From Verrucomicrobiota bacterium (GTDB lineage Bacteria; Verrucomicrobiota; Verrucomicrobiia; Chthoniobacterales; UBA10450), in contig VBQC01000177.1 of assembly GCA_005887825.1 (NCBI GenBank), positions 1-32,922 of the forward strand: DNA of 32,922 bases, written 5' to 3'. Within the stretch, counting starts at the first letter, position 1. Each line of letters opens with the position of its first letter. Shown piece by piece: positions 1 through 32,922 of the stretch. The notes below the pieces were generated by a model, which saw only the letters and a program-made list of their open reading frames with translations, made no database searches and was not told where the DNA came from. The position numbers were made by a program, and so were the translations under genes.

Positions 1-2
1 CG

Positions 3-791
3 CTTTCCAGTGCTCGCCCGGACGCGGTAATGCATTTTGCCGCAAATGCGCTCGTCAGCGAATCAATGCGCGATCCGTCCAAATATTTTCGCAACAACAT
101 TTGCAACGGCCTCAATCTGCTGGATGCGATGCTGGCAGCGCACGCAAGGCAGATAGTTTTTTCCTCGACCTGTGCGATTTTTGGACTGCCCGAGCAATTG
201 CCGATCGACGAAACTGCGCCAGCGCGTCCAATCAATCCGTACGGCGAATCGAAACTTGCCTTTGAAAAAATCTTGCGGTGGTACGACCAGATCCATGGTT
301 TGAAGTTCGTTTCACTGCGTTATTTCAACGCGGCGGGTGCGACCGGAAAATTCGGTGAAGATCACCGGCTCGAGACGCATTTGATCCCAAACGTAATCAA
401 AGTCGCGCTTGGCCAAAAGCCGCATGTGGAAGTTTTTGGCACCGATTATGAAACTCCGGATGGCACCTGCATTCGCGACTACATTCACATTGTCGATCTT
501 GCACGGGCACACATTCTCGCTCTGGGCGCAGCGAAGAGCGAATTTTACAATCTTGGCACGGGCGGCGGCTCCAGCGTCCGTAAAGTGATTGCGGCATGTC
601 GCAAAATCACCGGGCGAAAGATCAATATTGTCGAACAACCGCGGCGACCGGGCGATCCACCGCGGCTCGTCGCCTCTTCCGCAAAAGTCAAAAGTGAACT
701 TGGCTGGCGACCGCAATTCCAGTCACTTGACGCTATCATTGAGAGTGCTTGGAAATGGCACCAGAAGTTTCCAAATGGTTATGGCGATTGA
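3..791 (+). CDS. galE: UDP-glucose 4-epimerase, 5'-truncated by window edge
   Basis: Open frame continues upstream of ATG at 30 (..ARPDAVMHFAANALVSES), which matches the GalE N-terminal region; FSSTCAIFG, NPYGESK and CIRDYIHIVDLA motifs. Confidence 0.93.
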   Translation, partial: LSSARPDAVMHFAANALVSESMRDPSKYFRNNICNGLNLLDAMLAAHARQIVFSSTCAIFGLPEQLPIDETAPARPINPYGESKLAFEKILRWYDQIHGLKFVSLRYFNAAGATGKFGEDHRLETHLIPNVIKVALGQKPHVEVFGTDYETPDGTCIRDYIHIVDLARAHILALGAAKSEFYNLGTGGGSSVRKVIAACRKITGRKINIVEQPRRPGDPPRLVASSAKVKSELGWRPQFQSLDAIIESAWKWHQKFPNGYGD

Positions 792-795
792 AAAT

Positions 796-877
796 TGTAG
801 CCGACGCCCTTGGCGGCGACGCGAGCGGTGCAAGATTAGCTTCCCGGTGCCACGCTTCACATAGCGACCCCGCTACA
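796..877. repeat. Intergenic element bounded by TGTAGC...GCTACA inverted ends
   Basis: Starts tgtagccgacgccc and ends accccgctaca; end sequences resemble those of the segment at 26853-26997. Confidence 0.5.
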
Positions 878-880
878 GAA

Positions 881-915
881 AAAAGCGCCCGCGAAACCTT
901 TCGCGAGCGCCTTTG
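881..915. terminator. Hairpin, likely bidirectional terminator between convergent genes
   Basis: aaaagcgcccgcgaaa-cc-tttcgcgagcgccttt: about 15-bp stem with one bulge, A/T-flanked, between convergent galE and the CDS at 945-1373. Confidence 0.7.
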
Positions 916-944
916 ATTCTACCAAACAAACAACTTTTTCGCGA

Positions 945-1373
945 TTACGGCTTTGTTGTTGTCGTTGTCGTTTCTTTCTTCTCGTAGACCGTTGCTGGCT
1001 GGCTCAACACGACTTTGCGAACAACCACGCGGTCGCCAACATTCGTGTAATAGACCGTCGCCGGCATGTCTGGCCGAATCGCCGACCAAGCCACGGTGTG
1101 ACCTTCTGGATCAAGAATCGTCGTGTCTTTGGTATAGTAATACCGCACCGGGGCTGGGGCCGTCGACGAACGGAACATAATATAGTCCGAATCCGGCGTA
1201 TAAGCCGCAATCGTGCCTGTGCTAGTGGTGGTCGCCGACTCAGTTGTCGTCGTGGCCGTCACAGGATCCCGTGTAGTCGTCGTGGTCGTGGTCTCTTGCG
1301 CGAGCGCTATGCCGAACGCTGCCGCGCAGGCCGCTCCCCCTGCCAATATTTTCACTAATCTCGTTTGTTTCAT
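945..1373 (-). CDS. Small exported Thr-rich protein
   Basis: N-terminal signal peptide (MKQTRLVKILAGGAACAAAFGIALAQ), then poly-Thr tract, ordered-looking core and a second poly-Thr tract at the C-terminus. Confidence 0.75.
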   Translation of the reverse strand: MKQTRLVKILAGGAACAAAFGIALAQETTTTTTTRDPVTATTTTESATTTSTGTIAAYTPDSDYIMFRSSTAPAPVRYYYTKDTTILDPEGHTVAWSAIRPDMPATVYYTNVGDRVVVRKVVLSQPATVYEKKETTTTTTKP

Positions 1374-1534
1374 ATTTGTCCCTCTGCTTTGATTGAATGG
1401 ATGTTCTCCATTGTGAGTGTATCCGACCCCTTAACGCCGGACTTTATTCGACTGCACCTTGTTATCGTAAATTCCGCATCGCGCGGTCGCATCGAAGCGC
1501 GTAATCGCCTTTCTGGCGCCAGAAGCAACGTAGC

Positions 1535-2794
1535 GTGACTTTTATGCAGGCATTACCTGGTTTTCGCGATTTCCTGCCTGACGCCTGTGCCGCCCGAAAT
1601 TACATCTTTGCGCGCTGGCGCGAAGTCGCCCGCCGCTACTGTTTCATGGAATGGGATGGCCCTTTACTTGAGCCCACCGACTTATACAAAAAAAAGAGCG
1701 GCGCTGAAATTATCGATCAGCTTTTCAATTTCACCGACAAAGGCGAGCGCGAAGTCGCGATGCGCCCTGAGCTCACCCCTACGTTTGCTCGCGTGATCGC
1801 CGCCCATGAGCGCGAATTCAAAAAACCGCTCAAATGGTTTTCCATCGGCCAGTTTTTTCGTTACGAAAAGCAACAGCGCGGCCGTTTACGCGAACATTTC
1901 CAGCTCAATTGCGATATCGTTGGGGAAGCCGCGTTGGCGGCAGATATCGAGTTACTCGCCCTTTGCATCGATCTTCTGCGCGCGTTTGGTTTCACAGAAA
2001 AAGATTTCGTCGTCCGAATTAGCGACCGGGAATTTTGGACCGATTTCTTGCGCGAGAAGGATGTTCCGCCTGATCGATGGGACGATGTGTTGCAAGTGAT
2101 CGATAAATTCGGGCGCGAGTCGCGCGAAAAAACGATTGAGAAACTCGGTGAACTCGCTGATCCGGTATTGAAAGTTCTGAGCGAGGGCGGAAAGAGCGAA
2201 AAGCTCGACCGACTGGTCGATGGCCTTCGGGGCCGCGGCCTGGGCGAATTCGTCACTATCGATGTCCGAATCGTCCGGGGTCTCGCCTATTATACCGGAA
2301 TTGTCTTCGAAGTGTTTGATCGCGCGGGAAGCCTTCGTGCGGTAGCAGGCGGCGGTCGTTACGATAATCTGATTCAGCAACTAAGTGATGGTGCCGTGTC
2401 AATGCCTGCGCTTGGGTTCGCCATGGGCGACGTCGTTCTCGGCGAATTGGTCAACGAAACGCCCCACGCGCGCGATCGCATGCAGCAGGCAATCGCGACC
2501 GAGCGAAAGATCGACATTTACATTGTCATCGCCAAGGAAGAGCGCCGCGCCGATGCTCTCGCGCAAATCCAGCAACTGCGCGATCTCAGCTACCGGGTGG
2601 ATTATCCGCTCACGCCAATGAAGGTCGCCAGGCAATTTCAAGCTGCCGAAGACGCGGGCGCCTCGCTTGCACTTCTCTACGGCGACGAATGGCCGAAGCT
2701 CAAAATCAAGAATCTGGCCACGCGCGAAGAGAGACTGATTGCCCACGAAGAGTTACTGGCACACCTGCAAGCGCAATCCAGCGTGTCATCCTGA
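1535..2794 (+). CDS. hisS: Histidyl-tRNA synthetase
   Basis: Class II aaRS motifs: ALPGFRDFLP, MRPELTPTFAR, QFFRYEKQQRGRLREHFQLNCDIVG, VRGLAYYTGIVFEVFD, AGGGRYDNL. Confidence 0.94.
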   Translation: MTFMQALPGFRDFLPDACAARNYIFARWREVARRYCFMEWDGPLLEPTDLYKKKSGAEIIDQLFNFTDKGEREVAMRPELTPTFARVIAAHEREFKKPLKWFSIGQFFRYEKQQRGRLREHFQLNCDIVGEAALAADIELLALCIDLLRAFGFTEKDFVVRISDREFWTDFLREKDVPPDRWDDVLQVIDKFGRESREKTIEKLGELADPVLKVLSEGGKSEKLDRLVDGLRGRGLGEFVTIDVRIVRGLAYYTGIVFEVFDRAGSLRAVAGGGRYDNLIQQLSDGAVSMPALGFAMGDVVLGELVNETPHARDRMQQAIATERKIDIYIVIAKEERRADALAQIQQLRDLSYRVDYPLTPMKVARQFQAAEDAGASLALLYGDEWPKLKIKNLATREERLIAHEELLAHLQAQSSVSS

Positions 2795-2860
2795 GCGCAG
2801 CTGCATATTTCCCCTTCTGTCATCCCGAGCGAAGCGCAGCGGAATCGAAGGATCTCACTA
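2783..2860. repeat. Interspersed repeat of the gtcatcctgagcg / gtcatcccgagcgaagc type
   Basis: gtgtcatcctgagcgcagc and tgtcatcccgagcgaagcgcagcggaatcgaaggatctc in tandem; related copies at 18832-18915 and 25000-25125. Confidence 0.65.
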
Positions 2861-3042
2861 TTTTTCAACGGCGGATCACGCAGATAACGCGGATTTTACT
2901 CTCACATTGCGAGCGACTCGAGAATCTCTCCCCGTTCATGCGCGCTTGCTGCTGTAGCGCGGCTCAACCACAAACATCAAGCGAAACTGAGTCGCGCGGA
3001 AGCCGTTGCTCTCCGCGAACTCTGGTTGACGTAAAGCCGCCG

Positions 3043-3795
3043 CTACCGCAGCGCCGCGGCATCTTTATGGCGGCCTTCGAGCTCAAGCACCATCCGTTTG
3101 ATGTGCCTGTAGTTCTGGTGCGATCTGAGGAACTGCAAGCTCCGCTGCGGATCGCCCCACTGCAAAACTTGGATGGTTTCCTCGCGGGCGCCCCACGAGT
3201 TCATCTCGCGCTGATTCGCCATGTAAAGATCAATCGTATTCCGTCCGGAAAGAGCCCAGCCGTAATCTTCCACGCGATAAATTTGCCCGGTGGAAAGCAG
3301 ACGGAAGACTGTCCCGGCCGGCCAGCGGGACCAATCCGCCGCGGCGCTCCCATAAATCAGCGGCACTGATGATGATCTCGATCTTCCCCTCGTCGTCCTG
3401 ACTGTTGTCGTAGTACGTCTCTCCGCCATCGAAAATGGTTGCAGGTGCGGCGAATACGAAGCGCGCCGCACTTCGGTCTCAGCGGTTTCGTCCACCGGAA
3501 TGGCGCGCGGAACTTCATACGCGGGGATTGCACGCCGCACGACCTCGGCCCGGTGAATTGGCGGACCCGCTGCGTGCAATTCTCCACCGAGAGCGTTGTG
3601 ATTGCTGTATTCCCGATGGTCCGATTCCGTGTGCGTATATGCCGTTGTGCGCACATTCTGAAAATCCGTTTTCACCAACGGGCGCTCGTAGGGCGGCAGT
3701 GCGCGATGGCTCGTTCCGCAGGCGCTGAGGACAACAATTGCGATGAACGCCGCTAGAACGGCTAAAGCAAGGTTGCGACGCTTAGCGTGGGTCAA
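3043..3795 (-). CDS. 3D-domain lipoprotein with an internal insertion
   Basis: Lipobox VVLSACGTS; 3D-domain hallmarks TTAYTHTESDH, SAAADWSRWPAGTVFRL, YRVEDYGWAL and NTIDLYMANQREMNSWG. Confidence 0.82.
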   Translation of the reverse strand: MTHAKRRNLALAVLAAFIAIVVLSACGTSHRALPPYERPLVKTDFQNVRTTAYTHTESDHREYSNHNALGGELHAAGPPIHRAEVVRRAIPAYEVPRAIPVDETAETEVRRASYSPHLQPFSMAERRTTTTVRTTRGRSRSSSVPLIYGSAAADWSRWPAGTVFRLLSTGQIYRVEDYGWALSGRNTIDLYMANQREMNSWGAREETIQVLQWGDPQRSLQFLRSHQNYRHIKRMVLELEGRHKDAAALR

Positions 3796-4017
3796 GGTGG
3801 ATCGCCGGGACTTATTAACAGTTATTCACAACTCTTGGCAAGCCTATTTTTGAAAATTTTTAGCCACGGGATTTACGCAGATCAAACGCAAATAGGAAAA
3901 CAGGAAACGCTCTCGCGCTTTATCTATGAAAATCCGTGTTTATCTGTAGCTAATTGAATTTTTCCTTCCCGGATTGCTTTTCCTATCCGCGATATCCGCG
4001 TAATCTGCGGTTCATTT

Positions 4018-5205
4018 ATGACCGCCGAATTCGAAAACCAAGTTTCTGCGACACTGGAAGAAATTAAGTCGCAAGGTCTTTTCAAAACCGAACGAATCAT
4101 CACAAGTCCCCAGGACGCGAACATTGCGATCACCGGCGGCAAACGCGTTCTCAACATGTGCGCGAACAACTACCTCGGGCTCGCCGATCATCCTGCGTTG
4201 ATCGCCGCGGCAAAAGAAGCACTCGACACCCACGGATTCGGCATGGCAAGCGTGCGTTTTATTTGCGGCACGCAGGATATTCATAAGGAGCTTGAAGCCG
4301 CGCTCGCGAAATTCCTCGGAACAGAGGATACCATCCTTTATCCGTCATGCTTCGACGCCAATGGCGGTTTGTTCGAAACGCTGCTCACCGACAAAGATGC
4401 GGTGATCAGTGATGAGTTGAATCACGCCAGTATCATCGACGGCATCCGGCTATGCAAAGCGCAACGCTTTCGTTACAAACACAACGACATGGCCGATCTC
4501 GAAGCGCAATTGCGCGCCGCGCAAAATGCACGCTTTCGCTTAATCGCGACCGATGGCTGTTTTTCGATGGACGGAACGATCGCGAACCTGGGAGCGATTG
4601 TCGATCTTGCACAAAAATACAACACGCTCACCATGATCGATGACGCGCATGCGACTGGCTTTCTCGGTAAAAGCGGACGCGGCACCCACGAATACTGCGG
4701 CGTGATGGGCAAGATCGACATCATTACTGGCACGCTCGGCAAAGCGCTCGGCGGTGCGAGCGGCGGTTTCACCAGTGGCCGCAAAGAGATTGTCGATCTT
4801 TTGCGGCAACGATCGCGGCCGTATTTGTTTTCGAACAGCATCGCGCCGCATATCGTCGCGGCGAGCCTAAGAGCGCTCGAAATTCTCAGCGCCTCCACCG
4901 AATTGCGAGACAAGCTCGAAGAGAACACAAAATATTTTCGCGCTGCGCTGACTGAGCGCGGTCTGACAATCAAGCCCGGCACACATCCGATTGTGCCGAT
5001 TATGATCGGCGACGCCGCCAGATCCCAAGAGTTCGCCGCCCGCATGCTCGAGAAAGGCGTTTACGTCATCGGTTTCTTTTACCCTGTCGTGCCGCACGGT
5101 ACGGCGCGGGTCCGCACCCAAGTTTCCGCCGCGCACTCGCGTGAGGACCTGGAATTCGCCGTCAATGCCTTCGCGGAAACGAATGAAGAATTGAAGAACA
5201 GGTAA
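4018..5205 (+). CDS. kbl: Glycine C-acetyltransferase (2-amino-3-ketobutyrate CoA ligase)
   Basis: Alpha-oxoamine synthase fold; [68 protein letters not shown]. Confidence 0.93.
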
Positions 5206-5220
5206 ACAGATTACAAAGTT

Positions 5221-5262
5221 ACAAAAGTTACAATGGCATCCGCATTACGTTGTAACTCTTGT
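5221..5262. repeat. Inverted repeat acaaaagttacaa / ttgtaactcttgt
   Basis: 13-nt arms (one mismatch) separated by 16 nt, just downstream of kbl. Confidence 0.55.
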
Positions 5263-5283
5263 AACGCTTTTAATTTTGTCTTC

Positions 5284-5556
5284 ATGCTTTACATGGTCAT
5301 CGAGCGTTTCAAAGAAGGCGCGACGCCGGAGATTTACCGGCGCCTTCGCACCAAGGGACGGATGATGCCAGAAGGACTGGAGTACATCTCGAGCTGGATC
5401 AATCTCGACTTCAAAATTTGCTGGCAACTCATGCAAACACAAGATTTCGCGCTGTTCGATCGGTGGATCGACAATTGGCGCGATTTGATGGATTTCGAAA
5501 TCATCCCGGTGTGCACTTCGGCGGACGCGGTTGAACGGATGAGTGCAAAACTTTAG
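5284..5556 (+). CDS. DUF3303-like small protein
   Basis: MLYMVIERFKEGATPEIYRRLRTKGRMMPEGLEYISSWI..FALFDRWIDNWRDLMDFEIIPV; ATG at 5284 fits better than the listed 5233 start, which lies in the inverted repeat. Confidence 0.75.
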   Translation: MLYMVIERFKEGATPEIYRRLRTKGRMMPEGLEYISSWINLDFKICWQLMQTQDFALFDRWIDNWRDLMDFEIIPVCTSADAVERMSAKL

Positions 5557-5594
5557 GGGACGATGTTGGCTTCCTATCGGGACGCTCGTCCCCT
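5555..5594 (+). terminator. Hairpin after the DUF3303-like gene
   Basis: aggggacga ... tcgtcccct, 9-bp perfect arms, partly overlapping the stop codon; no clear U-tract. Confidence 0.35.
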
Positions 5595-5651
5595 ATGGGT
5601 CACTTTCTCTGATTAAAGTGGCGCGCAGCGGCGTGTGGAGCAGATTGTGGT

Positions 5652-6890
5652 GTGCACAAGATTGCTGCCAAGGCCGTAGATTGGCACGCCGTCCGCGAGG
5701 ATTTCCCGATTCTGCGCGAGCAGGCGCACGGTCATCCTCTGATCTATTTTGATAGCGCGGCAACTTCGCAGAAACCACGCGCGATAATCGACGCGCTTCG
5801 GCGTTACTACGAACACGAGAATGCAAATGTGCATCGCGGACTGCACACGCTGAGCTCGCGCGCGACCGAAGCCTACGAAAAATCGCGCCAGCGCGTCGCC
5901 GAATACGTCGGCGCGGCCAGCGCTGACGAAATCATCTTCACGCGCGGAACCACTGAAAGCATCAATCTCGTTGCCCATGCATGGGGCGGGAAATTTATTC
6001 ACGAAGGAGATGTGATCCTGCTCACGGAAATGGAGCATCACAGCAACCTGGTGCCATGGCAGTTGCTAGCAGAACGGACCGGCGCGCGGCTCCGCTTCGT
6101 GCCAGTTCGCGATGACGGGACTCTGGACCTTGAACAGCTTTCTTCGTTGCTTACACCTGAATTAAAACTGTTTGCGTTCACGCATATCTCAAACTCTCTC
6201 GGCACAATTAATCCCGTGGCCGAACTCTGCGAGAAAGCGCATGCCGTCGGTGCGCTCACACTGGTGGATGCCGCACAGAGCGCGGGACATTTGCCCATCA
6301 ATGTGCAGGAGTTGGGATGTGACTACCTCGCCTTCTCCGGACACAAAATGTGTGGCCCGACCGGCATCGGCGCGCTTTATGGACGAGCCGAGGTCCTCGA
6401 TTCCATGCCCCCGTGGCACGGTGGCGGCGAAATGATCGTGAGCGTCACTCTGGAAAAAAGCGTATTTAAGAGAGCACCCCATCGATTTGAGGCTGGCACA
6501 CCAAATATTGCCGGCGCCATTGGCCTCGCGGCCGCGATTGACTACATCGAACAAATCGGACGCCCGGCAATTTTCGAACACGACACGCAGCTTGCGCATT
6601 ATGCGGCGGAGCGTCTCACGGAACTAACCGGTATGCATGTTCTCGGGCCAACCGGAGAGCGCGGCGCGCTTGTTGGATTTGTAATGGACGCGGTGCACCC
6701 GCACGATCTCACCACATTCGCGGACCAGTACGGCCTGGCTTTGCGCGGCGGGCATCATTGCAACCAGCCGCTGATGCGGCGGTTCGGCGTGTCCGGGACA
6801 ACACGCGCGAGCTTCTACTTTTACAACACGACAGAAGAAATCGATCGCATGATTGAAATCCTCCACCGCGCTGTGCGTTTCTTCTCATGA
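5652..6890 (+). CDS. sufS: Cysteine desulfurase SufS family
   Basis: YFDSAATSQKPRAIIDAL, HRGLHTLSSRATEAYE, TRGTTESINLVA, DYLAFSGHKMCGPTGIGALYG, RGGHHCNQPLM. Confidence 0.94.
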   Translation: MHKIAAKAVDWHAVREDFPILREQAHGHPLIYFDSAATSQKPRAIIDALRRYYEHENANVHRGLHTLSSRATEAYEKSRQRVAEYVGAASADEIIFTRGTTESINLVAHAWGGKFIHEGDVILLTEMEHHSNLVPWQLLAERTGARLRFVPVRDDGTLDLEQLSSLLTPELKLFAFTHISNSLGTINPVAELCEKAHAVGALTLVDAAQSAGHLPINVQELGCDYLAFSGHKMCGPTGIGALYGRAEVLDSMPPWHGGGEMIVSVTLEKSVFKRAPHRFEAGTPNIAGAIGLAAAIDYIEQIGRPAIFEHDTQLAHYAAERLTELTGMHVLGPTGERGALVGFVMDAVHPHDLTTFADQYGLALRGGHHCNQPLMRRFGVSGTTRASFYFYNTTEEIDRMIEILHRAVRFFS

Positions 6891-7351
6891 CGACCGAAAT
6901 CGAAGAGCTTTATCAGGAGGTGATTCTCGATCATTCGCGGCGACCGCGGAATTTTGGAGAGCTTGCCGACGCCGCAGTCCGCGTGCACGGCGATAATCCG
7001 GCGTGCGGCGATGAAATTCATCTCGGCGTAAAGTTCGACGCTGAGGGCGGGCTCGATGATATCAAGTTCACCGGGCACGGCTGCGCGATCAGCCAAGCGT
7101 CGGCGTCATTGATGACGATGAAGTTGAAGGGGAAAAGCCGGGTGGAAGTGATGGAAATGCTCCGCGCATTTCACGATCTCGTGACAGATGAGATCAGCGA
7201 AGCGCCTAAAACATTGGGCGATCTTCGTGTGATGAAAGGGGTGCGAAAATTTCCGCAGCGGGTGAAGTGCGCGATGCTGGCCTGGCGCGCCGTCGAACAA
7301 GCATTGGAGCAGGGCGCCGGCGAAGCAAACGTATCGACCGAACCGGAGTAA
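6887..7351 (+). CDS. sufU: Fe-S cluster assembly protein SufU
   Basis: LYQEVILDHSRRPRNFGEL, NPACGDEI, GHGCAISQASASLM, RVKCAMLAW; overlaps the sufS stop by ATGA. Confidence 0.92.
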   Translation: MTTEIEELYQEVILDHSRRPRNFGELADAAVRVHGDNPACGDEIHLGVKFDAEGGLDDIKFTGHGCAISQASASLMTMKLKGKSRVEVMEMLRAFHDLVTDEISEAPKTLGDLRVMKGVRKFPQRVKCAMLAWRAVEQALEQGAGEANVSTEPE

Positions 7352-7579
7352 TCGCGTCACGCCCCGGCGAGCTGGTCAGTCGGGCTTCAAACTCATCACG
7401 GGCGATTGGAATGGAAGTCTGCTTCAGACGCCTTTGGGAGGTAGATTTGGGCGACGAATGAGATAGAAAACGTATAAACATTAATTTACGAAGCGTTACC
7501 GCTGTCCTGACTGCGCCTATGGCCCATCTAGCATGCGGCTTTCAACTTCTCACTTTTCACTTCTGCTTTCTTCTTCCTC

Positions 7580-7978
7580 ATGTGCTCCGCCGCATTCGAA
7601 ATGACTGTTCCGGTTCTGACCGGCGATATCGACGAGCAAAATCACGTGAACAACACTGTGTACCTGCGCTGGGTCCAGGATGTTGCGGTCGCACACTGGC
7701 GAGCAATCGCAAGCAGCGACGCTCAGGAGACGATTGGCTGGGTCGTGTTGCGACACGAAATCGATTACAAAGCGCCGGCCACGCTCGGTGACGAGATCGT
7801 GCTTCGCACATGGGTCGGCAAAGCCACCCGGCTCACGTTTGAACGATTCACTGAGATCCGGCGCAAACGTGATCGCCAGCTCTTGTCGACCGCTCGGACT
7901 TTGTGGTGCCCAATAAACACGCAAACCGGCACGCCTGTGCGCATCCCGGCTGAAGTGCGTGCGCAATTTTCCACGTGA
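7580..7978 (+). CDS. Hotdog-fold acyl-CoA thioesterase (4HBT/YbgC-like)
   Basis: VLTGDIDEQNHVNNTVYLRWVQDVAVAHW and HEIDYKAPATLGDEIVLRTWV. Confidence 0.82.
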   Translation: MCSAAFEMTVPVLTGDIDEQNHVNNTVYLRWVQDVAVAHWRAIASSDAQETIGWVVLRHEIDYKAPATLGDEIVLRTWVGKATRLTFERFTEIRRKRDRQLLSTARTLWCPINTQTGTPVRIPAEVRAQFST

Positions 7979-8077
7979 CGCGATGGTCGATGCGCGCGGC
8001 GGGTTTGCGACGTCGCTTTTCGTAACCGGCTGGTTAAACCATACGATCCTTTTTCCTCAGCAAAACGAAAACAAAGC

Positions 8078-8722
8078 GTGAAACTCTCGCGTCAATTTGA
8101 AAAAGCGTTGATCTACGCCACACGAATTCATGGCGGCCAACGCCGTAAGAAGACCAGGATCCCCTATATCGCGCATATTCTCGGCGTCGCTGCGATTGCG
8201 CTGGAATACGGCGCGAACGAAACCGAAGCGATCGCGGCGCTCCTGCATGATGCGGTTGAAGATTGTGGCGGTGCAAGACGACTGCGCGATATCGAACGCA
8301 AATTCGGGAAAAAAGTGGCAAAGATAGTCGAGGGATGTACCGACACGGATCAAACCCCAAAGCCGCCATGGCTGGAGCGAAAGCAGGCCTACGTGGCACA
8401 CGTCCGGCACGCGTCGATGCCGACAAAACTGGTGTCCGCTTCAGACAAGCTTCACAATGTCCGCGCGATATTAATGGATTATCGTCAGGAAGGAGAAAAG
8501 CTCTGGTCCCGGTTCAACCGTGGCAAGCGTGGCGCTCTCTGGTATTACCGAGCGCTTGTCGATGCCTTTCGCGGCAAACGCATCCAGCCGCTCGTGCAAG
8601 AGATCGATCGTACTCTGACGGAGCTTGAATTGCTCTCGAACAAAGGATCGCACGTGGACAAACCGCCATCGGTCCAGATGAACCACTCCGCAGCCGGAGT
8701 CGCAGCAAAGCATCGGCGGTAA
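8078..8722 (+). CDS. HD-domain phosphohydrolase, RelA/SpoT hydrolase-like
   Basis: ALIYATRIHGGQRRKKTRIPYIAHILGVA, AALLHDAVEDCGG, VSASDKLHNVRAILMDYR; no synthetase or TGS domain follows. Confidence 0.83.
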   Translation: MKLSRQFEKALIYATRIHGGQRRKKTRIPYIAHILGVAAIALEYGANETEAIAALLHDAVEDCGGARRLRDIERKFGKKVAKIVEGCTDTDQTPKPPWLERKQAYVAHVRHASMPTKLVSASDKLHNVRAILMDYRQEGEKLWSRFNRGKRGALWYYRALVDAFRGKRIQPLVQEIDRTLTELELLSNKGSHVDKPPSVQMNHSAAGVAAKHRR

Positions 8723-8899
8723 TTAGACTGCGGCTCCAGTGCATCGCCGGCGATTTGAGTGCGAACCGCGAATGGCGCCGTGGCTGCAGGAACGAAAGTA
8801 CCGAAGCCCGAATCGCAAAGAGGCGTTTTTCGAGTTCGCGGCTCCATTCGGATTTCGTCATTGCGCCAGCAAATGCGCGCCACATTTGCGCGGACGACT

Positions 8900-9469
8900 T
8901 CATTTCCGTTGCAAGTCGGTTGGGGTATTCAGGTTCAGGAAGAATTTTTTTGCTTCGTCTGGAACAGATATTGTTCGGAGTTTTCCAGCTTCAGCCAGGC
9001 GGCTGGTCAATGTTTGCAGAGAAAAGTCAGCGCCCGAAAGTGCGCTGCGAAAATCGATATCCACCTCGAGCGGATAAATTGCTACGAGTGGTTCGGCACG
9101 ATTGCCGATCTCCGGAAGAACGCCGCGACCGGGCTCAATCTGACCGCAAAGAAACTTCAGGTATTTTTGGGTCATGAACGGCATGTCGATGGCGAGAGCG
9201 AGCAGATGTTTGGTGCACATCTGCGCCAGTGATGCAGCCAAGCCGCTGAGCGGGCCCCGCGACGGAGGATCGTCCGCGACAAATTCCACATCGGCCGGTC
9301 GCCAGGTGGGGTCGGTTCGCGCGGAGATAAAAATCTCCGCCGGTTCCAATTGCCGCAACAGTTCGAGTTGAATTTGCCAGAGGGGTCTTCCGCGAAATAG
9401 AAGCGTCGCCTTATCTTTGCCCATCCGGCGTGATTCGCCGCCGGCGAGCAACACCGCACTGATGTTCAT
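8900..9469 (-). CDS. mobA: Molybdenum cofactor guanylyltransferase
   Basis: Start trimmed to MNISAVLLAGGESRRMGKDKATL (ATG complement at 9467-9469); LSGLAASLAQM, ALAIDMPFMT. Confidence 0.88.
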   Translation of the reverse strand: MNISAVLLAGGESRRMGKDKATLLFRGRPLWQIQLELLRQLEPAEIFISARTDPTWRPADVEFVADDPPSRGPLSGLAASLAQMCTKHLLALAIDMPFMTQKYLKFLCGQIEPGRGVLPEIGNRAEPLVAIYPLEVDIDFRSALSGADFSLQTLTSRLAEAGKLRTISVPDEAKKFFLNLNTPTDLQRK

Positions 9470-9954
9470 CCGATCGCCTTGGGGATGCGCGCGTTCGAAT
9501 GCAATTGACCGTCCGTGAGAATCTTTGCGCGCAAACCGCCGTGGCCCTTCAGAAATTCTTCCGCGCCGGGCGCGATGGCGCGGTCCATCCAGTAGCACGG
9601 CCGGCATTCCTCTGTGCCGTGAAAATGCACTCCCTGGATTTCGAAGGCCTGGCCAATTAATTCATTAAGATCGACATCGCGCGTCATGACATTACGACGG
9701 ACTAACGCGGGCGAACAATCGTGCAACCTGAGGGTGCCGCAGAGTTCGTCAAAAACTTCGAGCGAGAAAAATGTGATCTGCCCTTTGTAATCATCTTTGA
9801 AATCGAAATAGCGATCGCCGCGAATCCCGAGTCCGGCGACGCAATCGATCATCGGCACTTCAATTGCCGGATACGCATCCGGTTCCCGTCCGTGATGACC
9901 CACAAAATTATGACCTGGCGAAATGTAAAGATGGCAGATTTCCACCGCCTTCAT
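9466..9954 (-). CDS. MOSC-domain protein
   Basis: GLGIRGDRYFDF, SPALVRRNVMTRDVDLNELIGQAFEIQGVHFHGTEECRPC; 4-nt overlap with mobA. Confidence 0.85.
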   Translation of the reverse strand: MKAVEICHLYISPGHNFVGHHGREPDAYPAIEVPMIDCVAGLGIRGDRYFDFKDDYKGQITFFSLEVFDELCGTLRLHDCSPALVRRNVMTRDVDLNELIGQAFEIQGVHFHGTEECRPCYWMDRAIAPGAEEFLKGHGGLRAKILTDGQLHSNARIPKAIG

Positions 9955-9980
9955 GCTAACATCGACCAGATTCGTTTCAC

Positions 9981-10796
9981 ATGAAAGAAAGCGGGATCGG
10001 TTCGCAAAAAATCATCCGGCGAAAACGCGACGGCGAACTGGAATATCTGCCCGATGATCTCACGATCGAAGAGCCGCTCGAGATTCATGTTGGCCGCCAA
10101 GTGTTGGCGACTACAATGCGCACGCCGGGTCACGACGAAGAACTCGCAGCTGGTTTTTTGGTCTCGGAGGCAGTTGTTCACAAGCGCGAGGAAATCGCAG
10201 AAATTTCCGCAAACAGTGAGAACACGGTTGTCGTCGATCTTGCCGCCGGCCTGCAACTGAAACTGAATTCATTACAGCGCTTCGGAACGATTTCATCCAG
10301 TTGCGGAATTTGCGGCAAGACCAGCATCGAAGCGATCCGGCAAAATTTTCCGGCAATCCAATCGCGCGGACTCAGGATTGATATCCAAACGCTGCTGTCG
10401 CTTCCGAAGCTATTGCGAAAACAGCAGGGCGATTTCGCGCGAACCGGCGGGATTCATGCCGCCGGAATTTTTGATTTGCATGCTCAACGCCAAATTGTGC
10501 GGGAAGATATCGGGCGTCATAACGCGGTCGACAAAGCAATTGGCCGCGCATTTCTCGATGGGCTACTCCCATTAGATCGGCATATTCTTCTAGTGAGCGG
10601 CCGTGCTTCCTTCGAAATCGTGCAAAAAGCACTCGCCGCTGGTATTCCGATCGTCGCTGCGGTCTCAGCGCCCTCGACGCTCGCAGTTGATTTTGCACGT
10701 GAAAGCAATCAAACGCTGATTGGTTTTCTTCGTCCGCCCTCGTTCAATATCTACTCACACATCGAACGCGTCATCCTGGAACGGATTGCGTGTTGA
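9981..10796 (+). CDS. fdhD: Formate dehydrogenase accessory sulfurtransferase
   Basis: TPGHDEELAAGFLVSEAV, SSCGICGKTSIE, FARTGGIHAAGIFD, REDIGRHNAVDKAIG, VSGRASFEIVQKA. Confidence 0.94.
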   Translation: MKESGIGSQKIIRRKRDGELEYLPDDLTIEEPLEIHVGRQVLATTMRTPGHDEELAAGFLVSEAVVHKREEIAEISANSENTVVVDLAAGLQLKLNSLQRFGTISSSCGICGKTSIEAIRQNFPAIQSRGLRIDIQTLLSLPKLLRKQQGDFARTGGIHAAGIFDLHAQRQIVREDIGRHNAVDKAIGRAFLDGLLPLDRHILLVSGRASFEIVQKALAAGIPIVAAVSAPSTLAVDFARESNQTLIGFLRPPSFNIYSHIERVILERIAC

Positions 10797-10808
10797 TGGT
10801 TATTGATC

Positions 10809-10959
10809 GGGTAGCGCATGCGTCTCGCGTGCTGGTTTCGGGGTCTCGCCGAAACGATCTTTTCTCTGAATTCCTTTCGAAGTGATAAGTATCGATCCAT
10901 AGGGAAAGTTCGCGACCGCGAGGACGCGCTCGCCAGCACGCGGGACGCGTACGCTACCC
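10809..10959. repeat. 151-bp element with 27-bp imperfect terminal inverted repeats
   Basis: gggtagcgcatgcgtctcgcgtgctgg (10809-10835) versus ccagcacgcgggacgcgtacgctaccc (10933-10959), 24/27 complementary; internal tttcggggtctcgccgaaa dyad. Confidence 0.8.
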
Positions 10960-11133
10960 CGAGGAATCCGCCGCTCATCCCGTTTTGCCCTCCCTGCCGG
11001 GAATACGCGAAAATCTTCCGCCGGTTGGCGCACCCGGGTGGCGGTTGTTCTGGATGTACGTTGGCCGGTGCCGTCTTTGCGCTCGCGAATTCGCCGAACG
11101 AGCGGCCAGCGCAAAAAAAAGGCGCCCAAGTAT

Positions 11134-12357
11134 TCAGCCGGACCGTTCGCGTCGCGGCGGCCTGACGATGATCGGGAGCAAAATCGAAATAGCCATCACC
11201 CCCGCGATGACATGGAGCGCTCCACCGTAATTTCCGGCAATCTCACGCATGCGCGCGATGTAGAGCGGCCCGAAAACGCTGGCAAAGCTCCACGCCGTCA
11301 GCATCAGTCCGTAAATCGGCCCGACGTTTTTCGGTCCAAAATAATCCGCCGTGAACGCTGGCATGGTGCCAAATCCTCCGCCGTAACACATGAGAATGAC
11401 AAAGGTCACCGTCGTCATCACCGAAGGCACCGTGATTTTTGGGAGAAACCAAAACAGCAGGACCTGCGCAATAAACATGATCCCAAATGTGGCGCGCCGC
11501 GTGAGGAGGTCGGACAGCCACGCCCAAAACACGCGGCCGACTCCGTTGCCGAGACTGGCGATTCCGACCATTCCGCCCGCAGCCAAGGCGCTCACGCCAG
11601 TGAGTTCCTGAAAGATCGGCGCTTCCTGTGAAATGACGGCGATGCCAGCGCACGTATTGAGAAAAAGAATCAGCCAGAGCACCCACCATTGCCAGGCTTT
11701 CAGCGCTTCTGAAAGGACGAAATCGTGCCCGGCCCGTTGCGAAGTTTCCTTCGCGCTCGGCGTCCACCCTTCCGGCACGAAACCTTCTGGGGGATTTTGC
11801 ATGAACAACGCTGCGATGATCGCGATGACAAAATACGCAACGCCGAGATACGCGAATGTCGGTAACACACCGACAGATTGAATAAGTCGCGTCGCCACTG
11901 GCGCGGTGATGAGCGCGCCGGCACCGAAACCGCCCACGGCGATGCCGGTGATCAGACCGCGTCGATCGGGGAACCATTTCACCAGAACTGCGACGGGAAC
12001 AATGTAGCCCAGGCCAAGACCGAGCCCTCCGATGAATCCGTAACTGAAATAGAGCCACCACAGATTATTCGCAGAGAAACTCGTCAGAAAAACGCCGAGG
12101 CCATAGAGCGCTCCCCCGGTGAGCGCGACGACCCGAGGCCCTTTTCGATTCATCCACAATCCGCCAAAGAATGCAGCGAAGCCGAGCACAAAAATGCTGA
12201 TCGTGAAGGTGAGCGTAACTTGCGAAATGCTCCAGCCAAACTGTTTCGACAATGGGATGCGAAACACACTCCACGCGTAAACGGCGCCTAGCACGATCTG
12301 GAGAAACACACCGGCGATCGCAACCACCCAGCGATTAGCAGTTTTCATAATTTCCAC
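11134..12357 (-). CDS. MFS transporter, OFA (oxalate/formate antiporter) family
   Basis: VLGAVYAWSVFRIPLSKQFGWS, GFIGGLGLGLGYIVPVAVLVKWFPDRRGLITGIAVGGFGAGAL; multi-TM. Confidence 0.87.
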   Translation of the reverse strand: MEIMKTANRWVVAIAGVFLQIVLGAVYAWSVFRIPLSKQFGWSISQVTLTFTISIFVLGFAAFFGGLWMNRKGPRVVALTGGALYGLGVFLTSFSANNLWWLYFSYGFIGGLGLGLGYIVPVAVLVKWFPDRRGLITGIAVGGFGAGALITAPVATRLIQSVGVLPTFAYLGVAYFVIAIIAALFMQNPPEGFVPEGWTPSAKETSQRAGHDFVLSEALKAWQWWVLWLILFLNTCAGIAVISQEAPIFQELTGVSALAAGGMVGIASLGNGVGRVFWAWLSDLLTRRATFGIMFIAQVLLFWFLPKITVPSVMTTVTFVILMCYGGGFGTMPAFTADYFGPKNVGPIYGLMLTAWSFASVFGPLYIARMREIAGNYGGALHVIAGVMAISILLPIIVRPPRRERSG

Positions 12358-12474
12358 TGTCGCTTACATCTACAAACCAATCGTGCCGTCAGAGAAGATT
12401 GGTTGGCTCATCGAGATTTCGAAGCTCGCTTCATCACCCTCTGGAACTGGAAGCGTGCGATGCAACGTTCAATT

Positions 12475-13623
12475 TCAATGGGCCGTCTGGATCTTTTCGT
12501 CATTCAGATCAAGTTCAAGCCCAAGCGTGGATCGCGGGTCGCGCGCGAACTTGAAACCAGCCAGCGGCGCGACAAGATCAATACCTCTCTCCAACGCAAG
12601 AATTTGAAAGCTTCTGCCGAGCATTTCCGGATGCAGCAGGGTTTGCAGCGCGCGCTTGATTCTCTCATCGACGTCACCAACGCAAACACGACGGTCCGGC
12701 AGCTGCCGGACCGTCGAGTTTGACGAGCGGGCTTGCAGCATCTCTGGCCATTCAGAGATGATTCCGGTCAGGAAATGATGTTGATCGGTGAATCCCGCGA
12801 TGCGCAGACCGTTTTTCTGTGCGCGTTCGGCGATGCTCGTCCAATTCACATGCGTGGTGATGTCCGCGTGGCCAATCTGCTCAAAAGATGAATCAAGAAA
12901 GCGATGTTTCGCGCGAACCTGCACCGTCTGGCGGAATTCATCGCGCGGAGATCCGTAATCGACCGCCATGACGTAACCACGCTGCAACTTTGCCGCGACG
13001 TTTTGGACCCAATCGAGTGCAGCCTGATTGATCGCAGCGCTGTTATCAACCGATCGCTCGACAAAAACAAATCTGTCTCGATCAAAATCAACCAGTTTTT
13101 CCCATCCGGGGCCGATCAGGCGCACCGGCATCGCGTCGAGTAATTCGTTGGAAAAATGAATGCCGACGAACGGCTCAATCGAATCGCGCCATTCCACTTT
13201 GTCGCGAAATGATTGGAGCGTTTGCAATTGTCGATCTTGCAGGATTGGAAACGGCTCCACGATTCGGTATCGCAAAACCGCAAAAAGGTCCGGGTAGCAG
13301 TTACGCGCCGACTCCAGCACGTCACGCGCAAAGTCACCATGATGCGCGCCTTGCTCGACAATGATGAAGTTGTCGGTTTCGCCAAGCCGTTCCCACACTT
13401 CGGCGAACTGCGCAGCCAACAGTTGTCCAAAAAGCGGACCGACGCTCACGTTCGTGAAGTAATCGCCGTGCCGCCCAATCGCGCACCGGCCAGAAGAATA
13501 ATATCCGTGCTCAGGATGATAGAGCGCCTGTTCCATGAACCATGAAAAGGAGACCGGGCCGCGGTTTTCAATTTCCGCGCGGATAAGGTCGATTAAGGCC
13601 GGGTTGCCAGGTTCAAGAGTCAA
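12475..13623 (-). CDS. MidA/DUF185-family SAM-dependent methyltransferase
   Basis: VSFSWFMEQALYHPEHGYYSSG, GRHGDYFTNVSVGPLFGQLLA, ELLDAMPV, MAVDYGSPRDEF, LLHPEMLGRSFQILAL. Confidence 0.87.
   Translation of the reverse strand: MTLEPGNPALIDLIRAEIENRGPVSFSWFMEQALYHPEHGYYSSGRCAIGRHGDYFTNVSVGPLFGQLLAAQFAEVWERLGETDNFIIVEQGAHHGDFARDVLESARNCYPDLFAVLRYRIVEPFPILQDRQLQTLQSFRDKVEWRDSIEPFVGIHFSNELLDAMPVRLIGPGWEKLVDFDRDRFVFVERSVDNSAAINQAALDWVQNVAAKLQRGYVMAVDYGSPRDEFRQTVQVRAKHRFLDSSFEQIGHADITTHVNWTSIAERAQKNGLRIAGFTDQHHFLTGIISEWPEMLQARSSNSTVRQLPDRRVCVGDVDERIKRALQTLLHPEMLGRSFQILALERGIDLVAPLAGFKFARDPRSTLGLELDLNDEKIQTAH
12689..12716. repeat. Perfect 28-bp palindrome inside a coding region
   Basis: cgacggtccggcag|ctgccggaccgtcg, 14+14 perfectly complementary, no spacer. 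Confidence 0.95.
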
Positions 13624-13707
13624 CGTTCAACTTTCGACGTTTCACGCGCAACGTTCAATGGCTGGAAATTCAGCGGGTGGCTGGAGTTGAATGTTGGGCG
13701 TTGAGCA

Positions 13708-16389
13708 TTGAGCGTTTGCCCCCTAGGTTGCGCGAGTTACTCGCTCCACGGCTTGAGAACATCCACGACATACCTGAAGCCTCCGCCGGGCTACCGCTTT
13801 CGTCCGCCCTGGTATTCGCGGCCGCAATTTTACATTCCCGTGGGCATCATTGCGGTGCTCGCTATCGTCTTTGCGGTTTACACTTCAGTTCTCGCCACCG
13901 ACTTGGGAGCTCATGCCAAGACTTTCGATCTGAACAAGCTTGAACAAATGGAATCGGCGAGCGTGATTCTCGATCGAAAAGGCAGAATCTTCGGCCAAAT
14001 CTACGTAGAGAACCGCGAGACAGTGCCGTACGATCAGTTACCACGCGATCTCATCAACGCGGTTGTCGCAGTCGAGGACGCAAAATTTTATCAGCATCAC
14101 GGATACGATTTGCTGGGGATTGTCCGTGCAGCGTTGAAAAACTTGACCGCCGGCCACGTGCGCCAGGGCGCGAGCACCATTACGCAGCAACTGGCGCGCA
14201 ACAGTTTTTCACTCAAGGAAAAGACATTTCGCCGCAAGCTGCTCGAAGTTTTTCTGGCGCGCCGAATCGAGGATCATTTCGGCAAACAAAAAATCATGGA
14301 GCTCTACCTGAACCGGATTTATTTCGGGGGCGGCCTGTACGGAGCGGAAGCGGCGGCGCGGGGCTACTTCGGCAAATCTGCGCGTGAAATGTCGCTGGCG
14401 GAATGCGCCACACTAGCCGGCCTGATTAAGAGCCCAAATAAATTATCGCCATGGAGCGATGGCGCCGCTTCACACGAAGCGCGCAATTACGCTCTCGATC
14501 GGATGCGCGATCTCGACTTTATCAGTCGCGAACAATCCGCCAAGGCGCGAACGGAAGAAATCGTTATCGGGAGCCGGCAAAACGCTCAAGGACAAACCTA
14601 CGCGGTCGATTACATCCGCCAGCAAGTGATCGCTGCAGTCGGATGGGACCGCGCGATGAACGAAGGTTTTCGCATTCGTACCACCATCGATGTCGATCTC
14701 CAGAAGGTTGCCGAGGATTCCATTCGCGCAAACCTCGACCGGGTTGAAAAGCATCCCGATTACAATCACCACACTTACGCCGAGTACGCGGCCACTTTCC
14801 GCAAAGCAAAAGCAAACGGCACCATGACCAACCAACCGGCCCCTGAATATCTTCAAGGCGCGGTAATCGGCCTGGATAACGAGACGGGCGATATCATGGT
14901 CCTCGTGGGCGGACGTGATTTTGAGCACAACCAGTATGACCGTGCGCTGCAAGCAAGGCGGCCAGCCGGAACGGCGATGCTGCCATTCGTTTATGCGGCT
15001 GCCTTCGAGAAAGGCATGTTCCCGGGATCACTCGTGGAAGATTCACCGCTCGATAATCGCGCGGTCATGATTGGCGGCACTACCGGCATTCTTGGCGAAT
15101 GGGGACCGGAGAGCGCTGAAAACCGCTATGAAGGCGCAATGACTGCGAGGCAGGCGCTGGCCAAATCAAAGGACGGCGCAGCCGTCCGTATCGGTATGAA
15201 CGCAGGCGTCGATTCGGTCTTGCAGCTCTGTTCTACCGCCGGCATTCGTTCGCCGCTGCGCCCTTATCCCGCCACGTTTCTGGGCAGCAGCGAGGTCACG
15301 CTCGCCGAGCTCGCGCTGGCTTACACAATATTTCCAAACGGCGGCTGGCGGGCAAGCACACCACACATTTTGGAGCGGATCGAAGAAAAGGACGGAACGC
15401 TGGTGTGGGACGCCAAGCGCAGTCGCGCCCGGCAAACAGTCATCAAACCTGAGACCGCTTACGAAATGCATTCCTGTTTGGTCGATGCGCTGCAATCGGG
15501 GACGGGAAAAACCGCATACACGCAATTTGGTCTGGAAAAGGTCCCGGCGGCGGGCAAAACCGGCACCGCCTACGATTTCACCGATGCTCTTTTTGCCGGA
15601 TACGATTCCAATTTTACCTGCGCAGTTTGGACGGGGTTCGACAAACCGCAAAAGATTTATCGCGGCGCGTTTGGGCGCGAGCTCGCGTTGCCGGTTTGGG
15701 TAGACATCATGAACGCGGCGGTCCGGCATTATGCGCCGCGCGAAATTAAGCAGCCGCCAAATCTAAAGGAGGTCGAGATTTGTTGGAAGTCCGGTCTGGT
15801 CGCCACTGATAAGTGTTATGACGCCGTGAAAACGGCGACCGGCGATACGGTTCAACGACGCACGACTTACATGGAGGTCGCGACGCCGGCGCAGGTGCCC
15901 ATGGAACCTTGTAATGTTCACGGCGAACCACGCACCCTGCTTGTCCGCGATCTTCCCTCCCGCGATTTGCCGCGCGCAGAGCTGGCTGTCGATCTTAGCG
16001 AAGTCACACCTGTGCCCGTGAGAAACCCAACGTTACTGGCGGACAAAGACCCTTACAATTCTCTCAAGCCAACCTCGAAACCAGAGCCAACGCCGGAGCC
16101 GGAAAAAGAAATGGCAGAAAATCAAAAGATCGAGAACGGACCGAGCGAGAGCCAGATGACATCTACGAAGCCCGCCAGTATTAGCGACCCGGGAGGGACG
16201 CCAATCAATCAAGCGGCCGAATCCGCTGTCCCAATCAGGAAAGCGATCCCGGTCGAGCCGCAGCATCCGGCAGCGGCCAGACCAGTCGAGATTCGGCGCG
16301 CGCTGCCAGTTAAGCCGCTCGATCAAGAAAAAGAGGACGGGACGCTTTTGAAATCAGTGACGCCGCCTCCGAGCGATCTGGACGAATAA
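13708..16389 (+). CDS. Class A penicillin-binding protein (GT51 plus degenerate transpeptidase domain)
   Basis: GT51: VEDAKFYQHHGYDLLGIVRAALKNL, GASTITQQLARN, ELYLNRIYFGGGLYGAEAAARGYFGK; transpeptidase KTGT at 15556-15567. Start uncertain (TTG at 13708 or 13753; no ATG in this part). Confidence 0.9.
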   Translation: MSVCPLGCASYSLHGLRTSTTYLKPPPGYRFRPPWYSRPQFYIPVGIIAVLAIVFAVYTSVLATDLGAHAKTFDLNKLEQMESASVILDRKGRIFGQIYVENRETVPYDQLPRDLINAVVAVEDAKFYQHHGYDLLGIVRAALKNLTAGHVRQGASTITQQLARNSFSLKEKTFRRKLLEVFLARRIEDHFGKQKIMELYLNRIYFGGGLYGAEAAARGYFGKSAREMSLAECATLAGLIKSPNKLSPWSDGAASHEARNYALDRMRDLDFISREQSAKARTEEIVIGSRQNAQGQTYAVDYIRQQVIAAVGWDRAMNEGFRIRTTIDVDLQKVAEDSIRANLDRVEKHPDYNHHTYAEYAATFRKAKANGTMTNQPAPEYLQGAVIGLDNETGDIMVLVGGRDFEHNQYDRALQARRPAGTAMLPFVYAAAFEKGMFPGSLVEDSPLDNRAVMIGGTTGILGEWGPESAENRYEGAMTARQALAKSKDGAAVRIGMNAGVDSVLQLCSTAGIRSPLRPYPATFLGSSEVTLAELALAYTIFPNGGWRASTPHILERIEEKDGTLVWDAKRSRARQTVIKPETAYEMHSCLVDALQSGTGKTAYTQFGLEKVPAAGKTGTAYDFTDALFAGYDSNFTCAVWTGFDKPQKIYRGAFGRELALPVWVDIMNAAVRHYAPREIKQPPNLKEVEICWKSGLVATDKCYDAVKTATGDTVQRRTTYMEVATPAQVPMEPCNVHGEPRTLLVRDLPSRDLPRAELAVDLSEVTPVPVRNPTLLADKDPYNSLKPTSKPEPTPEPEKEMAENQKIENGPSESQMTSTKPASISDPGGTPINQAAESAVPIRKAIPVEPQHPAAARPVEIRRALPVKPLDQEKEDGTLLKSVTPPPSDLDE

Positions 16390-16425
16390 CCGGTTTATCA
16401 CGCGAATTCGCGGGCTGATCCGACA

Positions 16426-17466
16426 ATGACATCACAAAGCACAGATGATTTCCGATTGACTGTTCTCAATCCGGGAGGTCGCGATCCGGAACAGCACTTT
16501 GGCGACGCGCCCGGTCCGGGCGGGGGAGGACATCCGCCCATCAATTTTCACGGCTACGCAGCGTGCACGCGGGGCGTTTTCCATTACGATACTCGGCGCG
16601 CGGTTGCGGAGGAAACGCCGGTTCTTCTTCTCTTGCGGGGCGAATTTCGCGCCTCGGAGCGGGCACTAGGCGAACTCCGGAAGCAAGAACGGACCGTCGC
16701 TGTTTCCCTGAAGGAGACCGGCCTGCATCAAATCGCCCAACAGTTATGCGATCACGGAAAGTTATCACGCTTCATCGCCATTTTGGCGCAAGCCGATGGA
16801 TGCATCGCCACTACACCGGAAGCTGCGGAAATCTACCAGCGCGTCCGCTGCAAACACGATCCCGTCACGGTCGCTTTTATTCCCACGCCTTATCCGGTCG
16901 AAGATCGAGAATGGAACTTTTCTGTGCCGCCTGACGAACAAGCAGGGATTTTTGTCGGCACACGCGAATTTGATGTGCCCTCGCGCAATCATTTCGCGGC
17001 TTTGCTGGTCGCACGACAGCTTTGTGAAGCGACCGGTGAACCAGTCACCGTCGTCAATCTGGATGGATACAAAGCGCGACGATTGCTCTGGGAGCTAAAA
17101 TTTCCCGAAGAAAAATTCCGGATCATTGAGGAAGAAAAATCGTATCCGGATTATCTGCGTATCGTAGCCCGGCACAAACTTGTTTTGCAACTGGACCGCA
17201 GCCACGTGCCCGGCCAGGTCGCAGGCGACACGCTTCTCTGCCAGACTGTTTGCGTTGGTGGCGATGGCGCGATTGAACGAATCGCATTCCCAAAAACTTG
17301 CGGCGAAGGAAAGACCATCGACCAAATCGCTTCCATCGCGCTCGAGTTATTGAAAAATGGCGATGCGCGCGCCGCGATTGTCGTTGAATCGCAACAACGC
17401 GCGCAGGAGCGGCTTTCTTTTCAGGCGGTCCGCTCGCAGTTGGCGACCTTTTTCGCGCGATTGTAA
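16426..17466 (+). CDS. Conserved hypothetical, glycosyltransferase-like
   Basis: Codon-rich ORF following the PBP; IFVGTREFDVPSRNHFAALLVARQL and TLLCQTVCVGGDGAIERIAFP suggest a GT-B-like protein; family not recognised with certainty. Confidence 0.6.
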   Translation: MTSQSTDDFRLTVLNPGGRDPEQHFGDAPGPGGGGHPPINFHGYAACTRGVFHYDTRRAVAEETPVLLLLRGEFRASERALGELRKQERTVAVSLKETGLHQIAQQLCDHGKLSRFIAILAQADGCIATTPEAAEIYQRVRCKHDPVTVAFIPTPYPVEDREWNFSVPPDEQAGIFVGTREFDVPSRNHFAALLVARQLCEATGEPVTVVNLDGYKARRLLWELKFPEEKFRIIEEEKSYPDYLRIVARHKLVLQLDRSHVPGQVAGDTLLCQTVCVGGDGAIERIAFPKTCGEGKTIDQIASIALELLKNGDARAAIVVESQQRAQERLSFQAVRSQLATFFARL

Positions 17467-17602
17467 CGGCGGTCTCTCCTAAGCCGCAACTCTTATGCCA
17501 GGGATCAGCAGCCTGGTGGTTTAGCCCACGAAACACGCGAATCACACGAACCAAAGTAAGGCTTCAGTGCCGGATGTTGTCTCTGAGATTTTTGTGTCCA
17601 TA

Positions 17603-17622
17603 GGGGCGCTTGTGTCAAGCGC
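17603..17622. terminator. Hairpin between convergent genes
   Basis: ggcgcttgtgtcaagcgcc: 8-bp perfect stem, short loop; a second stem aggcgt...acgcct follows. Confidence 0.4.
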
Positions 17623-17677
17623 CGAGCGATTGACTCCGAAGGCTTCGCGGTTGATCAGGCGTGTGCCACAAACGCCT

Positions 17678-18835
17678 CTACAACATCATTCCGAGATAAA
17701 TATCTTCTAAGCGTCGCGCTTGGGCGCTTAGATCGAACCTTTCTCGAACGACGTCCGCGCCTGCACGTGCGACCCGCGAGAGAAAACCGGGATCTTGCAC
17801 TGCGTTGAGCAAGGCGCACGCTAGTTCATCAGTACTGCGCTCGGGCACCAGCACGCCGCTCACGCCGTTCTCGATTGCTTCGGGAATTCCGCCATGCTGA
17901 GTCGCGAAAACTGGCAGGCCACTCGCCATCGCTTCGAGCATTGAATTTGGAATCCCCTCCTGATTTCCGTCAGGACCTGTTTCACTCGGGTGCAGGAAAA
18001 TGTGCGACGCATAACAAATGTCGCGCAGCTGCTCCTGTGAAATGAAACCGGTGAACAAAACACGATCATCGATCTTCAGGTCGCGCGCCAAATTTTGAAG
18101 TTCACTGAGCAATGGCCCCTCTCCGGCGATGGTTAGTGTCGCGTTTGGATATTGTCTCAAGAAACTCGCGAAGGCGCGGAGCGTGACGGGAAGACCTTTT
18201 TTGTCGATCAAACGGCACGCTTGCACGAAGCGCCATTCGGTCGCCGCGGCGACAAAGTTTCGTTCGCGAAACGGAAATTCGTGGAGTGGAATCCCCGTTC
18301 GCTGGACGTCGATCTTTTTTTCGTCGCAACCAAGATCGACAATCGCGCGCCGCAACGATTCGGAGCGAACGAGAACGAGCTTTACCGCGTCGAGCATCTG
18401 CCTGGTGGCCTCTCGATACGCAGGCTTGTTCATGTCCACCATCACATCCGCGCCGTGAAAGGAAACAATCGAAGGATTTTCCCATGCCCGAATTAGCGGA
18501 AGGAGATGCACCGCGATTTGGCCGAAGTAAATGTGCAAAAGCTGCGCGTTCCTTTTTTCTAGAACCTTTATTAGCACGCGTAATTCGCTGACCGAGATCT
18601 GCCACGGCTTATCGCAGACCTGGCGAAACCAGAAGCGGCGCAGAAAATGCAGCGCCGGTTTTGGGACGATGTCGATCTTACCGAATGGGAAGCCGCCCGA
18701 ATTTTCGCGTTTTTGAGCGACGACAACGGGCGAGACACGCTCGAGCGCGATTATTTGCCGGTAAACGTGCAGCATCTCCGGTTTCAGGAACGTCGCGCAA
18801 TAACAGGCGACGACCGGGAGGGCCGTTCCTGTCAT
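17678..18835 (-). CDS. Group 1 (GT4-like) glycosyltransferase
   Basis: RFVQACRLIDKKGLPVTLRAFA, LTIAGEGPLLSEL, SEQ-type LHPSETGPDGNQEGIPNSMLEAMASGLPVFATQHGGIPEAI. Start trimmed to MTGTALPVVACYC because the upstream 22 codons lie in an interspersed repeat. Confidence 0.88.
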   Translation of the reverse strand: MTGTALPVVACYCATFLKPEMLHVYRQIIALERVSPVVVAQKRENSGGFPFGKIDIVPKPALHFLRRFWFRQVCDKPWQISVSELRVLIKVLEKRNAQLLHIYFGQIAVHLLPLIRAWENPSIVSFHGADVMVDMNKPAYREATRQMLDAVKLVLVRSESLRRAIVDLGCDEKKIDVQRTGIPLHEFPFRERNFVAAATEWRFVQACRLIDKKGLPVTLRAFASFLRQYPNATLTIAGEGPLLSELQNLARDLKIDDRVLFTGFISQEQLRDICYASHIFLHPSETGPDGNQEGIPNSMLEAMASGLPVFATQHGGIPEAIENGVSGVLVPERSTDELACALLNAVQDPGFLSRVARAGADVVRERFDLSAQARRLEDIYLGMML

Positions 18836-18915
18836 GTCGAGCGGAGTCTCCCCTTGCTGTGGATTCGCTGTTCCTCTTTTAACAGTAAGAGATTGCTCCA
18901 CTTCGGTCGGAATGA
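18832..18915. repeat. Interspersed repeat (tgtcatgtcgagcggag...cttcggtcggaatgaca)
   Basis: Same gtcat..gagcg-type ends as 2783-2860 and 25000-25125. Confidence 0.55.
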
Positions 18916-18982
18916 CAGAAAAACTGAGCGCGAGGATACGCGCCAGTACCCTTCCTTCAAACGCCTTCGAATTTCGAATTTA

Positions 18983-19282
18983 TCAAAAGAGGATTTCGAA
19001 GAGCTTAATACCCTTCCATTTTCCCGGGATGTTCGGGTCGAACGACGTGCTGTCCACCCAAGTGCCGTATCGGGCGGGTGCCCACGGATTGAGCATCTGG
19101 AACGGGTTACGACCGTCGCTAAATGCTCGCGGAACCACCCCCTGCACCGCAGCGCGCTCTGAAATCGGCGGCGGTGTGGGCATTGCTCTCACCGGTTTTT
19201 GTGGTCCGATCGGCGCCCTGAATGTTTGCGCCGAAGCGCTTGCAGCCAGCGCAGCGAGGATCGCGATCATTAATGTTTTCAT
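18983..19282 (-). CDS. Small secreted hypothetical protein
   Basis: MKTLMIAILAALAASASAQTF signal peptide; ATG complement at 19280-19282. Confidence 0.6.
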   Translation of the reverse strand: MKTLMIAILAALAASASAQTFRAPIGPQKPVRAMPTPPPISERAAVQGVVPRAFSDGRNPFQMLNPWAPARYGTWVDSTSFDPNIPGKWKGIKLFEILF

Positions 19283-19352
19283 GTTTTTCCTTTCTTGCGA
19301 GTGCGTGCAAGTTTCTTGCCCGTCACAACGCCTACCCACATTATATACTTCG

Positions 19353-20324
19353 ATGGACTACCTTGAAAAGGCCGCACGTGTGTTGGATATAGAAATTTTT
19401 GAGCTTAAGCGGCTCCGCGACCGTTTGAGCCAAAATTTTTCCCGTGCTGTCGAACTTATCAAAGACGCGATCGATGCGCGCAGCAAAGTGGTCGTGGTCG
19501 GCGTGGGCAAGTCCGGGCATATCGGCGCAAAAATTGCCGCCACCCTCACCAGCACAGGATCGCCGGCCGTCGTGCTCGATTCCTCAAACGCTTTGCATGG
19601 CGATCTTGGCATGATCGCCGATGGCGACGTCGTGCTTGCCTTGAGCGCGAGTGGCGAGACGGAGGAATTGCTCCGGATCCTGCCCGCAATCGCCCGGTTC
19701 CAAGTCAGGATCATCGCCATGTGCGGCGATCCAAAATCGGCCCTCGCCCAAAACGCGCATCTGCTTCTCGATGTAAACATCGAACAGGAAGCCTGTCCGC
19801 TGAATCTCGCGCCGACTTCGAGCACCACGGTGATGCTGGCCCTGGGCGACGCGCTGGCGATGGTGTTGCTTGAGGCGCGTGGGTTTAACAAGGAAGATTT
19901 TGCGAAGTTTCATCCCGCCGGCTTGATCGGCCGAAGTCTCCTGATGCGTGTCCATCAAATCATGCGACCGCCGGAAGCGATGGCCATCGTTTCAACCGAT
20001 ACGCCAATACGCGATGTGCTCAAAGCAATGACCAGTGTCCGGGCCGGCGCTGCTCTCGTGGCGGGCGAAGATCGACAGTTACAGGGAATTTTCACACACG
20101 GAGATTTCGTGCGGCATTTTCAATCCGACTCAAAGATCGGCGAACGGTTGGTGGCAGATTTGATGACGCTGAACCCAGTCACGGTGCACAAAGACAAACT
20201 CGCAGTTGAAGTTCTGAATCTGCTCGAACGCCATCGCATTGACGACCTGGTCGTGGTCGATGACAACAACGTGCCCGTGGGCATCGTCGATTCGCAAGAT
20301 TTAACCCGGTTGAAATTGCTCTAA
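19353..20324 (+). CDS. kdsD: Arabinose-5-phosphate isomerase (SIS plus CBS domains)
   Basis: VVVVGVGKSGHIGAKIAATLTSTGSPAV, ALSASGETEELL, FAKFHPAGLIGRSLLMRV, two CBS repeats. The listed ORF start at 18834 is too far upstream. Confidence 0.92.
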   Translation: MDYLEKAARVLDIEIFELKRLRDRLSQNFSRAVELIKDAIDARSKVVVVGVGKSGHIGAKIAATLTSTGSPAVVLDSSNALHGDLGMIADGDVVLALSASGETEELLRILPAIARFQVRIIAMCGDPKSALAQNAHLLLDVNIEQEACPLNLAPTSSTTVMLALGDALAMVLLEARGFNKEDFAKFHPAGLIGRSLLMRVHQIMRPPEAMAIVSTDTPIRDVLKAMTSVRAGAALVAGEDRQLQGIFTHGDFVRHFQSDSKIGERLVADLMTLNPVTVHKDKLAVEVLNLLERHRIDDLVVVDDNNVPVGIVDSQDLTRLKLL

Positions 20325-20377
20325 TCGAGGCCGCGGTGGTCTTGCACGCGGCCAGGGTGCTGGTTGCGGTTCTGATT

Positions 20378-20419
20378 GCGAGGACGCAATCGCCAGCACG
20401 CGAGACGCGTGCGCTACCC
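20378..20419. repeat. Partial copy of the 10809-10959 element (right end)
   Basis: gcgaggacgcaatcgccagcacgcgagacgcgtgcgctaccc matches 10918-10959 at 38/42 positions. Confidence 0.8.
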
Positions 20420-20483
20420 AAAGATTTGCGTTACCGCGCAGCACGTGCAAAAGTCCGCGCTCCCCGGACTTAACGATTCAACC

Positions 20484-21041
20484 ATGCCAGCGGCAAACGA
20501 TCTTCGCAAAGGAATGGCAATTAAATACAATGGCAATCCCGCCATTGTATTGGAAGTCCATCATCGCACGCCCGGAAATTTGCGCGCGTTCGTCCAGGCG
20601 ATCATCCGCTACATTAACACCGGCAAGAGCGCCGATGTCCGCTTCGGGTCGACGGATAAGGTGGAGCTGGTCGAAATTGAGCGAAAGAACCTTGAGTTCA
20701 GTTACAAGGATCGCAACGGATATCATTTCATGGACCCGGAGACGTACGACACAATCACGTTGCAGGAAAATCTGATTGGCGACGCCAAAGATTATCTGGT
20801 GGAAAATCTTGCCGTGCAGGTTCTCTACGCTGAGGGCAAACCGGTGGAGGTTGAGTTGCCTGCCTCCGTCAGTTTGAAGGTCGTTGAATCACCGGAAGGC
20901 CTGCGCGGCGACACCGCCAGCAACGTCACTAAGCCTGCCGTGCTCGAGACGGGAAAAACAATCAACGTCCCGCTCTTCATTAAAGAAGGCGAAAACATCA
21001 AGATCGACACCCGCAGTGGCGCCTACATGGGCCGGGCGTGA
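20484..21041 (+). CDS. efp: Elongation factor P
   Basis: MPAANDLRKGMAIKYNGNPAIVLEVHHRTPGNLRAFVQ, YHFMDPETYDTITL, GDTASNVTKPAVLETGKTINVPLFIKEGENIKIDTRSGAYMGRA; ATG at 20484 preferred over 20376. Confidence 0.94.
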   Translation: MPAANDLRKGMAIKYNGNPAIVLEVHHRTPGNLRAFVQAIIRYINTGKSADVRFGSTDKVELVEIERKNLEFSYKDRNGYHFMDPETYDTITLQENLIGDAKDYLVENLAVQVLYAEGKPVEVELPASVSLKVVESPEGLRGDTASNVTKPAVLETGKTINVPLFIKEGENIKIDTRSGAYMGRA

Positions 21042-21059
21042 TTCTGTAATATTGAGGAG

Positions 21060-21115
21060 CACAGGCCGCTGGCCTGTTGGTTTCGGCGGCTCCGCCGAAA
21101 CAATCTTTATTCGGC
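21060..21115. repeat. Interspersed repeat downstream of efp with two dyads
   Basis: acaggccgctggcctgt and gtttcggcggctccgccgaaac; the second plus caatctttat is closely similar to 10833-10863. Confidence 0.65.
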
Positions 21116-21280
21116 GTGGGAAATGATTATGAGCAGCGTGATGCTCGCGGCCCCGAAAAATCCGCAAAGCCCGGCTTCGCCAGCAAGCGTGCGCTCCCCG
21201 AAAAATCCGCGCCCTTCGCATAATCCGCGCGGTTCCGTCTTGCTATTATCCACGTACATCTGCGTAATCTCCGGATAATT

Positions 21281-22078
21281 TTGGCTACGACCAAGCGAAG
21301 ACCGGCAAACAAAAAGCATAGACCGAACCGTGGCAGAAAGGTCGTCCGGAGTGTCGCGCGGGCTACACGATTCGTTCCGACGTCCGATCCGCTCATGGTC
21401 CCCACACGCTGGGTAAAGTTTGTTTTTGCGATTTTTCTGCTGCCGGTCTGCGCAATTCTTAGTCAGACATTTTTCACTGTCTTTGCGCGCGCGACCGTGA
21501 CGCAACAGCTTTGGGCTGGCGAGGAGTTTTGGTTCTTCTCGTTGGGCGCAGTTCTCTGGCTGATCGCCTTCCTCGGCTTGCCTCGCCCAATCGTAATGTA
21601 TGTCTTCGGACACGAACTCACCCACGCCCTGTGGGTTCTGTTAATGGGAGGACAGATCAGCCAGTTTCGTGTTGGTCGCGACGGCGGACACGTCGTCACG
21701 AACAAGACAAATTTCTGGATCGCACTGGCGCCTTATTTTTTTCCCCTCTACAGCATTCTGGCGATCGCCACGTATGGCGCGCTTAACCTCTTTATGAATG
21801 TGCAGCCGTATGGGCGCCTGCTGTATGCCGTGATCGGCGCCACCTGGGCGTTCCATTTCACGTTCACCTGCTGGATGATCCCGAAAAATCAGACCGACCT
21901 GAGCGATCAAGGCACATTCTTCTCGCTCGTGGTCATCTATTTGATGAACCTGCTGTTGCTCAGCGTGATGCTGATTCTTGCCTCGCGACAAATCACCTTT
22001 GCGGGGTTCGGCGCGGACTTGCTGACAAATCTTAGCAACTTCTCGCAGTGGGTTGTCGAGCTCTTGGAGCGACTGTGA
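21281..22078 (+). CDS. Membrane protein with HExxH motif, M50-like
   Basis: YVFGHELTHALWVLLMGG (HELTH at 21611-21625) and several hydrophobic segments. Confidence 0.6.
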   Translation: MATTKRRPANKKHRPNRGRKVVRSVARATRFVPTSDPLMVPTRWVKFVFAIFLLPVCAILSQTFFTVFARATVTQQLWAGEEFWFFSLGAVLWLIAFLGLPRPIVMYVFGHELTHALWVLLMGGQISQFRVGRDGGHVVTNKTNFWIALAPYFFPLYSILAIATYGALNLFMNVQPYGRLLYAVIGATWAFHFTFTCWMIPKNQTDLSDQGTFFSLVVIYLMNLLLLSVMLILASRQITFAGFGADLLTNLSNFSQWVVELLERL

Positions 22079-22142
22079 ATGAAGCCAGAGCCTCTGGCTT
22101 GCGCGTCTCAAGCAAAGCGCAAGCGGGACGCTCGCGCCAACT

Positions 22143-24998
22143 TTACAGGTTCGTAATCACTGCGAATGGCAAAATGGACATCGCGTCGCTTATCGAAACT
22201 TTTCGGCCGTGGTGATGAATCGGACGACAGGTAAATAGATCGTGCGCGCCATCGAGCGAAAGCGTTTCGGGAAATTCGACTGTGGTGTCTTTCCACGGCT
22301 CACCAGTCGGCGGAAAACCGATGTGCGAGGACAGACGCGGCGCGACGACCACGATCCATTTGCCTGCCAATTCGCGGACGAAACTGACGCAGCACTCCGC
22401 AAATGTTCCGTTCGCGCCAAGCGGCAAATATTCTCCACGGTGGAAAAGATCGGCATGTTCGCGTCGGAATTGCAGAACTCGCTGGGTTAAAAACATTTTG
22501 ATGCGGCCATCCGGCCAACTCCGTATCAGTTCGTCGGGAGTCGCCGCAGGCAATGCTTCGAGCAGTTCGCGACGCCGTTTGTAATCGACCGGACGCCGAT
22601 TGTCAGGATCGACCAGACTGTAATCCAAAATCTCGTTACCCTGATAAATGTCGGGCACGCCTGGCGACGTCAGCTTGAGCAGCGTTTGCGTGAGCGAATT
22701 GATCACTCCCAGACGCGCAATCTCCTGCACAACCGGGAGGAAAACCGGAAGGAATTTATTTCGCGGCGACGGATCCAAGATTTTCGCGATAAAATCGCGC
22801 ATCGCCGCGTCCCATTCTTCGTTTGGTTGGATCCAGCTCGTATTAAGCTTCGCTTCATGGAGCGCTTTGCCCATGTAAACTTGAATCCGCCCGATGTACT
22901 CCGCTGTTGCCGCTCCCTCGGGCTCGCCCGAGTCCTGGATTGGCCAGGTTCCAAGCAACGTTTGGTAGAGTAAGTATTCCTCATTCGGGTCCGGCGCTTC
23001 CGCGTCGTTAATAGTCCGCTTCCAGCGGCGATTGCTCGCTCGCCAGCGTCGCAACGACTGTCGCCAAAGCTCCGGGATTTCGGAGATGGCAACGATCCGC
23101 GCGCGCGCATCTTCGCTGCGTTTAGTGTCGTGCGTCGAGGTCGCGAGCAAGGTCGCGGGCCAATTGCGTTGTCGATCGAGATTACGTTCGTGAAAGGCCT
23201 CAACGCTTAATCCGAACTGCTGCGGCTCGCCACCAACTTCATTTAATGCGGCCAGCCGGTTGTAAATGTAAAATACAGTGTCCTCCAGCCCCTTGGCCAT
23301 GATTGGCCCCGTGGTTTGCTGAAACTTGAGAACGAAATGTGTGTGTGCGGCGCGTGCTTCGGCACCGAGGTTTTCCGGAAACCGGAAAAGCAAGACGTCG
23401 CGGAGAAAATTGAAAATCGATTCTTCGATTGCCGGGTTTCGGCGCTTGGCTGCGGCGATTGCACGCTCGACTACTTGCCGGTCTTCGTCGCTCACCGGCC
23501 GGCCGGGGGCAAGATAAGTCCGATAAACGGGAAAACAGGCGATCGTCTCGCGGACAGCGCGAGCAAGCGCCTCGAGTGTGAAGTCGCGATACCATCGGTT
23601 TTGCTCGGAAAGCCGATCGACCATGTTGCCTAGGACATCGACATCGTTGGCGAGCGCCAGTTTCATTACTTGCAGCTTTTTCGCATACAGCAGATGCCCA
23701 AAAGGCATGGAGTGACCGATGAACCGATGGAATGTTTTTGTGATCGCTGTCTCGGCAGACGAATCGACCAGTAGCTGCGCGGCTTGACTCCCAAAATCGT
23801 AGCCGGTGGTGCCGTGCACCAGCCAATCCTTCCGCAGCGTTTCGGCGCCGGTGAGAATTTTTTCCGCGACCATGTAAATGGCGCGTCCATCCTGCGGCAG
23901 CGGGATCGCCAGCGCTTTCGCGCAGCGTTGCTGAAGCTTTTCGAAATACTCGCGCGGTAAATAAAGACCATCCGGATGATCAATGCGGAGACCCGTTACC
24001 GCGCCAGTACGCACGAGATCAATAACCAGCCGGTGAACGGCGTCGAAAACCTTTGGCAATTCTACCCGGATCGCCGCCAGATCGTTCACATCAAAAAAGC
24101 GGCGATAATTAATTTCTTCGGCCGCGACCCGCCAGTAAGCGAGCCGGTACGACTGCGCATTAAGCAATTCATCAAGCGCGTCGAAGCTGCGCGCGTCGCC
24201 CGGCTCGCCGTTGATCCGGGCCAATGCCTTTTCGATTGCCTGTTGCACCTGCGGCGCCTCGGCACAACGCCGTTCGAGACGTCGCTTGATAATTTCCTTC
24301 TCGCGGATGCGCTCCGCGATCCGCTTCGTGTCGGTTTCAGTGCGCTTGGGTAAATATTCGAGCGCGGTCAGAATGCTTTGCAATTCCGCGTAGAAATCTT
24401 CGTCCTTATGGTCAGCGAGATTTTGCAGCGCGATTTCGAGAGCGTAACGATACGTGCCCGGCGCGATGGGCAGCCTGCGGCTGCCGTACAGAAGATAAAA
24501 CGTGCCCTCCTCGAAACGCACCTGCAGCTCACCGCGCTCAAGGACACGTCCATACTGGTCACTAAGGATAGGCAACAGGACCTTGTCGTGCAGATCCGAT
24601 TTCAGCGGATGCCAGTCGATATCGAAATAGGGCGCATATCTGGAGCTCGGCCCATTTTCGAGCACATCCATCCACCATTCATTGAGCGGCTCCGCGATCC
24701 CGACATGGTTCGGTACGAAATCGAGCACCTGGCCCATCGAGTGCGCATGCAGGTTCGCAATCCAGGAGTCGTAATCCTCCCGCGAGCCGATCGGAGGGTT
24801 GAGTTTATTGTGATCGGTAATGTCGTAGCCATGGAGGCTCTCCGCGCTCGCTTGGAAATAAGGCGAGGCATAAGCATCGGTCACGCCCAGCGTATGCAGA
24901 TACGGCACAATCTCGCGCGCCTGAGCAAAGGTGAACCAGCGATTGAACTGCAATCGGTAAGTTGAACTGGGAATGCGCGGATGTTTTTCGTCTGTCAT
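22143..24998 (-). CDS. treY: Maltooligosyl trehalose synthase
   Basis: [88 protein letters not shown]. Start trimmed to [17 protein letters not shown]. Confidence 0.93.
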
Positions 24999-24999
24999 G

Positions 25000-25125
25000 T
25001 CCTTGTCATTCCGGGCGAAAGTCTCGCCCTGAGCGTAGTCGAATGGGTCGAAGAATCTCTTGTTGTTTTCATCGCGGGAACCAGAAAACGAGAGATGTCT
25101 CGACTCCGCTCGACATGACAAAAGC
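25000..25125. repeat. Interspersed repeat between argS and treY
   Basis: tgtccttgtcattccgggcgaaa...tcgactccgctcgacatgaca; similar ends to 18832-18915. Confidence 0.6.
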
Positions 25126-26832
25126 TTACATCTTTTCCGGCACTTTGATTCCCAGAAGATCGAGACCGCGCTCCAACACTCGCCCGCTTAGATCGCACAA
25201 TGCCAGGCGCGAACTGCGTGCCGGCTCTTCCGATTTCAAGACCGGACAGGCTTCATAAAATGTGTGAAAGCTGTTTGCCAACTCAAACAGATAATTTGCC
25301 AGAATGTTTGGGCGAAAATTGTTCAGTACCTGTGGGACGATTTCCGCAAACTGACAAAGACGTTTTGCGAGATTGATTTCAGCGGGATCATCGAGGGCTA
25401 ACCGGTCGATTTTCGACGCGGATTCGCCTGCTTTACGAAAAATGGAACGAATTCGCACATAAGCATTCTGCAGATATGGCGCTGTGTTTCCTTGCAGAGA
25501 GAGCATCTTTTCCCAGGAAAAAACGTAATCCGTCATCCGATATTGTGAGAGATCGAAGTACTTGACCGCGCCGATTCCGATCTTCTCTGCAATGTCGATC
25601 CTGTCGTCCTCACCCAGGTCCGGATTTTTTTCCTCGATGATATTCCGCGCACGCCTGCACGCTTCATCGAGAAGGTCGCGCAACGGCACGTTCTCGCCGG
25701 AGCGCGTCTTCATCAGCTTGCGGTCCTCACCCAGGATGCTGCCAAAAGTGATATGGCGGAGATCGGCCGTGTAACCTTCGCGCCGCGCAATCTCGAAAAT
25801 TTGTCTAAAATGCAAAATTTGCGGCGCGCCGACCACGTACCAAATCGCATCGGCTCTCAAATCGTTGATGCGATAATCAACTGTGGCGAGATCTGTCGTT
25901 GCGTAATTAAATCCGCCGTCTCGCTTGCGAATGATGCATGGTTTATCGGCCAGTTCCGGAATATCGCGAAAGAAAACGCAGACCGCGCCTTCGCTGATTT
26001 CCGCGGTCCCAGACTTGAGTAAGCGCTCGACCACGCCGGGCAGGCGATCGTTATAAAAGCTTTCACCGCATTGGATGTCGTAATGGACATCAAGCAATTT
26101 GTAGACGTGGTCGAAATCCTGCATTGAGAACGCGACGCATTCGTTCCAGATATCGGTGTTTTCCTTGTCGCCCGCTTGCAGCTTTACCAACTCCTGACGA
26201 CAGGCTTCACGAACTTGCGGATCGGTTGCCGCTCTTTGGTTTGTCTCCTTGTAGATGCGAACAATCTCGGCGAGTGGATTGCGCTGGAGAGCTTGTCGAT
26301 CCAGCAGATTTTTCCAGCCGTAAATCACCATGCCAAACTGCGTGCCCCAGTCGCCGATGTGATTGTCTCGGATCACTTCATGCCCGAGAAACTGCGCGAT
26401 GCGCGCCAGCGCGTCGCCAAGCACCGTGCTGCGGATGTGACCGACGTGCATCGGCTTGGCCACGTTGGGCGATCCAAAATCGATTACGATCCTCCTCGTC
26501 GATTTTGCCTGTGCAACACCGAGACGTTCGTCTCGCAGGACTTCGCCCGCTTTTCTTTCGACTGCGTCGGCACGCAATGTGAAGTTGATGAAACCTGCGC
26601 CCGCAACCACTGGCGGTTCGCAAAGATCGCCAACATCAAGCTGCGCAAGAATTTTCTCCGCGAGATCCCTTGGATTTTCACCGCGTTGTTTGCCAAGCAC
26701 GAGAGCGGCGTTCGTCTGATAATCGCCGAAACGGGAATCGGTCGCGGGCGTAAGTTCGCCCGCATTCGGCAGTCCGGCCTTTGCCAGCGCTTGCGAAAAC
26801 TTCTTTGCGAGAAGTGATTGGAACGTTTCCAT
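25126..26832 (-). CDS. argS: Arginyl-tRNA synthetase
   Basis: DFGSPNVAKPMHVGHIRSTVLGDALARI, DNHIGDWGTQFGMVIYG, LMKTRSGENVPLRDLLDEA, APYLQNAYVRIRSI. Confidence 0.95.
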   Translation of the reverse strand: METFQSLLAKKFSQALAKAGLPNAGELTPATDSRFGDYQTNAALVLGKQRGENPRDLAEKILAQLDVGDLCEPPVVAGAGFINFTLRADAVERKAGEVLRDERLGVAQAKSTRRIVIDFGSPNVAKPMHVGHIRSTVLGDALARIAQFLGHEVIRDNHIGDWGTQFGMVIYGWKNLLDRQALQRNPLAEIVRIYKETNQRAATDPQVREACRQELVKLQAGDKENTDIWNECVAFSMQDFDHVYKLLDVHYDIQCGESFYNDRLPGVVERLLKSGTAEISEGAVCVFFRDIPELADKPCIIRKRDGGFNYATTDLATVDYRINDLRADAIWYVVGAPQILHFRQIFEIARREGYTADLRHITFGSILGEDRKLMKTRSGENVPLRDLLDEACRRARNIIEEKNPDLGEDDRIDIAEKIGIGAVKYFDLSQYRMTDYVFSWEKMLSLQGNTAPYLQNAYVRIRSIFRKAGESASKIDRLALDDPAEINLAKRLCQFAEIVPQVLNNFRPNILANYLFELANSFHTFYEACPVLKSEEPARSSRLALCDLSGRVLERGLDLLGIKVPEKM

Positions 26833-26852
26833 GATTCTTTTAGGCCACAGAC

Positions 26853-26997
26853 TGTAGCCGCTTAGTTGTGCGAAGCGAAGGTGGATTAAGCAGCCCCTTG
26901 CTCGATGTTAAATTAGCGGCGAAGCCGCATTTATTTGGCATCGGCCGCGGAGCGGTCGATCCACTTGGCTACAACTAGCGCGAGAGCGCCCGCTACA
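26853..26997. repeat. Intergenic structured element with TGTAGCCG...CCCGCTACA ends
   Basis: Internal agcggcgaagccgc and gcgcgagagcgc dyads; ends resemble 796-877. Confidence 0.5.
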
Positions 26998-27460
26998 CCT
27001 TTTGCGAGCGATCGCGAAAGATCGACAAAATCTCGTCGGCCGAATTCGCCTCGGCCAGGCTCTCACGGACGCTGCGATCATTCAAAAATTTGGCGATCGA
27101 TGCAAGCGTGCGCAGGTGCGTCTGAAATTGATTTTTGGGCACAATGAAAAGAACAACGAACTTCACCGGTGCGTTGTCCAGCGCATCGAATTCAATTCCG
27201 CCGGGGGATCTTCCAAATGCGGCCACGACTTCGTCGAGGCGGTCAGAGGAGCAGTGCGGAATGGCGATTCCGAATCCGATGCCAGTGCTCATGGTTTCCT
27301 CGCGCTGTTTGAGCGAAGCCAGAATGCTGTCGCGGTCTGCGGGTTTGACTTTACCCAGGTTGACCAGCAGATCGATCAATTCGACGATGGCCGGCCAACG
27401 CTCAGTTGCCTTCATCTCCGGAACGATTTGCTCGGCAGAAAGTAGATTGGCCAAGGACAT
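26993..27460 (-). CDS. PTS EIIA component (PtsN / fructose type)
   Basis: EETMSTGIGFGIAIPHCSSDRLDEVVAAFGRSPGGIEFDALDNAPVKFVVLFIVP; phospho-His context IPH. Confidence 0.88.
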   Translation of the reverse strand: MSLANLLSAEQIVPEMKATERWPAIVELIDLLVNLGKVKPADRDSILASLKQREETMSTGIGFGIAIPHCSSDRLDEVVAAFGRSPGGIEFDALDNAPVKFVVLFIVPKNQFQTHLRTLASIAKFLNDRSVRESLAEANSADEILSIFRDRSQKV

Positions 27461-27505
27461 GATTTCCCTTTGTACGGGAGCGCAAGCTTAGCGGGAGCGC
27501 TTGGG

Positions 27506-27544
27506 TTGACAAGTCCGTTTTGGGATAGCGGATCAAGAACGGAC
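27506..27544. promoter_or_regulatory. Candidate regulatory dyad in divergent promoter region
   Basis: TTGACA at 27506-27511 and inverted repeat GTCCGTT (27513-27519) / AACGGAC (27538-27544); no clear -10 box. Confidence 0.3.
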
Positions 27545-27603
27545 GTTGCGACATGCGCTTCGTTCTGCGAAGTTTGTGTCGAGTTAGCAAGGACCGGTGA
27601 ATT

Positions 27604-28953
27604 TTGAATCAATTTCGGCAAACGCCCCCACGTCAGGCAGAGGCTTTCGCAATCTATTTTTCCAACCCGTCTTTTCAGGCACTGAGTCCTGCCTTCAAGC
27701 GCAGACCCGTGGCATTACTTTGCCTGAAACCGCGCGCCATCAACGCCCTCAGTACCGCAGGCATTAGAACCATCGGGCAGTTGATAGACCGGGCTGAGCG
27801 CGGCATCGTATCGTTACGCGCTGCCGGCGTTCTGACGCGCAACGAGATCATCAGCGCCCTCGATGCTCTATCAAAGAGCATTCGGACCGACGATATCGAT
27901 TGGGTTGCTTACGCAAAGCACCGGGGATTTGTTATTCTTCCTGAAAAGCGGCGCGTGCATTGGTCGCCCCAAGCATTTCTGGAAGAACTGCCGCGCGTTG
28001 CCGCCGCGGTCGTAGGTTTGGAAGGCGGCGCAAAGGCCCTGGTAGTATTGCGCGAGCGATTGTTGTGTGCCGCCAGAAATGTCCTCACGCTAGAGAAAAC
28101 AGGAAGGCAGATTGGAACAACTCGAGAGTTCGTCAGGCAGCTGGAGAACGACATTACAGGAATGCTTCACGAAGTCTTTTGGCCCGACCAGCAGCTCTGG
28201 CACGGTGCAGGATCGCGGCGGCAGCCGTCCGATTATCGGCGCTGGGTCTGCCGCCGGAGCAGGTTCCAGTTGCGTCCGGAGTTTCTGCAACCGCTGCGGG
28301 AATTCGCCGCAGCACTCACATCTGAGGATAAGCGGCGTGCACTTTCTCCTCTCGATTGGGAACGCATTCTCAGAAAAGTCTGGGAAGTACGGCCCTATCA
28401 ATTGGAAGCGGCTGAAAACCTTATCCTTAATCTTCTTGGCTTGCGTCTGGCCAAACGGACAAAGACTATGTTCCTAGGAGCGCAAAAGAAGATCAACCGG
28501 CTTCTCGCTCACGACTATCCAGAAGGGCTTTCGCGGCGAGAACTTGCGACGATCCTCCGAAAGAAACTAGGCCCGATGGCGCCGACCATGGCTGAGTTGC
28601 CCGCGCTGGTTCGATTGGATCCTGCTCTAGAACTGTTCCACGGCCGCTATCGCTCCAGAGCGGGCGTTCTTTCACGGACCGCCGATCGATTCGAAAGAAT
28701 CCTCCGACGAGCGGGCAAGCCAATGCACTTTCGAAAGCTTGCTACCAGCCAGACTCTAGAAGGCGGAAGGACCACTGAACTGGCAGCCGTCGGCAAACTG
28801 TACAGGGACCCACGCTTTGTGCCGATTGCCAAGACTGGCCTTTGGGCAATGAAAGCTTGGAATTTGGACACTGGAAGTATCACGGAAATCGCAGCAGAAT
28901 TTTGGCGAAAAAACCACTGGACGAGGAAAAGCTCCCCCCGGCCATTGGCCTGA
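27604..28953 (+). CDS. Putative transcription-associated protein: alpha-CTD-like, sigma region 4-like HTH and C-terminal HARE-HTH-like segment
   Basis: LKPRAINALSTAGIRTIGQLIDRAERG..LTRNEIISALDAL (alpha-CTD-like); LRERLLCAARNVLTLEKTGRQIGTTREFVRQLENDI (sigma region 4-like); FERILRRAGKPMHFRKLA...DPRFVPIAKTGLWAMKAW. Start codon appears to be TTG at 27604. Confidence 0.72.
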   Translation: MNQFRQTPPRQAEAFAIYFSNPSFQALSPAFKRRPVALLCLKPRAINALSTAGIRTIGQLIDRAERGIVSLRAAGVLTRNEIISALDALSKSIRTDDIDWVAYAKHRGFVILPEKRRVHWSPQAFLEELPRVAAAVVGLEGGAKALVVLRERLLCAARNVLTLEKTGRQIGTTREFVRQLENDITGMLHEVFWPDQQLWHGAGSRRQPSDYRRWVCRRSRFQLRPEFLQPLREFAAALTSEDKRRALSPLDWERILRKVWEVRPYQLEAAENLILNLLGLRLAKRTKTMFLGAQKKINRLLAHDYPEGLSRRELATILRKKLGPMAPTMAELPALVRLDPALELFHGRYRSRAGVLSRTADRFERILRRAGKPMHFRKLATSQTLEGGRTTELAAVGKLYRDPRFVPIAKTGLWAMKAWNLDTGSITEIAAEFWRKNHWTRKSSPRPLA

Positions 28954-28966
28954 TCGGCTTTTGCCG

Positions 28967-29704
28967 CTAGCTGCCGCGAATTTTGTAGTTCAATCGCCGC
29001 GAGAGTAACCACCGCACGCCGAACATGTCGATGGTGGCGCGAAGGGCGCGATTGCCCAAGCCGTACTTACTTCGGCCGAAGCGACGCGGCCGATGATTTA
29101 CTGGAATTTCGACGAGCCGATACCCAGCACCCTTGATGAGTGCGGGAATGAAGCGGTGCATCCCTTTGAACGGAACCAGTGCGCTTACACATTCGCGCCG
29201 TATCGCTTTCAGTGTGCACCCTGTGTCGCGCACGCCATCTTTCGTGAAACGGCGGCGCACGGCGTTGGCGATCCAGCTCGTCAGCCGCTTCACTAGTGTG
29301 TCCTGGCGGTTAATCCGGTAGCCGCATACGAGATCGGCACCGCGCGCGATCTCCGCGAGAAGCCTCGGAATATCCGCGGGATCATTTTGCAAATCGCCAT
29401 CGATGAGGACCGCATTTGCGCCGCGCGCGGCTTGAAGTCCGGCATAAAGGGCGGCGCTTTGGCCCGTATTTTTTTCGAAACGAATCAGTCGAACATTGGG
29501 CGCAGTCTCAATCCGTTCGATTGTGCAATCGACCGATCCATCATCCACAAAAACGATTTCATAATCGAGTCCATCCAGCGCTGCGCGTAGTTCGGACTGT
29601 AAGATCGAGATGTTCTCTTCCTCGTTAAAAAGAGGCACTATCACGGAGACTGCCGGCGCGTTTGTCACCTCCGTCATAACGGGAGCGTGCGATAGTTTCG
29701 GCAA
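28967..29704 (-). CDS. GT2-family glycosyltransferase (DPM1/ArnC-like)
   Basis: VSVIVPLFNEEENI, EIVFVDDGSVDCT, LIDGDLQNDPADIPRLL, RDTGCTLKAIRRE. Confidence 0.9.
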   Translation of the reverse strand: MPKLSHAPVMTEVTNAPAVSVIVPLFNEEENISILQSELRAALDGLDYEIVFVDDGSVDCTIERIETAPNVRLIRFEKNTGQSAALYAGLQAARGANAVLIDGDLQNDPADIPRLLAEIARGADLVCGYRINRQDTLVKRLTSWIANAVRRRFTKDGVRDTGCTLKAIRRECVSALVPFKGMHRFIPALIKGAGYRLVEIPVNHRPRRFGRSKYGLGNRALRATIDMFGVRWLLSRRLNYKIRGS

Positions 29705-31251
29705 AGAAAGACCTGCCAGGTGCGCAGCACTTCGCCGTAACGCCGCACTTCAATGGTCCCAGCCAGTTCGGTCGCTTGAAAGGCAGCTCGAATATTGTGA
29801 GGCACGTTTTGTTTTTCCCCTTCCCGAATGAAGAGCGCATCGCGTCCAACAAAAGGATTGATGCCATTCTCCTCGGTGTAAACTTCGCCTTCTGGCCGTG
29901 GCGCGCCTAGTTTGAGTTCGACAAATTCATCGTAGCGCGGCCAGAAGGAGAACTGATTCACCAGATCCTGCGATTCGGTAATATAAACGGGCGGATGCCC
30001 CGGACCCTCTGGCCGTTTGTCGCGTAAATAAAATGAAATTTCCGACGCGCGATCGCGGGCATCCGCGATGAGAAACAGTTTCTCTCCCAGTTGCGCTTCG
30101 AGATCGGTGCGCATTTTTTCGACCGCGCCAGTCGCGCTTTTCCATCCGCGCATCCGGTCGCTCGGGTCGCTTCGCGGCAATTGGTAACCTGCCGTACGCA
30201 ACAAATCCGTATCCAGCGCGATTACGCTCATGACTAATCCGATAAGCAACGCCACGCCTGCGCAGAGCCGCAAGATGACGCTCGTTTCGAGCCGTTCCCA
30301 CCAAAAATAAATTGCCAGCAAGCCAAAGCCGAGGAAGGCGAGCGCGTCCCAATTTGGTGCAGCGCTCTTGTTGATCGACAAGAGGAAGTAAAAGAGGAAC
30401 ACCGGCAATCCAAACCACATCAGGAACAACACCTTGAATTGCTGATTCACACGTCGCCAGCTTCCAACGAGGCCCCAGGCCAACGCGAGAAAGAGAAATG
30501 GCGAGTAGGCCAGAAAATGTTCGCCGAGAAAGGAAAGAACCTCACCAGGATGGAAGCCAACCCCCTGCTCAACGCCTCCGCGCGAGCGGAGGTGCGCGAG
30601 CGTGACCCAGGCGTGCTCGTGGTTCCACATAATCGGCGGGACCGTGCAGAGCGCAAAGAAACCGAGCAATAAATATAAACCGGGTCGCGCAAATTCCCGC
30701 CTGAGCCGCGGCGCCAGTGCGAGTACCAACAAAATTGAGACGAGCTCCAGCGCGTTTGTGTATTTGGAGAGAAATCCAAGCCCAATCAGCAATCCAGTAA
30801 GCGGCCAATGCCACGAGAAACCCGGACTCTTTTCCACTGCAAGCCAGAATGTGAGCATCGCTGCCAGCCAGAAAAAAACCGATAGGGAATCAATCGTCAT
30901 CAGGAACGCGCCGATATTGAAGATCGGCGTGACGTTCAAGGCGATGGCTGCCCACAATCCGGCGGTGGCGCTGAACAGCCGGCGTGCGAAGTAAAACAGG
31001 AGCAGGCTCGTGCCCGCAGCGAGTATCGGACTAAAAAAGCGCACACCGAATTCATTCGCGCCGAAGACCGCGGTGCTGGCGCGCATGGCAAAAGCAATGC
31101 CCGGGCCTTTGCTGAAGTACGCCGGCGCCAGGCGCTGCGACCACATCCAGTAATGCGCCTCGTCAAATTCGAGATCGGTCGTCGCCAGCATCGACAGCCG
31201 AATCGCTGTTAGCGCAATGATGAAAAACCAGACCGCTCGGGTCGTGCTCAT
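29674..31251 (-). CDS. GT39/ArnT-like membrane glycosyltransferase
   Basis: DLEFDEAHYWMWSQRLAPAYFSKGPGIAFAMRAST; multiple TM segments; start trimmed to MSTTRAVWFF (ATG complement at 31249-31251). Confidence 0.87.
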   Translation of the reverse strand: MSTTRAVWFFIIALTAIRLSMLATTDLEFDEAHYWMWSQRLAPAYFSKGPGIAFAMRASTAVFGANEFGVRFFSPILAAGTSLLLFYFARRLFSATAGLWAAIALNVTPIFNIGAFLMTIDSLSVFFWLAAMLTFWLAVEKSPGFSWHWPLTGLLIGLGFLSKYTNALELVSILLVLALAPRLRREFARPGLYLLLGFFALCTVPPIMWNHEHAWVTLAHLRSRGGVEQGVGFHPGEVLSFLGEHFLAYSPFLFLALAWGLVGSWRRVNQQFKVLFLMWFGLPVFLFYFLLSINKSAAPNWDALAFLGFGLLAIYFWWERLETSVILRLCAGVALLIGLVMSVIALDTDLLRTAGYQLPRSDPSDRMRGWKSATGAVEKMRTDLEAQLGEKLFLIADARDRASEISFYLRDKRPEGPGHPPVYITESQDLVNQFSFWPRYDEFVELKLGAPRPEGEVYTEENGINPFVGRDALFIREGEKQNVPHNIRAAFQATELAGTIEVRRYGEVLRTWQVFLCRNYRTLPL

Positions 31252-31946
31252 CGAGAGTAGCGCGACCCTCCGGCTTGCAAGTTTGGAGATAGCAAGCTGG
31301 AAGCATGCCCTACAATTAAATTCGGATGGCGCGCGTAAAGATTCGGCGCCCATTTTCGTGCCACTGTCCTCCAAATCAGTTCGAACAATCCGAGCATGAG
31401 CAATGCTTCACCGGCGGCCAGGAACAGCGTCGCGATGATGTCGCTCGGCCAATGCGCACCGAGATAAATTCGCGAGTAACCGATGGCTGCGGCGATAATC
31501 CAGTAGAGGCAGCCACGCCGCCGATAAAACAGCGTGCAGTACACGGCGATTATCGTGTTGTTTGTCATGTGTCCCGATGGAAATGACGGTCCAGACCGGT
31601 TTCGATCGGTTTGGTCGGAAAAACGGATATTACGTTTCTTAAACAAGCTCATGAATTTCGGACGCCCCTTTTGCAATTCGACCATCCGCGCGCTTTCTAC
31701 CTGTTTGGGTCGATGACGATCAATCGCGGACTTTAATACACCGGTAAACAGTTCGGCGATCAGTAAAGACAAGGCTAAACATATAACGAACGCTCGGGCT
31801 TTGAATCCGCCAAAAAAGAGAGCGCCAAGTCCGATCGCAATAAGTAACGGTTTCCAAATCTCGCTATCGCTGAGCACAGCCATGAACAGGTCGAGCGCCG
31901 GACTCGTCCATTGTTCGTTGATGAGATGAAAGAGCGTTTGGTCCAC
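31248..31946 (-). CDS. PAP2-family phosphatase
   Basis: KSAIDRHRP, PSFPSGH, SRIYLGAHWPSD signature motifs; ATGA overlap with the GT39 start. Confidence 0.9.
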   Translation of the reverse strand: MDQTLFHLINEQWTSPALDLFMAVLSDSEIWKPLLIAIGLGALFFGGFKARAFVICLALSLLIAELFTGVLKSAIDRHRPKQVESARMVELQKGRPKFMSLFKKRNIRFSDQTDRNRSGPSFPSGHMTNNTIIAVYCTLFYRRRGCLYWIIAAAIGYSRIYLGAHWPSDIIATLFLAAGEALLMLGLFELIWRTVARKWAPNLYARHPNLIVGHASSLLSPNLQAGGSRYSR

Positions 31947-32004
31947 TGTCGTTCGCGCTCACCTTAAGAAGTTCCGCCAAATGGAGCAACGTTGAAACAG
32001 TGTC

Positions 32005-32028
32005 GTTAAAGCGTTAAAGCGTTAAAGT
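32005..32028. repeat. 8-bp tandem repeat gttaaagc x3
   Basis: gttaaagc gttaaagc gttaaagt running into the GTG start at 32027. Confidence 0.85.
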
Positions 32029-32743
32029 GATGAAGCGGTCATCTCTGTCGATTATTCGATTCTTGGTCGATTCAACGCTTCGACTCTTCATCGCTTCAAC
32101 GATCTTCCTGCCCCCGCTCACCCACGGCGAATCCCCGCCGTCCGCGCAGCAGATTCTGGCTTCCGTTCGAATGATCGAGGCGCGACAGCAAATCGATCTT
32201 CAGGGTCAGCTCCGCGAAAACGATGTCGTTGTTCCGTTTCGTCTTATACAAAACGGGCCGTTGATCCGGTATTCGTTCACTAACCCCGATGAAGTCTTGC
32301 AATTGCGCCTAGGCCAAAGCAGCTCACGGCTTGATCTGATTACGGATACGGGGACCCAGAAATTCGCCGCTTCGAAGCTCGAAGAAAAAATCCGGGGCAC
32401 CAGCGTGACCTACGCAGACCTCGCATTCAAATTTCTCTACTGGCAAACCGCACGCGTCCTGGGCGAAGAGAATGTCCGCACTCGCAATTGCTGGAAGCTG
32501 CAACTGCGCGCGCCCTCGCGCGAGTCGCAGTACTCCAATGTTCTCTTATGGATAGACAAGACGGGCGGCGCGCTCATGCGGATGGAAGGATATGACTGGA
32601 ACGCCCAACTGGCGAAGCGCTTCGAAGTCGTCTCGGCGCAAAAGATCGACAACCGCTGGTTCTTAAAACAAATGCGCGTCGACGAGTTACAGCCGGGCAC
32701 CAATCACGTGCAGTCGCGCACGTACCTGGAGATTAAGAAGTAA
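32027..32743 (+). CDS. Outer membrane lipoprotein-sorting protein-like (LolA-like)
   Basis: Signal-like N-terminus; WKLQLRAPSRESQYSNVLLWIDKTGGALMRMEGYDWNAQLAKRFEV..KIDNRWFLKQMRVDEL is typical of the LolA-like superfamily. Confidence 0.75.
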   Translation: MMKRSSLSIIRFLVDSTLRLFIASTIFLPPLTHGESPPSAQQILASVRMIEARQQIDLQGQLRENDVVVPFRLIQNGPLIRYSFTNPDEVLQLRLGQSSSRLDLITDTGTQKFAASKLEEKIRGTSVTYADLAFKFLYWQTARVLGEENVRTRNCWKLQLRAPSRESQYSNVLLWIDKTGGALMRMEGYDWNAQLAKRFEVVSAQKIDNRWFLKQMRVDELQPGTNHVQSRTYLEIKK

Positions 32744-32744
32744 C

Positions 32745-32848
32745 GTGGCACAGGCATCTGGCTGTAGGGTCGGCGGGCATCTTGCCTGCCGGCTAAACAA
32801 CAACCAGGCGAGACGCCCGGTTCCCCACAGGCTGGAAGTCTGTGCTAC
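32745..32848. repeat. Intergenic inverted-repeat element touching the tpiA stop codon
   Basis: gtggcacaggcatctggctgt and cacaggctggaagtctgtgctac form imperfect terminal inverted repeats; internal ggcgggcatcttgcctgccggc and caggcgagacgcccgg. Confidence 0.6.
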
Positions 32849-32922
32849 TCCTCCCGTGCAGCCTTCACAATTTGGGCGAAGCTGCGTGGGTCGAGGCTGG
32901 CGCCGCCGACGAGGGCGCCGTC
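32845..32922 (-). CDS. tpiA: Triosephosphate isomerase C-terminus, truncated by window edge
   Basis: Reverse complement translates DGALVGGASLDPRSFAQIVKAAREE*, the conserved TpiA C-terminal motif. Confidence 0.85.
   Translation of the reverse strand, partial: DGALVGGASLDPRSFAQIVKAAREE

Follow-up and report, generated by a model that had tools for sequence, protein, structure and literature searches.

Class A penicillin-binding proteins (PBPs) are regarded as bifunctional, and are counted as such in genome surveys. Given the coupling between their glycosyltransferase (GT) and transpeptidase (TP) activities, even a catalytically dead TP domain could regulate the GT domain. The KTGT motif of active PBPs binds the substrate carboxylate. 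Monofunctional GT51 enzymes (MtgA/MGT) have the same predicted activity as the protein described here, polymerisation only, but they lack a TP domain altogether, whereas this protein keeps the TP fold under strong purifying selection. The logic that we propose is also that of the SEDS–class B pairs (RodA–PBP2 and FtsW–FtsI), a polymerase with a separate class B transpeptidase, except that here the polymerase is a GT51 enzyme, and the class B partner is anchorless or fused to the polymerase. As for PBPs with dispensable catalysis, the presence of PBP 2B in Bacillus subtilis reportedly counts for more than its own transpeptidase activity. PBP 2B is a class B protein with an intact active site, while the loss considered here is natural, concerns a class A PBP, and is fixed over a clade. 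Functional redundancy among the division PBPs of B. subtilis is the subject of a separate paper (PMC5656894). In the open-access literature, as far as its texts were accessible, we found no report of a natural class A PBP with a pseudo-transpeptidase domain or of a class A–class B fusion.

The window, a stretch of 32,922 nucleotides from a Verrucomicrobiota genome, encodes a class A PBP that was proposed in a first-pass annotation to combine an intact GT51 domain with an inactivated transpeptidase site (Table 1). Like the PBP1A family (TIGR02074; structures of PBP1a from A. baumannii and P. aeruginosa), it has the common domain order, a transmembrane anchor, the GT51 motifs, and the TP fold, but it lacks the TP Ser and Lys (the Ser is missing across the class-level clade) and has gained a clade-specific motif. 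Its score places it only narrowly within the PBP1A family of NCBIfam (524 bits vs. the cutoff of 509), and the Pfam matches cover both domains (PF00912, 2.5e-62; PF00905, residues 384–633, 7.7e-17). The hydrophobic anchor lies at approximately residues 39–66. TTG is the earliest in-frame start, and the real start may lie further in, as alignments with homologs begin only at about residues 14–17.

Table 1. Features of the pseudo-transpeptidase PBP, its neighbors, and the standalone class B PBP of the same genome.
Feature	Coordinates	Strand	Basis or remark
PF02636 methyltransferase, divergent from the PBP	12475..13623	-	Pfam, synteny
Class A PBP, 893 aa, GT51 intact, pseudo-transpeptidase domain	13708..16389	+	Pfam, NCBIfam, phmmer
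GT51 glycosyltransferase domain, residues 92-266	13981..14505	+	Pfam
Transpeptidase fold, catalytic Ser and Lys absent, residues 384-640	14857..15627	+	Pfam, Foldseek, dN/dS
T-A-M-L where S-x-x-K belongs, residues 422-425	14971..14982	+	phmmer vs. PBP1A structures
Signature segment DSPLDNRAVMIGGTTGILGEWGPE, residues 445-468, clade-specific	15040..15111	+	ortholog alignment, AlphaFold
SKD where SxN belongs, residues 487-489	15166..15174	+	ortholog alignment
KTGT retained, residues 617-620	15556..15567	+	ortholog alignment
346-aa protein, family not known	16426..17466	+	36 bases downstream of the PBP
Standalone class B PBP (C330 protein, L164)	G000:C330:22533-24494		outside the window

According to phmmer, RRPAGTAMLPFVY of the window PBP pairs with the GSxxKP segment of the solved PBP1A structures. 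The catalytic Ser is replaced by T422 (14971–14973) and the Lys by L425 (14980–14982), exactly where the first-pass annotation had placed these substitutions, and its readings of SKD in the SxN position and of the retained KTGT are also correct; hence, the window copy has lost the Ser, Lys, and Asn of the TP motifs. The closest named records come from Candidatus Udaeobacter and other Chthoniobacterales/Spartobacteria genomes (Verrucomicrobiota). The orthologs are 109 distinct sequences from families f1–f13 of the window's order and from f18 and f15 of the class. Family f15 includes the gut bacterium Akkermansia muciniphila (G169), identified by an M60 protein that matches PDB:7SCI over 486 residues without a difference; this entry is named in a paper on an A. 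muciniphila metalloprotease (PMC9118916).

The position of the catalytic Ser is occupied by Thr in all 109 orthologs. The Lys position is far more variable, with Leu in 58 sequences, Thr in 27, Lys in 16, and others in eight (L/T/K/A/S/V/I/Q/F/H are met), and the SxN position reads SKN in 62 sequences, SKI in 17, GKN in 11, and SKD in nine, the rest having other variants. KTG is mostly retained, with KPG, KGG, and KNG in some sequences. The question whether TAML and SKD are conserved in the clade is thus answered positively for Thr, but not for Leu, which is found in about half of the orthologs, nor for SKD, which was rejected as a clade trait, since SKN, GKN, and SKI are all commoner. As Thr is shared by all orthologs from independent genomes, a sequencing error or frameshift at the motif is ruled out. 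A shifted active site is not apparent either, as no other conserved Ser-x-x-Lys was found within the TP region of the orthologs. In two trees, built quickly and with SH-aLRT as the sole branch support, the Thr-type PBPs form one clade (SH-aLRT 96 and 100), separate from the SxxK paralogs of the same genomes. The catalytic Ser was lost once in this clade, the loss then becoming fixed, and the Lys position is unconstrained.

The invariance of Thr, which does not drift, and the frequent retention of KTG could also mean that Thr serves as the nucleophile of a low-activity transpeptidase or carboxypeptidase, at least in the 16 members that retain Lys, many of which also have SKN. However, Lys is lost in 93 out of 109 sequences, many sequences have in addition no Ser or no Asn in SxN, the KTG motif itself varies in some, and the window copy has none of the Ser, Lys, and Asn residues, and hence we consider such an activity very unlikely.

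The gene neighborhood gives additional support to the orthology. The head-to-head pair of the PBP and the PF02636 methyltransferase genes recurs in families f1, f4, f18, and a part of f15; we take this as synteny support for the orthology of the PBPs, with no functional claim. The downstream 346-aa gene follows the PBP gene in nearly all f1 loci with sufficient flanks, and it was not seen beside this type of PBP at loci outside f1; its product has no Pfam match above the cutoff and no PDB match. Being confined to one family, it was rejected as a conserved partner of the PBP.

The GT51 half, in turn, is strictly conserved. Residues E123, D124, F127, H130, K177, E180, R186, K193, Y200, and N202 are invariant in 15 out of 15 orthologs, in agreement with the earlier description of the GT51 motifs as complete, and the catalytic residues vary neither in the Thr-type clade nor in the active paralog. 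In close relatives, the median dN/dS, a rough estimate given the mean dS of about one, is 0.059 for the GT domain, 0.059 for the TP domain, and 0.174 for the C-terminal tail, the value for the TP domain ruling out a pseudogene. The ratio of TP to GT divergence in 15 genomes that contain both proteins is 1.33 for the pseudo-transpeptidase PBP and 1.28 for the active paralog. Moreover, the motif DNRxVMxGGxxGILGEWGxE (residues 449–468), situated between the first and second TP motif positions, is kept in the pseudo-transpeptidase clade and is absent from the active paralogs. The AlphaFold model of the whole protein (pLDDT 81, pTM 0.68), where residues 450–471 have pLDDT below 50, yields PBP1a structures as top Foldseek matches (E 2.8e-37), while the TP domain modeled by itself reaches pLDDT of only 56. 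The gene is not a decaying one, since purifying selection on the TP domain matches that on the GT domain and a clade-specific motif has been gained; judging by these patterns, the domain is a conserved pseudo-transpeptidase, repurposed rather than decaying.

Taken together, GT51 invariance, the fixed loss of Ser, the free Lys site, purifying selection, and the presence of further, motif-intact PBPs in the genome fit the earlier suggestion of a polymerase-only PBP whose TP domain has a structural or regulatory role. The absence of acylation by beta-lactams, likewise suggested earlier, is a fair prediction from the loss of the nucleophile. A more specific role for the domain would be that of a peptide sensor, which binds stem peptides non-covalently, gauges free donor strands, and tunes the GT51 half. 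The retained fold, the mostly retained KTGT, and the additional conserved segment between the first two motifs are compatible with this role, but with the variants seen at SxN and KTG a conserved site for peptides becomes less probable, and we find the sensor function highly improbable.

If the window PBP does not crosslink, other enzymes should do so, and the genome indeed encodes candidates with intact motifs, as the first-pass annotation anticipated. Two further GT51 proteins are present, PBP1A-like (GSAFKP/SRN/KTGT), which is the additional active-type class A PBP whose presence had been suggested for checking, and PBP1C-like (GSTLKP/SLN/KTGT), along with three class B PBPs with intact SxxK and KTGT. 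There are only two SEDS proteins, and therefore one class B PBP has no obvious SEDS partner. The 3 Mb genome also encodes at least ten YkuD (L,D-transpeptidase-like) domains. These enzymes, canonical class B PBPs included, could form a common pool that crosslinks the product of a polymerase whose TP domain is purely structural or allosteric, in which case no dedicated partner would exist. This explanation has to be weighed against the distribution and architecture of class B PBPs across the class.

A class-wide search for GT51 yielded fused proteins of 1261–1413 aa in families f70, f72, f76, f78, f85, and f87. They combine, in this order, a GT51 domain whose residues are intact, a degenerate class A TP domain (GALLQP-like, ANxx-like, and GMTG-like at the three motif positions), and a class B part, where SxxK, SxN, and K(T/S)GT are intact in ten out of ten proteins; Pfam and NCBIfam identify the PBP_dimer plus class B TP architecture in both fused proteins scanned. 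No strongly hydrophobic segment was found between the class A and class B modules of the fused proteins. When eight fused class B domains were compared by Blast with the three class B PBPs of the window's genome, the first match was the standalone L164 protein in eight cases out of eight. In a likewise quickly built tree, L164-type standalone PBPs group with the class B domains of the fused proteins in one clade (SH-aLRT 99), and canonical PBP2, including the C90 protein of the window's genome, falls outside it. The N-terminus of the L164-type proteins is a signal-peptide-like segment followed by a linker, without an anchor, in both the window's genome and A. muciniphila, as assessed by eye and by averaged hydropathy.

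In the window's genome, the gene for the pseudo-transpeptidase PBP and that of the L164 type do not neighbor each other. In another genome (G121), 42 bases separate the end of a class B gene of the fused/L164 clade from the downstream open frame of a different degenerate class A PBP (GTAFLP/GKT/GWGGT). In one genome of family f19 (G133), a standalone class B PBP of the secreted type, L276, is nested within the fused clade, and the sole class A PBP is of the active type; this is possibly a case of fission of a fused protein with subsequent loss of the class A half. The grouping of the Thr-type PBPs with the fused class A parts in one clade was neither supported nor rejected (p-AU 0.30), and as the fused class A part does not lie clearly within the Thr clade, the dead TP domains of the two forms may have originated independently.

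The co-occurrence of the two proteins points in the same direction as the fusions. In a sample of 141 Verrucomicrobiae genomes with completeness of 90% or more, the set of 47 genomes that have the Thr-type class A PBP coincides, with no mismatches, with the set that have an L164-type class B PBP; the L164 type was called in these 47 by match scores and start position, and a subset was placed in the tree. The 47 genomes belong to a few lineages, and hence the co-occurrence amounts to a few independent events. The fusion is present in nine other genomes, and two 0.9-Mb genomes (G043 and G052) have neither a GT51 protein nor an L164-type protein. The explanation with no dedicated partner would require both the class A–class B fusion and the exact co-occurrence with the standalone ortholog to be coincidental, and thus we see it as an unlikely, if serious, alternative.

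Two other observations concern GT51 proteins of the class as a whole. A GT51 match is absent in 74 of the 141 sampled genomes, including some of 4–7 Mb, and hence the loss of class A PBPs there is not restricted to endosymbionts. Family f15 also has a third GT51 protein of 559–602 aa (L191:137-1942, L189:2497-4200, and L197), whose TP region is degraded further, with GAAFEP or GDLFTP at the first motif, no SxN or KTG, and a weak or absent Pfam TP match.

The fusions and the co-occurrence suggest that the secreted L164-type class B PBP is the crosslinker. We regard as rather probable a two-component synthase: GT51 would make the glycan, the pseudo-transpeptidase domain would serve for docking or regulation, and crosslinks would be introduced by the secreted class B PBP. 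The GT51 half, the only enzymatic one, would polymerise lipid II into glycan. The TP domain would keep its fold but would be unable to make the acyl-enzyme, and therefore, under this proposal, would neither crosslink nor covalently bind beta-lactams; its role, with the signature segment as a part of its own, would rather be that of a conserved module for docking or regulation. The anchorless secreted class B PBP of the window's genome would then most likely crosslink the glycan product. Most simply, the dead TP domain may have been retained because it couples GT51 to the class B PBP, covalently in some orders and non-covalently elsewhere.

That the protein is active as a polymerase, that it is physically coupled to the class B PBP, and that the signature segment has a part in this are inferences, whereas the core claim of the first-pass annotation, an intact GT51 domain beside an inactivated transpeptidase site, stands whatever the fate of the coupling model. 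The chances seem evenly balanced that this is a third synthase architecture, in addition to bifunctional class A PBPs and SEDS–class B pairs, namely, GT51 with a dead-TP dock for a soluble, secreted class B PBP, encoded by separate genes in Chthoniobacterales and the relatives of Akkermansia and as one 1.3-kaa polypeptide in other orders.

A clade-wide natural pseudo-transpeptidase is a case where evolution, and not mutation, has parted the polymerase from the transpeptidase. Since the fusions name a specific partner, the coupling between the polymerase and the crosslinker is open to direct tests, for which A. muciniphila, being culturable, is also suited. The pseudo-transpeptidase also affects the interpretation of genome surveys: in one of them (PMC8406291), Akkermansia is classed as having classic peptidoglycan because a class A PBP is retained, and one class A PBP of the Akkermansia group should not be presumed to be a crosslinker or a beta-lactam target.

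Follow-up and report, generated by a model that had tools for sequence, protein, structure and literature searches.

A Verrucomicrobiota protein joining alpha-CTD, sigma region 4 and winged-helix segments as a candidate DNA-binding accessory regulator

What might a protein do that carries two promoter-recognition parts of RNA polymerase on one chain and has no sigma region 2? The question is raised by the product of a gene, here called P0001, in a 32,922-nucleotide stretch of DNA (the window) from a soil bacterium of the phylum Verrucomicrobiota. Its domain make-up, the homology of its alpha-CTD and sigma-4 unit in seven proteins, its DNA-contact residues and the lack of region 2 are established. 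We propose, at a probability of roughly 45%, that P0001 is a DNA-binding accessory regulator in which this unit is followed by winged helices.

Domain make-up of the protein

The open reading frame announced by the preliminary description is present with exactly the coordinates 27604-28953 (Table 1). The frame opens at a TTG codon, and this start is fixed because an in-frame TGA lies directly upstream, at 27598-27600. Homologues align with P0001 across 400+ residues at 30-37% identity, and the codon-position GC (0.62/0.48/0.58) is coding-like.

Table 1. Coordinates of the P0001 gene, its parts and its flanks in the window
Feature	Coordinates	Strand	Basis
PTS EIIA gene, left flank	26993-27460	-	Pfam; synteny
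AAGGA ribosome-binding-like sequence, 10 nt 5' of TTG	27589-27593	+	direct reading
P0001 gene, 449-aa alpha-CTD / sigma-4 / winged-helix protein	27604-28953 (stop codon included)	+	ORF and homologues
Alpha-CTD (helix-hairpin-helix), residues 33-97	27700-27894	+	PF03118; residue comparison; model
Family linker motif DIDWVAYAKHRGFVILP, residues 97-113, between alpha-CTD and sigma-4	27892-27942	+	alignment
Sigma region-4 HTH, residues 141-192	28024-28179	+	Pfam; phmmer; family profiles; residue comparison; model
~19-residue insertion, P0001 only	28189-28254	+	alignment; pLDDT <50 at 196-217
Helical continuation of shared module, D-Y-R-x-C-x-F-R-F-R signature, residues 220-284	28261-28455	+	alignment
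First winged helix, residues 287-351, H-H-H-E-E modelled	28462-28656	+	AlphaFold model
HARE-like winged helix, residues 353-416	28660-28851	+	PF05066 under cut-off; LR76 counterpart
Short C-terminal tail, apparently truncated	28852-28953	+	alignment; other frames read
GT2 glycosyltransferase gene, right flank	28967-29704	-	Pfam; synteny

The alpha-CTD that had been claimed at residues ~36-92 was recovered by Pfam PF03118 at residues 33-87 (E=4.7e-7; 29.9 bits against a gathering score of 23.8) and modelled confidently, so that both the above-threshold match and the helix-hairpin-helix fold that define an RNA polymerase alpha-CTD are found in P0001. R44, N47, G75 and E81 are the equivalents of E. 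coli alpha R265, N268, G296 and E302, with L at the K298 position and T at the S299 position. In the residue-by-residue comparison, which left out the Fuscovulum alpha-CTDs, the E261 equivalent is absent from all family members compared and the D259 equivalent from all modules but one. In E. coli, alpha E261 touches sigma.

Sigma-70 region 4, claimed at residues ~147-187, stays under the Pfam cut-off in P0001 alone (PF04545, E=0.025, residues 161-183), and the claim was borne out by family profiles together with the confident AlphaFold model, which place P0001 within this helix-turn-helix class. Searching PDB chains with phmmer returned alpha-CTD and RpoS/RpoD region 4, each at the same positions in P0001. 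R174, E175, R178 and Q179 are the equivalents of the sigma70 recognition-helix residues R584, E585, R588 and Q589, and the R603 equivalent is absent from P0001. Three short homologues have lost the R588/Q589 equivalents; -35-like specificity is therefore no rule across the family. As had also been claimed, sigma region 2 is missing, with no Pfam match at E up to 10. Because of this absence P0001 is unable to recognise a -10 element or to melt DNA like a sigma factor, and its identification as a sigma factor was rejected.

Both assignments were recovered from family profiles. A profile of P0001 and the three short homologues, thus excluding LR76, the homologue with the strongest sigma-4, matched the RpoA of its own genome (3e-9), E. 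coli RpoA (7e-8) and a sigma factor of its own genome (4e-4), with zero matches among 5000 shuffled sigma/alpha sequences. The five-member profile without the alpha-CTD, led by LR76, matched solved sigma-4 structures at 2.3e-6, and also matched sigma genes all over the phylum. Phylum-wide searches with the A2 and A3 profiles were dominated by rpoA and sigma genes and served only as reverse support. In the AlphaFold2 model, built from a five-sequence alignment, pLDDT is ~80-90 at residues 30-190 and ~64-89 at 222-352, falling below 50 in the HARE-like part. Alpha-CTD and sigma-4 structures were among the best Foldseek matches, with probabilities near 1 and weak E-values, as is usual when small domains sit in a long query.

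Between and beyond the two domains, the linker columns D99, W100, Y103, A104, R107, F109, I111 and P113 are invariant in the five-member alignment. The first winged helix has its counterpart at residues 373-438 of the LR76 model, in which four winged-helix patterns follow in succession beyond the module, matching winged-helix arrays such as SelB. The HARE-HTH claimed near 28669-28860 was upheld in part: PF05066 matches P0001 weakly (E=0.059 with the whole protein, 0.011 with a fragment) and the counterpart fragment of LR76 passes the cut-off (28.6 against 25.9 bits), but P0001 itself, at 14.2-16.5 bits, does not. Where P0001 has its short tail, the L002 and L003 homologues carry an extra winged-helix-like segment, ~45 C-terminal residues being missing from P0001; an alternative frame past an A run near 28909 gives a weak hint of a remnant, and a frameshift at that run is possible. 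Separately, the C-terminus of LR76 (L037, ~residues 760-878) holds R-N-E-R-G-H in a helical tail, like the HEPN R-x4-6-H motif; a HEPN domain was suspected there and discarded, with neither Pfam nor PDB support.

The family and its genomic settings

The module is common to seven proteins. Five of them, all from the order Chthoniobacterales (P0001, PNAA01000035, JACCZO010000397, JAICXG010000155 and LR76), have the same architecture, the unit running from the alpha-CTD through a DW-YA-RGF-ILP linker and sigma-4 to a DYR-F-RF helical stretch. The two further relatives, from genome G249 of the same class (L041) and from a plasmid of the alphaproteobacterium Fuscovulum ytuae (L076), carry the unit duplicated in tandem, the helical stretch being repeated with it. 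P0001 alone retrieves the G249 protein at 2e-9 and the Fuscovulum protein at 2.5e-13 in a test set of 5008 sequences. In the tree, where supports are mostly moderate, the a and b modules of these two proteins pair with one another, and the Chthoniobacterales proteins including P0001 form a separate, solitary group. Scanning the genome contigs with P0001 as a single protein gave zero matches, and scanning them with the alignment gave the four known homologues and nothing further; a search of the phylum with the G249 protein returned only itself. No P0001-type protein was found on a plasmid. A phage origin was considered and dismissed, P0001 having no matches in phages and the A2 alignment none in viral contigs; the viral-contig and phage-record matches obtained with other queries are ordinary sigma factors.

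Within the window, P0001 is surrounded by argS, PTS-IIA, glycosyltransferases and other ordinary chromosomal genes, with no defence gene among the Pfam-scanned neighbours. Among 35 genomes from the genus a single one carries the gene, while its two flanking genes, PTS-IIA and GT2, are each present in 33. The flanking genes directly adjoin each other in many sister genomes, with a gap of ~80-105 bp as compared with 1509 bp here. Given this single carriage, the close flanks in many sisters and the other inserts found elsewhere, the P0001 gene is a lineage-specific accessory insertion in a variable spot.

The spot itself (27461-28966; sister loci L119-L132) holds inserts of 490-910 bp in several sisters, which by eye are VapB/VapC-like in G072 and G059 and SIMPL-like in G051 and G076; reading frames that look TonB-like by eye also occur there in sister genomes. 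The promoter scan found no consensus sigma-70 promoter on the P0001 strand in the region upstream of the gene. A TTGACA on the + strand at 27506-27511 is kept in sister genomes, and in G054 and G061 TACAAT/TACAAC lies 18 bp after it, making a good sigma-70-like promoter directed at the insertion spot.

Two of the seven family members, in two phyla, belong to defence operons. In G249 the gene order is Mrr, GHKL ATPase, HNH, SNF2 helicase, EcoRII-N, family member, Dcm and Vsr, the family gene being flanked by the EcoRII-N protein and the C5 methyltransferase; the Fuscovulum operon holds Dcm, Vsr, GHKL ATPase, HNH, helicase, EcoRII-N and the family member, the last annotated as hypothetical. Both combine a GHKL ATPase with an SNF2-type/DEAD helicase, a nuclease and Dcm/Vsr, as a MORC-type operon does, a combination that the window genes scanned around P0001 lack, and both fit the MORC/GHKL class-2 restriction operons set out by Iyer, Abhiman and Aravind in 2008 (PMC2292703). 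The question whether such genes are accompanied by restriction or defence functions has two answers: these two distant members are, in MORC-type restriction-modification operons, and the P0001 gene and the Chthoniobacterales homologues with readable neighbourhoods are not. Since five similar MORC-like plasmid operons are without it, the family member is an optional part of such operons. The G249 contig, 12.4 kb long, is a Verrucomicrobiota contig with a MORC-type restriction-modification island that includes an Mrr-type endonuclease. On a palsa contig (L043:3529-5209), an XRE/ImmA-IrrE-like protein and a small partner gene, by eye resembling a toxin-antitoxin pair, lie ~4 kb from the homologue.

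A further defence protein, MzaA of MzaABCDE, is termed a sigma factor in PMC9523054. In almost all of the genomes searched, the PADLOC MzaA model (PDLC02203) matches RpoD-like housekeeping sigma factors across conserved sigma-factor regions (positions ~414-676; E to 1e-70), and MzaA calls from this model alone are unsafe because of these near-ubiquitous matches. P0001 was rejected as an MzaA, having no match to the model and no MzaBCDE neighbours among the window genes scanned.

What the protein may do

Binding of P0001 to promoter-like DNA is plausible, because both the alpha-CTD and the recognition helix of sigma-4 retain their DNA-contact residues. The alpha-CTD would bind the A/T-rich minor groove and the sigma-4 helix-turn-helix, on the same polypeptide, a -35-like major groove, by which P0001 would occupy UP/-35-type sites; alternatively it might settle on marked DNA, if its winged helices work as the HARE literature proposes. 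It would then repress or mark such sites without starting transcription itself. In MORC-type operons the duplicated unit would serve as a DNA-recognition or regulatory subunit, and P0001, as a solitary relative, probably retains DNA binding as a stand-alone regulator. Several observations count against the regulator reading: defence operons hold only two of the seven members, the closer relatives with readable surroundings have no adjacent defence gene, the R588/Q589 equivalents are gone from three short homologues, and this copy may be decaying.

Those two operons raise another explanation, namely that P0001 itself belongs to defence, as the subunit that recognises DNA or regulates in MORC/GHKL-type restriction systems, and that this solitary copy still acts on incoming foreign DNA, either by itself or together with partners encoded at other loci. 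Besides the gene company of the G249 and plasmid members and its likeness to the operons of PMC2292703, this is favoured by the operon GHKL protein, which matches PADLOC MzaB at 1e-46, and by the P0001 alpha-CTD, which matches an alpha-CTD-like stretch of BREX PglW at 1.9e-6, PglW models of both NCBIfam and PADLOC matching this part. With ordinary genes around P0001, five comparable plasmid operons that do without the family member and a tree that groups P0001 with the solitary Chthoniobacterales proteins, we consider this role somewhat unlikely. The sigma-4 fold might instead serve to bind RNA polymerase at the beta flap, making P0001 an anti-sigma-like competitor or a co-activator that mimics a polymerase part; the confident model of that fold agrees with this, as does structure 3n97, which by its title has alpha-CTD and sigma-4 together on UP/-35 DNA, but the widespread loss of E261 and D259 and the missing R603 equivalent make it unlikely.

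Decay of this copy is possible, its last winged helix being absent and the copy being the sole one found in the genus. That it is a decaying insert devoid of function, as the shortened C-terminus, the possible frameshift and the lone occurrence might suggest, is quite unlikely in view of the 449 open codons, conserved domain residues and coding-like codon-position GC. A bolder version of the DNA-binding proposal is a long shot: the covalent unit would be a promoter reader binding the composite UP/-35 site of the holoenzyme, in MORC-type systems directing the GHKL/helicase/nuclease machinery to the promoters of incoming DNA or silencing them, with winged helices that check modification and solitary versions that have become domesticated silencers.

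Novelty and comparison with known systems

The individual domains are known. No description of an alpha-CTD/sigma-4 fusion family, of the duplicated unit or of its placement in MORC operons turned up in the library searched; the 2012 HARE-HTH survey of Aravind and Iyer could mention such a fusion. Should the unit bind promoter-like DNA, bacteria would have reused two polymerase pieces that recognise promoters, joined in a single polypeptide, as a portable DNA reader that works apart from the initiation of transcription. An optional, still unnamed subunit of MORC operons would then also gain a testable role, in recognising foreign DNA by its promoters or in silencing it.

P0001 has in common with the CTD of the alpha subunit (PF03118) the helix-hairpin-helix and the equivalents of R265, N268, G296 and E302, but it has no alpha N-terminal domain and no equivalents of the sigma-contact residues D259/E261, and is joined to sigma-4. 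With sigma-70 region 4 (PF04545) it shares the helix-turn-helix bearing the R584/E585/R588/Q589 equivalents, whereas region 2 is lacking and region 4 is under the Pfam cut-off in P0001 alone. HARE-HTH proteins (PF05066) have winged-helix segments as P0001 does, and the LR76 fragment exceeds their cut-off; the P0001 segment is under it and badly modelled. BREX PglW is a large kinase, and its likeness to P0001 is limited to the alpha-CTD-like stretch. MzaA, from a GHKL-containing defence system, resembles the family in its sigma-like helix-turn-helix, but its model fits housekeeping sigma factors and leaves P0001 unmatched. As for the MORC/GHKL class-2 operons, the P0001 gene lies outside any of them and an alpha-CTD/sigma-4 gene is absent from their description in the part of PMC2292703 considered here, whereas two family members are encoded inside such operons.
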